Position numbers and translations under genes: made by a program | Part shown: piece by piece, positions 1-64,000 of the stretch | How positions within the stretch are numbered: the first letter of the stretch is position 1 | Layout: each line of letters begins with the position of its first letter | Notes under the pieces: model-generated | Database searches by the model: none | Told to the model about the DNA's origin: nothing | Seen by the model: only the letters and a program-made list of their open reading frames with translations | Assembly: GCA_910574935.1 (NCBI GenBank) | Contig: CAJTCU010000002.1 | Coordinates: forward strand, 124,001-188,000 | From: Oscillospiraceae bacterium | GTDB lineage: Bacteria; Bacillota; Clostridia; Oscillospirales; Acutalibacteraceae | Reading direction: 5' to 3' | Length of the DNA: 64,000 nucleotides

Positions 1-591
1 GTTGCTAATGTGCGTATTGAGTGCGTCCCCATTTAAGTACGGCTCGTGCCAAGCGGCTTCAAAAAGCTGGCGCTTGGAAAAAGTCATATGGGGATTTAGC
101 GCCAAGATTTCCAACAGCTTATACTCTTTGGCAGTGAGGGGGACGGTATGGCCCTCCACGCTGGCCGCTTTAGCACAGGTGTCTAAAGTCAGGCCATGGG
201 TATGCAGAACGGCAGGCGGGGCATTATCCCTAAGCGCCCGGCGCAGACAGGCCTGGATACGGGCCAGTACCTCTCCTGTGTGAAAGGGCTTGGTGATGTA
301 GTCATCCGCACCCTGCCGGAGCAGTTCCACCTTACCCTCCATGTTGGTCTTGGCGGAAACGATGATGACAGGCACGGTGCTCGCTCTGCGCATTTCTGCC
401 AGAAGCTGCTCACCATGGAGGCCGGGGAGCATCAAGTCCAATAGTATCAGGTCAACAGTCTCTTGCTCTAAGGTTTGAAGCGCCTCCAAACCGTTGAGGG
501 CTGGGATAGGGCAATAATTGTTTTGTTCCAGTAAGCGGCATAGCAGACGATTGATTTCCTGGTCATCCTCTACCACGAGGATATGGTACAT
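1..591 (-). CDS. OmpR-family response regulator, C-terminus cut by window edge
   Basis: The product should be a two-component transcription factor; 197 residues are visible and the last part of the DNA-binding domain is missing. The receiver domain (residues 1-115) has the acidic pair in VVEDDQEI, the phospho-acceptor Asp in LILLDLMLPG, the Thr/Ser position in VIIVSAKT and the Lys in YITKPF. A winged-helix domain starts near residue 130 and contains the LTAKEYKLLEIL motif typical of the OmpR/PhoB class. The ATG at 591 follows a strong AAAGGAGG with good spacing. A sensor kinase is probably encoded downstream, beyond the left edge. In related elements such regulators usually control an ABC transporter or the element itself; its target here cannot be told from the window. 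Confidence 0.9.
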   Translation of the reverse strand, partial: MYHILVVEDDQEINRLLCRLLEQNNYCPIPALNGLEALQTLEQETVDLILLDLMLPGLHGEQLLAEMRRASTVPVIIVSAKTNMEGKVELLRQGADDYITKPFHTGEVLARIQACLRRALRDNAPPAVLHTHGLTLDTCAKAASVEGHTVPLTAKEYKLLEILALNPHMTFSKRQLFEAAWHEPYLNGDALNTHISN

Positions 592-610
592 AAGTCATTC
601 CTCCTTTGTG

Positions 611-681
611 ACTATTATAACAAGGAAATGTTTCGGCATTTTTACGGGGTGGGAGGGGATTTCTAAAGAGTTTCTAAAGAA
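611..681 (-). promoter_or_regulatory. Response-regulator gene promoter with 11-bp direct repeats
   Basis: Read on the minus strand there is a TATAAT at 619-614, just upstream of the response-regulator RBS, but no good -35 box. Two 11-bp direct repeats (TTTCTAAAGAG at 660-670 and TTTCTAAAGAA at 671-681, plus-strand reading) lie about 45 bp further upstream. Head-to-tail repeats at an 11-bp period are the usual binding geometry of OmpR/PhoB dimers, so activation by its own regulator is a reasonable inference. Confidence 0.5.
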
Positions 682-784
682 GTGGGAAAGGCAGCCGGCT
701 TGTTTATATTTATGAGCCATTTGTGCTATAGTAAAAATCAATTATGATTACGGTGCTGTGGATGCAGAACGGATTATGTTTGCT

Positions 785-822
785 AGGCTAAACTTAATGG
801 TATTGCCCAGCTCAGGCCACAT
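785..822. mobile_element. Solo IS-end remnant joined to half a palindrome
   Basis: Positions 785-808 nearly match the terminal inverted repeat of the IS4-family element at 19,085-20,559 (CAATRCCATTAAGTT read outward). The next bases, 809-822, look like a degraded half of the dispersed palindrome. This is the arrangement expected at one end of an IS inserted in a palindrome, but no transposase and no second end are found nearby. The stop codon of the M23 gene (812-814) lies inside this junction, so the last residues of that protein are derived from it. Confidence 0.55.
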
Positions 823-2896
823 TCCCTACCCCCCTATACTGCGGCCAAGCCATTTCTGCATAGTTCATGCCATTCTCGCCAGGGCTTCCATGATAGTACA
901 ACGCCAAGTGCAGGTGCGGCCCGGTAGAATTGCCGGTGCTGCCAATGTACCCCACAAGCTGTCCCTGCCGTATAGGCGTACCAGGAGCTACCGCCAGCCT
1001 GGAGAGATGGGCATACACAGACTGCCACCCGTCCGCATGGTCTACCACCACGCAGTTGCCAAAAGACCACATATTGCTTACCCCATGGGCAGGCGTCCAC
1101 CCATCTTGGATATAGCGGACAGTGCCGGGAGCACAGGCATAGACCGGCTCACCATAACAATTTGCAAAGGAAATATCAATCCCATTATGGCCCGGATAGG
1201 TGTCCCAGGTATGCCCCGGGAACGGAAAAGCAAACCGGCCCTCGGCTATGGCGCTGGCCCCGCCCAGAGGGTTCGCCGCCAGAGGATAGTAACGCAGGAC
1301 GTGGTCTACATAGTCGATATCACCGTACCCACTCCACCCATGGATTCCCGCCTGCCAGACAGAAAATTCCTTGGCGTTTTCTTTTGAGTACCCGCCCCGT
1401 GCCAGCGCCCAGGATATGTAACCGTTGCCGAAGTTGTAACCCTGCAAGGCAAGGCTTATATGGGGGATATCTCCGGGGCCGGTGGCGCCCGCAAGCTGTA
1501 GGTTGTTGGCGATAATGCTTGTCCCGAAATCAATGGAGCGCTCCGGGTCAACCGGCGTACCCACGGGCAGGCCCATGCCCTCGGCGCATTGCATAACGTC
1601 ACCGCCTACCAGTTCCACATTGCCGCCGGATTCCTGCATCATCACGGCCTTTATCAAGTCCACATATTCCGGGATCCCGTGCTGGGTAGCGTAAATGCGG
1701 ATAATGGGGTCGAAGGCTTCAACCTCCGCGCTGACCGGCGTGTAAACGCCTGTGCCGGGGGAACTGCCGAACGCGGACAGCGCACCGCCCAGCAGCACCA
1801 CGGCCAGGAGGACGAAAACGCCTGTCCCGCCCACAAGCCCGGCGAGAGCACTTATAAGAGCGCGTGCAGCCCGAACAGTAACGACAACGGCTTTTTTCGT
1901 GGCAGCTCCTGTGGCTTTAGCCGTTTTACCTGCTTTTTGGGCAAGCTGCTTTTGGCTGTGGAGCTTCATCTTCCGGGTGGCACGCTCCATCAGGGCCTTG
2001 CCCGCTGAACGGAGCGGTACTGTGCCTTTTCCGGGTTTCATAGAATTGCCTGATTTCGGGAAAGCCATTGCTTTACCAGTGCTAATTTTATCTGCTTTTA
2101 TAGGATCAGTCAAATTTTTCACGGTTTCCTCGGCGCGGCGGGATTTGATAGCGGAGAGGCCGCGAACCGGCTTTTCTTTAGGGGCAAAAGCGCCGGGATG
2201 GTGCTCCTTGATAGAGGAACGTCCAGCCTCCCCGGTGGGCGGCTGGACGGATCGATGGATTGATTGATTTTTGTGTGGATCACTGTTTGTGGCTATAGGG
2301 CGATGGGTGAATGGTTTTGATTTTCGCACAGGGGAAGTAACCTGCAAAAAATCGGGTTCGGATGTTGACCGTTGTACCGGGTCAAGGGCGGCATACTTCG
2401 GCAGAGCGGTGGTTGGGGCAGGGTCTATACCTGTGCGCACATGAGGTTCACCACGATAAATTCCTGCCCTATTTTCAGCGGGGAAAGATTGTGCACCATG
2501 GGACGATCCAACCCCGCTAATATCCTGCTTCTTATGAACAGCCTCCACCACCTGGGCCTTTTTCTCCGCAGCCTGGGCCTTGCGCTCCTTGATGAAATTC
2601 TGCCGCTGCTGAATGGAGATTTTCGCTTTCTGCATACCGCCATTCACGGCTTTTTCGCTTACAAACTGAGCAACCTGCTGGGTGCTGTCAACGGCAAAAT
2701 TACCGGCAGACCTGTCCTGGTTTCCCACATCGTTTGGCTGGGCAGATTCACGGATTTTCTTTGTAAACTGGTCTTTGGCAAGTTTCAGCGCCCGCTGCTT
2801 TGGCAGGACGCTTTCGCCCTGCTTTTTCTTAACAGGGGCACTTGCCTTGATTGCCATAGACGGGTCTTTTTCTCGTATGATTCGGATAAAATGCAC
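812..2896 (-). CDS. ICE cell-wall hydrolase: transglycosylase-like plus M23 peptidase domain
   Basis: This is probably the peptidoglycan hydrolase that opens the wall for the conjugation channel (CwlT/VirB1-like role). The first 330 residues are basic and low complexity. A membrane segment follows at about 345-375 (LISALAGLVGGTGVFVLLAVV). Then comes a lysozyme-like domain with MMQESGGN and the LALQGYNFGNGYISW segment. The C-terminal M23 domain has HNGIDIS, VVVDHADGWQSVYAH and GPHLHLAL, which keep the metal-binding His/Asp residues. The start is unclear: GTG at 2896 overlaps the AGGAGG, the codon at ideal spacing is ATC (2887), and the first ATG (2857) has no RBS. It is last in the T4SS operon, after the C5 methyltransferase. 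The C-terminus is altered by the IS-end remnant. Confidence 0.85.
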   Translation of the reverse strand: MHFIRIIREKDPSMAIKASAPVKKKQGESVLPKQRALKLAKDQFTKKIRESAQPNDVGNQDRSAGNFAVDSTQQVAQFVSEKAVNGGMQKAKISIQQRQNFIKERKAQAAEKKAQVVEAVHKKQDISGVGSSHGAQSFPAENRAGIYRGEPHVRTGIDPAPTTALPKYAALDPVQRSTSEPDFLQVTSPVRKSKPFTHRPIATNSDPHKNQSIHRSVQPPTGEAGRSSIKEHHPGAFAPKEKPVRGLSAIKSRRAEETVKNLTDPIKADKISTGKAMAFPKSGNSMKPGKGTVPLRSAGKALMERATRKMKLHSQKQLAQKAGKTAKATGAATKKAVVVTVRAARALISALAGLVGGTGVFVLLAVVLLGGALSAFGSSPGTGVYTPVSAEVEAFDPIIRIYATQHGIPEYVDLIKAVMMQESGGNVELVGGDVMQCAEGMGLPVGTPVDPERSIDFGTSIIANNLQLAGATGPGDIPHISLALQGYNFGNGYISWALARGGYSKENAKEFSVWQAGIHGWSGYGDIDYVDHVLRYYPLAANPLGGASAIAEGRFAFPFPGHTWDTYPGHNGIDISFANCYGEPVYACAPGTVRYIQDGWTPAHGVSNMWSFGNCVVVDHADGWQSVYAHLSRLAVAPGTPIRQGQLVGYIGSTGNSTGPHLHLALYYHGSPGENGMNYAEMAWPQYRGVGNVA

Positions 2897-2912
2897 CTCC
2901 TGGATAAAGCAA

Positions 2913-2939
2913 AAATGCGTCCCAACTTGGGACGCATTT
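2913..2939. repeat. Dispersed ICE palindrome, copy 2 (perfect 27 bp)
   Basis: Half-site AAATGCGTCCCAA, one central base, then its exact complement. It lies between the stop of the C5 methyltransferase gene and the RBS of the cell-wall hydrolase gene. It is the most symmetrical member of the family. Confidence 0.9.
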
Positions 2940-2944
2940 CCACG

Positions 2945-4000
2945 CTAATTTACTGAATTTTTGATACCCTCCATAATGTAAAATGCACATGGCAGGGCAA
3001 TAGAATTTCCCAGCGCCATATACCGTTGGGCCGGGCTAATCATCTCGCCTGCTGCGCCGAACTCCGTCCAGCCGTCAGGCAGGCCCATAGCTCGCTCGGT
3101 TTCCCGCTCTGTCAGATAGCGGACACAGCCGCCCACTGGGTCATCCTCGTACCAAAAAGCAAAGGGCGCGTTCCGGCTGGCAAGGATGGTGGGGAACGGG
3201 TCATCCTTCTTACCAAAGCTGCCTATAAACTGTGCATGGTTCTGGTTCGCGGCTGCGGCCCTCATTCTGTACATTTGAAAGGGGTAGACGATGGGTATGT
3301 GCCCCCCTGTTTCAAGAAAAGGGCCTCTATCTCCGGGGGCGGCGGGACTCCCACACGGGCCGCCAGCTCCAGAAAATGTGAGCACGCCCGGGGGCCTAAA
3401 GAGTATGGGGGCAGCACGCCGCCCTCTAAAATCTGCCAGGAGAAAGACGCGCTTTCTTCGGGCCAGAGGGGGCCTTGCCCAATATTGGGCGTCCATAAGC
3501 CGCCAGGCCAAATCAGGCTGTTCCCCTCTAACCATGCCGGCGTTTGCCCACTTCCCGGAAGCAGGCATTGGAACCGGGCGCCCCGCGAAAGCTGTGAGCA
3601 CGGCTCCAAAATCCAGCCGGTTTCCTGATGAAAGGCTTCCCATAACGTTCTCCCAAACAGCGAAAGTTGGAAATATATTTCCAGTGGCATCCCTCATTTC
3701 GTTTATGATCCTGATAGCTTGAAAAAACAGGTTCGATTTCTTACCGGCAAGCCCTGCCCGGTCGCCTATCTGTGAGAGATTTTGGCAGGGTGAGCCGAAA
3801 GTAATAATGTCAACGGGAGGTATCTTCCCGCCGTCTAACAGTGTGATATCTCCCAAGTGCGCCATGTTGGGGAAGTGGCGCTTGGTGATGGAAACCGGCG
3901 CTTTCATAATTTCGCTGGCCCAAACAGGCTCTATGCCGTTGAGCCTTGCCGCCAGAGGGAACACGCCGATGCCATCAAAGAGACTTCCTAATGTCAGCAC
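2945..4000 (-). CDS. DNA (cytosine-5) methyltransferase
   Basis: It transfers a methyl group from SAM to C5 of cytosine in DNA. Residues 1-20 hold the SAM motif (LTLGSLFDGIG). The catalytic motif IV is ITFGSPCQNLS, with Cys in the PC dipeptide, and an ENV-type motif VI is seen in AVWENVMGS. The RKRVFLLADF segment is motif VIII-like, and the C-terminal ALGNSIALP is motif X. Length (351 residues) fits a solitary ICE-borne enzyme, and there is no restriction endonuclease beside it. The GTG start overlaps the VirB4 stop (TAGTG), so the gene is translationally coupled to the conjugation genes. It probably protects the incoming or excised element from host restriction. Confidence 0.9.
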   Translation of the reverse strand: MLTLGSLFDGIGVFPLAARLNGIEPVWASEIMKAPVSITKRHFPNMAHLGDITLLDGGKIPPVDIITFGSPCQNLSQIGDRAGLAGKKSNLFFQAIRIINEMRDATGNIFPTFAVWENVMGSLSSGNRLDFGAVLTAFAGRPVPMPASGKWANAGMVRGEQPDLAWRLMDAQYWARPPLARRKRVFLLADFRGRRAAPILFRPPGVLTFSGAGGPCGSPAAPGDRGPFLETGGHIPIVYPFQMYRMRAAAANQNHAQFIGSFGKKDDPFPTILASRNAPFAFWYEDDPVGGCVRYLTERETERAMGLPDGWTEFGAAGEMISPAQRYMALGNSIALPCAFYIMEGIKNSVN

Positions 4001-6327
4001 TAGGATTCACCGGGGGTGGTTGTCATAAGTTTATAGAGGGCTGTGTCGCGGGGTATGGTGTTGGTGAAAGGCACCAACGCCCCGCCCATACGGAGCAGGC
4101 CATGTCCGGCCTCGGCGTTCTCTATGTAACCCATCTGCGTGTCGGACAAGTGGAGAAGCTGGGCCAGCTCTGCCCGGTCGGTGGCGGCCTGGTTAAAGAG
4201 CAGCAGAAATTCAGAGTTGGCGAACATAAGCCGGGCGGTTTCCGAACGCAAACATTCCTCGACGTTCTGCGTGGCTGCTGTCAGGGGTGCGCCATATTTG
4301 CGCCAGCGCTTCCAGGCGCGGTAGAGGACTTCGGCAGAGTAGTGATACTTAAAATACAAATACACTTCGTCTATAAAGACCCAGGTATACTTGCCTTTTC
4401 TGCGGTTGGCGGCAACCCGGTTCTGGATAGCCTCAAGGGTAACGACCAAGGCCGTGGGCCGAAGGCTTTCGCCCATTTCGTAAAGGTCGATGGCAACCAG
4501 GCGGTTGTCCATGTTCACGTTGGTTTCATGGGCAAAAACATTCAAGCTGCCCTCAGTGATAAGCTCGGCGGCAAGGGCAATTTCCCGGGCTTCGGGTTCT
4601 GTCTGCTTTAATACTTCGGCGCGCCAGTCTGTCAAAAGCGGGGCGGGCAGCTTCCCCTTGCTCTTGAGGAAAGGCCGGTAGACATTTGCGGTGCAGCGGT
4701 CTATAATAGACTTGTGGCTGCCGGTGATGCGTCCCGCGCCCATCTGCTGTTCCAGAATACTGGTGATAACCTCGGATTTCAAGGCCACCGGGTTTTCGTC
4801 CTCGCCGTACCCCTCTGCCATGTCCAGGGGTGAAATGTGGTGCGGGCTGTGTGGGGATATCTCCACCACCTCGCCGCCCAGGGCGCGGACAAGGGGGCCA
4901 TATTCGCGCTCGGCATCTATGATAATAATATCATCGTTTGTACCGAGTGCAACATTGGTTATTGTGGATTTCATTGCCATGGATTTACCAGAACCAGACA
5001 CGCCCAAATAAAAGCCGTGGGGAGAGATCAGGCGCTTGCGGTCGCAAATTAACAGGTTCTTGCTGACAGCATTTACGCCATAATACATCCCGCCGGGGTC
5101 TTGTATCTCCTGGGCGCGGAACGGCATAAGGACGGCGGTGCTCTCCGTTGTCAGGGTACGCAGGGCCTTCACCCGGCGCAGGCCATAGGGCAAAACGGTA
5201 TTCAAGCCGTCCTCCTGCTGGTAGCGCAGGATGGAGAACTGGCAAAGGTGCTCCCGGCCGATGGCAAGGAGGGTTTCGGTGTCGGCGTCAAGCTGTTCCA
5301 GGGTGTCGGCAACGTGGGCCAGGGTGACGACGGCGAACATCATGCGCTGGTCGCGGACGGTGAGATCGTCCAGAAATTCTTTCGTTTCGGCCCGAAGCTG
5401 CTCCAGCTCATAAGGAACGCTGGCCGTAAAATTGTTTTTGGAGTTCTGGCGCTGCTGCCAGCGGGTGATGTCCGATTCCACGCCCAAAATGCGCTGTTGG
5501 ATTTCCTTGACAGCTTCGTCCGTGGGGACGGGCAGGATGTCAATAGCAATCACCAGATTCCGGGCGAAATCGGAGAGGTCGGCAATCATTTCATCTTTGA
5601 TGTAGCTGGCGTACTCCTTGAGAAAAAGCACTCTGCCAAACTTGCCGCCCATCTCGAAGTGCCCGGCCTTGAATTGCAGACCGTCCGGGCAGATCAGGTC
5701 TTTGTAGTCCACGCCGTGGCGGATGGCGGCAGCTTGGTCGAAGGTGAAATACTGCTCCTCGCCGGGACGGAAAAAGTCGTGGAGAAGGCGCAGGCGTTCA
5801 TAGTTGGAGATGGCTCGTGCGCCGGAGTCCAGCCGCCCAAAATTCTTCCTCAAATTTCCATCCACCCGACGGAAATAAGCGCGGCTGTCCTCGATTTTCC
5901 GCTGAGCGATAGACAGAGTGATGTATTTCTCCTGCACTAAGTCGTTGCTCTCGGCGGCCTTGCCTATCAGGATATCGTTGTATTCTCCGCGGTACTTGTC
6001 CAGCTCGTTCCCCTGCTCTTTCATTAGGACGGAACGGCGGAAGTCCACCGGGTTCAGCCGCCGGTTGATGATGTTGATTTTCGCGGTGGCGTCCGTGGGC
6101 AGGGAGTTCAGCACGGCACTGTAGGACAGAAAAATACTGCGCCTGTCCTCGTTTGACGCAGCGGCATAATTTACATCGGCAAAACGCCATGTGCGGCTAT
6201 GCTTGCCGCCCACCTGCCAAATGCCGTCGCTGTAGATTTTCTTGATGGGGATAGACTGCTGGACGCTGCGGGGGATTGCGAACGTGTCTTTTTCGCTCTT
6301 ATTGGCGGCTATGAGGGATTTAATCAA
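4000..6327 (-). CDS. virB4: VirB4-like conjugation ATPase
   Basis: This is the cytoplasmic ATPase that energises the type IV secretion channel. The C-terminal half has Walker A (GVSGSGKSMAMKS), Walker B (YTWVFIDEVYLYF) and the downstream TAATQNVEECL segment typical of VirB4/TraE. The N-terminal 350 residues match the VirB4 N-domain layout, including the region after the start with FAIPRSVQ. I chose the TTG at 6327, which sits about 10 nt after AAGGAG and overlaps the PrgI stop; the open frame runs further upstream to 6381 but that stretch lies inside prgI. About 775 residues is normal for the family. It lies between PrgI and the C5 methyltransferase in one operon. Confidence 0.95.
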   Translation of the reverse strand: MIKSLIAANKSEKDTFAIPRSVQQSIPIKKIYSDGIWQVGGKHSRTWRFADVNYAAASNEDRRSIFLSYSAVLNSLPTDATAKINIINRRLNPVDFRRSVLMKEQGNELDKYRGEYNDILIGKAAESNDLVQEKYITLSIAQRKIEDSRAYFRRVDGNLRKNFGRLDSGARAISNYERLRLLHDFFRPGEEQYFTFDQAAAIRHGVDYKDLICPDGLQFKAGHFEMGGKFGRVLFLKEYASYIKDEMIADLSDFARNLVIAIDILPVPTDEAVKEIQQRILGVESDITRWQQRQNSKNNFTASVPYELEQLRAETKEFLDDLTVRDQRMMFAVVTLAHVADTLEQLDADTETLLAIGREHLCQFSILRYQQEDGLNTVLPYGLRRVKALRTLTTESTAVLMPFRAQEIQDPGGMYYGVNAVSKNLLICDRKRLISPHGFYLGVSGSGKSMAMKSTITNVALGTNDDIIIIDAEREYGPLVRALGGEVVEISPHSPHHISPLDMAEGYGEDENPVALKSEVITSILEQQMGAGRITGSHKSIIDRCTANVYRPFLKSKGKLPAPLLTDWRAEVLKQTEPEAREIALAAELITEGSLNVFAHETNVNMDNRLVAIDLYEMGESLRPTALVVTLEAIQNRVAANRRKGKYTWVFIDEVYLYFKYHYSAEVLYRAWKRWRKYGAPLTAATQNVEECLRSETARLMFANSEFLLLFNQAATDRAELAQLLHLSDTQMGYIENAEAGHGLLRMGGALVPFTNTIPRDTALYKLMTTTPGES

Positions 6328-6664
6328 AATCGTCACACTCCTTTCGGCCCATGAGGGTGTAGTGGAGGTTGTGGGATTCAAACCGCCTGCCCCCGGCGCA
6401 GAGTATCTCCGACTTGATAACGGCCCAGGCGAATTGCTCTAAGGTCATGCCGTTGTAGGTAAAAAAGCCTGCCACACCTGCCGGGGCCGCGCAGAGTATG
6501 CAAAGCCAGCTTGCGGTCTCCTTGCCGAGAACAGGGCTCAGCCCCAGGTAGATACCCACGGCAATCAGCACGGCCAGGGCCGCGCACAAAAACTGGCGGA
6601 CGGACAGGCCGAAAAAGATGGTCTCCTTGTGGCGGCGGACTTCTTTGGGGATTTTAACTTCTAT
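6320..6664 (-). CDS. PrgI-family T4SS membrane protein with an ATA start
   Basis: PrgI (VirB3-like) is a small inner-membrane component that sits just upstream of VirB4 in Gram-positive conjugation systems. The 114 residues begin EVKIPKEVRRHKE after the start, the expected N-terminus of the family. Two membrane segments follow (FLCAALAVLIAVGIYLG and ASWLCILCAAPAGVAG). There is no in-frame ATG, GTG or TTG at the expected place: the upstream codons are TAA TTT ATA GAA, and ATA (6664-6662) sits exactly where the conserved Met should be, 9 nt after GGAG. The first canonical start would remove the conserved N-terminus. The MT-A70 stop overlaps this site (TTATAG), so coupling is likely. Confidence 0.85.
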   Translation of the reverse strand: MEVKIPKEVRRHKETIFFGLSVRQFLCAALAVLIAVGIYLGLSPVLGKETASWLCILCAAPAGVAGFFTYNGMTLEQFAWAVIKSEILCAGGRRFESHNLHYTLMGRKECDDFD

Positions 6665-7233
6665 AAATTACCACTCCTTTTTTGTGTCCCAAGTTGGGAC
6701 GCATTAAATTCAATCGAGCTTTCAACCTCGTTGCCCCACGCGTCCCAGCCAGGCGTAACCTGCCGGGCAAAAAGTTCAATACGGGGGATATCTCCCATAA
6801 GGGCAACAATTTTTTCCCGGACAATATCCGGCTTTTTGCTGTGTTGTTCTATGGGCGAGATGATAAACTGGTGGACATTCGCAGCTTGCCTTTTGGGATG
6901 GCCTCTGGTGGCTAAAAGGCAGATCTCCGCGTTTCCTCTCGTCCAGAACCCCAGGCCATAGAACCAACTGTCAGCCTTGCGGTTTTTCTTCAGCCAGACA
7001 AAGGCCACTGTTTTATAGTGGAAGCCCCACGCCTTTATAAGACGCAATGCCTCCGGCAGTTGGGGGAAAGTTGACCAGAGGAACAGGGCACAGTCCGGGG
7101 CGGCAATGTCTGGAATAGGCAGGGCGCTAAGCTGGTCTATGCTCATAGTGGGGTAATGCTTTTCAGCGGCGCCCTGGAAAGTCTTTTGCTCATACTTCCA
7201 GGGCGGGTCAGCATAAATCACAGTATATTTCAT
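6661..7233 (-). CDS. MT-A70-family adenine methyltransferase
   Basis: MT-A70 proteins methylate N6 of adenine. The N-terminus YTVIYADPPWKYEQ carries the DPPW catalytic motif, and the core runs through CALFLWSTFPQLPEAL and NAEICLLATRGHPKR. The length (190 residues) is normal for the phage/ICE type. The start ATG overlaps the VirB6-like stop (ATGA) and its own stop overlaps the PrgI start, so it is embedded in the T4SS operon. The last residues (NASQLGTQK) are encoded by a copy of the dispersed palindrome, so the C-terminus was extended or replaced when that repeat arrived. It may work with the C5 enzyme in protecting transferred DNA. Confidence 0.9.
   Translation of the reverse strand: MKYTVIYADPPWKYEQKTFQGAAEKHYPTMSIDQLSALPIPDIAAPDCALFLWSTFPQLPEALRLIKAWGFHYKTVAFVWLKKNRKADSWFYGLGFWTRGNAEICLLATRGHPKRQAANVHQFIISPIEQHSKKPDIVREKIVALMGDIPRIELFARQVTPGWDAWGNEVESSIEFNASQLGTQKRSGNL
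6683..6706. repeat. Dispersed ICE palindrome, copy 3
   Basis: Near-perfect copy (TGTGTCCCAA / TTGGGACGCATTA) lying over the 3' end of the MT-A70 gene and just ahead of the prgI RBS. It is the only intact copy that is substantially coding. Confidence 0.85.
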
Positions 7234-8051
7234 AGCCCGAACATCTCTTTAGCCAGCCGGTCAGCGCCTTTCACCAGCCCCACCAGCACCAGCATATTGA
7301 ACACAAGCTGCCCCAGGTACTCCCAAGCCATAGTGACGGCGGGCAATGTGCTGTCAACCGCCGGGGTGCTGCTGGATAAAAACGCAGAATATATCAGGCA
7401 GGCCAGCACAATGATGATGCCCTCGGAGCACACACCGATGTAGGATTTGATGAAGGCTTTGCCGGTTGCGGACGTGCCCTCCCCTGCGAAAGACGCCAGG
7501 GGCAGCGGCGCTAAAGCCGTGTACATATAGAGCCGGAAAAACCGGCTGTACACGGTCAAAATCAGGATGAAGGACAGCACCGTTATAATCAGGCTGGCGA
7601 GCAGGGACACAAGCCATAGGGGGATGGATTCAAAGAACCCTATCCCCTCTATGGCGTCCACAATTTCCGTGGGCAGGTCGGCCCCGGCGCTGACCATGCC
7701 GCCCATGCTGCTCATGACGTTATTTACCACGCCGCCGCAAATCTTGAAGATGGCGGACATGATATCCATAGAGTAGCCCACGGCAACCTTGGCCCCGGCG
7801 AATCGGATGAAGTGGCGCAGGGCAAATTCCGGCCTCTGCATCTCCTTGAAGCCTGCCGCAGATTGGAATACTCCCATAGCAAAGAAAAGCACCAGCAGGC
7901 CGTACCCTATGCCCTGCATTGCCCCGGCCAAAGTGGTGATGATGTTCCAGATATCCCCGCCTTTGAAAGTTTCCGGGGATTGGGTCAAAAGCGCCCAGAG
8001 CTCGGCCAGCTTGCCGTTCCAGGTGCCCAAAGCGCTCTGTATGTTCTGCAC
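7230..8051 (-). CDS. VirB6/TrbL-like conjugative membrane protein
   Basis: A polytopic membrane protein expected to form part of the inner-membrane pore of the T4SS. About six hydrophobic segments can be seen, for example LVLFFAMGVF, PLWLVSLLASLIITVLSFILIL, GIIIVLACLIYSAFLS and LVFNMLVLVGLVKG. The N-terminal WNGKLAELWALLTQSPETFKGG is the pattern seen in Tn1549-like VirB6 proteins. The listed start is GTG at 8051. An upstream in-frame ATC (reading ISDNWVVQ) sits 9 nt after GGAGG and could be the true start, lengthening the protein by six residues. It lies between the pilin-like gene and the MT-A70 gene. Confidence 0.85.
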   Translation of the reverse strand: MQNIQSALGTWNGKLAELWALLTQSPETFKGGDIWNIITTLAGAMQGIGYGLLVLFFAMGVFQSAAGFKEMQRPEFALRHFIRFAGAKVAVGYSMDIMSAIFKICGGVVNNVMSSMGGMVSAGADLPTEIVDAIEGIGFFESIPLWLVSLLASLIITVLSFILILTVYSRFFRLYMYTALAPLPLASFAGEGTSATGKAFIKSYIGVCSEGIIIVLACLIYSAFLSSSTPAVDSTLPAVTMAWEYLGQLVFNMLVLVGLVKGADRLAKEMFGL

Positions 8052-8083
8052 GACCCAGTTATCGCTGATAGGCCCTCGCCTCC

Positions 8084-8109
8084 AATCTGTCCTAAGTTGG
8101 GACGCATTT
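8084..8109. repeat. Dispersed ICE palindrome, copy 4
   Basis: Imperfect copy (AATCTGTCCTAA / TTGGGACGCATTT) directly ahead of the GGAGG that serves the VirB6-like gene. Confidence 0.85.
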
Positions 8110-8119
8110 CTTCTTCACC

Positions 8120-8443
8120 TTACACCACCCCTATCAAGGTCAAAATCTCCTTGGCAAAGGCAATGAGCAGCCCGCCGAACAGACAGAGAAAGCCCTGGGT
8201 GCGCTGGCTGGCGTCGTGGGACTGGACAGACATACCCACCTGCACAATGCCCCAGCCTAAGATGATAATGCCGATGGCGCGGATGCAGGAAAAGATGAAG
8301 TTAGACAGGTTGTTTACGATGGTCAGCGGGTCGCCGCCTGTGGCAAAAGCCGAGACTGCCAGGACAGTAAGGGCTAAGGTCAGGGCCGCCCAAAGGGACA
8401 TAAACCAGCGGGCGGGCTTCGGTGTGTGATTATGTTTTTTCAT
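8120..8443 (-). CDS. Maff2/VirB2-like small membrane protein (pilin-like)
   Basis: A small protein with a cleavable-looking N-terminal hydrophobic segment (ALTLALTVLAVSAFATG) and two later membrane segments (IRAIGIIILGWGIVQVGM and GFLCLFGGLLIAFAKE). This size and layout fit the Maff2/TrsC family that lies between VirD4 and VirB6 in Tn1549-like elements and is thought to correspond to VirB2. Two ATGs are possible: 8449 overlaps the VirD4 stop (ATGA) but is only 1-2 nt from GGAGG; 8443 has a 7-nt spacing and is preferred. It is in one operon with VirD4. Confidence 0.8.
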   Translation of the reverse strand: MKKHNHTPKPARWFMSLWAALTLALTVLAVSAFATGGDPLTIVNNLSNFIFSCIRAIGIIILGWGIVQVGMSVQSHDASQRTQGFLCLFGGLLIAFAKEILTLIGVV

Positions 8444-8445
8444 TG

Positions 8446-10206
8446 TCATTCCTCCGTATCTTCTATAATTTCAAGTTCATCTAAGCTGGTAAAAGTGAAA
8501 CTCAAATCTTCCACCGCATAGGGCGAAGCGGGATAGTGGATATAGGGCGCGGCCCCGCCGTCCTCAGTCAGTGAAAGGTTGGGGTGTTTCATAAGGTCGT
8601 ATTTATCATCCAGCACGGGCAGTTCGCTCCGGAGCAGTACCAGGGCTTTGGCGTTATCCAACATACGCACCTCGTCCGGGGTCATAAGCTCCCGGCCGGA
8701 CTGCTGAAAATTCTTGCTGAAAGAGCCGTTTTTGCCCTTGCTCTGGCTGTGGGTGGACGTGCTGATGGTCTCCTTGCCCAGCAGTTCGGAAATGTATTTG
8801 TGAGTGCTTTTTTCGTTGCCGCCGAGGTAGCAAAAAGCGTCGGCGTTGCCGATTATGCCCTCCCAATCGTCCTTGAAAAGCCCCTTTAGCTGGGAGATAT
8901 TTTGCAGGATAATGGTAGCCATAATGTTGCGGCTGCGCATGGTGGCCTGCAAGCGGGCATAGCCGTCCGGGAGGGCGACGTTCGCAAACTCGTCGAACAT
9001 CAATCGAACAGGAATAGGCAAAGAACCGCCATAATTCCGGTCAGCCTGATAGTACAACTCCTGGAAAGCCTGGGTATAGAGCATACCCACCAGGAAGTTG
9101 AGGGAGGCATCGTTGCTGTCCGGAATAACGCAGAAAACCGCCTGCTTGCGGCTGCCCAGCTTGTCCAGCTCCATATCGTCGCGGCTGGTGATCCGCTGTA
9201 TCTCCGGGAGGGTAAAGGCGGAGAGGCGGACAGCCGCGCTTACCAAAATTGACTTGGCGGTCTTGCCGGCGGCTTGCTTGAAAATTTTGTACTGCCGCAC
9301 GGCGATATGCTCCGGCTGTTCTTCCTCCAGGGCTTCAAAAAGCAGGTCAAGGGGGGATTGAAAATCATCGTCATCCTCCTTGGCGCTGCCATACTCTATC
9401 ATGGTCAAAATCATCTCCATGTTCTGCTCCTCGGGCGGGGCCTCATGGAGCAGATAGAGCATGAGGGCGCTGTCCAGGGCGGTTTCGGATTTCTCCCAAA
9501 AGGGGTCAGAGTTGGCGGCCTTTTTTGGGGTGGTGTTCTTGATGAAATTGTCGATAAGACGGAACACGTCGGAGTCCTTACGGATATACCGAAAAGGATT
9601 ATAACAATCTGAGTGCTCCGGGTCTATCAGGTCAAGTACACGCAGGGTATAGCCTTTTTGGAGCAGCAGAGCACCCACAGAACGCAGCACCTCAGATTTA
9701 GGGTCGGTAACAATGTAGCTGGTGTTGGCAAGGTAAAGGTTGGGCTTCACCACAAAGCGGGTCTTGCCTGAGCCGGAACCGCCGACGATTATCTGTAACA
9801 GGTTGCGGCGGTGCTTGCGGCTGTCCAGGCCCATTTGCAGGCGCTGGGTCAAAATGACGTTTTTCTCCGGGTCTTTGTCCCGGTATTTGCGGTTCAGCTC
9901 CCGGACGCTGCCCCAGCGGGCGCTGCCGTGTTCCTCGCCGGGGCGCTTGTTCTCCCGGGTGGAGTAGTACATAAAAATGGCGCAGGCGTAAACTGCCAAC
10001 GCACCCAAGATGAAAGGGATGGTTTGGGCCGTCCACCTCAAGGAAAAGGGGTGCTCCATAGCTTTTGAGAAAGCGCCCATAAAGTCAATGAGATTCATCC
10101 CGGCGTTATAGGCCCCGGCGGCGAGCGCGCCCAGCCATACCACCACAAGGGAGAACGTCGCCCAGACAGGCGCGGCGTCACGAAAGGATTTTTTGATTCC
10201 TGCCAC
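8446..10206 (-). CDS. virD4: VirD4/TraG coupling protein
   Basis: This is the coupling ATPase that brings the relaxase-DNA complex to the secretion channel. Two N-terminal membrane segments (FSLVVVWLGALAAGAYNAG and IPFILGALAVYACAIFMYY) precede a large cytoplasmic domain. Walker A is GGSGSGKTRFVVKPN, Walker B is PVRLMFDEFANV, and the TraG motif region NISQLKGLFKDDW is present. About 586 residues is normal. The start is uncertain: GTG at 10,206 overlaps the GGAGG, while the codon at ideal spacing is ATC (10,197-10,195) followed by AAAAAATCC. The gene starts right after a dispersed palindrome. Confidence 0.95.
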   Translation of the reverse strand: MAGIKKSFRDAAPVWATFSLVVVWLGALAAGAYNAGMNLIDFMGAFSKAMEHPFSLRWTAQTIPFILGALAVYACAIFMYYSTRENKRPGEEHGSARWGSVRELNRKYRDKDPEKNVILTQRLQMGLDSRKHRRNLLQIIVGGSGSGKTRFVVKPNLYLANTSYIVTDPKSEVLRSVGALLLQKGYTLRVLDLIDPEHSDCYNPFRYIRKDSDVFRLIDNFIKNTTPKKAANSDPFWEKSETALDSALMLYLLHEAPPEEQNMEMILTMIEYGSAKEDDDDFQSPLDLLFEALEEEQPEHIAVRQYKIFKQAAGKTAKSILVSAAVRLSAFTLPEIQRITSRDDMELDKLGSRKQAVFCVIPDSNDASLNFLVGMLYTQAFQELYYQADRNYGGSLPIPVRLMFDEFANVALPDGYARLQATMRSRNIMATIILQNISQLKGLFKDDWEGIIGNADAFCYLGGNEKSTHKYISELLGKETISTSTHSQSKGKNGSFSKNFQQSGRELMTPDEVRMLDNAKALVLLRSELPVLDDKYDLMKHPNLSLTEDGGAAPYIHYPASPYAVEDLSFTFTSLDELEIIEDTEE

Positions 10207-10210
10207 CTCC

Positions 10211-10235
10211 AATGCGTCCCAAGTTGGGACAGATT
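10211..10235. repeat. Dispersed ICE palindrome, copy 5
   Basis: Near-perfect copy (AATGCGTCCCAA / TTGGGACAGATT); one arm runs directly into the GGAGG of virD4. Confidence 0.9.
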
Positions 10236-10275
10236 AAGCTGAAAATGAAAGCCGGGTGCTCCCGCACACGGTTCT

Positions 10276-10434
10276 GGATTTTCCCCATGACTACAGAGAT
10301 CCCGGCGGGTAGTCCCGGTCAAGGCCCGGCGAAGGCCGGCTCGCGGATTTTTGTGGGCAGCCGCAGGCGGCGCGCAAAAATCCGGCCTTGACGGGGGCTG
10401 ACCGGTGGGATACCCTACCCATGGGGGAAAATTC
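10276..10434. other. Nested 159-bp inverted repeat (structured DNA or RNA)
   Basis: Several matched arm pairs are nested around one centre: TTTTCCCCATG with CATGGGGGAAAA, GGTCAAGGCC with GGCCTTGAC, and GGATTTTTGTG with CGCAAAAATCC, with a small GC-rich hairpin at the tip. No protein-coding frame of note crosses it. It fills most of the gap between virD4 and the next ICE gene. It could be a structured RNA, a single-strand origin or a recombination/transfer site; the sequence alone does not decide. Confidence 0.6.
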
Positions 10435-10449
10435 AGAAGAAACTATTGA

Positions 10450-11325
10450 TTACCGGGTGGGCCGCCGGTTGGGCTGGCGGTTGCCCCTTGTGTGCTGTTG
10501 GGGTGTAATTCCCCGCTGGATAGAGCCGCCGATCTGCTTGCTCATGTCCTGCACGCAATCCAGGGCTTGGCGGATATCCTCTGTGCCCCAGCCGTTATAA
10601 AGCTCTCTTAGGCCGGACAGTTCAGGCATATCCCGCTCTACCCCAAACCGGCGGCAGAGGATGCAGGACACGCTTTCCGCGTCCAGGTGGCACTCCTCCC
10701 GGCTGTAATACTGGTTGCGCCCCTTGTTGTGGAACCGGGAATGAGCTACCTCCGTGGCAATGGCCGCAAAGGATTCCGTATCGGAAAACTCTGTCCCAAC
10801 GTACAGCTTCATTTCCTGGCTGTCATAGTAGGCGGGGATTTCCAATCCCTGGTCAACTTCAACCGGGACAGCCGAATAGTTCAGCAGTGTGCCCAGGGCG
10901 CTTTCCATCTCCTTGCCGCCATCGGCAAGCCGCACCTGTTTCGGCTCCCGGCCCTGGGTCTGGCGGATATCGTAAGCCTCGGCAATGGTGTACCCCTTGC
11001 CAAAGCTGGATCGGGCGAATATCTGCACCCCGCGCCCCTTTTCGCTGTCCAGGACGGTGCGGCCCATAGTCTGCCAGCGCTCCTTGGTGCCAAACTGGGT
11101 CACTTCCGCATCCTGGGCCATAGCCAGGGCCACATTGCCCACACTGTACATGGGGTTGTCCCCCTGGGTCTGAAGGTAGCGGGCATAGGCGTCGGGATTG
11201 CTGGAAATTTCCATAATACCGGCGTCCTGCATAGCCACCAGATTCTCCCGCTCGGACTCCCTCTGTGCCTTCCATTCCTGGTCATTCTGTGTTTTCCTTG
11301 CAACAATGTCTGCTAAATTTGCCAA
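10450..11325 (-). CDS. ArdC-like ICE protein with degenerate zincin motif
   Basis: This 291-residue protein resembles the ArdC-like proteins common in Tn1549-type elements, which pair an N-terminal nucleic-acid-binding region with a metallopeptidase-like domain. Residues 110-150 (SSFGKGYTIAEAYDIRQTQG) and the region FAAIATEVAHSRFHNKG match that layout. The zinc motif reads TEVAH where HExxH is expected, so one metal ligand is lost and catalysis is doubtful. Residues ECHLDAESVSCILCRRFG continue the fold. The TTG start follows AGGAGG by 7 nt. It lies between PcfB and the structured inverted repeat. A role in protecting transferred DNA is inferred from the family only. Confidence 0.65.
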   Translation of the reverse strand: MANLADIVARKTQNDQEWKAQRESERENLVAMQDAGIMEISSNPDAYARYLQTQGDNPMYSVGNVALAMAQDAEVTQFGTKERWQTMGRTVLDSEKGRGVQIFARSSFGKGYTIAEAYDIRQTQGREPKQVRLADGGKEMESALGTLLNYSAVPVEVDQGLEIPAYYDSQEMKLYVGTEFSDTESFAAIATEVAHSRFHNKGRNQYYSREECHLDAESVSCILCRRFGVERDMPELSGLRELYNGWGTEDIRQALDCVQDMSKQIGGSIQRGITPQQHTRGNRQPNRRPTR

Positions 11326-11336
11326 AATGTAACCTC

Positions 11337-11915
11337 CTAACGAATATGTTCTTTTGCTTTTACCGGGCCGGACTTCATACCTTCGCTGGCGGCGCGCAGG
11401 GCTTCCAGCCTGTTTTTTACGGACGGCTTATCCGTCGATCTCTCCATCGTCTGTTTCGAGCCATTCCCGCGCCCGGGCAAGGATCGCTCTTGTGGAGCGC
11501 GGGGGATGGCTTTTTTTGCGGGTTCCTCCTGCTTTTCCCTGGCGGGGAGGGGGTAGCCCATGGCCTGGAAAACGGCGTTGAGCTTGGCGGCGTTGGCCTC
11601 ATTGGACACCACATTGAGCGTGGGGCTGATATCCCCTTTCTTGCGGGGGATAAAGTAGAGCAGGCCAAAGGAACGGGCCAGCTTTTGAAATTTCCCCTTA
11701 TCCTCGATTTTCAAGGGGGCCACCACCGCCGGGGAGGGGTCTTTTGCCAGGGTCTTGGCATTTGTCTTGCCCACCAGCTTATAGTGCTCGTGCTTGATAG
11801 CCAGCAGCAGGGCGGCTACATTTTTTAAGCCAGCGCCAGCCAGCTTTAGGGCCTCGCCGGTCAGCTCCACACCCTCTTTTACCACGACATCGGCGGCTGC
11901 ACCGCCTACATCCAT
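11337..11915 (-). CDS. PcfB-family (DUF3801) conjugation protein
   Basis: PcfB-like proteins are encoded beside relaxase and coupling protein in Gram-positive conjugative elements and are thought to assist the relaxosome. The N-terminal 120 residues (GVELTGEALKLAGAGLKNVAALLLAI, KFQKLARSFGLLYFIPRKKG, EANAAKLNAVFQAMGYP) fit the DUF3801 fold. The last 70 residues are a basic, probably disordered tail. The start ATG overlaps the end of the relaxase gene, so the two are co-translated. Confidence 0.75.
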   Translation of the reverse strand: MDVGGAAADVVVKEGVELTGEALKLAGAGLKNVAALLLAIKHEHYKLVGKTNAKTLAKDPSPAVVAPLKIEDKGKFQKLARSFGLLYFIPRKKGDISPTLNVVSNEANAAKLNAVFQAMGYPLPAREKQEEPAKKAIPRAPQERSLPGRGNGSKQTMERSTDKPSVKNRLEALRAASEGMKSGPVKAKEHIR

Positions 11916-13210
11916 AGTTCATGACCTCGCTTTCTCTGTTTGATTTTTTTCTGTTTCCTCTCCGGGTGCTTGTCCACTAATAGCGGAGATTGCTCCCGAA
12001 TTACTGGTATGTCCTCTTGGATCTGCCTGCATAAGCGCAGGTCGCGCCGCAGGGGGCGCAGCTCCCGGTTAATATTCTGGATATCCAGTTCCACGTCACC
12101 GCCACGGCGCTTTTGCCGGTATAACTCCTTGCGGCGGGCAACAAGCACAGTGATTTGACTGTCCAGCGAACCGGTATGCCCTGCAAGCTGCTCCGCCGTG
12201 TCAATGTGATTCTCCCGCAAAAGCTGGAATTGCCTTACATAGCGGTTTAGTTTCGTCACCTCCTTTTTCACGCTGTAGGGCCGGGGCTTTCTGCTGGGGC
12301 GCATACCCCGGAGAAGATAGATATAGCGGAAGTACAGCGCCCGGAATCCATGCAGGCGGGGGCGGGGCCTGCCCAGCCGTTTCACCCGGTACTTTAGGCG
12401 GGTTTTTGGCAAAGGTAAAGTTTGCGGGCTGTTCCCCTCCGTGCGCCCCTGGGTAAGCCGTTTTTGTAGGGATTCATCTGTGTACTCCGCGCCCAAACCC
12501 TCCAGGCGGATGAACCGCTTGCCGCCAGGGGGCTTGATGGCGGTATGTTTCACGTTGGGGCCGCGTTTGACCTCATAGCCTATCCGAGCCAGCTCAGCCC
12601 AAAAGGATTTGAATGTAAAGGCATGGGCCAGAGCAAAGTCAATATCCTGCCGAACCTGCCCCCGGATGGTGGGCTTACCGGATTCCCCGGCCTCCCACTC
12701 GGCGTACTGCCTGCCACGGCCCTTGGGTTCGATAGTGGAAAGGCCGTTTTCCTGGCTTACCGCATTGGACGCACCCCGGATATCTCCAAAGTAGTCCTTA
12801 AAGGTATTCTGGTATTTGCGGCCGTCCACAAAAGACACGGAGTTAAAAAGGATGTGGCAATGCAGGTGCGCATGGTCTAAGTGGGTGGAAATCACTGCCT
12901 CGTATTTATCCCCCAGCACCCGCCGGGCAAATTCCACACCCAGTTCATGGGCCTGCCGGGGCGTTACCTCGCCGGGGGCGAAGCTGTGGATAAGGTGGTA
13001 GCCCAAAACGCCGCCCGGTTTGCCCCAGCGCTGTTTTGTTGCCATCATGTCCTGATAGGCGGTTTTTAGGGAGCAGTTCAGCGCGGTTTCCAGCATGGTG
13101 TCCTCTGAAACGTTCTTGTCCTCATTGCCTATGTAGCCCAGCACGGCGGCAAGGTCGGTTTTCTCCCGGTTCAGCACATAGTCAACACAGTGGTCGAGCC
13201 TGCTCCGCAC
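11906..13210 (-). CDS. MobP-type relaxase
   Basis: This is the transesterase that nicks oriT and pilots the single strand. The histidine triad is visible in VISTHLDHAHLHCHILFNS (HxDxxHxHxH pattern), and an N-terminal Tyr (CVDYVLNREKT) is the probable nucleophile. The basic C-terminal region (residues 255-434) is likely to bind DNA and partner proteins. The GTG at 13,210 gives 434 residues, but it has no RBS. The frame is open further upstream and would read LAYDKIIAV from a TTA codon 9 nt after the AAAGGAGG; the true start is therefore unsettled. MobC lies directly upstream and PcfB overlaps the end. Confidence 0.9.
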   Translation of the reverse strand: MRSRLDHCVDYVLNREKTDLAAVLGYIGNEDKNVSEDTMLETALNCSLKTAYQDMMATKQRWGKPGGVLGYHLIHSFAPGEVTPRQAHELGVEFARRVLGDKYEAVISTHLDHAHLHCHILFNSVSFVDGRKYQNTFKDYFGDIRGASNAVSQENGLSTIEPKGRGRQYAEWEAGESGKPTIRGQVRQDIDFALAHAFTFKSFWAELARIGYEVKRGPNVKHTAIKPPGGKRFIRLEGLGAEYTDESLQKRLTQGRTEGNSPQTLPLPKTRLKYRVKRLGRPRPRLHGFRALYFRYIYLLRGMRPSRKPRPYSVKKEVTKLNRYVRQFQLLRENHIDTAEQLAGHTGSLDSQITVLVARRKELYRQKRRGGDVELDIQNINRELRPLRRDLRLCRQIQEDIPVIREQSPLLVDKHPERKQKKIKQRKRGHELWM

Positions 13211-13235
13211 AGCAATGATTTTATCGTATGCTAAT

Positions 13236-13544
13236 CTATAGCGCCTCCTTTACCAACCGCCACGCCTGTTTCACTAGGGTAGCGGCCTCCTGGATATCCC
13301 TCTCTGAAATGCACCGGCAGGAGTTGGCCCAGTACGCGATTTGGTTCACATTATTTCCGATTGCGGATAACTCCCGCAGGAGTGCCGCATATTCGTCCGG
13401 GGGCCGAGGGCGCAGCTCCACGCCCAAAATGAGCTGCCGGATAAGCGGCTCCATCTTCATACCGGACACCTGGGCCAGACGCTGTAGGTGGGAATACTCC
13501 GGGGCGGTCAGGCGCAGGGTCAGTCGTTTTACGTTTTCTCGCAT
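13236..13544 (-). CDS. MobC-like relaxosome accessory protein
   Basis: A 102-residue DNA-binding protein of the ribbon-helix-helix MobC type, which binds near oriT and helps the relaxase open the strands. The N-terminus KRLTLRLTAPEYSHLQ forms the ribbon and first helix, and LRELSAIGNNVNQIAYWANS is the conserved MobC helix. ATG at 13,544 follows AAGGAGG. Its last codons (GAG GCG CTA TAG) overlap the RBS region of the relaxase gene. Confidence 0.85.
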   Translation of the reverse strand: MRENVKRLTLRLTAPEYSHLQRLAQVSGMKMEPLIRQLILGVELRPRPPDEYAALLRELSAIGNNVNQIAYWANSCRCISERDIQEAATLVKQAWRLVKEAL

Positions 13545-13576
13545 GAGACCTCCTTCCTTTTTAGGGTGAAATGTGC

Positions 13577-13594
13577 TATAATGTGTCCCAAGTT
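13577..13594 (+). promoter_or_regulatory. Promoter -10 overlapping a half palindrome (copy 6)
   Basis: TATAAT at 13,577-13,582 is immediately followed by one intact arm and centre of the dispersed palindrome (AATGTGTCCCAAGTT); the second arm has decayed. A protein bound to the arm would cover the start point of the plus-strand gene that follows. The -35 box is weak. Confidence 0.5.
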
Positions 13595-13622
13595 ACAGTA
13601 AATGCTAAAATGGGAAGGGAAC

Positions 13623-13946
13623 ATGGATATGATAGAACGAGTCGCTTTCTCAAGTAAATTAGACATCCAGCTTTATCACCACGTTCGATTTGTGATGAAT
13701 GCCCTCCGAAAAAAGCACAAGGACATCGAAATATCCATAGAATATGGTCCTGCAAAAGATGAAAGAAAAAGCGTTTCTGCCAACGTATGGGCCGGATTTG
13801 ACGGCGCCCATGCCAGGTATTTTCTCTATACGGCATATATGGATTGCGATTTAGATGATTATGTTGCCGTTGCTCGAGCCATACATGAGAGTGAAGAATT
13901 TAGGCTTGCTTTGAAAAATTTTTTGGGCGAACATCTGATGGACTGA
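13623..13946 (+). CDS. Unrecognised plus-strand protein next to oriT
   Basis: I do not recognise this 107-residue protein. It is soluble, mixed alpha/beta by eye, without signal peptide or membrane segment, and contains HHVRFVMNALRKKHKDIEI and YFLYTAYMDCDLDDYVAVA. It is the only plus-strand gene inside the minus-strand mobilisation block, between mobC and the oriT candidate, and is more AT-rich than its neighbours. The ATG at 13,623 has an AAGGGAA ahead of it. Genes next to oriT often enter first in conjugation and include anti-defence factors, but that is only a positional argument. Confidence 0.6.
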   Translation: MDMIERVAFSSKLDIQLYHHVRFVMNALRKKHKDIEISIEYGPAKDERKSVSANVWAGFDGAHARYFLYTAYMDCDLDDYVAVARAIHESEEFRLALKNFLGEHLMD

Positions 13947-13974
13947 TTCCCGGCCCTCTCTTTGCCTGTCATGC

Positions 13975-14091
13975 AACCGCGCCTCTCCGGGCGCGGTTGG
14001 AACCGGGGTCTTAGGGGCTTGTGCCCCTAACAAGTGGGATTTTGCTGTCAAAATCCCGTACTTGCTGGGACGCCAACACTAAAGTGTTGGC
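13975..14091. other. oriT: Candidate origin of transfer (four adjacent hairpins)
   Basis: Four perfect inverted repeats lie in 117 bp: AACCGCGC/GCGCGGTT (13,975-13,998), TTAGGGGC/GCCCCTAA (14,011-14,030), GGGATTTTG/CAAAATCCC (14,036-14,057, extended by AAGT/ACTT) and GCCAACACT/AGTGTTGGC (14,072-14,091). The block is non-coding and lies close to mobC and the relaxase gene, which is where oriT is expected. The nick site is not identified. Confidence 0.65.
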
Positions 14092-14131
14092 AGGGGAAAA
14101 CTCCCGGGGACAGTATCAGGGTATGTTTTCC

Positions 14132-14833
14132 CTATCTGTCCGGGCCGTCCTTCTTTTTCTGTACTTTCTTCTGATGGGCGGCTTTCTTCCGCTCCACAAT
14201 CTGGGCGCGCTCGGAAAGCTGCTCGGGAGTGACAAACTCCTTCAGCACATAGCAGCCAAAATCATTATAATACCATGTCAACCGTTTGGATTCTGGTATG
14301 CGTTTTGCCTTTTCCCACTTTCCTACGGCCTGGGTCTGCAGTTCCATCCGTTCCCGTATATCCGCATTTTGCCGGGAGGGTTTAAGCTCATACTGCCACA
14401 TTTCTTCCTCGGTCAGCGGATGGGAATAAATAATCTCTCCCCAGGCCCGAAAAGCCTCACCCTCTACTGGATTCCGCGCCGTGTAGATTTCCATATGTGT
14501 TGGCCTGTTAAAGTAGCTCAATGGATATGTACCGACGCTGATAGGACGATGTATAGCGTAATATTTATAGGTTTCCGGGGGTGCGGGCTCCACTTCGTCC
14601 ACATGGTACATTTCTTGATATTTTTTGCCCCGTTCAAGAAAATCTATCTCTGCGGCTTTTGGGTCACTGTGGTAATGCCCCCAATAGTAGTCGCGCTTAC
14701 CGTCCTTCTGGCCGAACTCCCAAGTTGCGAAAGGAGCGGGCGCCTTAGGGTTTTCGCCAATGGCAAAACCGTGTCCGTCCTTAAAAATTACACTGCGGCG
14801 GATAATATAACCTCCAACAGTTTCATTCTTCAT
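14132..14833 (-). CDS. ICE accessory protein of unknown function (233 aa)
   Basis: I do not recognise a domain with certainty. The protein begins MKNETVGGYIIRRSV, has WEFGQKDGKRDYYWGHYHSD, IYTARNPVEGEAFRAWGEII and a strongly basic tail (ERKKAAHQKKVQKKKDG). The ATG at 14,833 overlaps the end of the preceding gene by 11 bp, which fixes the start although the frame is open to 14,977. Position in the block of small ICE genes suggests one of the polyvalent-protein or antirestriction-associated families. Confidence 0.65.
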   Translation of the reverse strand: MKNETVGGYIIRRSVIFKDGHGFAIGENPKAPAPFATWEFGQKDGKRDYYWGHYHSDPKAAEIDFLERGKKYQEMYHVDEVEPAPPETYKYYAIHRPISVGTYPLSYFNRPTHMEIYTARNPVEGEAFRAWGEIIYSHPLTEEEMWQYELKPSRQNADIRERMELQTQAVGKWEKAKRIPESKRLTWYYNDFGCYVLKEFVTPEQLSERAQIVERKKAAHQKKVQKKKDGPDR

Positions 14834-15188
14834 ACAGCGCCTTTCCAAACCTTTCCAACGAACCGAAGTCCGGGGCCATATATTTCTGCTCAAAGAGGGC
14901 CGGGGTATAGTAGCTTGCCAGCGGGTCGGAAACGAAATCGCCCGGCCTGACCGGTTTTCTGCCCTCCTCCATCTCAATAGGGACAGGCGTCAAGACCGTG
15001 CCGAAAAAGGTTTCCTCCGGGGCGCGCTCCACCAGGGCAAAGGGCCGGCCCCCGGCGGCAACCTGCATCTCATAGCAGAACAGCATATGTACCGTGTCCC
15101 GGCTCACCCGGTTGGGCGTGAACAGGGCTGGGTATCCGAAAATCTCCACTTCTTGCATAGGAGTCAGGGCGGCGTTTATCATGGTCAT
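14823..15188 (-). CDS. Small ICE accessory protein (YodL/LPD-like)
   Basis: A 121-residue protein with VEIFGYPALFTPNRVSRDT near the N-terminus and a C-terminal EEGRKPVRPGDFVSDP segment. Similar small proteins with LPD28/YodL-like domains accompany ArdC-like zincins in Tn1549-type elements; the assignment is tentative. The start follows AAGGAG with normal spacing. It overlaps the next gene by 11 bp. Confidence 0.55.
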   Translation of the reverse strand: MTMINAALTPMQEVEIFGYPALFTPNRVSRDTVHMLFCYEMQVAAGGRPFALVERAPEETFFGTVLTPVPIEMEEGRKPVRPGDFVSDPLASYYTPALFEQKYMAPDFGSLERFGKALYEE

Positions 15189-15200
15189 TTTGTACTCTCC

Positions 15201-16058
15201 TTATCTTGTATAGATTTTTTGTGCTTTCTTTTCGGGCGTGGTAATTTCCTTTTGTGGGGATATGGCGTCAATCATCCCGGCGGCGGTGGAGCGTATCACT
15301 TCCAGGGACGCTTTCAACTCAGGTAACGCCTTGTTTTTGCTCCACCCGGCCACATAGCCGAAAGAATAATCCGACGTATCAATGCCCAAGTGATTACACA
15401 CCACATAGGCCACGCTTTCGGCCTCCACCTCTTTCTGGCTGCGGTTGCGTTTTTCGCCGTCATTGTGCAGTTTTGAGTGGGCAATTTCATGCACCAGGGT
15501 CTTGATAGTCTGGCTCTGGCTCATGCCAAGGGCCAAGGCAATGCGCTGTTCTCCCCGGTAAAAGCTGCCCTTGTAACCTTCCGGTAAGGGTTCAAAGGTG
15601 ACAGGCAGGCCGGAGTATTCCACCAGACGATTGAAAAGATTGTCATAATCTTCCACGCCCCCGTCCAGTTCCGTAATGATCTGTGCGGGCAGTTCTTTTC
15701 CCTCTGTCTGGCTTATGTCGAACACGGTCACGGCCTTGAAATAGGGGATAACTGTATCTTCCTTTTCCTCCCCAGAATCCAGCTTGCGCCGAACAGGGCA
15801 GGGGGCCAAAACGCGGATGCCCCGCTCCCCTTTTTTCACATTTCGGCCAAATTCCTTTTTCCAGGTCTGGAACCCCGCCACCATGGACGCATGGGGGCAT
15901 TGCATCATGATAAGCATGACATTTCCATAACTGTACTTGTGAAATTTTGACAGCATGGAAAGGTACTCCCCATAGCGCCCGCTGGCGTAAAGGTCTTGTA
16001 TGCCGGTTTCAAGCTGGCGGGTCAGTTCTTTTACGCGGTCGTGGGTGGCGTCTGGCAT
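15201..16058 (-). CDS. ArdC-like antirestriction/zinc metallopeptidase protein
   Basis: A 285-residue protein of the ArdC type. The N-terminal domain (about 1-125), with MLSKFHKYSYGNVMLI and WKKEFGRNVKKGERGIRVLAP, is the single-strand-DNA-binding part. The C-terminal zincin has an intact HExxH in TLVHEIAHSKLHND followed by VEAESVAYVVCNHLG, which provides the third ligand. ArdC proteins protect incoming single-stranded DNA from host restriction during conjugation. The gene lies between a DUF3846 gene and the small YodL-like gene, all on one strand with short gaps. Confidence 0.85.
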   Translation of the reverse strand: MPDATHDRVKELTRQLETGIQDLYASGRYGEYLSMLSKFHKYSYGNVMLIMMQCPHASMVAGFQTWKKEFGRNVKKGERGIRVLAPCPVRRKLDSGEEKEDTVIPYFKAVTVFDISQTEGKELPAQIITELDGGVEDYDNLFNRLVEYSGLPVTFEPLPEGYKGSFYRGEQRIALALGMSQSQTIKTLVHEIAHSKLHNDGEKRNRSQKEVEAESVAYVVCNHLGIDTSDYSFGYVAGWSKNKALPELKASLEVIRSTAAGMIDAISPQKEITTPEKKAQKIYTR

Positions 16059-16060
16059 GG

Positions 16061-16441
16061 CTAACGCTCCGGGGGTTTAGGAGTCCGCTTGGGCGTGTCA
16101 ACGGACTTTTTCTTAGGCTCCACGCGCATGGTAATGCGTTCATCTCCATCGACGCCCAGCAGTATTTCAGCTTGGTGAAACTTCTCCTTATACCGTTCCA
16201 CCTGTTCCGGGGTCAGGGATATAAAATCTTCTTCACCCAAGCCCAACATGAAAAATGTGCCGAATACCCCGCCGTATCCCCCCTCCATACTGCGGTTAAA
16301 GGGCAGGTGCAGGGTGATCGCGTCGTCATTGCACACAACCGCGACGGGTTCCTCAAAGGGATAGATGGCCTGCATTTCTCTTAAATCGGTCAGCTCCTTT
16401 TCATAGGGGGCGAAGCCCGGTTCTACAACTAATGTTTTCAA
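16061..16441 (-). CDS. DUF3846-domain ICE protein
   Basis: A 126-residue protein with the DUF3846 pattern: LVVEPGFAPYEKEL at the start, then LREMQAIYPFEEPVAVVCND and LPFNRSM. The function is not known; the family recurs in ICE and phage accessory blocks. The TTG start follows AAAGGTAGG. The C-terminal 20 residues are basic and Pro-rich. Confidence 0.75.
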   Translation of the reverse strand: MKTLVVEPGFAPYEKELTDLREMQAIYPFEEPVAVVCNDDAITLHLPFNRSMEGGYGGVFGTFFMLGLGEEDFISLTPEQVERYKEKFHQAEILLGVDGDERITMRVEPKKKSVDTPKRTPKPPER

Positions 16442-16450
16442 TCATTTTAC

Positions 16451-17281
16451 CTACCTTTCCATCTTCTGCTTTGTGATTTTCTTTTGCTCTGCATTATCTT
16501 TCCGGGGACGGGGCGGCAGTTCCCCGTCCAGTGAAAATCCAGTGCGCTCCTGCTTTGGCGCAAAAACGCCGCCCAGCTCTTTCAGCACTTCACTGGCACT
16601 CTTTTCCACGGCGGGCAGCTCTTGCCCCTCCACCGTGTACCCCGGCAGGAACAGACCGTTCACCATAAAATATCTGGCGTATTCTTGAGGAATGGGCGGG
16701 GAGATTTTGTAAAAAAGGTGCTCGTAAAAAGCCTTTCTCCCATCCAAATATTTCTCTGATGCGGCCTTGTCGGTAAAGCGCTTTTTGTCCTGGTGGGCGA
16801 TGGTTTTCCCATTCTGCCCCGGCAGCACATTCAAGGAAACCCGCCAGCTCACATACCACGCCACGGGCACAGATTTTTTCAGCGCACGGTCGTATTTCGT
16901 GTCCTCGTACACATGGATATACATTCTATATACCATGTTGCTGATTTCATCCGCGTGCCCATCAGAGGATTTCTGCCATACATTGCCGGTGTGCTTTACC
17001 TGGGGCATTTTCAGATACTCCACTGCCTTTTGCAAAAGGAGCGTGACAGCGGCCTGCTCCTGCCATTTCCCCACCATTGACTGTAATTCAGCATATAGGG
17101 ATTTTTCAGCAGAAACACTTTTCTCCATCCAGGCCGTAAGCGTTTCCGTGGATTCCTCCGCAAAAGGCCGCAAAAAACCGTCAGTATCGTTGAAATAGAT
17201 GGTGGAGCTATATTTGAGTTCACTCCCCGGCTGAACATTACCGTGGCTGTAGGCAGTATAGAATTTCTCTTTATCCGCCAA
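16451..17281 (-). CDS. ICE hypothetical protein (276 aa)
   Basis: I do not recognise this protein. It has no signal peptide or membrane segment. Visible stretches are KFYTAYSHGNVQPGSEL, VWQKSSDGHADEISNMVYRM and VAWYVSWRVSLNVLPGQNGK, and a basic C-terminus. The TTG at 17,281 follows AAAGGTGAT with 9-nt spacing. It sits directly after the ParB-like gene in the same direction. Confidence 0.6.
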   Translation of the reverse strand: MADKEKFYTAYSHGNVQPGSELKYSSTIYFNDTDGFLRPFAEESTETLTAWMEKSVSAEKSLYAELQSMVGKWQEQAAVTLLLQKAVEYLKMPQVKHTGNVWQKSSDGHADEISNMVYRMYIHVYEDTKYDRALKKSVPVAWYVSWRVSLNVLPGQNGKTIAHQDKKRFTDKAASEKYLDGRKAFYEHLFYKISPPIPQEYARYFMVNGLFLPGYTVEGQELPAVEKSASEVLKELGGVFAPKQERTGFSLDGELPPRPRKDNAEQKKITKQKMER

Positions 17282-17287
17282 AGGCCA

Positions 17288-19006
17288 TCACCTTTCCTTT
17301 GCGGCGTCTTTCACTGCCTGCTTGGCCTTCTGCCTTTCCTCGGCCTTTTTCTGTAAATCAAGGGCATTGAAAACCTTGCGCTTGACCTCACTGACCGTGG
17401 GGGCCTTGTCATTGGGGAAATACTCCTTGAGCTCACCGCTGGTAAAGGTGTACTTGATTTCGGGTTCAGCCTTAGGCTTGACGATAGAAGATATCTTCTT
17501 TTCGTCCAGCGGAGCGGGGGCCTTAGCGGGCTTGGTGGGTGCAGGGGGAGCAGCTTTCTCCGTTGGCTGAGTGGCATTACCAGTAAGTGACGGTTTGGGG
17601 GTAGAGGCGGCTTTCTCCGGCGCAGGGGCAGCTTTCGCGGCATCTTGGCTGGTCTTTTTCATCGCCGTGGCCTGGGCCATAGTGGGGACAATGCCCTCTT
17701 TCTTGATAAAATCCACCACCTTTTCCTGCTCCTCGGGCTTGAGGTAAGACAGCTCCACCGCCGTATTGAACGGCATTTCCTTTTTGTCCACCTGCTGTTT
17801 CAGGTCTGGCACAAGGGATTCTATGCGCACCAAACGCTGAACCTGGTTGCGGCTCATGCCTAAGTCCTCGGCCACCTGCTGGTCGGAACGCTTTTGGGGC
17901 CCGGAAAGCTGCTCCATCTTGGAGCGCCGCCCGGCCTTGCGGGTCAGGGCATCCAGCTTCATCTTGGCGGCACGGGCCAGCTCAGATGTGGGGATATCCT
18001 GGCGGTGCAGGTTGCCGTCCACCACCTCGATGCGGGCGGTATCATCATCCTCCCGGACGATCACCACGGGCACGGGATAGTTTAACTGCTTGGCAATATC
18101 GTGCCGCCGATGGCCAGAAAGCAGTTCCAGGCCGCCGCCCTCACGGGGCCGGGCCTTGACCGGCTCGTTGATGCCGTTTTCTTTGATGGACTCATACAAA
18201 TCCTTATAGTCCTGGACTTCCCGGTTAATGGAAAATGGGTGGTCTAAGAACTCAAAGAAATAACCGGGGTGCAGGCGCATGGAATAACCCTCGCCCTCCT
18301 GGGGCACAGGCAGGCTTTTCAGCGCGGATTCATCGGGCTTGTCCAGCTTATCTGCGAAAATCTGTGTCACTTTGATACCTTTGGGCGGCTCCACAGCGGT
18401 ATCTTTCGCGGGGCCAGATGCGGGGGCAGCTTTGGTACCACTGGCCTTTACCGGGGCCTCGGGCTTTTTCTCGTCAGTGGCAGGAGCAGCCTTGGTGTCG
18501 GTAGGCTTAACCGGGGTATCAGGTTTCTTGTCACCAGCGGCAGGGGTGGGCTTGACATCGGCGGTCTTTGCCGGGGTTCCTGGCTTCTTATCACCATCAG
18601 CAGGGGCGGGCTTGGTGTCGGTGGGTTTAGCCGGGGTATCGGTTTTTTTATCGCCAGCAGCAGGGGTGGGCTTGACATCGGCGGTCTTTGCCGGGGTTCC
18701 TGGCTTCTTATCACCATCAGCAGGAGCGGTCTTGGTGTCGGTAGGTTTAGCCGGGGTATCAGGCTTTTTGTCGCCAGCGGCAGGTGCGGGCTTACTGTCA
18801 CCAGCCTTTGCTGGGGGCTCGGGCTTTTTATCACCAGTGACAGGTGCAGCCTTGATATCAGCGGGTTTAGTCGTGGTATCAGGCTTCTTGTCGCCAGCAG
18901 CAGGAGCAGCCTTGGCGTCAGCAGCTTTCAGCGCCCCATCGTCCAGCTTTGTCTGTTCGGGCCTTTTTTCGACCGGGGATATGTCTTTTTTCTTGGTATC
19001 GGGCAT
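17288..19006 (-). CDS. ParB/Spo0J-like protein with a long repeat linker
   Basis: This is probably a DNA-binding partition or regulatory protein of the ParB family. Residues about 20-200 form a Pro/Ala/Lys linker built from repeats of about 20 residues (GDKKPDTPAKPTDTK-like). The ParB N-domain follows, with ELLSGHRRHDIAKQL (the GxxR CTPase-type motif region) and EVVDGNLHRQD. A helix-turn-helix lies in SDQQVAEDLGMSRNQVQRLVR. The C-terminal third is a second Ala/Pro-rich region and a basic end. The ATG at 19,006 follows AAGGAGG. No ParA gene is seen; the place where one often lies is taken by the IS. The protein is a candidate binder of the dispersed palindromes. Confidence 0.85.
   Translation of the reverse strand: MPDTKKKDISPVEKRPEQTKLDDGALKAADAKAAPAAGDKKPDTTTKPADIKAAPVTGDKKPEPPAKAGDSKPAPAAGDKKPDTPAKPTDTKTAPADGDKKPGTPAKTADVKPTPAAGDKKTDTPAKPTDTKPAPADGDKKPGTPAKTADVKPTPAAGDKKPDTPVKPTDTKAAPATDEKKPEAPVKASGTKAAPASGPAKDTAVEPPKGIKVTQIFADKLDKPDESALKSLPVPQEGEGYSMRLHPGYFFEFLDHPFSINREVQDYKDLYESIKENGINEPVKARPREGGGLELLSGHRRHDIAKQLNYPVPVVIVREDDDTARIEVVDGNLHRQDIPTSELARAAKMKLDALTRKAGRRSKMEQLSGPQKRSDQQVAEDLGMSRNQVQRLVRIESLVPDLKQQVDKKEMPFNTAVELSYLKPEEQEKVVDFIKKEGIVPTMAQATAMKKTSQDAAKAAPAPEKAASTPKPSLTGNATQPTEKAAPPAPTKPAKAPAPLDEKKISSIVKPKAEPEIKYTFTSGELKEYFPNDKAPTVSEVKRKVFNALDLQKKAEERQKAKQAVKDAAKER
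18451..18930. repeat. 60-bp tandem repeats in the parB-like gene
   Basis: About eight consecutive 60-bp units encode the linker of the ParB-like protein. Units alternate between two variants, so 120-bp blocks are almost identical (for example 18,547-18,606 and 18,667-18,726). The period is exact, which shows recent expansion by slippage or unequal recombination. Confidence 0.9.
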
Positions 19007-19024
19007 TAAATTCCTCCTTCTTTT

Positions 19025-19048
19025 TGTGTCCCAACTTGGGACATATTT
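19025..19048. repeat. Dispersed ICE palindrome, copy 7
   Basis: TGTGTCCCAA / TTGGGACATATTT, directly ahead of the RBS of the parB-like gene and about 25 bp from copy 8. Confidence 0.9.
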
Positions 19049-19084
19049 TTTACGGATAAAGCCAGAAATGTGTCCCAAGCTGGG

Positions 19085-20559
19085 CAATGCCATTAAGTTA
19101 ACCATACATCAAAGCAGCCATCAAGGTGCTATTCATCGAGAGGAGAGATAAAAGCAAGAAATACGATTGCCAGATGAGGAACGTCTGGGGAAAACTCTGC
19201 CAGGGCGAACCGGAAGGCGTTTTCTGCGAAGGAGAGCCTCCAAATTCTTCACAGAACGGCGCAGGAAACGGCAGCAGGCAAAGACAGCGTCGGAGAAGTT
19301 GAGGCGCTGTCTTCTTTTCTGCGAATCCTGCGATATTTTCACACCCCAGGAAACGGCTTGCGCAAAGTTGAAAATCAGGAAAGCGGCGAAAACCTCTTGC
19401 AAAACCAGCATCGGGATTTTCGAGTGGAGGTGGATCAGGCCCACCGTGTATTTCAGGCTGCGGAAGGAGGTTTCAATACCCCAGCGCCTGGCGTAAAGCG
19501 CCTTCAATTTTTCAGAAGGGAACTCCTCCGAATCCAGATTTGTGATCAGAGTTTCTGTGTCCCCGTCACTGGTCTCTATACGGACAGCCCGAAAGTGAAG
19601 TGCATAAAACTCTGTTCTCCCAACAGGCAGAAAATCGAATGTTCTTTGGGCAGTGAGATGATAGTAATTTTCTGGAATGGACGCATTTGTCTTCTCTAAT
19701 TGACCCTTGGAAAACCGGCCCAGAGCCAGGGTTACGGGTTCGTCAAACATCGGGGAATCCGGCAGCCGCACGCCAAAAATGGAGTCCCGTTCTTTCAGGC
19801 GGATCACATAGTTCCAGCCCCGGTTTTCCAGGTGGGCCAGGTTATTCAGAGAGCCGTAATTCCGGTCGGCCAGGACAATTACAGGCTCTGAAACGGAGGA
19901 ACGGTCTGCCATTTCGCACAGGGCCTTGTTTTCGTTTTTTTCGTGCTCTTTTTGCACGATCAGATCCGTGTAGATCCCATTTTCCAGGTCAAAAAGCGCG
20001 TTTATGTGATGCTTGTTCCACCCATGCTGGCGGTCTGTTCCGGGGAGGTAGGAAAGCGGGTCTTGGGGATACCCAGCTGATTTCAAGGACGAGCCGTCCG
20101 CGGCGAACAGGCGGTATCCATGGTATTTCTTTTCCGGATGGAGCTGATTTGTAAACCCGTGGAATAAGGCTTCCAGCGCTTCGGGCAGCAGCTTTTTCCG
20201 CTGCTGCACAAACGCGGGGGTGGAGGGTGCTTTTTCCTGGAAATGGAAGGATTTCATCAGATTCTTACCCACGCTTTCGCTGCCCATAGTGAGCAGAAGA
20301 AGTATGATTTTTTCAAAATCCAACGCCCTGTGGCGGGTAAAATCTTTTCCGGGCCGGTTGGCGTATGCTTCCGGGGTTTTTCCCAGCTTTTTGACCAACG
20401 AGAGCAGCTTTTTGCGCAATCCTTTTGCAGTGTGTTCCATCCTTTTTGCCCCCTGAAAATCTTTTTTCAAGGGGCTTCGCCGCATATTTTTTCTCTTTTG
20501 TCAAGGGTTTTTGTCTTTTCTTTATGGTTTTTTAGAGATTCCTTATCTTAATGGCATTG
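19085..20559 (-). mobile_element. IS4-family insertion sequence with 11-bp target duplication
   Basis: The 1,475-bp element has terminal inverted repeats beginning CAATGCCATTAAG on both ends. It is flanked by identical 11-bp copies CCCAAGCTGGG at 19,074-19,084 and 20,560-20,570, which is a target duplication of normal size for IS4-family elements. The target is the centre of a dispersed palindrome, with a CCC-N5-GGG layout close in style to the symmetric target known for IS231. Confidence 0.92.
19133..20440 (-). CDS. IS4-family DDE transposase
   Basis: It catalyses cut-and-paste movement of the IS. The first Asp lies in RLFAADGSSLKS, the second in VIVLADRNYGSL, and the Glu in the IS4 signature YARRWGIETSFRSLK, which matches the Y-x2-R-x3-E-x6-K pattern exactly. 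The 435-residue frame is intact, so the element may be active. I chose the ATG at 20,440 (MEHTAKGLRKK) after a purine-rich GGGGGCAAAAAGG; the frame is open to an ATG at 20,485. The basic C-terminus runs almost to the left inverted repeat. Confidence 0.93.
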   Translation of the reverse strand: MEHTAKGLRKKLLSLVKKLGKTPEAYANRPGKDFTRHRALDFEKIILLLLTMGSESVGKNLMKSFHFQEKAPSTPAFVQQRKKLLPEALEALFHGFTNQLHPEKKYHGYRLFAADGSSLKSAGYPQDPLSYLPGTDRQHGWNKHHINALFDLENGIYTDLIVQKEHEKNENKALCEMADRSSVSEPVIVLADRNYGSLNNLAHLENRGWNYVIRLKERDSIFGVRLPDSPMFDEPVTLALGRFSKGQLEKTNASIPENYYHLTAQRTFDFLPVGRTEFYALHFRAVRIETSDGDTETLITNLDSEEFPSEKLKALYARRWGIETSFRSLKYTVGLIHLHSKIPMLVLQEVFAAFLIFNFAQAVSWGVKISQDSQKRRQRLNFSDAVFACCRFLRRSVKNLEALLRRKRLPVRPGRVFPRRSSSGNRISCFYLSSR

Positions 20560-20619
20560 CCCAAGCTGGGACACATTTCCAAACTCTATGCCATATTCCT
20601 GTTGCAATTTTTAGGAAAT

Positions 20620-20648
20620 TTGCATTTTGATTCCAGGCGCGGTACAAT
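20620..20648 (+). promoter_or_regulatory. Sigma-A-type promoter for the SLH-CAP gene
   Basis: TTGCAT (20,620-20,625), 17-bp spacer, TACAAT (20,643-20,648), followed after about 40 bp by AAAGGGG and the ATG at 20,691. Confidence 0.6.
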
Positions 20649-20690
20649 TATATTGCAAGAAATAAACAAGTTTCTGAAAGGGGCTCTAAC

Positions 20691-21914
20691 ATGAAAAAGC
20701 GTTTTTCTTTTGTACTCGCCCTGGTACTTCTTATCACCTCCCTTTGGGCGCCCTCTGCCCAGGCAAAGAGCATTTCTGATTTTACGGACGTAAAACCCGG
20801 CGCATGGTACTTCGGTGCCGTGCAGTACGCCGTGTCAAATGAGCTGTTCTGTGGCACGTCGGCTACCACATTTAGCCCCAACACACCCATGACGAGGGGA
20901 ATGTTCATCACGGTCTTAGGCCGCCTGCATGGGGTAGAAACAAATTATGGACGGTTCGATTATGACAACTTCAACGACGTTTACCAGGGGGATTATTTCT
21001 ATCCCTATGCGGTGTGGGCCAGGGATAACGGTATCGCAACCGGTAGCTTCTTCTATCCCGATATCCCCATCTTACGGGAAGATATGGCGGATTTTTTCTA
21101 CCGCTATTTCCAGAAATTCGGCTATCCTCTGGTAGAACGACAGTCGGACTACCTCACCTTTACAGACTGTGACAGGGTTTCTCCCCATGCAGAAATGGGT
21201 ATGCAATGGGCCGTCCGCTATGGTATCTTGAATGGCACCGGGCAGAAAAAGCTGGAGCCCCAGGGCCAAGCCACCCGGGCACAGGTAGCACAGATTTTTC
21301 TAAATTTCAGTAAGCTAAAGAGTTATACGGCCTCTGCTCCCGTGGTAACGCCCACGCCTGCACCAACTCCCGAACCCTCCCCTTCCACCCCACCTTGGCA
21401 CAATTACCATCCGGTCTACGAACTACTCACCGGGAAGTCAGAAAAGGACGCCCACGGCGGCTATTTTGATTATGATTTGGCAAACGAAGTCACCCGGCAA
21501 ATCAACGAGCTTCGGAAAACGAAAGGATTATATGAGCTGCAATTTCACCCCCTTGTAAGAGATTGGGCGGACATCCGCGCCAAAGAAAGCGAAGTCCGTT
21601 TTGAGCATATCCGGCCCGATGGCAGCATTTGCCTGACAGTAGGCGAAGGTTTGAACGTGGAGAATGTCTATAAGAGCATTGGATATCCCGCCTATTACCG
21701 CAATAATACGGAGAAGATGGCAGAAAGGATCGTGGACTCCTGGTACAACTCCATCGGCCACCGCCGGAATATGCTGCACAACGAAATGGACGTGGCGGCA
21801 GTATCATGTTACATTGTGGGGAATAACGTGTATGCCGCCCATTTGTTCAGTAAACACCCCCTTTACTTCTTTGATTATGACGTGTACGAAATTTACGGCT
21901 GGCCCCGGTCGTAA
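20691..21914 (+). CDS. Secreted SLH-domain protein with a CAP/SCP domain
   Basis: A 407-residue exported protein. The signal peptide is residues 1-25 (SFVLALVLLITSLWAPSAQA). Three SLH-like repeats follow (DFTDVKPGAWYFGAVQYAV, NDVYQGDYFYPYAVWARDNG, SPHAEMGMQWAVRYGILNG), which would bind secondary cell-wall polymer. A Pro/Thr linker at about 215-235 leads to a CAP domain with ANEVTRQINELRKTKG, HPLVRDWADIRAKES, SWYNSIGHRRNMLHNEM and VYAAHLFSK. CAP proteins of this type are found on the surface of many Firmicutes; substrates are unknown. It converges on the DUF11 protein gene and is probably surface cargo of the ICE. Confidence 0.9.
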   Translation: MKKRFSFVLALVLLITSLWAPSAQAKSISDFTDVKPGAWYFGAVQYAVSNELFCGTSATTFSPNTPMTRGMFITVLGRLHGVETNYGRFDYDNFNDVYQGDYFYPYAVWARDNGIATGSFFYPDIPILREDMADFFYRYFQKFGYPLVERQSDYLTFTDCDRVSPHAEMGMQWAVRYGILNGTGQKKLEPQGQATRAQVAQIFLNFSKLKSYTASAPVVTPTPAPTPEPSPSTPPWHNYHPVYELLTGKSEKDAHGGYFDYDLANEVTRQINELRKTKGLYELQFHPLVRDWADIRAKESEVRFEHIRPDGSICLTVGEGLNVENVYKSIGYPAYYRNNTEKMAERIVDSWYNSIGHRRNMLHNEMDVAAVSCYIVGNNVYAAHLFSKHPLYFFDYDVYEIYGWPRS

Positions 21915-21918
21915 TTGA

Positions 21919-21947
21919 GAAAGCCCCTTTGGGAGCTTTCTTTTTTT
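21919..21947 (+). terminator. Intrinsic terminator after the SLH-CAP gene
   Basis: Stem GAAAGCCCC / GGGAGCTTTC followed by seven T residues. It ends at the stop codon of the convergent DUF11 gene. Confidence 0.85.
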
Positions 21948-24900
21948 ACCATTCATCGTCCAGCAGCTTTATCCAGGTTTCCCGGCCCTTGCTGTCCTTG
22001 GTGTATTCGTGGCTATTGCTGACCTCGGCCACCAGCGGGGCAAAGGAACCCACATCTGTAAAGGTGCGCCCTATCAGCCCGCTGCGGTCGGGGTTGGTGT
22101 CACGCTCGGTAAAGGCACAGAAATCACTGGCTATCTTGATACGGCTCACATGGGCTTTCGGGTCTGCGATATAAGCAGTAAAATCTCTCTTGAACGCTTC
22201 TCCCAGTATACGGTACGCCTGTTCCTGGGTAGCGGGGCCGCTCCCTATGGATTCAGAAGGATATTCCGTCGGGGAAACCATCCCTAAAGACATCAGGAAA
22301 CGGGCCTCCACGGTTTTGACAGCATCGGGCACAGTTTTTGTCCCCGCACCCAAAGATTTGCGGTAACCGTCCGTCATGATGCGGTACGCGAGCTGGCATA
22401 CCTGCCGGAGGGTAATGGGGTCGTCAGGCCCCCATTTGTGGGTGGGGTTCCCATCGCTGTCACCATAGCCAACGAACATGGCATAGTGGATATCCGTAAA
22501 GGGGATCGTCACATCATCCATAATGGATACCTCCGGGGCGGTGACGTTCACGTCCCTATGGCTGGTGCTCTTTAGGGAGGCATGGTTGGTGAAAGCCTTG
22601 CCCGATGCGTCCGTCTTGAACTCCACGCTGAACACGGCCTCTACAGACTGCCCAGGCTGAATATCACCCAGGTCTATCACAAGGTCGCGCCCGTCAAAAT
22701 CCCACACGGCCTTGGACGCTTTCACGCCGTCGATGGTGATGGAATCGTTGAGCAGGGTCATAAGAGAGTTGTCCAGAGTATCGACGGCCTGGACGCCGCT
22801 CCACACCTTGTCACTGGTATTGCTTGCGGTGATGGTGTAGGTAATGGTTTCATGGGGCTGCACGATGGTCTTGTCCACGGTCTTTGTACCGCTGGGTTGC
22901 TGGACAGGCTTGTCCGGCTGGCCGGGCGTGGGGGTAGGCGTAGGCGTGGGTTCGGGAACCGTCACCCCAGGGTCAGTGCCGGTCTTATCTCCGTTGTCCC
23001 CCTTGCCAATAGCCGTATTGGTGATGGTCGTACCCTCCGCGCTGTCCAGGACGCGCACGTCAAATTCGATAACGGCCTCCTGGTTGGGCTTCAAGTCCCC
23101 GGCGGCAACCTCAATAGCCCGGCCCGAAATTCCATAGGAGACCGTCTTGCCGTCCACCCGCACAGAACCGGACAAAAATTCCAGCCCAGCGGGTATCACG
23201 TCGGAAACCGTGACGTTCTTCCAGTCGGCGGTAGCGTTCGCACCGTTCTTCACCTTGATAGTGTAGGTGAAAATGTCACCGGGCTTGGCCTCGCTCTTGC
23301 TGGCGCTCTTGGAAAGAGACGGCTCGGTCTTGCCGCCGTCAATGTCCACACCAGTATCGGGGAGTTGAATGTCCTCCCGGTCAGGGCTTTTCACGATGGC
23401 GGTGTTGGTGATGTACATTCCCTGTGCCCCCTCGTCCACGGTGACGCGGAACGAGAAAGTTTTGGTCTGTCCCGGCTCCACGGTATCAGCCAGGAGTTTT
23501 AGTGTGCGGCTGCTGGCGTTGTAGGAAAAATCATTGGTTGACCTGCCGTTTATCTCCACGCTCCCGGAAACAAAACTCAGGTGCTCGGGAATAACGTCAA
23601 TGACTTCGACATTCTTCCAGGGGCCAGAGGCGGTAGAAGCGTTGCGCACGGCAAGGGAGTAAGTAAGCGTATCGCCCACTTTGGCCTTGGACTTGTCCAC
23701 GGTTTTAGCGCTGACGCTGCCCTCGGCCTTGCCGTCTGTCACGGTCACATCACTGGGCGTGGTGACGGTAACGGGCCCACCGTTTTTTGCGGTGATAACG
23801 GCTGTATTCCCGAACTTTTTCCCATAGGCGTTTGAGTTGACCGCCGCTGTAAAAGTGACGGTTTTCGTCTGGCCCGGAGCGATATCCCCCAGCTCCACCC
23901 GGAGCTGCCGGGCCGTACCGTCAAAAAAATGACGGGCAGGAAGGCCGTCCACCTGGACGCTGTTGGGGTTCAGGGTCAGGTATTCGGAGAGGGTATCGGT
24001 TACAACTACATCTTTCAAATTGGACGTAACCTTGTCGGAATTGTGGGCGGTAATGGTGTAGGTCAGGATATCGCCCACTTTGGCAGTGGTCTGGCTGACG
24101 GTCTTTGTGCCGCTCAACTCGCATTTCCCCAGCCCAATTTCCACGCCGTTGTCGCTGGCGGTGCGCTTGCCGTTATCCCCCTGGGCAGTGGCAACATTAC
24201 GGATGATATCCTCGGCGGCACGCTCCAAAACCTTCACCTGGAACGTCACCCGGACACTCTCGTTGGGCTTCAGATCGCCAAGCTGTACTTCCAGCACCTG
24301 CCCGGCGAGGGTATATTTTGTAGTGGTATCGTCAACGGCAACGGTGCCGCCCACCAGCTCCACGCCAACCGGGAGCACGTCGGCGAGCACCACGTTTTTC
24401 CAGTCAGCGGTGGCCTTGGCTCCATTCTTGACTTCCACGGTGTAGGTGAAAGTATCTCCGGGCTTGGCCTTTTTCACGCTGGAGGTTTTCGTCATGATGG
24501 GCTCGGTCTGGCCCCCGCCGATCTCCACACCAGTGTCCGGGAGCTGCATATCCTCCCGGTCGGGGCTGGTGACTTTGGCGGTGTTCACGATGTACTGCCC
24601 CTGGGTCCCGTCCTCTACCGTAACGCGGAACGTATAGGTCAGGGTCTTGCCGATTTCAATTTTGTCGGCAATCAGGGTCAGTGTGCGGGTGTCGGCATTA
24701 TAGGAATAATCGTTGCTGGAACGGCCGTCCACTTCCACACTGCCGGGGACAAAAGCCAGGTGTTCGGGAATCGTATCCGTCACCTTGACATTTTTCCAAT
24801 CAGCAGTAGCGGTGCTGGCGTTGCGCAGGGCGATGGAGTAGGTAAGGGTATCGCCCACATTAGCCTTGGACTTGCTGACCGTCTTGGCCCCGGAACTGCC

Positions 24901-27129
24901 CTCGGGCACGCCTGCCGCCACGGTCACGCCGGTATCAGTAGCGGAAATATCATCGAAATTGTCCGCGCTCAAAACGGCGGTATTACTGAACTTCTTGCCA
25001 TAGGCGGCATTGTTCACCAGGGCGGAAAAAGTCAGCACCTTGCTCTTGCCGGGGGCAATATCGCCCAACTCGGCGGTAAGCTGGCGGGTCTTGCTGTTGA
25101 AGGTGGTGCGTACCGGGCTGCCGTCCACGGCCACGCTGCCCTGGTTGAAAGTGACGTATTTAGGTAGTGTATCAGACATGACAACATTCCGCAGGGGAAC
25201 AGTAGCAGTGTCGGCATTGCTGGCGGTAATGGTATAAGTCAGGGTATCGCCCACCTCGGCCTTAGACTTGTCCACGGTCTTTGCAGCGGACATTTTCGCG
25301 GTGCCGTCCTCAACGGTCACGCCCTCGTCAGAGGGGACAACTGGGTCACTGTTCTCTGCACCCAGAACGGCGGTGTTCTGGAAAGCCTGCCCATACGCGG
25401 TGCTGTTGACTTTCACCTGGAAAGTGACTGCCTTTTCAGCGCCCGGGGCTATCTCCCCCAGCTCAACGGTCAGGGCGCCCTTTTCAAAACGGTAGCGCCC
25501 GCTGGCCCCGTCCACCATGACGCTGCCCTGCACAAAGTCCACGAAAGCGGGGAGGGTGTCTGTCAGGGTAGTATCTTCCAGCGGAGCGGTGGCATCCTCC
25601 GCGTTCTTGGCGGTGACGGTATAGGTCAGGGTATCGCCCACCTTGGCCTTACCCTTATCCACGGATTTTTTTGAGGTAAGCCCCGGCTTGCCGTCCTCTA
25701 CCTTGGTACTGCTGTCCGTAACGGGCACATCCTCGCTGTTATCAGCTCCCAGAATGGCAGTATTGGAAAGGGTTTCGCCGTAAGCGGTATCTTTGACGAT
25801 AGCCGCGAAAGAAACCTTTTTGCTCTTGCCGGGGGCAATATCCCCCACGTTCACGGAAAGCAGGCCGGTTTTCACGTCAAAGCTGTATCTGGTGTTTTCT
25901 CCGTCTACCAGCACGCTGCCATAGACAAAGCCTAAATGCTGGGAAAGGGTATCGCTCACGACGGCATTTCTCAAAGTGCCGGCAGCGCTCTTGTCGTTGC
26001 CGACGGTGACAGTGTAGTGGAGGGTATCGCCCACTTTCGCCTCAGCCTTATCCACTTCCTTAGAGCCGGTCATAATTGCCTGCCCCTGGCGGTAGACGTA
26101 GGTGATCTCTGTGGTGTAGCCCAGGTAGTTGCGGTTCTTAAAATCCCTGGGAGCGCGGGCGGTCTGGCCCTTTGTGGTGATGGGTTCTGCTATCTCGTTG
26201 CCCTCGCCGTCTACGAAACGCTCCACAACGGTATTAAGATTTTCCTCATTGTAATTCAGCTTGTGCCAATCGGCGGCGTTGTGCTTGACCGTGGCCTCGA
26301 TGAGCTCCCCATAGGCCCAGTAGCTTTCCGAAAGGTCTTTGTAAGGGTTCTTGACCCCCAGCGCCCGGAGTTCCTCTGCCGTGATTTTTCGGTTGCGCAG
26401 GCGGTTTATCAGGGTGACAGTCTCGGCCCGGCTGATCTCGCTTTCGGGCCGGAAAGTGCCGTCCGGGTAGCCCACGATCCAGCCAGCCTCGGCGGCGGAA
26501 TTGATATCATCGTAAGCCCAGTGGGTCTTGTTAATATCACTGAAGGGCGCGTTCTCCGCCTGGGGCAGCTCGGCAAAGGCAGCGGCCATGGCCGCGAACT
26601 CCGCCCGGGTGATAGCCGCATAGGGCTGGAACTTCCCGTCCCCGCACCAACTGAGGATGCCCGCGTTGTAGCAGACAGACAGCTTGTCATAATACCACAC
26701 GCCGGCGGGCACGTCGAAAAAAGTCTTTTCCGTCAGGTGCTGCTTGGCCTCCGGGTATACGCCGTTGTACAGCCGGGAAAAAATCGTCACGGCCTCGCAG
26801 CGGGAAAGGCTGCGGTCCCCCCGCACGGTCTTGTCCGGGTAGCCAACGATGAAGTTGATTTCTTCCTGGGAGTAGATATGGTCGGTAGTCTGGGAAAAGC
26901 TCTCAAACTCATACCCTGCGATGGCGGGCGCGTCCTTGACCCAGCTTGATTTACTGGTGGTGGGTGGGGCCAGCTCACGGCTGGTGCTTTCGTCGATATA
27001 GCGTTCGGTCAGGGCGCCGGGGCCGCCGGGGACCAAATCCTCCGCGGCAAAGGCCGGGGTGGTCATTGTCCCCATGACGGTCAGCAGGGACAGGAGCAGG
27101 GCCATAAACTTGCTGGTGATTTTCTTCAA
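21946..27129 (-). CDS. Giant SLH/DUF11-repeat surface protein
   Basis: A 1,727-residue exported adhesin-like protein. The signal peptide is residues 1-29 (MALLLSLLTVMGTMTTPAFA). SLH repeats at about 75-260 (NFIVGYPDKTVRGDRSLSR, WSYDKL-type and GWIVGYPDGTFRPESEISR) anchor it to the wall. A MucBP-like segment follows (TVVERFVDGEGNEIAEPI). Then come about ten DUF11-type Ig-like repeats of about 120 residues, each beginning with a variant of KTVDKSKAKVGDTLTYTV and ending in TNTA-like strands. A Pro/Thr stalk and one more repeat precede a C-terminal SLH-like region (IHYAMFVGYGDSDGNP). It is probably cargo that changes the host surface. Neighbouring repeats are similar enough in DNA to recombine. 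Confidence 0.9.
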   Translation of the reverse strand: MKKITSKFMALLLSLLTVMGTMTTPAFAAEDLVPGGPGALTERYIDESTSRELAPPTTSKSSWVKDAPAIAGYEFESFSQTTDHIYSQEEINFIVGYPDKTVRGDRSLSRCEAVTIFSRLYNGVYPEAKQHLTEKTFFDVPAGVWYYDKLSVCYNAGILSWCGDGKFQPYAAITRAEFAAMAAAFAELPQAENAPFSDINKTHWAYDDINSAAEAGWIVGYPDGTFRPESEISRAETVTLINRLRNRKITAEELRALGVKNPYKDLSESYWAYGELIEATVKHNAADWHKLNYNEENLNTVVERFVDGEGNEIAEPITTKGQTARAPRDFKNRNYLGYTTEITYVYRQGQAIMTGSKEVDKAEAKVGDTLHYTVTVGNDKSAAGTLRNAVVSDTLSQHLGFVYGSVLVDGENTRYSFDVKTGLLSVNVGDIAPGKSKKVSFAAIVKDTAYGETLSNTAILGADNSEDVPVTDSSTKVEDGKPGLTSKKSVDKGKAKVGDTLTYTVTAKNAEDATAPLEDTTLTDTLPAFVDFVQGSVMVDGASGRYRFEKGALTVELGEIAPGAEKAVTFQVKVNSTAYGQAFQNTAVLGAENSDPVVPSDEGVTVEDGTAKMSAAKTVDKSKAEVGDTLTYTITASNADTATVPLRNVVMSDTLPKYVTFNQGSVAVDGSPVRTTFNSKTRQLTAELGDIAPGKSKVLTFSALVNNAAYGKKFSNTAVLSADNFDDISATDTGVTVAAGVPEGSSGAKTVSKSKANVGDTLTYSIALRNASTATADWKNVKVTDTIPEHLAFVPGSVEVDGRSSNDYSYNADTRTLTLIADKIEIGKTLTYTFRVTVEDGTQGQYIVNTAKVTSPDREDMQLPDTGVEIGGGQTEPIMTKTSSVKKAKPGDTFTYTVEVKNGAKATADWKNVVLADVLPVGVELVGGTVAVDDTTTKYTLAGQVLEVQLGDLKPNESVRVTFQVKVLERAAEDIIRNVATAQGDNGKRTASDNGVEIGLGKCELSGTKTVSQTTAKVGDILTYTITAHNSDKVTSNLKDVVVTDTLSEYLTLNPNSVQVDGLPARHFFDGTARQLRVELGDIAPGQTKTVTFTAAVNSNAYGKKFGNTAVITAKNGGPVTVTTPSDVTVTDGKAEGSVSAKTVDKSKAKVGDTLTYSLAVRNASTASGPWKNVEVIDVIPEHLSFVSGSVEINGRSTNDFSYNASSRTLKLLADTVEPGQTKTFSFRVTVDEGAQGMYITNTAIVKSPDREDIQLPDTGVDIDGGKTEPSLSKSASKSEAKPGDIFTYTIKVKNGANATADWKNVTVSDVIPAGLEFLSGSVRVDGKTVSYGISGRAIEVAAGDLKPNQEAVIEFDVRVLDSAEGTTITNTAIGKGDNGDKTGTDPGVTVPEPTPTPTPTPGQPDKPVQQPSGTKTVDKTIVQPHETITYTITASNTSDKVWSGVQAVDTLDNSLMTLLNDSITIDGVKASKAVWDFDGRDLVIDLGDIQPGQSVEAVFSVEFKTDASGKAFTNHASLKSTSHRDVNVTAPEVSIMDDVTIPFTDIHYAMFVGYGDSDGNPTHKWGPDDPITLRQVCQLAYRIMTDGYRKSLGAGTKTVPDAVKTVEARFLMSLGMVSPTEYPSESIGSGPATQEQAYRILGEAFKRDFTAYIADPKAHVSRIKIASDFCAFTERDTNPDRSGLIGRTFTDVGSFAPLVAEVSNSHEYTKDSKGRETWIKLLDDEW

Positions 27130-27215
27130 ATAATTGCCTCCTTTAGTTTTTTAGTTTGATGGGTTTCGGGTGAAATGCTGGCAAGGGGGGAGCGCGGGGT
27201 TGAGGGGAGAAACGC

Positions 27216-27572
27216 TTATTCATCATTCGGCTGTCCCTGCCCTTTCACAGCTAAAATGCCGTCCAGCGTTGTGGCGGCGATATGCAGGCGTTGGGCCACG
27301 GCGATATCGTTCTTCACCGTTTCGTCCACCTGTTCCCCGCACATGACAAGCAGGCGGGAACGGCGCAGGTACTCTCTCGCCATGTCCAGGCCGTCCTTAT
27401 GCTCCTGGGGGATGGATTCATGGAGGAACGTGGGCAGGAACAGGCTGGGGCAGATGGGGGAATAGCCTGCCTCGTACACCTGCCTGCAATACAGGGCGGC
27501 GCGTTCCCGATCGGCGGTACGGTTGCCGCTCCATGCGGCGGAAATGTAAGCAATAGGGCGTTTTGCAGTCAT
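27216..27572 (-). CDS. DUF7768/DUF4406-like nucleoside-deoxyribosyltransferase-fold protein
   Basis: A 118-residue protein that begins RPIAYISAAWSGNRTADRERA and continues with YSPICPSLFLPTFL and LRRSRLLVMCGEQVDETVKNDIAVA. This layout matches the small nucleoside 2-deoxyribosyltransferase-like proteins (DUF4406/DUF7768) that are common in ICEs and phages; the biochemical role is unproven. The ATG at 27,572 has GGGAGAAAGG upstream. It is on the same strand as the giant surface protein and follows palindrome copy 9. Confidence 0.7.
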   Translation of the reverse strand: MTAKRPIAYISAAWSGNRTADRERAALYCRQVYEAGYSPICPSLFLPTFLHESIPQEHKDGLDMAREYLRRSRLLVMCGEQVDETVKNDIAVAQRLHIAATTLDGILAVKGQGQPNDE

Positions 27573-27631
27573 AAATCATTTTCCTTTCTCCCGGTTCCGG
27601 GTAAAAAAATAACGGCTGAAAGCCGTGTGTG

Positions 27632-27658
27632 AACTGCGTCCCAACTTGGGACAGATTT
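27632..27658. repeat. Dispersed ICE palindrome, copy 9
   Basis: AACTGCGTCCCAA / TTGGGACAGATTT. It marks the left edge of the plus-strand ATPase/nuclease cargo. Confidence 0.9.
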
Positions 27659-27731
27659 CCGTCTATTATACTGGATTGAAGCGAAAGTCGCACTTCTGCA
27701 CAATAAAAGCAGAGCTTCAAGGCATTTTTCC

Positions 27732-27760
27732 TTGTACTAAGCCTTCTCATGTGTTATAAT
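27732..27760 (+). promoter_or_regulatory. Sigma-A-type promoter of the ATPase/nuclease pair
   Basis: TTGTAC (27,732-27,737), 17-bp spacer, TATAAT (27,755-27,760) with a TG just upstream of the -10. This excludes the early ATG at 27,749 as a start. Confidence 0.7.
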
Positions 27761-27802
27761 ATAGTCATTTCGGGTAAACTACCTTGCAGGATGGTGAGGA
27801 GC

Positions 27803-28867
27803 ATGGCAATTCAAACTTTTGAAGCAGTTAGTTTTCTAGTCTTTAAACGGCGCAGTGTAAAAAAGCAGTTGTATGCTGCTAATGCTTCTGGTAACGCTAG
27901 AAGCAATTTCCATGTGGATTTTTGTGATGGAATCAACATTGTTATCGGAGAAAACGGTGTTGGAAAAACTTCTATGCTGCGCATGATGTACGCTGCTTGC
28001 GAATGGAGTAATGAAAAAACAGACCCTCGTAAAACAAAAAATATTCATAGCTATTTTGGTATGTCCAGCGCTGATGACCAAAGCCTAAAGAATTATGATA
28101 ATACAGAGGGATATGCCGCTTATACTGTAAAAACTGATTGCGCACATTTCGAGTGGAGTTTATCACATCACGGCTTTTTTGATTATGATAAATGGATTGA
28201 ACAGGAAATCCAGTCTGTATTTATCCCTACGACTGAAATGCTTTCTCATGCTAACGGTTTTCTTGCTCTGAATGAAAAATTCAATATGCCTTTTGATGGT
28301 ACGCAAGTGGATATTATCGTGAATGCAGAACTTCCCCCTGCCAGAAAAGTTTCTGGATTATGCCATCGGCTATTAGAAAAAATCAGCAACGTGATTGATG
28401 GCGAAGTGGTATATGAGAATGACACTTTCTATGTGAAAAAGACAAATGGAAATTTAATCGAGTTTTCGTTAGAAGCTGAAGGTTTCCGTAAGTTTGCTTT
28501 GCTTTGGAAACTCTTGCGGAATGGCCTACTTACACCAGGGAGTATACTTTTTTGGGACGAACCGGAAGCAAATATCAATCCCGAACTCATCCCCACCCTT
28601 GTAGACATCCTGTTGGAGTTACAGCGAAATGGCGTCCAGATTTTTCTTGCTACACACAGCTATAATTTAGCTCGATATTTCGATGTGTCCCATATAAGTT
28701 CAGACAAAATACGATACATTTCCCTCTACAAAGAAGATTCTGAGATTGTCCCCTACGAAGCAGAAAAATATATTGATATTAAATACAATTCTATAGAATT
28801 TGCAGGAGACAAACTATTTGATGCCATAGTTGCAAAGGCAAGCGAGGATATAGATGATGGAGAATAA
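27803..28867 (+). CDS. ABC/AAA-type ATPase, probable defence component
   Basis: A 354-residue SMC/OLD-like ATPase without a Toprim domain. Walker A is NIVIGENGVGKTSMLRMM at about residue 40. A signature-like segment is FSLEAEGFRKFALLWKLL, Walker B is GSILFWDEPEANINPEL, and the H-loop is IFLATHSYNLARYF. The ATG at 27,803 has GGTGAGG upstream; an in-frame ATG at 27,791 is the alternative. The gene is clearly more AT-rich than the ICE, runs against its neighbours and overlaps the next gene by 11-14 bp, so the two form one unit. By analogy with Septu, Gabija and similar pairs it may sense phage infection and control the partner nuclease. That is inference. Confidence 0.85.
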   Translation: MAIQTFEAVSFLVFKRRSVKKQLYAANASGNARSNFHVDFCDGINIVIGENGVGKTSMLRMMYAACEWSNEKTDPRKTKNIHSYFGMSSADDQSLKNYDNTEGYAAYTVKTDCAHFEWSLSHHGFFDYDKWIEQEIQSVFIPTTEMLSHANGFLALNEKFNMPFDGTQVDIIVNAELPPARKVSGLCHRLLEKISNVIDGEVVYENDTFYVKKTNGNLIEFSLEAEGFRKFALLWKLLRNGLLTPGSILFWDEPEANINPELIPTLVDILLELQRNGVQIFLATHSYNLARYFDVSHISSDKIRYISLYKEDSEIVPYEAEKYIDIKYNSIEFAGDKLFDAIVAKASEDIDDGE

Positions 28868-29360
28868 GCAGTTTGAAGAAAGTGGATATTGCTTTTCTTT
28901 TCCGACTGCACAAAACGCAGTCAAAGCGGACGAGAAAAACTATGCCCAGCTTTCTTCTGTTGATTTCATTGTGGAAACAGATTCATTTTTCTATTTCATC
29001 GAAGTGAAAAACGGCGATACTTCACAGTCAAGAGCAGAATCCAGAATTCAATTTCTAGACAAACTGAGAAATCAAAATTTCCCTTTCGATATGGTCAAAA
29101 AATTCTCTGATACTTTGATGGCGCGGCTGGCAATGGGAGAAACATTTTCAAAACCTATTCGATACATTTACATATTGGAGTTTTCTGCATTCGGCAGCTA
29201 CGAGAGAATGAAGTTATTTGAAAAAGTGAATGATCGGATACCTAAAGGGCTAAAAAATGAAGTCTTTACTAAAGTCAATAGCATTGACGGCTTCGACTTG
29301 CTCACGGTTGAGAAGTTCAAAAATGAATATCCAGACTTTTGTGTCGAACCGTGTTGTTAG
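28854..29360 (+). CDS. Putative PD-(D/E)XK-fold nuclease partner
   Basis: A 168-residue protein. The segment SSVDFIVETDSFFYFIEVKNGD gives Asp, then an ExK motif on the next strand, which is the core of PD-(D/E)XK nucleases. Downstream helices (LDKLRNQNFPFDMVKKFSDTL) and a strand with RYIYILEFSAF complete a plausible small nuclease fold. It lacks HNH and Toprim motifs. It starts inside the ATPase gene (ATGATGG overlap), so both are translated together. No other family is recognised. It would be the effector of a two-gene defence system, but cleavage activity cannot be shown from sequence. Confidence 0.6.
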   Translation: MMENKQFEESGYCFSFPTAQNAVKADEKNYAQLSSVDFIVETDSFFYFIEVKNGDTSQSRAESRIQFLDKLRNQNFPFDMVKKFSDTLMARLAMGETFSKPIRYIYILEFSAFGSYERMKLFEKVNDRIPKGLKNEVFTKVNSIDGFDLLTVEKFKNEYPDFCVEPCC

Positions 29361-29382
29361 AGATTTTCTCTATACTATTAGT

Positions 29383-29409
29383 TAATGCGTCCCAACTTGG
29401 GCCACATTA
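29383..29409. repeat. Dispersed ICE palindrome, copy 10
   Basis: TAATGCGTCCCAA / TTGGGCCACATTA. It overlaps the stop codon of repA and marks the right edge of the plus-strand cargo. Confidence 0.9.
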
Positions 29410-30339
29410 GCCAGAACCGTACAAGTCATGCTGTACCTCCGCTTGATAAAATTGCCCAATGGTAGCGGGCGCGTTGTAAAGGCTCGTCAGCAGATAAGCC
29501 CGGATATTGCGGACTTTGGTGGTATTCCGCCGCAAAGAGTCAAAAACGTACTGGATATGTGTTTCGTCCAGCCTGCGGAAACGTGACTGTACAACGCTCA
29601 AAGGAAATTCCTCCTTGCCAATGCGGACGGTGGGCTGGGTGGAAGTCAGGATATCGGTGATCAGGTCAGTGACACCCTCCACATCCTCACTGCCATATTC
29701 TTTCACAAGCTGGTCGTAACTGATATTTTCCATCACCTCCTTTCGACAAGCCTGCCAATCCATCCCATCGGCCAAAGGCTGGATAGATGGATTGGTCTGG
29801 TTCCTCTCAGTCTGATTCTTGTAAGTATAATTACACTCCGATTTCCCGAAGTCTGCACTTCGGTTTTCCAGAAGTCTAGACTTCTGATTTTCCGAACTCT
29901 TGACTTCGGTTTTTCCGAAGTCTGGATTTCGGGGCGGGGGAGATGGGGGGTTGCCAGTCTGTGGCGGCACTTCTCTGGTGGTGAAACGCTTGACATATAT
30001 CCTTGCAGGTCTGCCCTGGCCCTGCTTGACCCTCTGTATCAGGCCGATGCCCTTGCCGCTGTCCAGCTCTGCCAGCAGTTTGACCGCCTTATCGTTGCCA
30101 CAATTAAGGGCCTCCTTTATCTCGTCCAGAGGGTAATAGATGAACACACGGTTTTCCTCGTCATACCAGCTGTTGCGGGCGGAAAGGCCCATACGGTCGA
30201 GCATAAGGCCATAGAGCAGCTTAGCGTCGGTGGAGACGTGCTTGAACTCCGGGCCCACAATGAGCTGCCGGGGGATACGGTAGAAGCTGAATTGTTCCGA
30301 CTCCCCGCCGTAAAAATATTCAAAAGTAATGGGTTTCAT
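29407..30339 (-). CDS. repA: RepA_N-family replication initiator
   Basis: A 310-residue initiator for autonomous replication of the excised ICE. The N-terminal winged-helix domain (about 1-115) includes ITFEYFYGGESEQFSFYRIP, VSTDAKLLYGLMLDRM and DEIKEALNCGNDKAVKLL. A low-complexity centre (about 135-185) is encoded by repeats that may be the origin. The C-terminal domain (about 190-310) matches the region found with RepA_N proteins of Clostridia. I chose the ATG at 30,339 because it follows AGAGGAACC; the frame is open to 30,414 but that part lies in an attenuator hairpin. Confidence 0.9.
   Translation of the reverse strand: MKPITFEYFYGGESEQFSFYRIPRQLIVGPEFKHVSTDAKLLYGLMLDRMGLSARNSWYDEENRVFIYYPLDEIKEALNCGNDKAVKLLAELDSGKGIGLIQRVKQGQGRPARIYVKRFTTREVPPQTGNPPSPPPRNPDFGKTEVKSSENQKSRLLENRSADFGKSECNYTYKNQTERNQTNPSIQPLADGMDWQACRKEVMENISYDQLVKEYGSEDVEGVTDLITDILTSTQPTVRIGKEEFPLSVVQSRFRRLDETHIQYVFDSLRRNTTKVRNIRAYLLTSLYNAPATIGQFYQAEVQHDLYGSG
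29845..29934. repeat. Iteron-like repeats inside repA (candidate replication origin)
   Basis: Four units of about 23-24 bp, each an imperfect dyad of the form CGAAGTC-N3-ACTTCGG followed by TTTT. They encode the variable linker of RepA. In RepA_N plasmids the origin is known to lie inside the rep coding region in such a repeat block, so this is the best oriV candidate. Confidence 0.65.
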
Positions 30340-30358
30340 ATTGGTTCCTCTCAAAAGC

Positions 30359-30402
30359 AAAAAAAGGGAGTAACTCAAGTGCTCCCCACTTGAGTTACTC
30401 CC
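30359..30402 (-). terminator. Attenuator-like terminator in the repA leader
   Basis: A perfect 16-bp stem (left arm 30,366-30,381, right arm 30,387-30,402) with a 5-nt loop is followed, in the repA direction, by seven T residues. It lies about 20 bp before the repA start, so most transcripts should stop before repA unless the hairpin is prevented from forming. Confidence 0.8.
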
Positions 30403-30574
30403 TAAAAATGCCATTTATGCTTTTGCCCAAAAAGAAAGTATCCTGCTGATTGGGTATTATCGGCAAGATACTTTCTTCTCATTTTGGGGCAAACACGCTA
30501 TTCCTGGCCCAAAAGCAACATTTTCTTGTGAAAATGCTCCTTTTTTGGGTGCTATAACCGCACCGGCCGGGAGA

Positions 30575-30627
30575 GCGCCAGGTTCGCAATCTGGAGGTCG
30601 AGGGTTCGATCCCCTTCGGGTCCACCA
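30575..30627 (+). tRNA. 3' fragment of tRNA-Ala(CGC), probable att site
   Basis: The anticodon arm (CCAGG, loop TTCGCAA, TCTGG), the T arm (GAGGG, TTCGATC, CCCTT) and the 3' acceptor strand CGGGTCCACCA are intact. Position 70 is T, as required for the G3:U70 pair of tRNA-Ala. The 5' side (30,545-30,574) does not offer a matching acceptor strand or a proper D stem. A 3'-only tRNA end at an element border is the usual product of integration into a tRNA gene. The intact copy should be beyond the left edge of the window. Confidence 0.65.
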
Positions 30628-30848
30628 AAAGAGAGCCAGGCGAACCCAAGACCGACCATCACAATAGTCGGCGGGGTATTCGCTCTGGCTTGTCCATTGG
30701 ATCTGCTGATGGACAGATAGAATAAAGCCACTTGGAAAAACCAAGCGGCTTTATTTTTGGAAAATACATATCGAAAATCGATATTATCTAACAAATCACT
30801 GAAATCTATTCCGATATATGCTAGACTCTACCATAAAGGAGACTGGCT

Positions 30849-31088
30849 ATGATACGGATTCTACTGTCCACCCGGCTTGGTGAACTGAGGTGGACGCAAG
30901 CGGACCTTGCGCGTAAAACGGGCATACGGCCCAACACGATCAGCGAGTTGTACCACGAAGTAGCAACCCGCGTGAGCCTGGAGCAGCTGGACAAAATCTG
31001 CGAGGTGCTGGGCTGTGATTTGACGGAGCTGATTGTCCGTGTGCCAAATGAGCCGGGAGCGAAAACATTTTCCGGCCATAGAAAATGA
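30849..31088 (+). CDS. Small XRE-type helix-turn-helix regulator
   Basis: A 79-residue DNA-binding protein of the Cro/CI-like HTH_26 type: LGELRWTQADLARKTGIRPNTISELY is the HTH and LEQLDKICEVLGCDLTELI the following helices. The ATG follows AAAGGAGAC. It lies just outside the tRNA fragment at the start of the prophage-like region and is followed by its own terminator. It probably controls a lysogeny or element gene nearby. Confidence 0.85.
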   Translation: MIRILLSTRLGELRWTQADLARKTGIRPNTISELYHEVATRVSLEQLDKICEVLGCDLTELIVRVPNEPGAKTFSGHRK

Positions 31089-31110
31089 ATGTACAGGGGT
31101 CCCTCTCCTG

Positions 31111-31145
31111 AGAGCCTGAGTGTGTCGCTCGGGCTCTTTCTTTAT
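31111..31145 (+). terminator. Intrinsic terminator after the HTH gene
   Basis: Stem GAGCCTGAG / CTCGGGCTC with a 7-nt loop, then a T-rich run. Confidence 0.75.
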
Positions 31146-31156
31146 CTCCAAAACGA

Positions 31157-31194
31157 AAAGGCGCTGTCTCCCTAAAGAGGGACAGCGCCTTTTT
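31157..31194. terminator. Bidirectional terminator between two HTH genes
   Basis: Stem AAAGGCGCTGTC / GACAGCGCCTTTTT with flanking A and T runs; it ends at the stop codon of the minus-strand HTH gene. Confidence 0.85.
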
Positions 31195-31403
31195 CACACT
31201 TCGTCGCCGTTGGGGAATTTGAACGAGCACACAAACTCCGCGCCCAGTGCTTCCGCGATCCTATTCAGCTCAGCCGAGGAGAACTTCCCGGTTTTCATCC
31301 GTTGGCCAAATGCTTGGGACGAAGAACCCAGCCGCCGGGCCAGCTCCGCCTCACTGATGCCGGCGTAGGTGGTAGCCAGTTTGATTTTCTTTGGAATGTC
31401 CAT
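31194..31403 (-). CDS. Small XRE-type regulator
   Basis: A 69-residue helix-turn-helix protein: IKLATTYAGISEAELARRLGSSSQAFGQRM contains the HTH, and LNRIAEALGAEFVCSF the last helix and strand. The start follows a GGAGG. It is transcribed away from the strong promoter at 31,495-31,523 and may regulate it. Confidence 0.85.
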   Translation of the reverse strand: MDIPKKIKLATTYAGISEAELARRLGSSSQAFGQRMKTGKFSSAELNRIAEALGAEFVCSFKFPNGDEV

Positions 31404-31494
31404 CTTAATCCCTCCTGCTTGCTATTATAAAGGTTTACATTTCTCATGTCAAGCTTAAGATTTGATAGCAAAAGGAAAATGTTTCAACAAACCC

Positions 31495-31523
31495 TTGACA
31501 ACTGAAAGGCTATCGTTTATAAT
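31495..31523 (+). promoter_or_regulatory. Consensus sigma-A promoter
   Basis: TTGACA (31,495-31,500), 17-bp spacer, TATAAT (31,518-31,523): both boxes match consensus exactly. It drives two very small plus-strand genes. Confidence 0.9.
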
Positions 31524-31558
31524 AGACTTGCAACGAAACAGCAATGGAGTAATTAAAA

Positions 31559-31708
31559 ATGACAATCCGCGAATTGAGGCAGGCGCTCACCGAAATCGAC
31601 AATCAAAATCTAACCGTGCGGGAACTGAGGGCAATCCTTTTTGAACAGGAGGAACAAGACCGGGAACTTCACGAAAACGACCTTTTCAAACTTGCTTATG
31701 GCAAATAA
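31559..31708 (+). CDS. 49-residue phage-region protein
   Basis: A short protein, MTIRELRQALTEI... with two amphipathic helices (VRELRAILFEQEEQDREL). GGAG lies 10 nt ahead of the ATG and the consensus promoter 35 bp upstream, so expression is likely. Function is unknown. It shares the MTI start and helical character with the next small gene. Confidence 0.6.
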   Translation: MTIRELRQALTEIDNQNLTVRELRAILFEQEEQDRELHENDLFKLAYGK

Positions 31709-31791
31709 AGTGCCGAAACGCCCCGCCAGGGGCGTCCACCGAGGAACGGCCTCCCGGTGCTGAAGATGGCAGGCCAGAAAGGATAAATACC

Positions 31792-31944
31792 ATGACAATA
31801 TATGAGAAAATCACGAAAATTTGTGAGCACAAAGAGGCTTCCGAGACGGCGACTAAAATGCTCCAAAACGCGATTGAGCGTGGCCAGAGGAATTGCTATA
31901 ATGAAATAGCCGAGGCCGTGTACAGCACCTACTTTGAGAAATAG
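31792..31944 (+). CDS. 50-residue phage-region protein
   Basis: A short helical protein (YEKITKICEHKEASE, LQNAIERGQRNCYNEIAEA). It follows the 49-residue gene on the same transcript after 83 bp and has AAAGGATAAATACC before the ATG. A terminator follows at once. Function is unknown. Confidence 0.55.
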   Translation: MTIYEKITKICEHKEASETATKMLQNAIERGQRNCYNEIAEAVYSTYFEK

Positions 31945-31956
31945 CCCCGGAAAACA

Positions 31957-32011
31957 AAAAGCCCCCAGCCCTCCCAGCCGAAACATCGGCCCGGGAAAGC
32001 CGGGGGCTTTC
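31957..32011. terminator. Bidirectional terminator
   Basis: AAAGCCCCC ... GGGGGCTTT with an inner CCGGG-type hairpin; it separates the small plus-strand genes from the minus-strand lysis genes. Confidence 0.8.
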
Positions 32012-32019
32012 GTATGCGT

Positions 32020-32433
32020 TTACGCGCTCAACGTCAAGGTACCCACACCCATTTTCTGGTTGCGCACCTCTGCCTCGATGCGGCTCTTGAGGTACTCATT
32101 CAGGTCACCATAGGCAGTTTGCAGATACGTGATGGCCTCGGCGGTGAGCAGATTCTTGGCCTGGGCCACGGCGATCCCCAGGGCCTCCTGCTGGTTCTCT
32201 TTGGTGAACTGCCCGTTCTCCTTCAGCTTGTCCACATACACCTGGCTGGTGTACGTTACGGCGGTGGAGATAGCGTCGGCAGCGGCCTCCAGGTATTTCC
32301 GGGCCGCATCGCTCTCGGACTTCTGGCCCAGATAAGCGGCCAGAGCCTTGAGCCCCTTTCCGATGAACGCCGCGCACACGGGCACGGCGGCCACCAGAAC
32401 GGCCTGCAGTAAAGTTGTCAGAAATTCATTCAT
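32020..32433 (-). CDS. LLH-type phage holin
   Basis: A 137-residue protein with one N-terminal membrane segment (FLTTLLQAVLVAAVPVCAAFIG) and a charged helical C-terminus (ARKYLEAAADAISTAVTYTSQVYVDKLKENG). This is the layout of the LLH holin family. The ATG at 32,433 follows AGGAAGGAAAAAG; the frame is open further upstream but without a better RBS. Next to a second membrane protein and the endolysin it forms the lysis cassette. Confidence 0.8.
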   Translation of the reverse strand: MNEFLTTLLQAVLVAAVPVCAAFIGKGLKALAAYLGQKSESDAARKYLEAAADAISTAVTYTSQVYVDKLKENGQFTKENQQEALGIAVAQAKNLLTAEAITYLQTAYGDLNEYLKSRIEAEVRNQKMGVGTLTLSA

Positions 32434-32446
32434 GTCTTTTTCCTTC

Positions 32447-32776
32447 CTAGCCCATCGGGCCGTCAGTGTTGTTTTCGTTAGTCGTGAAACTATTTGCCTT
32501 TGCGCTCTCAAAGGTAATGCCGCCCTCCCGGTGGTCGGACTTTGCCATGTTCAGGTAGAACGAACACACCACCCCATGCGCTGTCCAGGGCAGGCCCACC
32601 ATCGCCGAGAGCCAGGGCAGCGACCCCGCATAGCCCTTGTAGATGCAGTACGCCGCCAGCAGCAGGCCCCCGAGGGTCACGGCCCAAAGGAGCCAGCGAA
32701 TGTCAGAGATGAGCTGCTTGGAAAAGTCCGGGCGGGTTTTCACCTTGATGGTCTGCTCCTTCATGTGGGCGGGCAT
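32447..32776 (-). CDS. Two-TM phage membrane protein in the lysis cassette
   Basis: A 109-residue protein with two hydrophobic segments (WLLWAVTLGGLLLAAYCIYKG and LPWLSAMVGLPWTAHGVVC). It lies between holin and endolysin genes and its start overlaps the endolysin stop, so it is probably a holin or holin partner. A start at the fifth codon (MKEQTIKV) is possible. Confidence 0.65.
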   Translation of the reverse strand: MPAHMKEQTIKVKTRPDFSKQLISDIRWLLWAVTLGGLLLAAYCIYKGYAGSLPWLSAMVGLPWTAHGVVCSFYLNMAKSDHREGGITFESAKANSFTTNENNTDGPMG

Positions 32777-33741
32777 TACAGCTTCTCCTTGATACGCTTG
32801 GCAAGCACAGCGGCTTTGCAGTCGCTATGGGTCAGGCCCAGCTTGCCGCCGCCCACGCCGCTGATGATCCCCTTGTCCACCAGCTCCTTGATGTCTTTGC
32901 GCCAGTAGCTGGGCACCTCGTCAATGGTGTTGTAGGTGGGATTGATTTCATCGTACATCTTCTTGAAGGTCTTGCCGTCCATGATAGAATCCTCCTTTGC
33001 CGCCGGGTCTTTTGCCGACGCGATTTTGTTGATGTAATCAAGGCATACCCAGCCCTGACCGCAGTAGCCCCAGTTTCCGTCCTCTTTGGTGATGGTGAGC
33101 ACCGTGCCGTCTGGGAAGGTCTTGAGCACCTGGCCGCTGACAGGCTCTTTGCGGCAGTTGAGGCCGTCGTCTGCATTGACCTGCCCCTGGTAAGGCTTAA
33201 AGGGCTCGACGGGTACGTTCAGTTTCTGGTTGACCTCTTTGGCAATCTGGCCCAGGCGGCCATAGATGTAATTGCCGGGGCAGGACTTGTTTTCGTAGTC
33301 CCGGTGCACCGTCAAATTGCAGCCATTCAGATGGTTCATGCGGGTGCTTTTGTCTGTAGACCACACCAGTTTTTGAATACCATTGCGCCTGCAAATGTCC
33401 GCGCACAGCGCAATTAAAGACTTCCAGACGTTGGCGTTAATGGCGTATGGGTAGAAAGCGTCGCTGGCGCATTCGATGGTGATGGCCCGGTGGTCATTCT
33501 CCCAGCTGGACGTACACCAGGAACGGTCCCCCTCGTCCACCACAGTGCAGATGCGGCCGTCGTAGCCGATGCCGTAGTTGCAGCTAGCCCCTTTGGATTC
33601 CCTGCTGAACTCGCTGCACAGAGCGTCAATGCCCATCTGCCCCACTACACAGTGTATGGTGATGGTGTCGATTTTGTGATTGCGCGGGCTGTTGCGGTTG
33701 GGGCTTATCAACCGCTTGCGGCTTAAGGCGCTGTTACTCAT
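32776..33741 (-). CDS. Phage endolysin, N-acetylmuramoyl-L-alanine amidase
   Basis: A 321-residue lysin. The Amidase_2 domain covers about residues 1-165, with DTITIHCVVGQM, NYGIGYDGRI, AITIECASDA and NLTVHRDYENKSCPGNYI giving the zinc ligands (His, His, Cys region). An SH3-like segment follows (NADDGLNCRKEPVSGQVLKTF to GQGWVCLDYI). The end (YWRKDIKELVDKGIISGVG) resembles half an SLH repeat. The ATG at 33,741 follows AAAGGAGCGG. It appears intact although the tail genes are not. Confidence 0.9.
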   Translation of the reverse strand: MSNSALSRKRLISPNRNSPRNHKIDTITIHCVVGQMGIDALCSEFSRESKGASCNYGIGYDGRICTVVDEGDRSWCTSSWENDHRAITIECASDAFYPYAINANVWKSLIALCADICRRNGIQKLVWSTDKSTRMNHLNGCNLTVHRDYENKSCPGNYIYGRLGQIAKEVNQKLNVPVEPFKPYQGQVNADDGLNCRKEPVSGQVLKTFPDGTVLTITKEDGNWGYCGQGWVCLDYINKIASAKDPAAKEDSIMDGKTFKKMYDEINPTYNTIDEVPSYWRKDIKELVDKGIISGVGGGKLGLTHSDCKAAVLAKRIKEKL

Positions 33742-33755
33742 ATTTGCCGCTCCTT

Positions 33756-34016
33756 TCACTCCTTGATTGCGAAGTTCTCCCACTTCTTGTACACGTCCAC
33801 ATACATCTCGCGCTTATCTCCGTTGTAGGTAACCTCTTAGTACATCCCGTCGGGAACCGTGGTACTCAGCAGGGCCTTGTTGTTCTGCAAAGCTTTACAC
33901 AGCCAGACCACATACACATCGTCCATGCTGATTAAGACGTTATCGGTCTTCTCGGCATGGCTGTTGAAGTAATCTTGAACTGCTGCCTTACATTTTGCTA
34001 CGAACTGGTCATTCAT
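33756..34016 (-). pseudogene. DUF6275-like phage gene with in-frame stop
   Basis: The frame reads MNDQFVAKCKAAVQDY ... LLSTTVPDGMY, then a TAA (33,837-33,839), and continues without shift as EVTYNGDKREMYVDVYKKW to a normal stop. The continuation fits the family, so the TAA replaces a residue of an originally 86-residue protein. A truncated 59-residue product is expected. RBS and start are intact. Confidence 0.75.
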
Positions 34017-34515
34017 GATGAACCTCTCCTTCCTGTAAAAAATCATGCTTCTTTAGACGTTCTTTGTAGTTCTCCCGGATGTTCTCAATGGCCAATACGG
34101 CCCGGTTGTTGGGGTAATCCGGGTGATCGTTACAGAACCGCTCATAGGCGTCTATCTCAGCTAACGCCTCAATAAATTCCTCTTTTGTGTGGTCAATGGA
34201 GCGCAAAAGTTCGTTGTTGAAGCGCAGAATTTCCATTCTATGCTTATCCGCTTCCCGCTTATCATCCGCGTCGATGTGCTCATCCAGACGTACTTCCAGT
34301 GTATCCAGCTTTTTCTGGGCTTCCTGCTGGGCCAGTGTCACTTCGTCCAGCTTCTCAAGCACGTCACTGTTTGCGGCCCGGCCCAAGTGCCCCAGCAGCC
34401 GCTTGAAGAATTTCCCCAGCGCCGACCAGGGGCTTATCTTTATGGGGGAAATCTGCACCAGAAGCATGGCAACGGCCAAAACACTGCCCCCGGCGAAAAG
34501 GTTTCCGAGTGTCAA
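34009..34515 (-). CDS. Phage protein with TM anchor and coiled coil
   Basis: A 168-residue protein with one N-terminal membrane segment (FAGGSVLAVAMLLVQISPI) and a long charged helical region (VTLAQQEAQKKLDTLEVRLDEH, and onwards to residue 165). Such proteins are common between tail and lysis genes in Clostridia prophages, but the function is not known. The TTG start follows a weak CAGGTGAT. It overlaps the next gene by 8 bp. Confidence 0.65.
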   Translation of the reverse strand: MTLGNLFAGGSVLAVAMLLVQISPIKISPWSALGKFFKRLLGHLGRAANSDVLEKLDEVTLAQQEAQKKLDTLEVRLDEHIDADDKREADKHRMEILRFNNELLRSIDHTKEEFIEALAEIDAYERFCNDHPDYPNNRAVLAIENIRENYKERLKKHDFLQEGEVHHE

Positions 34516-34547
34516 ATTATATCACCTGCCTTACTTCCAAATGGAAC

Positions 34548-34576
34548 TTGACGCCACGCCCATTTGGACATATAAT
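34548..34576 (+). promoter_or_regulatory. Sigma-A promoter for an XRE regulator
   Basis: TTGACG (34,548-34,553), 17-bp spacer, TATAAT (34,571-34,576). An inverted repeat GGCCAATTGGCC lies just downstream (34,589-34,600) and could be the regulator's own operator. Confidence 0.8.
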
Positions 34577-34618
34577 GACGCTATTACGGCCAATTGGCCG
34601 CAAAAAAAGAGGTGCAAT

Positions 34619-34897
34619 ATGTACAACGACACACTGCTGGTTGACGAAAATCCACCAGTTGGGGAGACAGGTTACGTGTATGTTATTCCCGAGCACCGCT
34701 ACCTGTTCTACCAGCGCGAGGCTCTTGGGCTTACCCAACAGGCCGTAGCGAACGCCGCCGGAATCAACATCAGGCAGTACCAACGGCTGGAAAGCGGTGA
34801 ACGCTCCATGTCCTCCACCAGTTTGCGGATTGGGCTGGCTGTTTGTGATGTCCTACAGCTTGACCCGCATCGTTTTGTCCTTCCACCAAAGACATAA
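34619..34897 (+). CDS. XRE-family regulator
   Basis: A 92-residue protein with an N-terminal strand region (TLLVDENPPVGETGYVYVI) and an HTH (ALGLTQQAVANAAGINIRQYQRLESG). The C-terminal LRIGLAVCDVLQLDPHRFVLP completes the fold. The ATG at 34,619 follows AGAGGTG. It is a moron-like single gene, with its own promoter and terminator, set against the direction of the phage genes. Confidence 0.85.
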   Translation: MYNDTLLVDENPPVGETGYVYVIPEHRYLFYQREALGLTQQAVANAAGINIRQYQRLESGERSMSSTSLRIGLAVCDVLQLDPHRFVLPPKT

Positions 34898-34934
34898 AGC
34901 AAAGGGCCGCCCAATCGGACGGCCCTTTGCTTTT
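34896..34934. terminator. Bidirectional terminator
   Basis: Perfect stem AAGCAAAGGGCCG / CGGCCCTTTGCTT followed by T residues, starting at the stop codon of the XRE gene. Confidence 0.9.
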
Positions 34935-34942
34935 CGAAGCGT

Positions 34943-35059
34943 TTACACCTCCACTTCCAGATCGGCGAGGATTTCTTTCACCTGCTCCCAGATGAGAGCG
35001 GGTACCTGTTCCAAGGTTTTGCGGCCCTTAATGATCAAAGTCGCGTACACAACCGCCAT
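34943..35059 (-). CDS. CD1375-like small phage protein, copy A
   Basis: A 38-residue protein, MAVVYATLIIKGRKTLEQVP then a helical end (LIWEQVKEILADLEVEV). The family is found behind baseplate or tail-fibre genes in Clostridia prophages; the function is unknown. AAGGAGG lies ahead of the ATG. A paralogue follows the same pattern upstream. Confidence 0.75.
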   Translation of the reverse strand: MAVVYATLIIKGRKTLEQVPALIWEQVKEILADLEVEV

Positions 35060-35115
35060 GATTTCCACCTCCTTCCGCAGCAAAAATCTTAAAATTCTCT
35101 TCCGGAGTCTACTCA

Positions 35116-35220
35116 TTATTTTGCCTCCAACAGAACCTCAACCTCCGCCCGAAGATGGGCCGGAACATCCTCTAAAGTTTTCCGGCCACGGCGAATCAAG
35201 TTAGCGTAGATTGCCGCCAT
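35116..35220 (-). CDS. CD1375-like small phage protein, copy B
   Basis: A 34-residue paralogue of copy A: MAAIYANLIRRGRKTLEDVP then RAEVEVLLEAK. Its ATG overlaps the stop of the coiled-coil gene (TAATG). Two tandem copies indicate a local duplication. Confidence 0.75.
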   Translation of the reverse strand: MAAIYANLIRRGRKTLEDVPAHLRAEVEVLLEAK

Positions 35221-35402
35221 TACACATCACCCCCTAACATAGCTTCATAGACATCACAAAGGGCTAACTGCGTATCCTCCAGCTGATTCTCCAGGGCTGT
35301 CACTTTAGCCTGTAACGCCTGATTTTCAGCGGCTAGCTGCTCGTTGGTCTTGCGCTTTTGCAGCTCTCTAATTGAGTCCTTTCTATGCACAATCACGCCC
35401 AT
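35220..35402 (-). CDS. Small coiled-coil phage protein
   Basis: A 60-residue protein with a predicted coiled coil (NEQLAAENQALQAKVTALEN) of the XkdX/XkdW-associated kind seen near phage tail-fibre genes. The ATG at 35,402 lies inside the end of the baseplate J fragment. The RBS is weak, so translation coupling is likely. Confidence 0.6.
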   Translation of the reverse strand: MGVIVHRKDSIRELQKRKTNEQLAAENQALQAKVTALENQLEDTQLALCDVYEAMLGGDV

Positions 35403-35808
35403 TATTTGGAATCTTGATGTGTACGTCCTCCACAGTCTCCCAAACCGGCCCGCTGGGGCTGGTAACACGGGTGTCCTTTGCCACCAAAATGGCGCTGAGT
35501 TGGGGCTCAGAAATATGGAAGCGCTGGGTGCACACCGCCGCCTGGGCCTGGGGCCGCTTAGGCAGATACATGAGCTGGGCCAGGGCGTCCAGGTTTTCCC
35601 CCTCCGCCCGGCTGGGGATGTTCTGGTTGCCGGTATAGTTGTTCAGTACCCGCTCGTGGGTGAGGATGCTGGCCACCCACTGAATAAGCACCCTCTCCGG
35701 GCTGCTGGGGTAGACCGTTTCGCCGGTGATTTGCTGGTAGACCTGCACGAGCAAAGACACCAGCGCGGCTGCGTTGGTATCGATGAATTGGTATTGGGGA
35801 TTGCGCAT
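35383..35808 (-). pseudogene. Truncated baseplate J-like protein
   Basis: The 141 residues match the N-terminal part of Clostridia baseplate J proteins: YQFIDTNAAALVSLLVQVY, LIQWVASILTHERVLNNYTGNQN, AEGENLDALAQLMYL and a strand region ending WETVEDVHIKIP. Family members usually exceed 340 residues; here the frame stops after NNGRDCA and the next gene is unrelated. The central and C-terminal parts, and the tail-fibre genes normally following, have been deleted. The ATG follows GAAAGGGGAAG. Confidence 0.8.
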
Positions 35809-35850
35809 ACGGCTTCCCCTTTCAAAATGAAAAAGCTCCGGCCCTGTCAC

Positions 35851-35976
35851 TTGACATTGCCGGCGCTTGTGGTATAATGAAAGTAGAGAAAGGCACCGCC
35901 GATAGACGGTTGGCCCGATTAATAGTTACTCTTTAAAAAGTAACCGCAAACCTTAGCCTGGAGCGGTTACTTTTTT
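35851..35976 (+). ncRNA. Antisense RNA of the type I toxin-antitoxin locus
   Basis: A promoter with TTGACA (35,851-35,856), 16-bp spacer and TATAAT (35,873-35,878) should start an RNA at about 35,885. It ends at a terminator (stem AGTAACCGC / GCGGTTACT, then T6) at 35,939-35,976. The RNA overlaps the 3' end of the toxin gene in antisense, including the stop codon. Its 5' part carries GACGGTTGGCCC, which also occurs in the toxin leader. No open frame of note is present. Confidence 0.75.
35939..35976. terminator. Shared bidirectional terminator of toxin and antisense RNA
   Basis: Stem AGTAACCGC (35,939-35,947) and GCGGTTACT (35,963-35,971), with T6 on one side and an A-rich run on the other; the toxin stop codon (35,967-35,969) lies in the stem. 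Confidence 0.8.
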
Positions 35977-36059
35977 GCACTGTTGATGAGTGCTACCAAC
36001 AGTGGAACGATGATGGCAAGAACCATCATCACTATCGATAACGTCTCGTAAGTGCTCAT
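35967..36059 (-). CDS. Type I toxin, Hol_Tox-like 30-residue membrane peptide
   Basis: The peptide starts MSTYETLSIVMMVLAIIVP and ends LINSAKK: an N-terminal MSTYE, one membrane helix and a short basic tail, as in the putative holin-like toxin family (PF16935). A strong AAAGGAGG lies 8 nt ahead of the ATG. The leader is about 125 nt and structured. The promoter at 36,191-36,218 is near consensus. An antisense RNA converges from the other side. Expression without the antisense RNA would depolarise the membrane. It interrupts the phage tail genes between gp25 and baseplate J. Confidence 0.85.
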   Translation of the reverse strand: MSTYETLSIVMMVLAIIVPLLVALINSAKK

Positions 36060-36190
36060 TAGCTAGCCCTCCTTTCCAGTCGATTCCCTTTCGGGTTTCT
36101 ATGTAATCAGAGGGTCCAGACCCTCTGGAGAGGGCCAACCGTCCACCGTTATGGCAGTACCTTTCGCCTCCCTTTTCGGGGGGCATTTCT

Positions 36191-36218
36191 ATTATACCAG
36201 CTTGTCAGAACTTGTCAA
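36191..36218 (-). promoter_or_regulatory. Toxin promoter
   Basis: Read on the minus strand: TTGACA (36,218-36,213), 16-bp spacer, TATAAT (36,196-36,191). It lies just outside the 3' end of the gp25 gene. Confidence 0.85.
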
Positions 36219-36221
36219 ATC

Positions 36222-36545
36222 TTATTCCCCCACCGGGATCTCCACCTCCACCGTAGGCGTCAGCCTTCCCGGCTCCAGAGGATTCTCCGCGAAGCGGATA
36301 TTTACCATCGCCGCCCGAGGCTCCCAGCTCTCGATGGCCTCCCGCACCTCGCCGATCATCATGACTTTGGCCACCGGCATGGGCTTGTCCAAAAACTCCT
36401 GGGACAGGCCGAAGTCCCGGTAAAAGGGCACCGAGCCCTTTGGCGTGGCCAGAATCAGCGCAATGTTTTGCAGCACGGCGTTCACTGTTTCCGATTCGTT
36501 CAGCCGGATGTTTCCCAGGTCCGTGGCGCTCACTGGATAGCTCAT
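36222..36545 (-). CDS. Phage baseplate wedge protein gp25-like
   Basis: A 107-residue gp25/IraD-type protein. NIRLNESETVNAVLQNIALILATPKG is the first helix-strand unit, and VPFYRDFGLSQEFLDKPM and EVREAIESWEPRAAMVNI are the conserved core. gp25 joins the baseplate to the tail sheath in contractile phages. The ATG follows AAGGTGAG. It lies directly behind the GpU-like gene. Confidence 0.85.
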   Translation of the reverse strand: MSYPVSATDLGNIRLNESETVNAVLQNIALILATPKGSVPFYRDFGLSQEFLDKPMPVAKVMMIGEVREAIESWEPRAAMVNIRFAENPLEPGRLTPTVEVEIPVGE

Positions 36546-36554
36546 AGACTCACC

Positions 36555-36953
36555 TTACGATTTCAAATATTCTTGCAGATCTAAAAATACTTCGGCGGCA
36601 ATTGGGCTGCCCTTGCGGTCGTGAGCGGTGATTTTGGCGCTGTGCTTTTCCACATTCCAGCGATACTTGCCGTAGGCCTTGTCTCCAATCACCAGCCGCA
36701 CAGCCTCTCCGCCGCGTTCCAGCTTGAAAAATTTCGCGATCTCCGCCACCATGTCCACCCCCGGCTCCCGAACCAGGGTAACGGTGAATTTCATAGTGTC
36801 CGGGTCAACGCCGGTAAACTCCGTCAGGGCGTTCATGTTGTGCCGCTGGTGGACCGCGTACCGGGCCGAGCCGGACCACTCCATATCACGAATGGTCTCG
36901 ACAGTCTCCTCCGACACCTGAAAGATGATGTCGCCCAGGCATCCGATCACCAT
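36555..36953 (-). CDS. Phage P2 GpU-like tail protein
   Basis: A 132-residue protein of the GpU (tail terminator) type: MVIGCLGDIIFQVSEE, then MEWSGSARYAVHQRHNMNALTE and VIGDKAYGKYRW. In P2-like tails GpU acts at the tail end and in length determination. The start follows GAGGGG. It comes between late-control D and gp25, the normal order. Confidence 0.8.
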   Translation of the reverse strand: MVIGCLGDIIFQVSEETVETIRDMEWSGSARYAVHQRHNMNALTEFTGVDPDTMKFTVTLVREPGVDMVAEIAKFFKLERGGEAVRLVIGDKAYGKYRWNVEKHSAKITAHDRKGSPIAAEVFLDLQEYLKS

Positions 36954-36963
36954 ATAAATCCCC

Positions 36964-37822
36964 TCAAATCAGGTTGGTATCTTCCTCAATCCGCCCCAGA
37001 ATGTACCCGTCGCTGTCGTGGCAGGGCAGGAACAGGGCGAGGACCATGTCGTTCACCCGGGCGAGGCCCTCAATCTTTTTGCCGGTCAGCGGGTTGGAAT
37101 AGCTCACCCGACAGGACGCATATTGGGCGCCCTGCGGTGCTGGTACGCAGGCTGTAGCTCAGGTAGTCCCGGCCCTTCTGGATGGTACGTACCGGGGCTT
37201 TTTTCTCGAACTTGCTCTGGCCGAAAATCATCAACAGCTTGTCTGTGGATTTCAGAGATAGCTCAGCGTCCCGACACAGCCGTTCCAATAGCTTGATGTC
37301 GCTCTGCTTGTGCTGCTCGATACGGTCGTAGCTGGGGTTGTGGCTGGACTCATACATACACTTCATGCCGTTGGCTCCGGCGGTCTCATGGGCCATGCCG
37401 GAGAGGGTATCGCTTTCCCAGGCCTTTGTTTTCTTGGTCTGCCGGATGGAGCTGGAAAAGGGCAGTGCCGTTGCCTTGACCACCACCACCGAGGGCGGGC
37501 CGGAGGCCTCCACGCTGTCCGGCTCGAACTCCCCGCAGGGCAGGCGAATGTCCCTTCCGCCGCCAAGAACAGCAGAGCTGCTCTTCCAGTTTTCCATGAC
37601 GATATCTGCCTTGACTTTGAACTTCCCGCTGGCAGCGGCGTTCATCTTCTCTCGCCAGAGCCCCGCCCGGTCCTGGAGGCAGATTTGCAGGTCGTCCCCT
37701 TCGCCGTCCTCGTTGTCGGTGTAGCAGAGATTGAGAAAATAGGGCCGGAGGCTTTTTGTGATGTTTACGCCTTGAAAAGTGATGTCCCCAAAGGTTCGGC
37801 GGGAAAGGCTTTCAGCACTCAT
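36964..37822 (-). pseudogene. Late control D protein, frameshifted
   Basis: The first 230 residues match GPD/late control D: FGDITFQGVNITKSLRPYF, DEGEGDDLQICLQDRAGLW-like, then LLERLCRDAELSLKSTDKLLMIF and GRDYLSYSLRTSTAG. At 37,130-37,132 one extra base in a run of three shifts the frame. In the other frame the protein continues AQYASCRVSYSNPLTGKK to a normal end at 36,964. A shortened, altered protein of 250 residues is expected, unless ribosomes slip at the run. GPD forms part of the baseplate hub. Confidence 0.8.
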
Positions 37823-37847
37823 AAATCTGCCTCCTTTTGGAAAAAGC

Positions 37848-37876
37848 TTGACCTCCCGCGAGATTTACGTTAAAAT
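37848..37876 (+). promoter_or_regulatory. Promoter for a small plus-strand gene
   Basis: TTGACC (37,848-37,853), 17-bp spacer, TAAAAT (37,871-37,876), then AAAGGGGG and ATG at 37,908. Confidence 0.7.
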
Positions 37877-37907
37877 ATAGATAGATTCAAAGAAAGGGGG
37901 CCCATTT

Positions 37908-38066
37908 ATGCCGCCCAGTGAAAAAGAATTGATCATGTACCAGAAATCCACCGCATATGACCTGATTGGCCTGATCAAAAGCTCCGGGGGAGCGGATAAA
38001 ACCTACACGCCAGATGAGCTGGAGGAATTGATCAGGGCCTACATCAAGGGCCTGGAAGAAAAGTAG
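37908..38066 (+). CDS. 52-residue helical protein within the tail region
   Basis: A small protein (SEKELIMYQKSTAYDLIGLI and YTPDELEELIRAYIKGLEEK) with its own promoter and RBS, lying against the tail genes. It is intact and may be a moron gene. No function is recognised. Confidence 0.65.
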   Translation: MPPSEKELIMYQKSTAYDLIGLIKSSGGADKTYTPDELEELIRAYIKGLEEK

Positions 38067-38202
38067 ATAACCCGCTGGGGCCAGGTGAACGCCTGGCTCT
38101 TTTTTATTGCTTCCTCGGCGGCAAGCCTTCCATGCCGCTCTCATTCCCCACCTCCGGCAGTGTCAGCACAATGCCCGCCGGGCTGGGAGGTGGTGTGGGT
38201 GT

Positions 38203-39457
38203 TCATCCGTACCGCCTCCTTGCTGAATCCATGGCATACTCCTCCCTCACCTGGCGCACCCGGGCCTCGAATTCCGCGCTGTACTCCCAGAGCTTTGCCA
38301 CGGCCTTGGGGGTGGCGTTACCCTCAAACTGGAAGTAAATCTGCACCACAACCGATTCCTCGCCAGAGGGGCCGGCCGGAGCCGCGCTCAATGCCGACTG
38401 CCTCTGCATGGCTGCGGTCTGCGTGGCGTTTACCACCTGCTCCCCGCCCTGGAAGAACACCAGCTGGGGGCCGTTCTCGCCCACCATCGCGAAGCAAGGC
38501 TCGGCGTCTGTGGTCCCCGTGGCATAGCCGCGGCGGCTTTCTTCGCCGCGCTGAAAGCCACCACCCCGGCGGGGACCGCGCCCACAGCCCCGGCGGTCCC
38601 CATGAGGACCTTTTCCAAAACAGGATGCTCCTGGATTATCGTATCAATGAAAGATATGACCCCTGTTCCAGCCTGGGTCAAAAGGCGTATTGGGGGCATG
38701 AACTCTTCGCCAATGGTCAGGCTCAGGCCGTCCGTGGCGGACTCTAGCAGGGTCAGGTCACCGGCCTGGTTGTCCAGCTTGATGTTTGCCATACGCGGGG
38801 CGGCCCCGGCAGAGTTATAAATGCTCTGGGTCAAGCTCTGGGTCAAGCTCTGGTAGTCGGCCTCGCTGGCGCTGATGATGGCCAGCATCCCCAACATGGT
38901 CTCTTTACCGAAGATGGTACTTGCCGCCGCGGACTGTTCCGCCTCACTCATGCCGTAGAATGCACCCCGAAGATTGCCCACCATGTCCAGCATGGGCAGC
39001 ATTTTACCGTTGGAATCGGTCAGGCTGATAGGCAGCCGCTCCATCTCGGCTGCCCGTTTTTCCGTAGGCGCGGCCAGATTGGCAATCGCCGTTTTCAGCG
39101 TGGTGCCCGCCTGGCTGCCCTTGATGCCCGCGTTGGCCATGAGACCCAGAGATACGGCGGCGTCCTCGGCAGAGTAGCCCAAAGTGCCGTACAGCGGCGC
39201 CACATACTTAAAGCTCTCCCCCAGCAGGAATACATTGGTGTTGGATTTGGAGGAGGCCGAGCCAGCACGTCCACAAACTGGCCCGTGTCGGCGACGGTGA
39301 GGCCTTGTCGGTGGCGATGTCCGCCACTCCTGCCAGGTCCAGCACGCCGGGCATACCCGCCAGCATCTGCTGGGCGTTCCACCCGGCCATGCCCATGTAG
39401 CACATAGCCTGGCCGGACTCGTCCGCCGTAAACTTGGTGGAGGCTTCCAGCTCCCCA
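38203..39457 (-). pseudogene. Tape measure protein remnant with several frameshifts
   Basis: Pieces of one tail tape measure protein are spread over three frames. From the N-terminal side they are LEASTKFTADESGQAMCYM ... MPGVLDLAGVADIATD; ADTGQFVDVLA; SNTNVFLLGESFKYVAPLYGT and onwards to VLMGTAGAVGAVPAGVVAFSAAKKAA; and finally MVGENGPQLVFFQGGEQVV to the end. The repeat-rich centre of a normal tape measure (often over 800 residues) is missing. The gene cannot make a working tail. Confidence 0.8.
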
Positions 39458-39757
39458 CATACCGTTGGCGTCCCGGGTGGCACAGGCCCGTACGGCCATC
39501 ATCGTCATGAACTCCCAGGAATGGTGGGGGTGCATGAGGTTCTTCAGCCGGTGGTTCAGCTCTGCCTCAATGGCGATGGTGTCCTCACCACTGAGAGATC
39601 TGAAATCAAAGTGCAGCGCCCCAACAATGGTGTTCTCATAGGTGAAGGGCTTGTTCAACCTGCGGGTAAATACAGAAGGATCGGGGTCCTCCTGGGCTTC
39701 CTGCTCCAAAGCCTCTACCTGTTCCATCTCGTCCTTTATCAAGGTTTCTTTTGCCAT
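39458..39757 (-). pseudogene. Tail assembly chaperone, fused to tape-measure debris
   Basis: The first 100 residues (KDEMEQVEALEQEAQEDP, FTYENTIVGALHFDFRSLSG, MHPHHSWEFMTMMAVRACA) match a Mu gp41-like phage tail assembly protein. At about 39,458 the sequence passes directly into the tape measure, so the end of this gene and the beginning of the next were lost in one deletion. AAAGGAGAG precedes the ATG. Confidence 0.75.
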
Positions 39758-39784
39758 GATGAATCTCTCCTTTACAAAAACAAG

Positions 39785-40240
39785 TCAGGTCAGCCGCACG
39801 ACTGCCCCAACCCAAGTGCTTTTATTCTCCCAACGCCTTGCGTACATCGGCCCAGCAGGCATGTCCATCGCCCCTCTCTGATGCGCTTCATACTCTGGCC
39901 TTACCTTCCCCTGCGCCTCCTCTATCAGTTCCTGGGACAGCTTGTGGTAGTTGGCATAGTGGGCCGTGCCCGGCTCCTTGACCTTGAGCCTGGCCACCGC
40001 CAGGGACTCCCCAGGGACCAGCAAATTTTTCACCAGCGGGTGTGCCTCCACCAGCTGGGCATACTCTTTGAGAAGGTTCTCACGCTCCCCCCGAAACACC
40101 TGACTGGTGTGCAGATACCCTTTGATGTTGGGGCCCATGTAGCAGTAGATTTTGTTACTCTTTCGGGCCGTAGTTCTGGCTCCCGCAGACGTGCCCGTCC
40201 GGGCCAACTTTGCAGATGTTGCTGTAGTCTTGTTTGCCAT
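39785..40240 (-). CDS. Phage structural-region protein of unknown function
   Basis: A 151-residue protein that starts with a Thr/Ala-rich basic stretch and continues KIYCYMGPNIKGYLHTSQVFRG and YAQLVEAHPLVKNLLVPGE. No domain is recognised. It lies just upstream of the tail assembly chaperone, where small tail-completion or tube-linked proteins are usual. The ATG follows AAAGGTAAC. Its beginning overlaps the next ORF in another frame. Confidence 0.55.
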   Translation of the reverse strand: MANKTTATSAKLARTGTSAGARTTARKSNKIYCYMGPNIKGYLHTSQVFRGERENLLKEYAQLVEAHPLVKNLLVPGESLAVARLKVKEPGTAHYANYHKLSQELIEEAQGKVRPEYEAHQRGAMDMPAGPMYARRWENKSTWVGAVVRLT

Positions 40241-40436
40241 ATGTTACCTTTCTTTCTACCGGGGAAGTTTCCATATCGAGACTCACCTCCTTCTCTTCCA
40301 TAAATTGACTCAGCCTCTTTGCAAAAATAATACTTCGTTCCATGGCTGATTGGGCATCCCCGTTTTCCTTTTGGAAATGGGTCCCTTTCACGGTCAGCTC
40401 TCGTACAGATAAGTTGGACACATCGGTTACAACCAT
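40155..40436 (-). CDS. Possible phage-region protein, overlapping
   Basis: A 93-residue frame with a strong AGGAGG 7 nt before its ATG. The first 75 residues (ELTVKGTHFQKENGDAQSAMERS, FAKRLSQFMEEKEVSLDME) look like a real charged protein. The last 29 residues overlap the following gene in a different frame, which suggests that the original end was altered. No family is recognised. Confidence 0.5.
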   Translation of the reverse strand: MVVTDVSNLSVRELTVKGTHFQKENGDAQSAMERSIIFAKRLSQFMEEKEVSLDMETSPVERKVTYGKQDYSNICKVGPDGHVCGSQNYGPKE

Positions 40437-40676
40437 ATTGCAGTACCTCCTGCTATATGGTTGTCGGCATATCTCAATATGTGCCGGGGATTTATAGTAT
40501 ATAGGAAAGAATTAGAAAATCCAATCCGCAAGTTTAGCGGTAGCTCTTGATTCTTTTTCATGTAAAGCCTATCGTAAAAAAATCCACACTTACCAAAGTT
40601 CCCCCAAATATGCTATAATACGACTACAATATCTTCATGTGTAAGCAGTCAGACAGATGCAGGGAGAAGAGACTCT

Positions 40677-41060
40677 ATGCCAAATACATTGAGATCAACA
40701 TTGGACAAAAGAACCTATGATATTATAAAAGGCTGTATACACTGCACAACCATAACCGCTCTTTGCTCTATATTGGAGGACAGAAAAATTGACTGCAGCA
40801 ATACCGTCCGCGATGAGCAGAACGATAACTCCATTTCGCGCACCATATTTTCACGGGATCTAAACAAGCCCGGAGCAGACGGCGTGTATGCGCGTTTTCT
40901 GCTCAACCAACAAATCGTCCCTTATGCCAAGTATGGCGCGTCCGGCGCCCGTCCAGTACGTATTTATATGGCTAAAGAGAGTTGTTTTGACTTGCAGACC
41001 ATTAGTATATCCATGAGCGACCTTAGTTGGCGCGCTGGCAGATACAGAACTGCCGGGCTG
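40677..41060 (+). CDS. Unrecognised plus-strand gene, 3' end uncertain
   Basis: The frame starts with GGGAGAAGAG and ATG at 40,677 and runs to 41,150, but beyond about residue 120 it reads antisense to a lipoprotein signal sequence and is probably not the original end. The first part (STLDKRTYDIIKGCIHCTTI, ISRTIFSRDLNKPGADGVYA, YGASGARPVRIYMAKES) is AT-richer than its surroundings and looks genuine. No domain is recognised. Confidence 0.45.
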
Positions 41061-41123
41061 GGTTTCGCTGCAAGCTGTCAAAAGTACCGCCAAAACCAGC
41101 GCGAGAGGGAATACTCTTTTCAT
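40860..41123 (-). pseudogene. Lipoprotein fragment
   Basis: An N-terminal lipoprotein signal with lipobox (FPLALVLAVLLTACSETQPGS) follows a GGAGGGG and an ATG at 41,123. After about 35 residues the sequence loses resemblance to a lipoprotein and runs antisense to the plus-strand gene. It looks like the start of a gene cut off by a rearrangement. It is behind an SLH-type fragment in the same direction. Confidence 0.55.
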
Positions 41124-41133
41124 GTGCCCCTCC

Positions 41134-41445
41134 TTAACCCAGGCTGTTGACCCATTCGGCCACTTCCTCCTCCGAGGCCGAGGACTGGAACCGCTGGCCC
41201 TCCTGCCAGTCGCCGGTACCGGCCATCTCTGCCAGAAGCTGGCCGCTCTCGCCCAGGCCGGAGCTGCTGACGTGCAGAAGGGAATTACCTGTACCGCTCA
41301 TCAGGCCGTGGCTCTGGACATAGCTGACAGCGTTTGCGTACCAGGCATTGTCCGCCACGCCGGTAAAGCCTCCGGCGGCAAAGGCCGGGACGGCCAGACT
41401 CCGCAAAAGCACAAATGCTAACAAAAGGGGAATTGCTTTTTTCAT
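41134..41445 (-). CDS. Small secreted protein with half an SLH domain
   Basis: A 103-residue exported protein: signal peptide PLLLAFVLLRSLAVPAFA, then GGFTGVADNAWYANAVSYVQ, a typical SLH start, and a tail without further SLH repeats (SEEEVAEWVNSLG). It may be a remnant of a longer surface protein. It shares an operon with the lipoprotein fragment. Confidence 0.65.
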   Translation of the reverse strand: MKKAIPLLLAFVLLRSLAVPAFAAGGFTGVADNAWYANAVSYVQSHGLMSGTGNSLLHVSSSGLGESGQLLAEMAGTGDWQEGQRFQSSASEEEVAEWVNSLG

Positions 41446-41499
41446 GTTTTCCTTTCCTTGGGTTTGTGGGTCTATTATAAACCTTGGCTTTGGCGTTGA

Positions 41500-41612
41500 G
41501 AAGTTCCGATCGGTTATATAGTGTATACCTTTGGGTTATAACTGGATTAAGGAAATGTTGTGTTTTTTGAGAGGCTGTGCTATACTGGCCGTGGGTAACA
41601 CTTGGCAAATCG
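41500..41612. repeat. Promoter-region repeat, copy 1
   Basis: Similar over about 100 bp to 42,484-42,581, sharing TTATAACTGG, TTTGTGTTTTT, GGCTATACT-like and CCGTGGGTA blocks. It precedes the CPBP protease gene; the second copy precedes the next membrane-protein gene. Confidence 0.65.
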
Positions 41613-41652
41613 GGATTTCTGCAAGATTTTCGCACTGCAAGGAGAAATTGTG

Positions 41653-42399
41653 ATGGTGAGATACACAAATAAATTGAAACTCACGTTATGGGTTTCCGTC
41701 GTATATGTTTTATCGTTTATATGCTATGTACCTACATTGCTAAAACAGAACGGAATTATCATGCCCAATGGACTATTGTACTTAAAATACTTATATGTGT
41801 GTATTCCCGCTATGGCTACTATTTTTCTGCTGATTTGTGAGCAGAATGTCAAGGGATACTTTACGCGAATGTTTTCAGGAAAAATAAGGATCAAATATAT
41901 TTTAATAGAGGTTATCTGTATGGTTGCAGGTATATTTGATTCTTATTTCTATTCGTTCATAGTGAAAACTGACGTATTTAAAAATACATATTTGACAGGG
42001 ATATCACTATTAACAAACTGTATATACCTGCTAATAACAGCGTTTATTGAAGAAATAGCATGGAGAGGATTTTTGCTAGAACGACTTCCTTTTAAGAAAA
42101 GCAAAAGTGTTCTTTTTGTCGGTGCCGTTTGGGCCGTGTGGCATATACCAATGTGGATAATCAGAAATTCATTGGGCATGGAACAAATTGTTTATCTTTG
42201 TATATGGACATTACTTGTTTCCGTTGTTTTGGGAATAACCTATTATCAATGCAGAAATATATTGCTTATTGCCATTATGCACGCAACTTTTAATATCTGT
42301 TATTTAGCGCCAACACAATATAACATTGCTGTATTAGCGATCATAATTCTTGTTGGTATTCTATTGTATAAAAGATCAGACAAAAAATTTTTAGCTTAA
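41653..42399 (+). CDS. CPBP-family intramembrane metalloprotease
   Basis: A 248-residue polytopic membrane protein. The active-site motifs are EEIAWRGFLLERL (EExxxR), WAVWHIPMWI and IMHATFNICY, as in CPBP/CAAX-like (Abi) proteases. About seven hydrophobic segments can be counted. The ATG at 41,653 follows AAGGAGAAATTG. The gene is much more AT-rich than the chromosome around it. Bacterial members are often linked with peptide immunity or export; no peptide gene is seen here. Confidence 0.85.
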   Translation: MVRYTNKLKLTLWVSVVYVLSFICYVPTLLKQNGIIMPNGLLYLKYLYVCIPAMATIFLLICEQNVKGYFTRMFSGKIRIKYILIEVICMVAGIFDSYFYSFIVKTDVFKNTYLTGISLLTNCIYLLITAFIEEIAWRGFLLERLPFKKSKSVLFVGAVWAVWHIPMWIIRNSLGMEQIVYLCIWTLLVSVVLGITYYQCRNILLIAIMHATFNICYLAPTQYNIAVLAIIILVGILLYKRSDKKFLA

Positions 42400-42445
42400 T
42401 AAATTCCGGTTTACTTAGTCATAGTTCTCCTGAACAGCCCACCAC

Positions 42446-42476
42446 AAAAAACGAGACTTCACAGGAAGTCTCGTTT
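42446..42476 (+). terminator. Terminator after the protease gene
   Basis: Stem ACGAGACTTC / GAAGTCTCGT with A-rich upstream and TTTGGTT downstream. A broken copy of the same hairpin and its flank recurs at about 42,985-43,030. Confidence 0.65.
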
Positions 42477-42483
42477 GGTTAGA

Positions 42484-42581
42484 ACCGTATAAACCCTTAG
42501 ATTATAACTGGGCATGGAGAAATTTTGTGTTTTTGGGGGGCTATACTTGCCGTGGGTAGAATTTGGTATATCGGGATTTAG
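42484..42581. repeat. Promoter-region repeat, copy 2
   Basis: Partner of the 41,500-41,612 repeat, ending 12 bp before the ATG of the four-TM gene. Confidence 0.65.
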
Positions 42582-42593
42582 AGGTGTGAGATC

Positions 42594-42959
42594 ATGCGTT
42601 TTACTGTCTCCGTAGGAATTGGAATTTTACTTGTTTTAACGATAATTGGATCGCTTATTTTGTTAAGACGCAATTCCTTTAAATCTGAAAATAGTAAAAG
42701 AATATATATTGTGACAGGGGCGCTACAAGCGGTTCATATCATATTGTATTTGACGGGATTATTGGATAAAATCGCTCAAGTTAATGGATACATTGCATTT
42801 GGAATTTGTGCTGTTGTTTCCATCATATGTATTTTGATGTCTGGTTGGATGCTGCTGTCTTTTTCAAAGTTTAAGCATGGAATAAAGTATCTGCTTATGT
42901 TTATTGCGATGCTTCAAGTGATTAGTACGATTATTATATTTTTGTTTCCCGAAGGATGA
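42594..42959 (+). CDS. Four-TM membrane protein of unknown function
   Basis: A 121-residue membrane protein with four hydrophobic segments (VGIGILLVLTIIGSLILL, YIVTGALQAVHIILYLTGLL, YIAFGICAVVSIICILMSGW, LLMFIAMLQVISTIIIFLF). It is AT-rich like the protease gene and has a copy of the same promoter region. No family is recognised. GAGGTG precedes the ATG. Confidence 0.65.
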   Translation: MRFTVSVGIGILLVLTIIGSLILLRRNSFKSENSKRIYIVTGALQAVHIILYLTGLLDKIAQVNGYIAFGICAVVSIICILMSGWMLLSFSKFKHGIKYLLMFIAMLQVISTIIIFLFPEG

Positions 42960-43049
42960 ATGACAATTTCCCATTTACTTGGTCGTGGTTCTTCCGAACA
43001 GCCCACCATAAAAACAAGTCTCGTTTTTATATTGGCATGAATTTTGAAA

Positions 43050-43949
43050 TTATAGCTGCTTTCCCGCAATCGCCGTCCGCACGGCCTTCAAAAACTTTTT
43101 TACCGTCCGGGATGGCTCCGGCGAGTGTAACAGGCCATAGGGAATGGAGTGGTCCCACTCCACCGGGATCACCTTCAGCAGCGGGTGGACGTTTGCCCAA
43201 GGCGGCACCACCAGCAGCAGGTCGCTGCCGTTTTCGCAGCGGTTGAACACGTCCATGCGGTACAGATCGAAATCCACGATGTTCACCTGCGGGTGCTCCT
43301 GCCACAGCTCGTCCCGCAGTTCGTCCACATAATTGCTCCAGTTGCGGTGCATCATCAGCAGGTTTTCCCCATACAAGTCCTGCACAGCGAGTTTGGTTTT
43401 TGCCGCCAGTGGATGGTAAATGGACACCGCCACCCACAGCGGCTCCCGCGACATTTCAAACCCCGCACAGCGCCGAAGGTTCAGCATGGTTTCATCGAAC
43501 ACTCCGGCTACCACGTCGATGTCCCGGCCCAGGTTGGCCAGGATCTCCCTGGCGTTTTCCGGGGAGTTTTCAAAGGGCACCATCTGGAACTTGATCTCCG
43601 GGCACTGCTCATGGATGGCGGGCCACAACTCCATCAGGGCCTGGGCCGGGGTCATGGGCGATGTGCCGATGCGCACGATATCCGTGTCCCCCTGCATGGC
43701 GTTTTTGGCCCGGCTGACGGAGTCCTTGCAATACTGGATAATGTATTTCGTGTCTTTATACAGCGACACCCCGGCCTTTGTGAGCGTGAGGCCCCGATGG
43801 GTGCGTTCAAACAGCTTTACACCCAGGGCATCTTCCAGCAGGTTGATCTGCTTGATGACCGCCGTGGGCGTGATGAACATCCGCTCCGCCGCCTTGCTGA
43901 AGCTGCCCGCGTCCGCCGTCAGGAAGGTTTCCAGTTGGGGATTATACAT
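43050..43949 (-). CDS. LysR-family transcriptional regulator
   Basis: A 299-residue LTTR. The N-terminal HTH (GSFSKAAERMFITPTAVIKQINLLEDALG, LFERTHRGLTLTKAG) is followed by the effector domain (RIGTSPMTPAQALMELWP, FEMSREPLWVAVSIYHPLA, SDLLLVVPPWANVHPLLKVIPV). Its target is unknown, but the repeated upstream regions of the two membrane-protein genes next to it contain TTATAACTGG-type dyads and are candidates. Confidence 0.9.
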   Translation of the reverse strand: MYNPQLETFLTADAGSFSKAAERMFITPTAVIKQINLLEDALGVKLFERTHRGLTLTKAGVSLYKDTKYIIQYCKDSVSRAKNAMQGDTDIVRIGTSPMTPAQALMELWPAIHEQCPEIKFQMVPFENSPENAREILANLGRDIDVVAGVFDETMLNLRRCAGFEMSREPLWVAVSIYHPLAAKTKLAVQDLYGENLLMMHRNWSNYVDELRDELWQEHPQVNIVDFDLYRMDVFNRCENGSDLLLVVPPWANVHPLLKVIPVEWDHSIPYGLLHSPEPSRTVKKFLKAVRTAIAGKQL

Positions 43950-43952
43950 ATT

Positions 43953-44443
43953 TTAATAGACCAAAGCGGTGAAGGAGAACTGCACCAGCTTCCATTCATT
44001 CTCCCGCTAGACATACACTTCGGTAACGGCAAAGTGGTGGGTGGTGGGCTTGCCGCCCAGCAGCAGGCCGTAGGAGCCAAGATATGCTGCCATCCGCGCC
44101 CCCGCCGAGCCGCCCCAAAGGGAGTAGCCCTCCACGTCAACCTCCAGCTCGTCCGCATGGTCATGGATATAGGCAATAGCCCTGGCTAAATCCTCGCAGG
44201 CGGTCTGAGTGCCAGGACGGTAAATAAGCGCGAAGGCATTGTACCCCTTTTTGCTCAATTCCAGCGCATGGGGGAAGCTGTCGTGCATGGCCCCCACATA
44301 GGCGAACCCGCCGCCCGCGTTGCAAACAGCGAATTTGGCCGCAGGCTGATATGCAGCTGTTCGGCTGACCCAACCTGTGTCAGCCCCCTGTTCTTTCGGA
44401 GCATCTGAATCCTTTTTCCAGTTTCGACAGCATTGTAGTACAT
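43953..44443 (-). pseudogene. Chimeric remnant: HTH, esterase and SnoaL-like pieces
   Basis: Three unrelated fragments follow each other. From 44,443, MYYNAVETGKRIQMLRKNRGL starts an XRE-type HTH with a proper RBS, which breaks off after EQLHIS. In another frame comes part of an alpha/beta-hydrolase (CNAGGGFAYVGAM, YNAFALIYRPGT, SLWGGSAGARMAAYLGSYG, with GGSAG as nucleophile elbow). Then a SnoaL-like end follows, KPTTHHFAVTEVYV, an in-frame TAG, and ENEWKLVQFSFTALVY. Both joints and the stop indicate debris of deletions. Confidence 0.75.
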
Positions 44444-44512
44444 ACTTTTTCCTTTCCCAAGCACAGCGGAATAGGACTTTTAACACCGTACAAGGCAAAA
44501 AAGGCAAGCAAA

Positions 44513-44594
44513 AAGCGCCGTACAAATTGGAACAGTCATGGCATAGTAACCTCGATTACTATTGCAATAACCGCTCCAACCTTGTACGGCGCTT
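44513..44594 (-). terminator. Long hairpin with T-run (terminator or small RNA)
   Basis: Arms AAGCGCCGTACAA (44,513-44,525) and TTGTACGGCGCTT (44,582-44,594) are perfect; an inner stem (TTGGA / TCCAA) extends them. In the minus direction the hairpin ends in T5, so it can terminate the zinc-ribbon operon. An inner dyad around GTAACCTCGATTAC gives a second hairpin. Confidence 0.55.
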
Positions 44595-44661
44595 GGCAGT
44601 CTCCACCGGCTTACACCGGTTTCCCTCCGCTTGCTCGATTAAAAGTTGTAGAGTTTATTCA

Positions 44662-44940
44662 TTATCCTTTCTGGCGATGGCAGTGAAAACCATCGTGCTT
44701 TCTTTGACGGTTGGCCCGCCGGAAATACCCAAGATTGACCGGGTATTCCTCTTTGCATTTTCTGCAATGGACCATCTTGTGTCCGGTAACGTCCGAAAAC
44801 ACCCGCTCCACAAGAAAGCCACAATAGGGGCAGCGGATGTCCCGCAGGGAAAGCCCCTCAGTTTCCGAACGGGAAAGCCGGAGCTTATATAGGTTATCCC
44901 TGCTCACGGGGGTCTGGCAGTGCGCTTTTACGGTATTCAA
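44662..44940 (-). CDS. Small zinc-ribbon protein
   Basis: A 92-residue protein with two CxxC knuckles, DIRCPYCGFLVE and MVHCRKCKEEYPV, and a basic C-terminus (RRANRQRKHDGFH). The spacing suits one zinc ribbon, similar to Com-like translation regulators, but no function is assigned. The TTG start at 44,940 lies 8 bp after the stop of the ImmA/IrrE-like gene with GGGGTGAT before it, so the two form an operon. Confidence 0.65.
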   Translation of the reverse strand: MNTVKAHCQTPVSRDNLYKLRLSRSETEGLSLRDIRCPYCGFLVERVFSDVTGHKMVHCRKCKEEYPVNLGYFRRANRQRKHDGFHCHRQKG

Positions 44941-44947
44941 AGCGCCA

Positions 44948-45655
44948 TCACCCCATTTCCAAGTCCGATTCGCTGGCAATGTACTCCGAGATGTCGTGCC
45001 GCGCCAGCAGATGCAGCTCCTTTAGGCGAATCAGAAAAGCGGTATAGGAGACACCCATTGCACCAGCCATCTTCTGTACCAGCAGTTTATCCTCCAAGCG
45101 CAGGAGATTGCTCCCGAAAATGGGGATCAGCCCGGTGACCTCAAACCTTTCCAGCACTTCCCGCACCATGAATCCCGGCATGAGAAGCGCCGCAGCCAGC
45201 CGGTCCACTCTGGCTTCCCGAAAGCTCAGAAGTTCTCTCAAATCTTGGGGGCTGTAGGCTCGTTCCCGGTCAAATTCCCTATGGAAGAAGGCCATCGTTA
45301 CGGTCCTGTCCAGGATGTAATGACCGGCCTCATGGGCAATGGTGAATCTCCTCCTGCTGCCCTCATCCCGGCGCTGTAGGCACTTTTCCAATACGACGGT
45401 CCCCTTCGGAAAGACCTCCTGTACTGGTTGGCGTCCCTCCATGACCCGAAGCGGCGTAATCCCATCGGAGATAAAGCCAATTTTGCTGAAATCTTCCTCT
45501 GCAAAGCTGCGGAACTTTAGCGGAAGTCCCAGGTGGCCGGTAAGAAATCCCTCAATGTCTACCCGAAGCGGTACTTCTAAATCTTGTCCCAGGAATTGGC
45601 GAATCAGACCCTCTGCCAGTTCCTCCATCTCCACGTCAGAAAAAAATGAAGTCAA
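44948..45655 (-). CDS. ImmA/IrrE-family metallopeptidase
   Basis: A 235-residue protein with HExxH in RRFTIAHEAGHYILDR and the follow-up segment FREARVDRLAAALLMPG, where the third zinc ligand is usually Glu (EARVDRLA here). ImmA/IrrE proteases cleave repressors in response to DNA damage or other signals. The TTG at 45,655 has AGGAGG at 8 nt. A LexA-like repressor is encoded just upstream, a natural partner or substrate. Confidence 0.85.
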   Translation of the reverse strand: MTSFFSDVEMEELAEGLIRQFLGQDLEVPLRVDIEGFLTGHLGLPLKFRSFAEEDFSKIGFISDGITPLRVMEGRQPVQEVFPKGTVVLEKCLQRRDEGSRRRFTIAHEAGHYILDRTVTMAFFHREFDRERAYSPQDLRELLSFREARVDRLAAALLMPGFMVREVLERFEVTGLIPIFGSNLLRLEDKLLVQKMAGAMGVSYTAFLIRLKELHLLARHDISEYIASESDLEMG

Positions 45656-45776
45656 AAGACACACCTCCTGGGGGACTGGCTCTGCTTACAGGCAAAACCA
45701 GTTCCCTTGTATGATAATAACCGCACGAGCTGAACATAAAGCTCTGCGAAATTCCTTCTACCATATGCTGCCCCCA

Positions 45777-46379
45777 TTACAACGCCTTGACAATATGCCT
45801 GGCCACGCCCTGGACGCTCAGGCTGCTTACGTAGATATCTTCATAATTTGCATTCTCTGGGTGCAGGTAATAACAGTGCTTACGCTCGTCAAAACATAGG
45901 CGTTTCAAGGTGTTTAGCCGGTCATCCGTCAGGGCCACAACAATATCTCCCACATCGGCAACATCGGTTTTTTCAATCACAACCAAGTCGCCGGAGTTGA
46001 TCTCTGCATTTACCATAGAATCCCCAGAGGCCCGCAGGACATAGAAATCACCATTTCCAAAAACCGAAACAGGCAGGGGGATGTATTCCTCCACCATAGC
46101 CTCCCGCTCGTCCGGCTCGCCGCAGGGGATAGAACCGACCAGCGCCGCGTGGTTGACCTCCGGGGTCAGCTTGCGGATATTCTCCGAGGAAATCTTGCCG
46201 TTTTCATAGGAGATCATCCGGCGCTTCGCCATTTCCACCAGGTAATAATATGCTGTTGACCTTCCAATGCCCATTGCTTCGGCGATGACCTGATTGGCTG
46301 GCGTTTCGCCATGCTCCCGATAGTCGTTTTCTACAAACGTTTTGATTCTCCCCATTAGCTCAGGATTCTTACTGCGCAT
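45777..46379 (-). CDS. LexA-like S24 repressor
   Basis: A 200-residue self-cleaving repressor. The N-terminal HTH (NQVIAEAMGIGRSTAYYYLVEMAKRR) is followed by a linker with the cleavage region LVGSIPCGEP, then the S24 peptidase core with catalytic Ser in LRASGDSMVNAEI and Lys in LNTLKRL. It is either LexA itself or a close paralogue that controls its neighbours. A TATAAT lies at 46,424-46,419 on the minus strand and AGAAGGAG before the ATG. Confidence 0.88.
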   Translation of the reverse strand: MRSKNPELMGRIKTFVENDYREHGETPANQVIAEAMGIGRSTAYYYLVEMAKRRMISYENGKISSENIRKLTPEVNHAALVGSIPCGEPDEREAMVEEYIPLPVSVFGNGDFYVLRASGDSMVNAEINSGDLVVIEKTDVADVGDIVVALTDDRLNTLKRLCFDERKHCYYLHPENANYEDIYVSSLSVQGVARHIVKAL

Positions 46380-46461
46380 TCGGATTCTCCTTCTATCGCG
46401 AGTATCCGTTCATGATAGAGGCATTATAAGCACATACCTGCGAGGACATCAATAGGGCAAA

Positions 46462-46489
46462 ATGATAGTGCGGCGAACCCGCCGCACTA
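46462..46489 (-). terminator. Terminator after the WYL pseudogene
   Basis: Perfect 11-bp stem GATAGTGCGGC / GCCGCACTATC with a short loop, followed in the minus direction by ATTTTG. Confidence 0.7.
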
Positions 46490-46519
46490 TCTGAAAAAAT
46501 TTTGAAGAACTCCTGCTTT

Positions 46520-47499
46520 TCATTTGGTAGCCCTGTCCGCCTCCGATGTAAGTGCGGCTTTCAGCATCTCTTGATACTGCTCTCTGACTGAGACCGGGCC
46601 AAGGATCTGAATCTTCCTGGCAAACTGGAATACCCATGCAAAGAAAGTTTGGCTGACAGGAACCTGTGCCCTTACTGTGAAATGCTCACTATCTGTTATC
46701 TCTGTCTCTACTTCTTCCCCGAAACGGTCCACCACAGAGTCCATCACGCTGTTTTCACAAAGCAGCTCTACGGTTTCCAAATCCCCCTCATACATGCTGA
46801 ACATTGACCGCGTAATCAACAGGGGCAAATCCTTCCGGCTTCTGCTGGGCGGGCTCATCCAGGATGTCAGGAATGCCCATCCGGTCTACGCGGAATGTAG
46901 TGATTTTATCAAAATATTCATAGTACCCCAAGACATAGTATTATCCTCGTTATAGAGCATGGCGTAGGGGGAGAGGGTGAATGGTTCCCCTCCGTGCCGG
47001 GGGACACGCTCCCGGTAAGCGTCGTATCGGAAATATTGGAATGCGATTTTCCGTTCCATATTGATAGCCCGGAAGATGGCGTCGATCACATAATAGATGT
47101 TTTCATTTTCCGGCTTGATTCTGCCGCCTGTGTACAGGTGACGGTTCAATTCCGACCCATGTTCTGCGCTGGCCATAGAAATAATTTTGTCCACAAGCTC
47201 GCCGCTCTTTCTTGCGGTGATAAACTTGGAAGCCTCTACCGCATCGACCAGGAGATTCAACTCAGGAAGCTGGAACTTGCGGTCAGCAAAATAGTAGCGG
47301 TTAGGACGGCCCTCCAGAATGATGATTTCTATTCCGCAGGCGTTCAGTGTATCTACTCGCCACGGATCGTATTTCGGTCTATGATTGCCCCTTGATTTTT
47401 GAAATAATCAATGATTTCAATGGTGGAAAGGGGATGGTCCTCGTCGGTTTGCGTTTGGAAAAGCCGTACCAGCTGAACAATTTGTTCCTTGTGGGTCAT
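46520..47499 (-). pseudogene. WYL-domain transcriptional regulator, frameshifted
   Basis: The N-terminal HTH starts at 47,499 (QIVQLVRLFQTQTDEDHPLS, IEIIDYFKNQ) and meets a stop near 47,357; the frame continues in another register with NACGIEIIILEGRPN and NLLVDAVEASKFITARKSG. A second shift occurs near 46,940, after LSPYAMLYNED. The WYL end (LPLLITRSMFSMYEGDLETV, FFAWVFQFARKIQILGP) is intact in a third register. At least two frameshifts make the gene inactive. Confidence 0.8.
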
Positions 47500-47621
47500 A
47501 TTGCGCTTCTTCCAGGCCGAAACAAACTTTTCTCTGTTTGGATAACAAATAATATTGGTTATAATAAAACTTTAGTAGTCTATTTCCTCTGCCGCAAAAG
47601 AGCACTCGCTGCATGATTTTT

Positions 47622-49358
47622 TTAGGTAGAAGGGTCCACAAAGATCGTTTTATAGTTTACATAAATTACCATCCCCGGCCGTGCGCCCTGGGGCTTACTG
47701 ACGTTTCGTACCTGGGTATAGTCCACCGGCACCTGGGCCGAGCCTTTGGCCCTGCTATGCCCTGCCGCCAGGGCTGCCGCCTCTTCCATGGCTCTGGGGG
47801 TGGGCTGGCGGTTCTCTGTTACCAGCACGGTGTGAGAGCCGGGTATGTTTTTTGTGTGGAACCAAATATCATGATTGTTGGCCAATTTCATGGTCAGCTG
47901 GTCATTCTGCCGGTTATTACGCCCCACCAGCACCGTGAATCCATCTGAAGTCGTAAAACGCAGAGGCGCGCTGATGACCGGCGCCTTCTCCTTTTTTCCG
48001 CTCTTAGCCCGGATATAGCCCTGCTCCTTCAGCTCCGCCTTAATCTCCCCCAGGTCCCGCTCGTTCTCTGCCCTGGCCAGGGCGTCCAAAACCGAGTCCA
48101 GATACTCCAGCTCTCTTCCAGCCAGCTCAATCTGCTGGGTCAGCTTTTCCTCCGCTATTTTGGCTTTTCGGTATTCTTTATAGTATTTTTGCGCATTCTG
48201 ATTGGGCGTCAGCGCTGGGTCTAGCTTAATGCCCACCACCGGCTGGTCCTCCTCATAAAAATTCACCAGCTCCGCGCGGTCCGCGCCCTTTTCCAGGCTG
48301 TGCAGGTTGGCGCTTAGCAGGTCCCCCGCCACCCGCAGGGCCTCCCGCTGGGCACACTGGTCCAGCTCCCCCTTTTGGGCATTGATCTTTCGGGCCAGCC
48401 GCTGGGAATGGTTGGAGAGCAGCCGCAGTAAGTCCTGCTCCCGCACCCGCATCCGCTCCAGCTGGTCCCGTTCCCTGTAAAAGTCGTCCAGCATTTGAGA
48501 AAAGGTATCTCCCTGGCGCACCACTGCCGAGGTGCCGTACTGCTGAATATCCGTAAAAGAAAAGTCCATAGGCTTCTTCTGTAGATTCACCGCCATGTAG
48601 GGCGTACCAGAAACCTCTTTCACCATCTCCCGCCATTTCTGGTAAAAGTAGCCCAAACGGAAACGCTGCTCTTCGTCCATGGTAAAGGCGGTCAGGTCCC
48701 TGCCCCTTCCCACCCGGTGGGCCAGCTCCCGGCATACCACTGGCGAGACCCCCTGCAATACGGCCAGCAAAGCCTTAGAGAGTTCCATGTCTCTGGGCAG
48801 GGCTGCCAGGGCGGCCGCCAGGTCTTGGCTGGTGGCGTTTAGCATACACAGCTTATCCTGGGGAGGCGGCAGGTGGTAGGTGAGCCCAGGCAGCACCAGC
48901 CGCTGGGAGCTCATCTCCGCGTCCACCCGCTTGAGGGAGTCTATAATTTTTCCGTCAGGCCCAGTAAGGATTATGTTGCTGTAGCGGCCCATAATCTCCA
49001 TGGTCAGGGTAAGAACCACATGGTCTCCCAGCTCATCTATGGAATCAAAGTCAAAGTGCAATAGCCGCTCCAGCTCCGGCTGGCGGATCCCCACCAGCTT
49101 GGCCCCTTGGAGCTTTTTGCGTAGCAGCATGCACAGCATGGGGGGCTGCTTGGGGTTTTCCAGGGGAATGGCGGTAAAATGGACCCGGGCGCTATTGGCC
49201 CGGGCAGAGAACAGCACCTTTTCCCCTCCCTCCCGGCTGCGGAAGGCCACCACCAGCTCCTCCCGGTTGGGCTGGTGAATCTTATCCACCCGGGCCCCAA
49301 TAAGCCTTTCTTCCAGTTCTTTTTTTAAGTGGCGCAAAAACGCCCCGTCCAGTGCCAT
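47622..49358 (-). CDS. rqcH: RqcH, NFACT-family ribosome quality-control protein
   Basis: It binds 50S subunits with stalled peptidyl-tRNA and directs Ala tailing. The NFACT-N domain (ALDGAFLRHLKKELEERLIGARVDKIHQP) is followed by HhH segments, a long coiled coil (about residues 290-430, including NQNAQKYYKEYRKAKIAEEKL) and the NFACT-R domain with NHDIWFHTKNIPGSHTVL. The 578 residues are full length. It also resembles the older fibronectin-binding protein annotation. It begins the conserved core-chromosome stretch. Confidence 0.95.
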   Translation of the reverse strand: MALDGAFLRHLKKELEERLIGARVDKIHQPNREELVVAFRSREGGEKVLFSARANSARVHFTAIPLENPKQPPMLCMLLRKKLQGAKLVGIRQPELERLLHFDFDSIDELGDHVVLTLTMEIMGRYSNIILTGPDGKIIDSLKRVDAEMSSQRLVLPGLTYHLPPPQDKLCMLNATSQDLAAALAALPRDMELSKALLAVLQGVSPVVCRELAHRVGRGRDLTAFTMDEEQRFRLGYFYQKWREMVKEVSGTPYMAVNLQKKPMDFSFTDIQQYGTSAVVRQGDTFSQMLDDFYRERDQLERMRVREQDLLRLLSNHSQRLARKINAQKGELDQCAQREALRVAGDLLSANLHSLEKGADRAELVNFYEEDQPVVGIKLDPALTPNQNAQKYYKEYRKAKIAEEKLTQQIELAGRELEYLDSVLDALARAENERDLGEIKAELKEQGYIRAKSGKKEKAPVISAPLRFTTSDGFTVLVGRNNRQNDQLTMKLANNHDIWFHTKNIPGSHTVLVTENRQPTPRAMEEAAALAAGHSRAKGSAQVPVDYTQVRNVSKPQGARPGMVIYVNYKTIFVDPST

Positions 49359-49371
49359 AGTTTCTTCCTTT

Positions 49372-49836
49372 CTATATTAAATCCAATTTCATCACTTTTC
49401 GGGTCTCTTGAAATCCCCGGCTCTCATATAGGCCAATGGCCCTGGCGTTCTCTGCCAAGACCCCCAGCTCCACAAATTCCGCGCCACGGCCCCGGGCCCA
49501 GTCCTCTACCCCTTGCAGCAGGGCTTTTCCCAGGCCCTGCCCCTGGTGGTTCGGGTCCACGGCCAGATCCATCAGATAGACGTATTTCCGGGGCAAAAAG
49601 GCCGGATAAGGCGGCGTCTCCTTTTGCTGTACAAGAGCAAAGCCCAGCACTTCCTCCCCCTCCCGGGCCACCAGGACATCCTCTTCTCCACTTGCCAGCA
49701 CGGAACGCACAAACTTTTCATCCGCTGCCCCAGGCCGAAACATGTCCGGCTGTAGCTGGGCCATTTCTCTGTTCAACACTGTATAAAGCTGAAAAACGCG
49801 GGGCAGGTCCTCTGCCCTGGCTGGTTCAATGGTCAT
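49372..49836 (-). CDS. GNAT-family N-acetyltransferase
   Basis: A 154-residue acetyltransferase. The acetyl-CoA loop is VDPNHQGQGLGKALLQ (Q/RxxGxG/A), preceded by YVYLMDLAV and followed by FVELGVLAENARAIGLYESRGF. The substrate is unknown. AGGAGACAAT precedes the ATG. It may be co-transcribed with the rqcH gene downstream. Confidence 0.9.
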   Translation of the reverse strand: MTIEPARAEDLPRVFQLYTVLNREMAQLQPDMFRPGAADEKFVRSVLASGEEDVLVAREGEEVLGFALVQQKETPPYPAFLPRKYVYLMDLAVDPNHQGQGLGKALLQGVEDWARGRGAEFVELGVLAENARAIGLYESRGFQETRKVMKLDLI

Positions 49837-49860
49837 ATTGTCTCCTCCTAAATTGGGGTA

Positions 49861-49961
49861 TGTTTAAAAATCGGAGAAATGCTGGCGCCTTTCCAGGATT
49901 TTTGACGCCGAAGCCACCATTTCCGGGCAAAACAGACCCTGTTTCGGGTGTTTTCTAACAG
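49861..49961. repeat. Intergenic MITE-like repeat, copy 1 (short)
   Basis: A 101-bp version of the repeat found also at 52,256, 62,185 and 62,552. Ends are TGTTTAAAAATCGGAG and the complement of TGTTAGAAAAC. Confidence 0.6.
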
Positions 49962-49964
49962 ACT

Positions 49965-50141
49965 CTAGTACCGGATGATATAATAGATGACATAAACCCA
50001 GCTAAGCAGGCCGTGGAAGATGGCCCAGCCCACTGAATGCCAGTTGCAGTAACTAATCACCATAGCCAGGGCACTGCCAAAGGTAATGCCCGTTTTTACC
50101 GTCTTTTTGATACCTTCTCTTTTACTCTCCGGATATTCCAT
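49965..50141 (-). CDS. 58-residue membrane protein
   Basis: A small protein: charged N-terminus (MEYPESKREGIKKTVKTG), then FGSALAMVISYCNW and GWAIFHGLLSWVYVIYYII as membrane segments. GGAGGAG precedes the ATG. Similar one- or two-TM proteins near nif3 and trmK are seen in Clostridia, but the function is not known. Confidence 0.7.
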   Translation of the reverse strand: MEYPESKREGIKKTVKTGITFGSALAMVISYCNWHSVGWAIFHGLLSWVYVIYYIIRY

Positions 50142-50165
50142 TTCCGCTCTCCTCCGCCGCTTTGG

Positions 50166-50933
50166 CTATATGGTTTCAAAAGGCGCATGTTCCGCCTTGC
50201 TCAACAAAAAGGCTGTGTCCGGCAGCCGCCTTTTCAGGTAGGCTGCCAGAAACTGGGCAAACACCTTCTCAGTCTCATAATGTCCCGCCACCACACAGGT
50301 CAAGCCAGTGCGGGCGGCCTCCAGGGCCTCATGATGGTCCATCTCGCCAGTCACATAGGCGTCGGCTCCCCGGCAGGCAGCGTAGTAGACCTGGTTTCCC
50401 CCTGCCCCGCCGCAGAGGAACACCTTGCGCACCATGCCGCCCCCATCGATGAGCTTTACCGCTCCAGCCCCCAGCCGCTCCTTCACCAGCCGGGCAAATT
50501 CCACAGGCTCCATAGGGCTTTCCAGCTCACCGGAAAACAGTACGGCCTCTTCTCCAAACACGTCCTCGGCTCGGATATTCCGCAGGCCCAGCCGCCCGGC
50601 CAGGGCCACGTTTACCCCACACACTGGAGACAGGTCCAGGTTGGTGTGGCAGCACAGGGCGGCTATGCCTTTTTTGGCCAGCCGATAGGGAATGTCCCGG
50701 CTCTTCAGGGCTTTCAGGGCCTGGAAAATCACCGGGTGGTGGCTGATAATCAGGTTGGCGTTCATGGCGGAGGCTTCCTCCACTACCGCCTCGGTAATGT
50801 CCAGACACAACAGGGCCCGGGTTACCACAGCGCTGGCGTCCCCCACCAAAAGACCGGAGTTATCAAACCCCAATTGAGAGGAAAAGGGCGCCACCGCGTT
50901 GATCACATCATATATATCGCAAATTCGAGCCAT
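50166..50933 (-). CDS. Nif3-like dinuclear metal-centre protein
   Basis: A 255-residue YqfO/NIF3 protein. GFDNSGLLVGD, NANLIISHHPVIFQAL, GIAALCCHTNLDLSPVCGVN and VVAGHYETEK carry the His/Asp/Glu ligands of the dimetal site. The role is unsettled; GTP cyclohydrolase-type and other hydrolase activities have been suggested for the family. The ATG at 50,933 follows AGAGGAGTG. It lies behind trmK, the usual order in Firmicutes. Confidence 0.93.
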   Translation of the reverse strand: MARICDIYDVINAVAPFSSQLGFDNSGLLVGDASAVVTRALLCLDITEAVVEEASAMNANLIISHHPVIFQALKALKSRDIPYRLAKKGIAALCCHTNLDLSPVCGVNVALAGRLGLRNIRAEDVFGEEAVLFSGELESPMEPVEFARLVKERLGAGAVKLIDGGGMVRKVFLCGGAGGNQVYYAACRGADAYVTGEMDHHEALEAARTGLTCVVAGHYETEKVFAQFLAAYLKRRLPDTAFLLSKAEHAPFETI

Positions 50934-51002
50934 AAGCTTCACTCCTCTTGAAAATTCACAGCAAGCAGAAAGGATGTCTCCTAATTCCCCGGCCCTTTTC
51001 CA

Positions 51003-51686
51003 TCATTCAGCATATTTTTCCCGAATCTCCCCAATGATTTCCCGAAGCTTTCGGGCCTCCTCTGTTTCTCCCCTGTGCTCAGATCCCGCTAAACGGTCTG
51101 TTAGCACGCGCACCATTTTGGCCGCATACCGGTTTGCGGCCGGGCCCGGAGGCAGCGCGCCCATATAGGGAAAGATTTCCTCTGTCTCTGGGCAGCGGCC
51201 TATGTACCGGGCGGAAAAAGCAGAGTAAACCCTGTCCGCGTCCTCCACGGCCAGCTCCCGCTCTACCTGGAATCCCCTGCGGCACAGGCCCAGCCTCAGC
51301 CGGTCCGCCGCGCTCATGGGCTGAAGAATCAGCCGCTTTTCTGGGCTGCGCAGCCACTCTGCCTCTACTATGCGCAAAATCATCTGGCCGCCCATGCCCG
51401 CCACCACAATGTCCTGGGCGTCCTCTGGCGTCAGGCCCTCCAGGCCGTCGCCCAGCACCAGCCGCAGCCGGTCCTGCACGCCATATAGATGGGCGTGGGC
51501 CCTGGCGGACTCCAGCGGGCCTGGGTTTATGTCGCAGGCCACGGCCCAGGGCACCTTTCCGGTACGCAGCAGCCAAATGGGCAGGTAGGCATGGTCCGTA
51601 CCCACATCGGCCACCGGCGAGCCCTGGCGCACCAGCTCCGCACAGGCGGCAAGCCGGGGCCCCAACTGAAACAGAGGTCTTGCCAT
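51003..51686 (-). CDS. trmK: TrmK tRNA (adenine22-N1)-methyltransferase
   Basis: It methylates N1 of A22 in tRNA. The SAM-binding motif is GSPVADVGTDHAYLPIWLL, and DIVVAGMGGQMILRIVE is the conserved motif IV region; LILQPMSAADRLR and the C-terminal helices complete the family pattern. The 227 residues are normal length. It is followed by nif3, as is usual in Firmicutes. Confidence 0.93.
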   Translation of the reverse strand: MARPLFQLGPRLAACAELVRQGSPVADVGTDHAYLPIWLLRTGKVPWAVACDINPGPLESARAHAHLYGVQDRLRLVLGDGLEGLTPEDAQDIVVAGMGGQMILRIVEAEWLRSPEKRLILQPMSAADRLRLGLCRRGFQVERELAVEDADRVYSAFSARYIGRCPETEEIFPYMGALPPGPAANRYAAKMVRVLTDRLAGSEHRGETEEARKLREIIGEIREKYAE

Positions 51687-51820
51687 TCATTCCGCCTCCC
51701 CCAAAAATCCCTGAATAAACCATATGCCGCCTGAACACAAGGGCTACCGAAACAGCCCCCGGCCCAGCGGCAACCGGCGTAAACAGCCTGTTTTAAAACA
51801 TGGCTAAGCAATTTATTTGT

Positions 51821-51928
51821 GGTGAGTAATTTACTTACGGTGAGTAATTTACTTACGGTGAGTAATTTACTTACGGTGAGTAATTTACTTACGGTGAGTA
51901 ATTTACTTACGGTGAGTAATTTACTTAC
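51821..51928. repeat. Six perfect copies of an 18-bp unit
   Basis: The unit GGTGAGTAATTTACTTAC occurs six times head to tail without mismatch. Each unit is itself partly palindromic (AGTAAATTACT-like on the reverse strand). The last copy covers the stop codon of the DUF1858 gene. Confidence 0.95.
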
Positions 51929-52124
51929 TCATGTGTTCATTGATCTTCTTAACCAGCTCCTCGGGATCCACCCCATGAACCGCGCAGGCCTGCTCCAGGG
52001 TCTCGCCCCGAGCGGAAGGACAACCCAGACAATGCATGCCCATCTCCAGGAAATAGGGGGCGGTAGACTGGTCCATATCCAGAATATCGCCTATGATGGT
52101 ATCTTTTGTAATAGAAGTAGCCAT
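51921..52124 (-). CDS. DUF1858-domain protein
   Basis: A 67-residue protein: ITKDTIIGDILDMDQSTAPYFLEMGMHCLGCPSARGETLEQAC. The CLGC pair is typical of DUF1858 and may bind a metal or be redox-active. GAGGAATGTG precedes the ATG. The final codons (ATG AGT AAG TAA) belong to the first unit of the 18-bp repeat array. Confidence 0.88.
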   Translation of the reverse strand: MATSITKDTIIGDILDMDQSTAPYFLEMGMHCLGCPSARGETLEQACAVHGVDPEELVKKINEHMSK

Positions 52125-52433
52125 TTTAGCACATTCCTCTCTTTATAAGCTAAAGTTTCGGCGCCTTTCGCACCTGTTTACTTCTATTATAATACCCTTT
52201 TCGCTGGGATGCAATACTTAAAAAAATTTGGTTTCCATTTTTTAGGCTTAAAGTCTGTTTCAAAATAAAGGAAATGACGGATATTTGATTTAGAAGCGGA
52301 CGGATGCAAGGAAAAGCCCTAAACCAGCCCAGTGATTATCGCGGCTTCTTGCCCCGGAACATGGCCGCTCTTTTCCTTAAAAGACGGCGTTTCCAATTTT
52401 ACAAACAAGCCCTCCATGTTCTAGAAACCACCT
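52125..52433. other. Non-coding gap with MITE-like repeat copy 2
   Basis: No gene is seen. A minus-strand promoter-like TATAAT lies near 52,193-52,188 for the DUF1858 gene. The MITE-like repeat (153 bp) fills 52,256-52,408: ends TGTTTCAAAATAA and TTTTACAAACA. Confidence 0.6.
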
Positions 52434-53225
52434 TTATCCAAACTGTTCCCGCATATAGCCCAGCAGCTTTTTCTCCCGGCGGCTTACCTGCACCTGGGTC
52501 ATGCCCAGCAGCTGGGCGGTCTGGGTTTGGGTCATGTTCTGGTAATACCGGCAGTAAATCAGCCTGCGGTCCCGCTCTTCCATACCGTCTATAATGGTTT
52601 GCAGGGTTAGCCGCTCGGTCAGTTGCTCCTCCGGGGCCTCCACCGGTATCTCCAGCTGGGTACCCTCTTCCCCACCGGTCAGGGACAAGGGCTTGTTTAG
52701 GGCGCCAAGAGCCAGCGCCGCCTTTTCTGGCGTAATCTCCAAAGTTTTTGCAATCTGCTCCACTGTGGCGGCCTGTCCGGTGTTTTGACTAATGTCCTCC
52801 GCCACCTTTCGCACCTGCCGCGCCAGCTCATGCAGTCCCCGAGAAACCCGCACCGCGCCGCCGTCCCGGAAAAGTCTGCGTACCTCTCCCAAAATCACCG
52901 GCACTGCGTAAGTGGAAAACCGTACGCCCCGGCTGGGGTCAAAATTTTCCGCCGCTTTTACCAGTCCCACGCACCCGGCCTGGAACAGGTCCTCATACTC
53001 TATCCCCCGGCCCATAAACCGCCGGGCGCACAGGTGGGCCAGGCCCAGGTTGTCCTCTATCTGCCGGGATAGGTCCACTTCTCCCTGCTTTGCCACTGCG
53101 CCCCCACTTTTTTGTGTGAAAAGAGCTTCCTCTGGCCGTGCGCCTGCCTCCTCTCCCACTGGCCCCCCCTCAAAGGGCAAGCGGGCCTCTTCCGCCGCCA
53201 AGGCGGGGCTACTCTTTGGGTTCAA
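52434..53225 (-). CDS. sigF: Sporulation sigma factor SigF
   Basis: This is the forespore-specific sigma factor. Region 2 is seen in RQIEDNLGLAHLCARRFMGRG, IEYEDLFQAGCVGLVKAAENFD and VRFSTYAVPVILGEVRRLFRD. Region 3 contains VSRGLHELARQVRKVAEDI, and region 4 is MEERDRRLIYCRYYQNMTQTQTAQLLGMTQVQVSRREKK-like, ending MREQFG. The operon order spoIIAA-spoIIAB-sigF supports the call. The start is unclear: the TTG at 53,225 overlaps spoIIAB but has no RBS, and a GTG nearer residue 46 may be used. Confidence 0.95.
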   Translation of the reverse strand: MNPKSSPALAAEEARLPFEGGPVGEEAGARPEEALFTQKSGGAVAKQGEVDLSRQIEDNLGLAHLCARRFMGRGIEYEDLFQAGCVGLVKAAENFDPSRGVRFSTYAVPVILGEVRRLFRDGGAVRVSRGLHELARQVRKVAEDISQNTGQAATVEQIAKTLEITPEKAALALGALNKPLSLTGGEEGTQLEIPVEAPEEQLTERLTLQTIIDGMEERDRRLIYCRYYQNMTQTQTAQLLGMTQVQVSRREKKLLGYMREQFG

Positions 53226-53640
53226 ACTGCTTGGTCAGCGTTACGCTGGTGCCCTTGCCCACGGCCGAAGTCACCCGCACGCTGTCGCAGAAGCTCTGCA
53301 TCACGGCAAATCCCAGCCCGGCCCGCTCTTGGCCGCCAGTGGTAAACAGTGGCTCCATGGCCTGGGGAATATCTGGAATGCCACAGCCCTTATCCCGCAC
53401 ACGGACCACAGCCTTGCCGCCCTCAAAAATTTTCACCGTTATGTATACAGTCCCCATCTTCTCCCGGTAGCCATGGACAATGGCGTTGGTTACCGCCTCG
53501 GAAACCGCTGTACGAATGTCCGAAAGGTCCGCCACCGTGGGGTCCAGCTGGGCCAAAAAAGCCCCCACCGCCGCCCGGGCAAAGCTTTCGTTCACCGAAT
53601 GGGAGGAAAAGCTAAGCTGCATCTGATTCACTGGCCTCAT
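53209..53640 (-). CDS. spoIIAB: Anti-sigma-F factor SpoIIAB
   Basis: A serine kinase of the GHKL fold that binds SigF and phosphorylates SpoIIAA. The 143 residues contain the N box (AVSEAVTNAIVHGYREK), VRVRDKGCGIPDIPQAM and GLGFAVMQSFCDSVRV, forming the ATP-binding site. The ATG overlaps the spoIIAA stop (TGATG-type joint). Confidence 0.95.
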   Translation of the reverse strand: MRPVNQMQLSFSSHSVNESFARAAVGAFLAQLDPTVADLSDIRTAVSEAVTNAIVHGYREKMGTVYITVKIFEGGKAVVRVRDKGCGIPDIPQAMEPLFTTGGQERAGLGFAVMQSFCDSVRVTSAVGKGTSVTLTKQFEPKE

Positions 53641-53957
53641 CAGCCCGCCCTCCTTTCAATGGCCGCCACTGTGGAAATACCGGCCAGCTCTACCATTTTA
53701 TTTAGATTGGGCGAAAGCCCGCACAGCACCACCCGGCCTTTCCAAAAGCCGCACAGGCGCACCCGGCCCAGGATGAGCCCCACGCCGGAGCTGTCCATAA
53801 AGGGCACGTCGGAAAAGTCCAGGCGAAGGCAATAGGGCTTTAGTTTTTGGGCGGTGTCGTCAATGGACTCCCGCATTTCCCGGGCCGTGTGGTGGTCTAT
53901 CTCGCCGCCCAGCTTGGCGGTGAGCACGCCTTCTTTGTAACTGAGCTGAATACTCAT
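53640..53957 (-). CDS. spoIIAA: Anti-anti-sigma factor SpoIIAA
   Basis: A 105-residue STAS protein. GEIDHHTAREMRESIDD and FSDVPFMDSSGVGLILGR carry the phosphorylated Ser (DSSGVG) region. In its unphosphorylated form it frees SigF from SpoIIAB. AAAGGAAG precedes the ATG. It starts the three-gene sporulation operon. Confidence 0.95.
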   Translation of the reverse strand: MSIQLSYKEGVLTAKLGGEIDHHTAREMRESIDDTAQKLKPYCLRLDFSDVPFMDSSGVGLILGRVRLCGFWKGRVVLCGLSPNLNKMVELAGISTVAAIERRAG

Positions 53958-54184
53958 TTTATACTTCCTTTCTTTTGTATAAATGTTGGGTCAGCGAGAT
54001 TCGATAAAGGCCAAGAGAGTGTCCAAGCAACCGAATCCATAATATATTAATAATACCAATGTATCCTACGTCGTTCTCTTAGGAAAACTTTTCTATCGGC
54101 GCCGCGCAGTCTGTCCCATTTCTCGTCCCCAGACCAGCTACCACCATTTTACACAGATTTTCCCGCGTTTTTTGCAAAACCCTG

Positions 54185-55471
54185 TCAGCAATCCCTTATT
54201 TTTTTCCACAGCAGTTCCCGCGCTTCCCCCGCCAGATAAAACGATCCGCAAACCACCAGGGCGTCCTCCTCCCCCAGGTCCTTCAGGGCCATTTCCAAAG
54301 CCTGCTCTACACTTTCCGCCGCTATGGTCCGCAAGCAGAAGGGAGCCGCCACCGCCGCCAGATCATGGGCGCTAAGGGCCCGGGGATTATTCGGGGCCAC
54401 TGTTACAATCTGGTCAAACAGCGGCCCCAGAATTTCTAAAGCCGAAGCGCTGTCTTTGTCTGACATCATGCCCATCACAGCCACCCGCCGCCCTGGCACA
54501 AACCGCAGCAAGGCGTCCTTCAGCGCCAGAGCGCAGCCCGGGTTGTGGCCGCCGTCCAAAAGACACAAGGGCTTTTTGCTAATAATCTCCATGCGCGCGG
54601 GGATAAAGGCCTTTGCAAACCCTGCCGCCAGGTCCTCGTCTGAAATATGAAAGCCCCGGGTACGCAATATTTTGATGATTTCCAGCACGGTTGCGGCATT
54701 TTTCACCTGGTGTTCTCCCAAAAAGGGCGTACGCAGCCGCAGGCCCTCTGCCTGGAACACCGTACCCTCCATGCTCTCGCTTAGCACCTGAATCCGGCTT
54801 AGATCCGGCACAGCCAGAGACGCGTGTTTTTCCGTGCAGGCCTGTTCTATCACAGCCCGCACCTCTGGCGGCTGCTGGGGATACAGCGCCACCCGTCCGC
54901 CTTCTTTAATAACCCCGGACTTTTCCCGGGCAATCTGTTCTACCGTATCCCCCAGCCAGGCCGTGTGGTCCAGAGAGATGGATACCATGGCTGCCACCTC
55001 TGGGGTGGGAATCACATTCGTAGCATCATACAGGCCGCCCATGCCCACCTCCAGCACCACCACGTCGCAGGCCTTTTTCGCGAACCAGTGGAACCCAATG
55101 GCGGTGACCAGCTCGAACTCGGAGATGCGGCAGTCCTCCGCGTCCAGGCGCTCTACTACAGGCCAGATCTCCTCCATCTCCTGGGCAAACTCCTCCTTTG
55201 TAATCATCTCCCCGTTGATTTGAAACCGCTCGCGAAAATCCACCACATATGGCGACGGGTTTATGCCGGTGCGGTAGCCGCTCTGCCGCAGCACACTTGC
55301 AGTAAGGGCACAGGTGGTTCCCTTGCCGTTGGTTCCGCAAACATGGACGTACCGCAGGCTTTCCTGGGGATTGCCCAGTTCTTTCAGCAGACGCTGAATC
55401 CGCTCCAGCCCGGGCTGCATCCCGAAAAGCAGCCGGGAATTCACCTTTGCCATAGCCTGGTCATAAGTCAT
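54185..55471 (-). CDS. folC: Folylpolyglutamate/dihydrofolate synthase FolC
   Basis: An ATP-dependent Mur-ligase-type enzyme that adds Glu to folates. The P-loop is YVHVCGTNGKGTTCALTASVL, and the family motifs CDVVVLEVGMGGLYDATN and ISLDHTAWLGDTVEQIAREKSGVIK are present, with LLDGGHNPGCALALKD in the C-terminal domain. The 428 residues are full length. It is transcribed away from the fapA-type gene. Confidence 0.95.
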   Translation of the reverse strand: MTYDQAMAKVNSRLLFGMQPGLERIQRLLKELGNPQESLRYVHVCGTNGKGTTCALTASVLRQSGYRTGINPSPYVVDFRERFQINGEMITKEEFAQEMEEIWPVVERLDAEDCRISEFELVTAIGFHWFAKKACDVVVLEVGMGGLYDATNVIPTPEVAAMVSISLDHTAWLGDTVEQIAREKSGVIKEGGRVALYPQQPPEVRAVIEQACTEKHASLAVPDLSRIQVLSESMEGTVFQAEGLRLRTPFLGEHQVKNAATVLEIIKILRTRGFHISDEDLAAGFAKAFIPARMEIISKKPLCLLDGGHNPGCALALKDALLRFVPGRRVAVMGMMSDKDSASALEILGPLFDQIVTVAPNNPRALSAHDLAAVAAPFCLRTIAAESVEQALEMALKDLGEEDALVVCGSFYLAGEARELLWKKIRDC

Positions 55472-55625
55472 ATCAGTCTCCCCCTATTCTAAATTTTCAA
55501 GATGATTTTAAGTATAGCATGCTGAAATAGCTTTGTCAAAAATGGGTGTAATATAGAAAATCCATTCATTTTTTTCATCTTTTCCAGACTCTGTCAGAAA
55601 TTTTTATTCAATTTCAAAGTTCCCC

Positions 55626-55654
55626 TTGTAAAAAACTCTCCAACCAGCTATAAT
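55626..55654 (+). promoter_or_regulatory. Promoter for the FapA-like gene
   Basis: TTGTAA (55,626-55,631), 17-bp spacer, TATAAT (55,649-55,654). A short leader ORF with AAGGAG starts at 55,700 in another frame. Confidence 0.7.
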
Positions 55655-55736
55655 GTATGCAGAGTATCTTGTGATAGGTTTTGAAAGAAGTAAGGAGCCA
55701 TGATCACACCATTGAAAGAAAGTGAGGTGCCCCCCT

Positions 55737-57509
55737 ATGGCCAACAAACCTTCCTTTATTACCAAGTTTCTAACATCTCGGTTTTTTACCCATACGTTTC
55801 GGTTTTCCCGGAAAAAAACCGCAAAGAAAAGCGTTCAAGACGTTCAGGAGCGGCCTGCAAAAGCGCCGGTTCACAGCAAACCACTAAAGCTTTCTGAACA
55901 CCAGCGCCCCGCCGGGACCTCCCAGACAGAGGACCCCTATACGGTTACGCTTCCCATCGACCACCCCCTGCATCAGCTTTGGCGCAAGCGCCGGGATGAG
56001 CAGGGCTGGCTGCCCATGCCCCAATTGAGTTTTCAAAACGAGGGCGGTCCCGCCATTTTTACCTCAGAACAGGCAGCGGGTGAAAACGCCAAATTTCAGC
56101 TAAGCCTCACCGCCCTGGCCAACAGCCGTTTAAGTGCCGCCACTCCCAAACAGGAGGATGTTCCTGTAAACCTGGACGCCCAGGCAGTGACTTATCTGGC
56201 CAAAGACCTTCTCTCCGCCTGGGTGCTAGTGTTCCCGCCGGTGGGAGAGGGAAAGGAACTCTCGGCAAAGACCCTGTCCAGCGCTTTGGAAACCAGCAAG
56301 GTCTCCTTTGGGGTGGACAAGAAATTTTTGGATAAGCTGCCCCAGCGGGAGGACCGGTACTTTAAGCTATTCTTGGCGGCGCGGGGCCAGGCCGCTGTGG
56401 CTGGTGTGAATGGGGGAATTACCGACCATTTTCCCCGGGAAGTGGACCGCACCCTGCCTGTGGATGAATATAACCGGGTGGACTATACCGCTGTGTCCTC
56501 TCATCAAAACATTGAAAAAGACGCGGTCATCTGCGATATTGCCCCGCCCAGTCCCGGTGTGCCCGGAAAAAACGTGCTGGGCAAGGTGATCCCTACTATG
56601 GACGGCAAGCCCGCCCCTGTGCCCATGGGCCGCAATACCGCGATTAATGAGGAGGGTACCGCGCTAATTGCCACTAAAACCGGCAATCTGGAATTTTCCG
56701 GCAAGGTGTTCCAGGTGCACCCCGAGCTGATTATTAACGGTAATGTAGACTATTCTTCCGGCAGCATTAATTTTCTGGGGGACGTCCATATTACTGGCGA
56801 TGTTTGCAGCGGCTTTTCTGTGCGGGCCATGGGAAATATCAAGGTAGACGGCGTGGTGGAATCTAGCAATATTGAGGCAGGCGGCGACCTGGTGCTAGCC
56901 AAGGGCGTGCAGGGCAACAACCAGGCGATTATTCGGGCCCACAAAGACATCTTTGCCAAATACTTGGAAAACTGCACGGTCTACGCCCGGGAAAACCTGC
57001 ACAGCGAGTGTATCATTGGCTGCAATGTATACAGCGACGCCGCTGTGTTTGTACAAACCGGCCGGGGTACCATCATCGGCGGCAATATATGGGCCGCCCG
57101 GGAAGTGAGCGCCAATACGCTGGGCTCTAAGACCGAGGTGCGTACCACCATTACCCTGGGAGGGCTCCCCTGGGAGGACTATGAAAAGGATATTATCAGC
57201 AAAGAGATCGAACGCCTGGAGCAGGAACTGGCGGAAACCGAACGTCAGCCCCACAGCACTGTAAAGGTGACCCGAATGTCAAAGCTGCGGATGCAGCTCT
57301 CGGTGAACAAGATGAAGTTAAGTCAGTATATGAAGAGCTTAGAGGATGCGGAAAAGGCTGCCGCACAGCAGCCCGGCGCCCGGGCCGCCTTTGACGTGGC
57401 GCACCGGGGGACCCGCATTAAAATTGGGGAGGCGCTCTTGCGCATTCGGGAGGAAACACGCCACAGCATTGCCTTGCTCATTGACGGACAGGTTCGGTTA
57501 ATGACTTAG
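55737..57509 (+). CDS. FapA/DUF342-family polymer-forming-fold protein
   Basis: A 590-residue cytoplasmic protein. After a basic N-terminus, the FapA N-domain spans about residues 110-270 (LDAQAVTYLAKDLLSAWVLV, GKELSAKTLSSALETS, CDIAPPSPGVPGKNVLGK). Then comes a right-handed beta-helix of short repeats (IINGNVDYSSGSINFLGDVHI, IKVDGVVESSNIEAGGDLVL, SECIIGCNVYSDAAVFV), and a coiled coil (EIERLEQELAETERQ). FapA-type proteins affect cell morphology and flagellar or sporulation-related assembly. The ATG at 55,737 follows GAGGTG. Confidence 0.88.
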   Translation: MANKPSFITKFLTSRFFTHTFRFSRKKTAKKSVQDVQERPAKAPVHSKPLKLSEHQRPAGTSQTEDPYTVTLPIDHPLHQLWRKRRDEQGWLPMPQLSFQNEGGPAIFTSEQAAGENAKFQLSLTALANSRLSAATPKQEDVPVNLDAQAVTYLAKDLLSAWVLVFPPVGEGKELSAKTLSSALETSKVSFGVDKKFLDKLPQREDRYFKLFLAARGQAAVAGVNGGITDHFPREVDRTLPVDEYNRVDYTAVSSHQNIEKDAVICDIAPPSPGVPGKNVLGKVIPTMDGKPAPVPMGRNTAINEEGTALIATKTGNLEFSGKVFQVHPELIINGNVDYSSGSINFLGDVHITGDVCSGFSVRAMGNIKVDGVVESSNIEAGGDLVLAKGVQGNNQAIIRAHKDIFAKYLENCTVYARENLHSECIIGCNVYSDAAVFVQTGRGTIIGGNIWAAREVSANTLGSKTEVRTTITLGGLPWEDYEKDIISKEIERLEQELAETERQPHSTVKVTRMSKLRMQLSVNKMKLSQYMKSLEDAEKAAAQQPGARAAFDVAHRGTRIKIGEALLRIREETRHSIALLIDGQVRLMT

Positions 57510-57576
57510 GCTTTTTGCTCTAGTTTTTTATAGGTTCGTAAGTCTGATTTCCAAACATTGTTATAGCCAATACTGC

Positions 57577-57616
57577 AAAAAAGGAACGGACCAAAAATTG
57601 GTCCGTTCCTTTTTTC
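57577..57616. terminator. Bidirectional terminator between fapA-like and ftsK/spoIIIE
   Basis: Perfect stem AAGGAACGGACCAA / TTGGTCCGTTCCTT with A and T runs outside. Confidence 0.92.
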
Positions 57617-60245
57617 ACTCCGTGCCTGCCGGAGGGTCCTGCTTTTGCATGTTCCGCTCCAGCCACTGGGTATAGCTCATCAGCACCTGCCGGGGCTTTG
57701 AGCCCTCGTGGGGGCCCACAATGCCCAGCTGCTCCATTTCGTCAATCAACCGCCCAGCCCGGGCATAGCCCAGCCGCAGCCGCCGCTGCAAAAGGGAGGT
57801 ACTGGCCTGTCCAGCCTCCACCACCACTTTGATGGCTTCATCCATCATGGGGTCCACATCGCCGCCGGCTCCGTCGTCCGCGGATTTACTCGCCTCCGCA
57901 TTAGCCGCGTTTCGCTCTATTTCCTCAATCACTTCCTGGTCGTAATCAATCGCCTTTGTCTTTTTCACAAACTCCACAATGGAAGAGATTTCATCGTCGC
58001 TCACATAGCAGCCCTGCACGCGCACTGGCTTGTTGGTGCCCACTGGGGCAAAAAGCATATCGCCGTTTCCCAAAAGCTTCTCCGCCCCCACGGTATCAAT
58101 GATGGTTCGAGAGTCGGTAGAGGTAGACACCGTTAGGGCAATGCGGCTGGGAATATTGGCCTTAATCAGGCCTGTCACTACATCCACCGTAGGACGCTGG
58201 GTGGCCACCACCAGGTGCATCCCGGCAGCCCGGGCCAGCTGGGCCAGACGGCAGATGGAATCTTCCACCTCTTTGCCAGAGGCCATCATCAGGTCAGCCA
58301 GCTCGTCTATAATGATCAGAATTTGCGGCATAGCCTGCATAGGCTGGCCATTTTCGTCCTCATAGTTCTGGGCCTCGGCCAGGTTGTTATAGCCCTCCAG
58401 GTTGCGCACATTGCAGTCGGCAAACACGCTATAGCGCTTCATCATCTCGTTCACTGCCCAGCCCAAAGCGCCCGCCGCCTTATGGGGATCGGTGACCACG
58501 GGCACCAGCATGTGGGGCAGCCCGTTATACTCGGTAAGCTCCACGGCTTTGGGGTCAATCATCAAAAAGCGCACCTGATCTGGGCTTGCCTTATACAGCA
58601 CGCTTAAAATCAATGAGTTGATGCACACCGACTTGCCCGAGCCCGTGGTGCCCGCAATCAGCAGGTGGGGCATGCGGGCAATGTCCGCCACCACCGGCTG
58701 GCCGGCAATATCCCGGCCCAGGGCCACCGAAAGCTTGCCCTTGGAGGTCTGGAATGCATTGGACTGGATCAAGTCCCGCATACGCACCGTGCTGCGGGCG
58801 CGGTTGGGCACCTCAATGCCCACCGCCGCCTTGCCGGGTATGGGCGCCTCAATGCGTACGCCAGTGGCCGCCAGGCTAAGGGCCAGGTCGTCGGAGAGGC
58901 TGGTGATCTTGCTGATCTTCACCCCTGCCGCTGGCTGTATCTCATACCGGGTTACAGAAGGCCCCCGGCAAATATCCAATATTTTGGTAGACACCCCAAA
59001 GCTGTTTAGGGTGTCTACCAGCACCCGGCCGTTGGTTTGCAGTTCTTCGGTCTCCTTGGCGTGGTCCACCTGGGGGCTCACCGCCAGCATACTCACTGGA
59101 GGAAAGCAGTAGGCCCCCTGGGCCAAATAGTCCGCCATCTCGCTGGGGGTGGCGGTCCGCGGTTTTTCGGGCATGGGAATCTGGGGCTCTGGTTCCTCCT
59201 GGGCCTGTTCAAAGAGCTTGACCACCGGGGGTGGGGGCTCCTCTGGCGCGGAAGGTTCCGGCTGAAGGACCGTCTCGGGGTCCGGCATAGGCGGGTTAGC
59301 AGAAACCACCGGCGAGACAGGCAGCTGGGGTTCCTGGGGCTCTTCAGAAACCGGCGGGGGCGCGGGCTCCTCCTTCTTTTCCGGCTCTTGGGCAATCCCA
59401 AACACCTCTTGCAGGCGGTCCAGCTTCTCGTTGTGTTGAGACTTTTTCTTCCTGGGCTCCACGGGTGGGAACAAAGCCGAAAGCTCGCTGGAAACTGGAT
59501 GCGCGGGCATTACCGGCTCCAAGGGCACATCAATATTAGGCCGGTCCTGTTCCAATATCAGCCGCTCCTCTTCCCGGCGCTGGCGGGCGGTCTGAATACT
59601 CTCGTTCACCACGTCCACCGGCTTTTTAATGGTTCGGAACAGGCCCAACAGCGTAGTGCCGGTTAAAATCATGATCCCCACAAACAGTAACAAAAGGATA
59701 ATAATTTGCGCGCCGGTTTTTCCCCCAGCACTGATGAGCAGTTGACCTAACACGCCCCCCAGCACACCGCCGCCTACCCCAGCGTTCTGCCGGTAAAGGA
59801 GGGTTATGTATTCAAAGAAGCCCAGCCCCTCGGCAGGACGGATTCCGCCAAAGATATAGCCAGTGGCGCAGAACAGCAGGATAATAATAGCAGTGAGCCA
59901 CACCTTGCCGCCAATGGAACCCATGGGCTTGTCCAGGGTGGTGATAACGGCCACATAGACCATTAACACCGGCCACAGCACCGCCCAGCCCCCAAACAGG
60001 CCCAAAAGGGCATTGTGGGCCCATTTCCACAGGCTATCGCCCTCTACAATGGAAAGGCAGCCCACAAATACGGCACAGGCAAACAGTACCACAGCCCGCA
60101 CCTGGTTTTTTTGACGGATTTCCTCAGCGGTGGGCTTGGCTACCCGCCTGCCCTGAGAAGCGGCAGGGGCCCTGCCCGCCGGTCTTGTGGTTTTTTTGCC
60201 AGCGCCGCGGGTCCCGCGCTGGGCAGGCTTTTTCTCTTGTGCCAA
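57615..60245 (-). CDS. spoIIIE: FtsK/SpoIIIE DNA translocase
   Basis: A hexameric DNA pump that clears the septum during division or sporulation. Four N-terminal membrane segments (VVLFACAVFVGCLSIV, LLGLFGGWAVLWPVLMVYVA, LTAIIILLFCATGYIFGG, IIILLLLFVGIMILTG) precede a Pro/Glu-rich linker (about 230-370). The motor has Walker A (IAGTTGSGKSVCINSLI), Walker B (ILIIIDELADLMM) and the RAAGMHLVVATQRP segment. The gamma winged helix at the end (LLQRRLRLGYARAGRLIDEME) reads orientation sites. Its position behind a TepA homologue matches spoIIIE of Bacillus. Confidence 0.95.
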   Translation of the reverse strand: MAQEKKPAQRGTRGAGKKTTRPAGRAPAASQGRRVAKPTAEEIRQKNQVRAVVLFACAVFVGCLSIVEGDSLWKWAHNALLGLFGGWAVLWPVLMVYVAVITTLDKPMGSIGGKVWLTAIIILLFCATGYIFGGIRPAEGLGFFEYITLLYRQNAGVGGGVLGGVLGQLLISAGGKTGAQIIILLLLFVGIMILTGTTLLGLFRTIKKPVDVVNESIQTARQRREEERLILEQDRPNIDVPLEPVMPAHPVSSELSALFPPVEPRKKKSQHNEKLDRLQEVFGIAQEPEKKEEPAPPPVSEEPQEPQLPVSPVVSANPPMPDPETVLQPEPSAPEEPPPPVVKLFEQAQEEPEPQIPMPEKPRTATPSEMADYLAQGAYCFPPVSMLAVSPQVDHAKETEELQTNGRVLVDTLNSFGVSTKILDICRGPSVTRYEIQPAAGVKISKITSLSDDLALSLAATGVRIEAPIPGKAAVGIEVPNRARSTVRMRDLIQSNAFQTSKGKLSVALGRDIAGQPVVADIARMPHLLIAGTTGSGKSVCINSLILSVLYKASPDQVRFLMIDPKAVELTEYNGLPHMLVPVVTDPHKAAGALGWAVNEMMKRYSVFADCNVRNLEGYNNLAEAQNYEDENGQPMQAMPQILIIIDELADLMMASGKEVEDSICRLAQLARAAGMHLVVATQRPTVDVVTGLIKANIPSRIALTVSTSTDSRTIIDTVGAEKLLGNGDMLFAPVGTNKPVRVQGCYVSDDEISSIVEFVKKTKAIDYDQEVIEEIERNAANAEASKSADDGAGGDVDPMMDEAIKVVVEAGQASTSLLQRRLRLGYARAGRLIDEMEQLGIVGPHEGSKPRQVLMSYTQWLERNMQKQDPPAGTE

Positions 60246-60275
60246 GTTCTTTTTCCTCCTATCCCTCTTCCATAC

Positions 60276-61217
60276 CTATAGCGGTTTGCCGGTAAACAGG
60301 TTTGTGCCTGTACTCTGCTCAATAAAGCCAATTACCGTAACCGCCGCTCCGGCTAAAAATGTATAGATCGCAAAAATGTACAGCTTATTTGTGGTTACAA
60401 TCCATTTGAGCAGCTTGATGGCCAAAAATCCCACCACCGCCGCAGTGACTACCCCAACCAACAGCGGCACCGCGCCAATATGCTCTCCTGCCGCACCCAC
60501 ATCTTTCAGAGACACAAGCGCCGCGGCCGCAATGGCCGGAATGCCCAGCACAAAGGAGTAATCCAGGGCTGTCTGCTGGTTAACGCCCCGCAGCAGGCCC
60601 ACCGACATAGTAGACCCTGACCGGGACAACCCCGGAAACACCGCCGCCAGGCATTGGGTAAGTCCCACAATAATGGCGTCTGGTACCGAGAGGCTTTTCC
60701 GGCCTCCCGCTCCTTTGCCACGAGCCCGCCCTGCCGCATGGCGGCCCGCGCCATTCTGCTTATTGGCAAAAATACCCAAAAGCAACAGCACACTGGTGGC
60801 CAAAAGCGCCAATCCCTCGGCGATAATGCTGGAATCCGAGGCCAACAGCTCGGAAAAGTCCTTTACCTTCAGGTCCGTGCCCGGAATTGGCGCAAACAAC
60901 AGGAACAAGGGCAAAAGCCCAATGATCAGCGTAAAAATCAGCCGCCGGTCCTCATTCATCTCGCTCCACTGAAAGCGTCCCCGCACCAAGTCGGCCACCA
61001 GCAGGCAGAACTCCTTAATCAGCCGCCAAATCAGCCGGCGGTACACAAAGACCACCGCGATCAGCGTACCCAGGTGAAGCATTACGTCGAAAAGGATGCC
61101 CGGCAATTCAATGCCGAACATGTGCTGGGAAATGGACAGGTGCCCAGAACTGGACACTGGCAGAAACTCGGTAGCGCCCTGGATCACGCCCTGAAAGATC
61201 GCGTCAAAAATCGTCAT
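60276..61217 (-). CDS. uppP: Undecaprenyl-diphosphatase UppP/BacA
   Basis: It recycles the cell-wall lipid carrier by removing a phosphate from undecaprenyl diphosphate. The two signature motifs are IQGATEFLPVSSSGHL near the N-terminus and FPGLSRSGSTMSVGLL at about residue 190. About eight membrane segments are visible. The 313 residues are slightly long because of a basic loop (GRARGKGAGGRKS). It lies between spoIIIE and the TepA-like gene. Confidence 0.95.
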   Translation of the reverse strand: MTIFDAIFQGVIQGATEFLPVSSSGHLSISQHMFGIELPGILFDVMLHLGTLIAVVFVYRRLIWRLIKEFCLLVADLVRGRFQWSEMNEDRRLIFTLIIGLLPLFLLFAPIPGTDLKVKDFSELLASDSSIIAEGLALLATSVLLLLGIFANKQNGAGRHAAGRARGKGAGGRKSLSVPDAIIVGLTQCLAAVFPGLSRSGSTMSVGLLRGVNQQTALDYSFVLGIPAIAAAALVSLKDVGAAGEHIGAVPLLVGVVTAAVVGFLAIKLLKWIVTTNKLYIFAIYTFLAGAAVTVIGFIEQSTGTNLFTGKPL

Positions 61218-61290
61218 AATATGTTCCTTTCGAAAAAATATGTGCTGACTTTATGTAGCGGCCGGGAAGCTCTTCCCTTAGCCGCAAAGC

Positions 61291-62091
61291 TTAGCCGCTC
61301 TTTTTTCTGGACGGAGCTGGCTTGCTCCGCTTTTTCTTCTCCTTGTCAATCATACGGGATAAACACTCCATGGCGTCGGACAAGGAGCCCAAAGAGTCGA
61401 TAAGCCCCTCTTCCACCGCGTCGGGGCCATCCAGCACACTGCCCACATCCATCACCAGCTCCTGGGTGTTCATGGCAAGGGTGGTGAAGCGCTCTTTGCT
61501 AATATTAGAGTTTTGCGTCACAAAGTTGGTAATCCGGTCCTGCATCCGCTGAAAGTACTCTAACGTTTGGGGAATGCCCAGCACCAGGCCATTCATGCGC
61601 ACCGGGTGGATTGTCATGGAAGCCGACTCCGCGATAAACGAGCGCTTGGCCGCCACAGCCAAGGGCACACCAATGGAATGACCGCCCCCCAGCACCAAAG
61701 AAACCGTGGGCTTCTTCATACCCGCAACCAGCTCTGCCAGGGCCAGGCCGGCCTCCACATCGCCGCCCACGGTGTTCAGCAGCATAAGAAGGCCATCCAC
61801 CTGGGGGTCCTCTTCCACTGCCACGATCTGGGGAATTACATGCTCATACTTGGTGGTCTTGTTTTGGGAGGGCAGAATATAGTGGCCCTCAATCTGCCCG
61901 ATAATGGTCAGGCAGTGCACGGTGTGGCCGTGGCCGTGGGTTACCACCGAGCCGCTTTCGGTAATCTGCTTCTGCTGCTCGGTCAGCTCCTGGTTTTCCT
62001 GATTCTCCGGATCCTCTCCATTACAGTTCACACCAACGCTTTTTATGCTGGCCGCGCCCTTAATTTGCGCTTTTTTTGAGGTCTTTTTCAT
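61291..62091 (-). CDS. tepA: ClpP-like serine protease, TepA family
   Basis: A 266-residue ClpP/crotonase-fold protease. The active Ser is in [13 protein letters not shown], the His in [12 protein letters not shown], and the oxyanion-hole region is [17 protein letters not shown]. In Bacillus, tepA lies directly upstream of spoIIIE and helps degrade signal peptides or sporulation proteins. The N-terminal 60 residues are a charged extension ([11 protein letters not shown]). It is transcribed in the same direction as uppP and spoIIIE. Confidence 0.88.
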
Positions 62092-62709
62092 ATTTGCAGC
62101 ACATCCCTTCTGGCAGAAAGTATGCCCGCAAAAATCCCAAAGATACCCGTGTTTATCTCAAAACCAGCTCCGCCCTCTGAGACCCGTTTGAAAAATCGGA
62201 GACATTGCTTTTTTGACCCTAAGCGGCCGCTTTTGGCATAGAAAATCCTTATGGATCCGAAGATTTCCTTGGCGCTTGCTCCCTAAAATGGAGCGCTTCC
62301 GGTCAAAAATCCCTCCTGTCCTCTATTTTCAAACATGCTCTATTCCGGCGTAAAGAATATTATAGCACTTATTTCCATTTTGGGCAAGGGCAAGGCGGCA
62401 AGTAAAAAAATTCGTAAGAATTTTCACCTGCCGCCCAATGGGTTCTATCGACGATCCCTTTTAAACGCGTTTGAGCCCCTGAAAATAATGGGTTTCAAGC
62501 GCCCGACTCCGCCGCAAATTGTTAGACGCGGCCTTTTCGCTTTCTTTGGCTCGTTTAAAAAGTCGGAAACGCCGTCCTTTTCTTCAGAAGAGGCCACTTT
62601 CCGCATGGAAAATCCTTGCTGTACAAGTAGCCTGCGATTTTCTCCTTGAAATTCACCGTTCTGGACAAAAAATTTGTCATCCCCCCTATTTTCAAACAAT
62701 CCCTAATCT
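62092..62709. other. 618-bp non-coding gap with two MITE-like repeats
   Basis: No convincing gene is seen; the frames present are low-complexity or antisense. Copy 3 of the repeat lies at 62,185-62,335 and copy 4 at 62,552-62,698, both in the same orientation. They share TGTTTGAAAATAG at one end, AAGGATTTTCYATGC in the middle and a TTTTTMAACG end. Confidence 0.65.
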
Positions 62710-63306
62710 TCATTCATGATTCGACTGGCTCTCTTCCTTTGGCGCTGGCACAATCTTGATTTTCTCTGCCGAAAGCCCTGTCTGCTCCATAACCACCTCC
62801 TGCACTACCAGCATGTCGCTGTCTCCCATATCGCCAGAGACCACCACGCTGCACTGGCCGTCCACTATGTAGGCCACGCATTCCTCATAGCCCTTGGCTT
62901 TCAGTAGGTTTTCCACATTGGTCTCCTTCAGTATATTCTGGGCCATGGCCGAGGCCTGCTCTACCGCCACTTTTTTTGCGTCGCTGTCCGCGTCCACATC
63001 TTCCAGCACGCCGTCCAGCAGTTCCATGGCCTCGTCTCGAGAGTTCTGCCGGTTCATTCTGGCTTCCGCCAAAGAGCTGCCAGTGGCCGGGGCATTGGCT
63101 TGGGTAGAGCCCTGTAGGTCATCCGAAACCGTCTCCACATAAGCATTGTTCACCAGCTGCGCGGCCCCCAGCTGGCTGCTGGTGGTCCCCTCTCCTACAG
63201 GAAGCTTATTTGTCCCTGTGAACTGCCAGTTTAAATACACCGCGGCCCCCAGCGCCAGTACCAACGAGGCCAGTACCAGCTGTTTTCTACCAAGTTTTTT
63301 CATCAT
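62710..63306 (-). CDS. spoIIIAH: Stage III sporulation protein AH
   Basis: SpoIIIAH sits in the mother-cell membrane and joins SpoIIQ across the intermembrane space to form the feeding channel. The N-terminal membrane segment is LVLASLVLALGAAVYLNWQF, with the family pattern KLGRKQLV before it. The C-terminal half (DAKKVAVEQASAMAQNILKETNVENLLKAKGYE-like) is the ring-building domain, with CVAYIVDGQCSVVV. The 198 residues are normal. Confidence 0.93.
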   Translation of the reverse strand: MMKKLGRKQLVLASLVLALGAAVYLNWQFTGTNKLPVGEGTTSSQLGAAQLVNNAYVETVSDDLQGSTQANAPATGSSLAEARMNRQNSRDEAMELLDGVLEDVDADSDAKKVAVEQASAMAQNILKETNVENLLKAKGYEECVAYIVDGQCSVVVSGDMGDSDMLVVQEVVMEQTGLSAEKIKIVPAPKEESQSNHE

Positions 63307-63341
63307 GATTAACCCACCTTTATGATTGTTTTTTGTTGTGC

Positions 63342-63866
63342 TTATCCGCCGCTACTCACCACGCAGACACGGGAAGCCGAAACCCCCAGAGCTGTGCGGG
63401 CCGCGTTGATGAGCCTTTCCTGCACCATTGGGTCGGCGGCACTTCTGCTCACGATCACCACCCCTTTAATCTCTGGCTGTATATCCGCCAGCCGCAGCCC
63501 GCTTTGCGCCCCCTGGGCGTCTTCCAGAATCACGTGGGTGCTCTCGGTTTCCTCGCCGTTCTGCCGGCTGTCTGCCGCATAGACCCAGCGTCCGCTATTT
63601 TTCAGAGTTATCATCACCTCCGGTGCTTCCTCTCCTGTTATGGCCCTTACCACCCGGGTCAGGTCCTCTTCCAGGCGCTTTTGGCAGTCCTCCACAGCCT
63701 GTTCCTCTGTGGAGCGCTCTGGCCCGCTATCCGTCTCCTTGGAGAAACCCAGGGTGGATAAATAGATCAGCAGTATCCCCCCCATCCCCAGCAGCACGGC
63801 CAGACTGACCAATTTTTTTCCCGCAACAGCGTCTTTTAGACGGTCTATCCATTTTCTAAGCTCCAT
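63342..63866 (-). CDS. spoIIIAG: Stage III sporulation protein AG
   Basis: SpoIIIAG forms the large ring of the mother-cell side of the channel. It has one N-terminal membrane segment (LVSLAVLLGMGGILLIYLSTL), and the ring domain contains YAADSRQNGEETESTHVIL, IQPEIKGVVIVSRSAADP and AARTALGVSASRVCVV. The start overlaps the end of spoIIIAF by 11 bp. Confidence 0.93.
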   Translation of the reverse strand: MELRKWIDRLKDAVAGKKLVSLAVLLGMGGILLIYLSTLGFSKETDSGPERSTEEQAVEDCQKRLEEDLTRVVRAITGEEAPEVMITLKNSGRWVYAADSRQNGEETESTHVILEDAQGAQSGLRLADIQPEIKGVVIVSRSAADPMVQERLINAARTALGVSASRVCVVSSGG

Positions 63867-64000
63867 CCGTTGTTACCTCTATCAAGACATCGGGCCCCAG
63901 GGCGTTTTGCAGCAGTGCCCTGGCCCGCTGGGCCTCGCTCTCGAACTGGAACCAAGCCTGCGTCTTTGTTAATACTATGCGGGAATCCCTGTCAATATCT
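63856..64000 (-). CDS. spoIIIAF: Stage III sporulation protein AF, C-terminal end
   Basis: Only the last 47 codons are in the window (DRDSRIVLTKTQAWFQFE, then RARALLQNALGPDVLIEV and the stop at 63,856). Identity rests mainly on the position directly before spoIIIAG, with overlap, as in every spoIIIA operon. Confidence 0.7.
   Translation of the reverse strand, partial: DIDRDSRIVLTKTQAWFQFESEAQRARALLQNALGPDVLIEVTTDGA

Follow-up and report, generated by a model that had tools for sequence, protein, structure and literature searches.

An IS4-family insertion sequence centred in a parS-like palindrome of a conjugative element, and the target preference of its lineage

The element, its palindromes and the inserted IS

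The window, i.e., the whole stretch of 64,000 nucleotides that was analysed, comes from the 4.17-Mb genome (G000) of an Oscillospiraceae bacterium, where it spans C2:124001-188000, and carries genes for a TraG/VirD4-like protein, a relaxase, a HerA/TraG-type ATPase, an ArdC-like protein and RepA_N proteins. The label ICE, used here as in the preliminary description, denotes an element known from these genes rather than from mapped ends or an integrase. A palindrome recurs along it; two copies stand in front of a ParB-like gene, and one of the two is now split by an insertion sequence (IS). The features are as follows, with the strand where one applies:

785..805, minus strand: remnant end of a related IS, CAATACCATTAAGTTTAGCC on the minus strand, common to G282:C9
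806..822: degenerate palindrome beside the remnant; the corresponding gene end in G217 has an intact palindrome
2918..2934: ICE palindrome copy, directly 5' of an M23/lysozyme-like gene
6685..6701: ICE palindrome copy
8088..8104: ICE palindrome copy, directly 5' of a GGAGG
10215..10231: ICE palindrome copy, on the 5' side of the TraG/VirD4-like gene
17288..19006, minus strand: ParB-like protein, 572 aa (ParB_N, HTH_ParB, GHRRHDIAK motif), its start placed behind an AAGGAGG
19027..19043: unbroken sister copy of the palindrome, TGTCCCAACTTGGGACA, lying between parB and the IS
19065..19073: outer arm, on the left, of the palindrome split by the IS, GAAATGTGT, also in the G282 empty site
19074..19084: left 11-bp target duplication, CCCAAGCTGGG
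19085..20559, minus strand: IS4-family insertion sequence, 1475 bp, inverted ends CAATGCCATTAAG(T/A)TAA, delimited by its sequence and its inverted and direct repeats
19133..20485, minus strand: transposase, 450 aa, intact frame, DDE_Tnp_1 (Pfam PF01609, E=3.3e-24; NCBIfam NF033592 IS4, E=3.4e-45)
20560..20570: right 11-bp target duplication, CCCAAGCTGGG
20571..20579: right-hand counterpart of this arm on the far side of the IS, ACACATTTC, also in the G282 empty site
27637..27653: ICE palindrome copy
29388..29404: ICE palindrome copy; the orthologous site in G307:C98 holds an IS

The 11 bp that the insertion duplicated form the core of a palindrome that reads (C/T)GTCCCAANTTGGGAC(A/G), with outer arms that are often AAATG and CATTT, and that is parS-like (GTYYCA-N3-TGRRAC). 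At up to three mismatches it occurs nine times in the window, the two IS-split halves included, where 0.33 occurrences would be expected. In the whole genome, all eight places at up to two mismatches fall within C2:119147-153404, and 16 more appear at exactly three mismatches, i.e., the two split halves and 14 scattered ones; a reversed control pattern gave eight at up to three mismatches. Most copies lie at gene ends or directly 5' of the ribosome-binding sites of minus-strand genes.

The ParB-like protein, whose Pfam and NCBIfam matches were obtained on the longer frame 17288-19105, also matches Spo0J/ParB/Noc in the PDB, and a recurrent parS-like palindrome is found beside a ParB-family gene. 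Chromosomal parS is TGTTTCACGTGAAACA, and the GTTTCAC form of the palindrome corresponds to this sequence plus one extra central base. A scan with the TraG-like protein gave 51 loci, mainly from Oscillospirales, of which 30 hold at least two perfect-arm copies of one palindrome type (the types counted being GTCCCAANTTGGGAC, GTCCCACNGTGGGAC, GTCTCA-N3-TGAGAC and GTTTCA-N3-TGAAAC); the other 21 include those named Gemmiger or Fournierella, with a TraG of no more than 45-48% identity. Of 75 loci examined, 14 contain ParB-like core sequences (two pairs of these 14 are one and the same stretch), and the GTCCCAA class has a different recognition-helix region from the GTTTCA/GTCTCA class. Taken together, the palindrome is probably the operator of the ICE's ParB-like protein, which would bind it. 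The insertion alters the control region of the gene for this protein, and this may affect ICE stability or transfer.

Several other observations concern the ICE and its cargo. Near-repeats make up a long N-terminal stretch of the ParB-like protein, and its gene (17288-19006) can be aligned with that of G318 in many registers shifted against each other; at position 5225 of another locus (L086, G318:C1:2474000-2484000), the same palindrome adjoins another ParB-like gene (45% identical). A two-gene candidate anti-phage cassette (27749-29360, plus strand; PADLOC HEC-02A, E=1.9e-101, and HEC-02B, E=3.7e-37) sits between the palindromes at 27637 and 29388. At the apparent cassette site in G217, G318 and G282 the palindromes are just 36-38 bp apart, and the cassette looks as if it had been inserted between the two. 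The ICE also carries a C5-cytosine methyltransferase (2945-4000, minus strand), whose best PADLOC match is an orphan methyltransferase, and, as cargo, a 1727-aa surface protein with SLH and nine DUF11-type repeat stretches (21946-27129, minus strand), 91% identical in G282 and G217.

The IS itself has the termini CAATGCCATTAAGTTAA and CAATGCCATTAAGATAA and is taken up entirely by one transposase gene, the tniABQ module being absent from it. It is the single match in its own genome, by DNA and by protein. For subgroup IS4 of the IS4 family, Table 1 of PMC2266710 lists ends of the form -AATR--------WTW----, and the entry gives a size of 1400-1650 bp and a duplication of 10-13 bp; subgroup IS231 is listed there with ends CAT-------AA--TAA. 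Both termini agree with the tabulated IS4 pattern, the length of 1475 bp and the 11-bp duplication (11 bp also in four paired copies of G307) fall within these ranges, and the single frame has a DDE fold and the motif Y-(2)-R-(3)-E-(6)-K, read off the translation as YARRWGIETSFRSLK. Judged by ends, size and YREK spacing as set out in that table and text, the IS has the features of subgroup IS4; it begins CAAT, not CAT, and so does not have the ends of subgroup IS231. Among plasmids, the best tblastn match of the transposase is 42% identical (Paenibacillus, IS4 family), with many IS1675-like proteins at 38%, and protein searches for the IS in a genome-contig collection and in viral contigs gave no match. 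One viral junction match (L172) was rejected as an IS end, the sequence there being CAATGCCATTAAGTACC.

An empty site was found in a related ICE, as the preliminary description had proposed to look for. Acutalibacter sp. 1XD8-33 (G282:C6, NZ_RAZF01000011.1) has an ICE most of whose proteins are 84-97% identical, and it keeps the uninterrupted site GAAATGTGTCCCAAGCTGGGACACATTTC at the corresponding place; the alignment, in which 235 of 257 positions are identical to the window minus the IS and one duplicate, runs unbroken across the site. The insertion is therefore real and exactly central, as that description had claimed. It had also held that removing the IS and one duplicate restores a perfect repeat, which is true of the arms: the joined flanks read GAAATGTGTCCCA-AGC-TGGGACACATTTC, with perfect 13-bp arms around an asymmetric 3-bp centre. 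The restored palindrome differs at this centre from its sisters, which have AAC or AAG, so it has no exact sister copy.

Its further claim, that a related IS end is joined to another palindrome half at 785-822, stands for the IS end, which lies at 805, reading leftward, next to CCCAGCTCAGG; the palindrome is degenerate here. The junction is common to G282:C9 (97.8% over 900 bp), and G217 has the intact palindrome CGTCCCAAGTCGGGACG by the corresponding gene end (89.9% identity over the alignment of 832-900). In the 12 kb to the left of the remnant, neither a second IS end nor a convincing second duplicate was found.

Insertions of the lineage within the genus and in other ICE types

IS ends at up to one mismatch are present in 6 of 29 genomes of the genus. 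Insertions were recognised by these ends and events were deduced from assemblies, many with one end only; the transposase gene is seen at few of them, so the insertions need not all be one IS. Four to seven of the 22-25 insertions in total lie in ICE palindromes, the upper bound including G314:C63, a degenerate site on a contig with weak ICE similarity. The copies are thus not all in the palindromic repeat, as they would be for a REP recogniser of type 1, and 18 further independent insertions, the majority, are outside ICE palindromes.

The hits in the ICE concern four distinct positions: the parB-distal site (window and G318), the remnant at 785-822, the site at C2:119147 (G307 C92 and G300 C32) and that at 29388 (G307 C98). 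At every counted ICE hit, as far as ends are seen, the insertion point is fixed in the central 11 bp. The G318 insertion lies at the parB-distal site in the opposite orientation to that in the window, with the duplication CCCAGCTTGGG; the orthologue of 29388 in G307 C98 has CCCAAGTTGTG, with one end seen, and the orthologues of C2:119147 in G307 C92 and G300 C32 have CCCAACTTGGG, with one end seen in each. These four positions, with the scores and the modelled share described below, bear out the earlier proposal that this IS lineage repeatedly lands in the palindrome and that the ICE supplies its own landing sites.

The number of events is less certain than the number of positions. The insertions in G318 and the window share the ICE position, and IS and flank are equally diverged between them (71.7% and 70.7% identity), so they may be one event; their duplications are reverse complements of each other, and one insertion followed by in-place inversion, with clean loss in G282, may be the history. 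The ICE DNA of G300 is nearer to the intact copy of the present genome (90%) than it is to G307 (81%), which favours two events at the C2:119147 site, with independence uncertain. In G318, the ICE copy and a chromosomal copy of the IS are identical over 1465 bp, with one TAA in each frame, and by this identity the IS moved there recently. G307 has about 13 copies, counted from ends, and zero palindromes at up to one mismatch.

Outside this group, three ICEs of other groups have ISs in such sites, with GTCTC or GTTTC cores. In G1008, both IS ends are in the palindrome (GTCTCACCGTGAG / CGTCTCACCGTGAG), the transposase is 55% identical and the insertion is surrounded, in two fetched stretches, by ICE genes and seven intact palindromes. 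In L121, an IS with a 41% identical transposase splits GTTTCA-type arms and adjoins TraG, and in L104 one IS end lies at CTCACCGTGGG, in front of TraG. The two central duplications differ from each other by a single base in G1008 and by two bases in L121, which we take as later mutation.

The junction pattern matched 3 of 400 genomes of another family and its reversed control 1 of 400. In G820, one IS end is in GTTTCACCGTGAG and four other IS ends of that genome are elsewhere; the 16-kb stretch gave zero matches to the window's ICE proteins, and G820 is not counted as an ICE. The junction match in G911 was not counted either, its contig having no transposase and no recognised ICE gene. Among smaller elements, one of about 155 bp in L145 (G448:C18) has two ends like those of the IS family and a 10-bp matching repeat on each side, and is perhaps a MITE; L157 and L161 have a similar end spacing and a less clear repeat.

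A probable target of about 29 bp and the explanations for it

A target model was built solely from insertions outside ICE palindromes. It rests on 18 symmetrised duplications and 23 outer arms, each 9 bp long, which belong to more than one IS type and were taken from five genomes. The 18 rows are what remained of 28 non-palindromic ends after exclusion of six second ends of paired copies (of which the pair GTTAAATTGGG has one mismatch between duplicates), the remnant CCTGAGCTGGG, the imperfect repeats without transposase GATTATTATAT and GCGAAAGAAGG, and CACTAGTATAC, from the same locus as the G300 site; CTCAATGTAAG is a further second end, wrongly flagged as palindromic by the classifier, and L020, with its divergent end CAACGCC..., never matched. 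The consensus of the model is AAAATGTGT|GTCAAATTGAC.

Scored with it, 30 distinct intact ICE sites (from G000, G282, G217 and G318) reach 13.5-19.7 bits, with a median of 15.4, and the best of 319,509 background windows reaches 13.6; the background, which is a sample and does not amount to a whole genome, consists of 39 fetched stretches that overlap in part and in which palindromes were masked. The likelihood ratio is 843 for the arms alone versus 104 for the core alone. In a 3.5-Mb genome with 10 ICE sites, the model places 1.8-25.6% of insertions in these sites, depending on which of four pseudocounts is used (1.8% under the strongest smoothing), and the bootstrap gives a median of 13.7% (5-95%, 1.3-49%), a range that covers the observed 4-7 of 22-25 and is wide because the model rests on 18 sites. 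Unnormalised plain ratios would give 20% (10 sites) or 30% (15 sites), the normalised values being preferred. A model from G307 alone (11 duplications, 15 arms) yields 11%, and 1.3e-5 of the background reaches the ICE median. Intact sites of other ICEs have median scores of 14.7 (GTCTCA, n=73), 9.1 (GTTTCA, n=47) and 14.3 (GTCCCAC, n=3). An earlier core-only model, with a likelihood ratio of at most 97 and 0.004-0.007 expected ICE hits of 26, far below those observed, was superseded once the arms were included, and chance was rejected as an explanation.

The reverse comparison, of off-ICE targets with the ICE half-site, gave z=7.7 (Mann-Whitney p=1.6e-8; 0 of 5000 column permutations as good), with p=4.7e-6 for the arm alone and 7.8e-6 for the core alone. 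The match peaks at shift 0 of 14 shifts, in a set that included four rows later dropped. As the classifier takes palindrome-like sites out of the off-ICE set, this likeness is understated, if anything. When the model is instead built on 55 ends of ISs that are more distant but end similarly, the likelihood ratio for the ICE sites is 3, and the preference looks like a trait of this IS lineage, not of every IS with such ends.

These data point to direct recognition of DNA: the IS4-subgroup element probably entered the parS-like operator because its transposase recognises a sequence of about 29 bp to which the ICE operators show the closest match found. The target would be roughly AAATGnGT-CYYAANTTGRG-ACnCATTT, i.e., A-rich TG-GT arms around the 11-bp core, and it would be read by the transposase itself; the ParB-like protein of the ICE would bind the same palindrome, as KorB binds its operators on RK2, and the ICE would thereby carry the IS to new hosts. 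What can be read directly from the assemblies is the central insertion, the empty site, the recurrent ICE hits, and the same motif in the same register at off-ICE insertions. Direct recognition could be extended further, to a 'parS hunter' lineage tuned to the ParB operators scattered along ICEs of several Oscillospirales groups, following the drift of their cores (GTCCC, GTCTC, GTTTC) and lodging in the vehicle to the next host, with insertions elsewhere as near-misses. This extension is tentative, and we regard it as slightly more doubtful than not.

The ParB-like protein could also act more directly, by recruiting or activating the transposase on the palindrome, as resolvase-occupied res sites attract res site hunters of the Tn5053 type, a precedent described in the relevant passages of PMC7765201. 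The parS-like sites do adjoin a ParB-like gene, the HTH region of the protein differs between the GTCCCAA and the GTTTCA/GTCTCA classes, and ISs hit all three core types. However, the off-ICE insertions share arms and core in register, for which direct recognition accounts with no need of ParB, and the observed ICE share falls within the range predicted from the motif by itself; recruitment is not needed for the data and is an unlikely explanation. Selection after landing appears less probable still: with a loose insertion preference, insertions in intergenic ICE operators would be kept as the least harmful to the host, in keeping with ICE sites that are intergenic or at gene ends and with the presence of an old remnant, but such selection would not give the same base preferences, in exact register, at off-ICE insertions.

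The preliminary description had compared the CCC-N5-GGG symmetry of the duplication with the target of IS231, which would make any such sequence, or any palindrome or hairpin, a good target and the ICE site one of many. More distant relatives have CCC-N5-GGG in 4 of 55 ends, some being two ends of one copy, and a more distant IS with similar ends (L005, G152:C1:485842) sits at the centre of a terminator-like hairpin, GGCGGAGCAGCTGCTCCGCC. Yet among the 18 off-ICE duplications of the genus none has CCC-N5-GGG and none, read by eye, GGG-N5-CCC; the long arms outweigh the core in likelihood ratio, and hits in TTC- and CTC-type cores do not fit. Both arms are known at seven off-ICE sites, two of which represent a single orthologous locus; these sites have 3-6 of 14 mirrored complementary positions against a background of 3.6 +/- 1.7; none is palindromic, and a hairpin structure is thus not required. 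The generic hairpin was accordingly rejected, as was CCC-N5-GGG as a rule for this IS; it stays a tendency of distant relatives. The IS231-like explanation is highly improbable. The analogy was given up, ends and YREK spacing fitting subgroup IS4 and the recognised target being longer; aligning the duplications of other copies, as had been suggested, brought out the match to the ICE half-site in place of the CCC/GGG symmetry.

Significance and comparison with known systems

The usual view is that ISs travel on conjugative elements by chance. Here, a target motif deduced from insertions outside ICE palindromes coincides with the ICE's own repeated control site, which would make the association predictable from sequence. 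If direct recognition by the transposase is true, this is a one-gene, protein-only case of an element that locates its carrier through the carrier's own operator, and the question of how an IS4-type transposase reads 29 bp of target would become experimentally tractable.

The closest known kind are the REP-targeting ISs (IS1397, ISKpn1, IS621, and ISRm22 of the IS4 family), which likewise insert at a fixed point of a dispersed intergenic palindrome, as described in the sections of PMC1525189 that deal with them. According to the same sections, the transposases of IS1397 and ISKpn1 appear to set the specificity, and 'type 1' ISs such as ISRm22, which repeats 6 bp, have all their copies in REP. 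Unlike these, the present IS makes 11-bp duplications, has a target repeat that is ICE-borne and parS-like, and has most of its copies outside that repeat. Closest in ecology are the res site hunters Tn5053/Tn402; according to PMC7765201, these seek a functional site of other mobile elements and travel with them, but they possess tniABQ genes and seldom transpose unless a resolvase is supplied from outside. The present IS, in contrast, has one DDE transposase, and its off-target sites follow the same DNA motif.

Work by Hallet et al. in 1994 reportedly established the symmetric target GGG-N5-CCC for IS231A. This IS4-family member of subgroup IS231 shares with the present IS a symmetric target and, from the subgroup entries of PMC2266710, duplications of 10-12 bp, and differs in its ends (CAT... 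versus CAAT...), its subgroup and the inverse symmetry of its target; in addition, long arms matter here. No description of an IS or transposase targeting parS, ParB or ICE palindromes was found in a literature search, a weak result as subscription journals were mostly outside its reach.

The operators of KorB are spread along plasmid RK2. They resemble the palindrome in serving a ParB-family protein and in lying on a conjugative element upstream of promoters, as stated in the relevant text of PMC11790492; the likeness covers the palindrome only, and binding by the ICE's ParB-like protein is a prediction. What distinguishes the present case from known palindrome-targeting ISs is that the repeat is probably a mobile element's own ParB operator.
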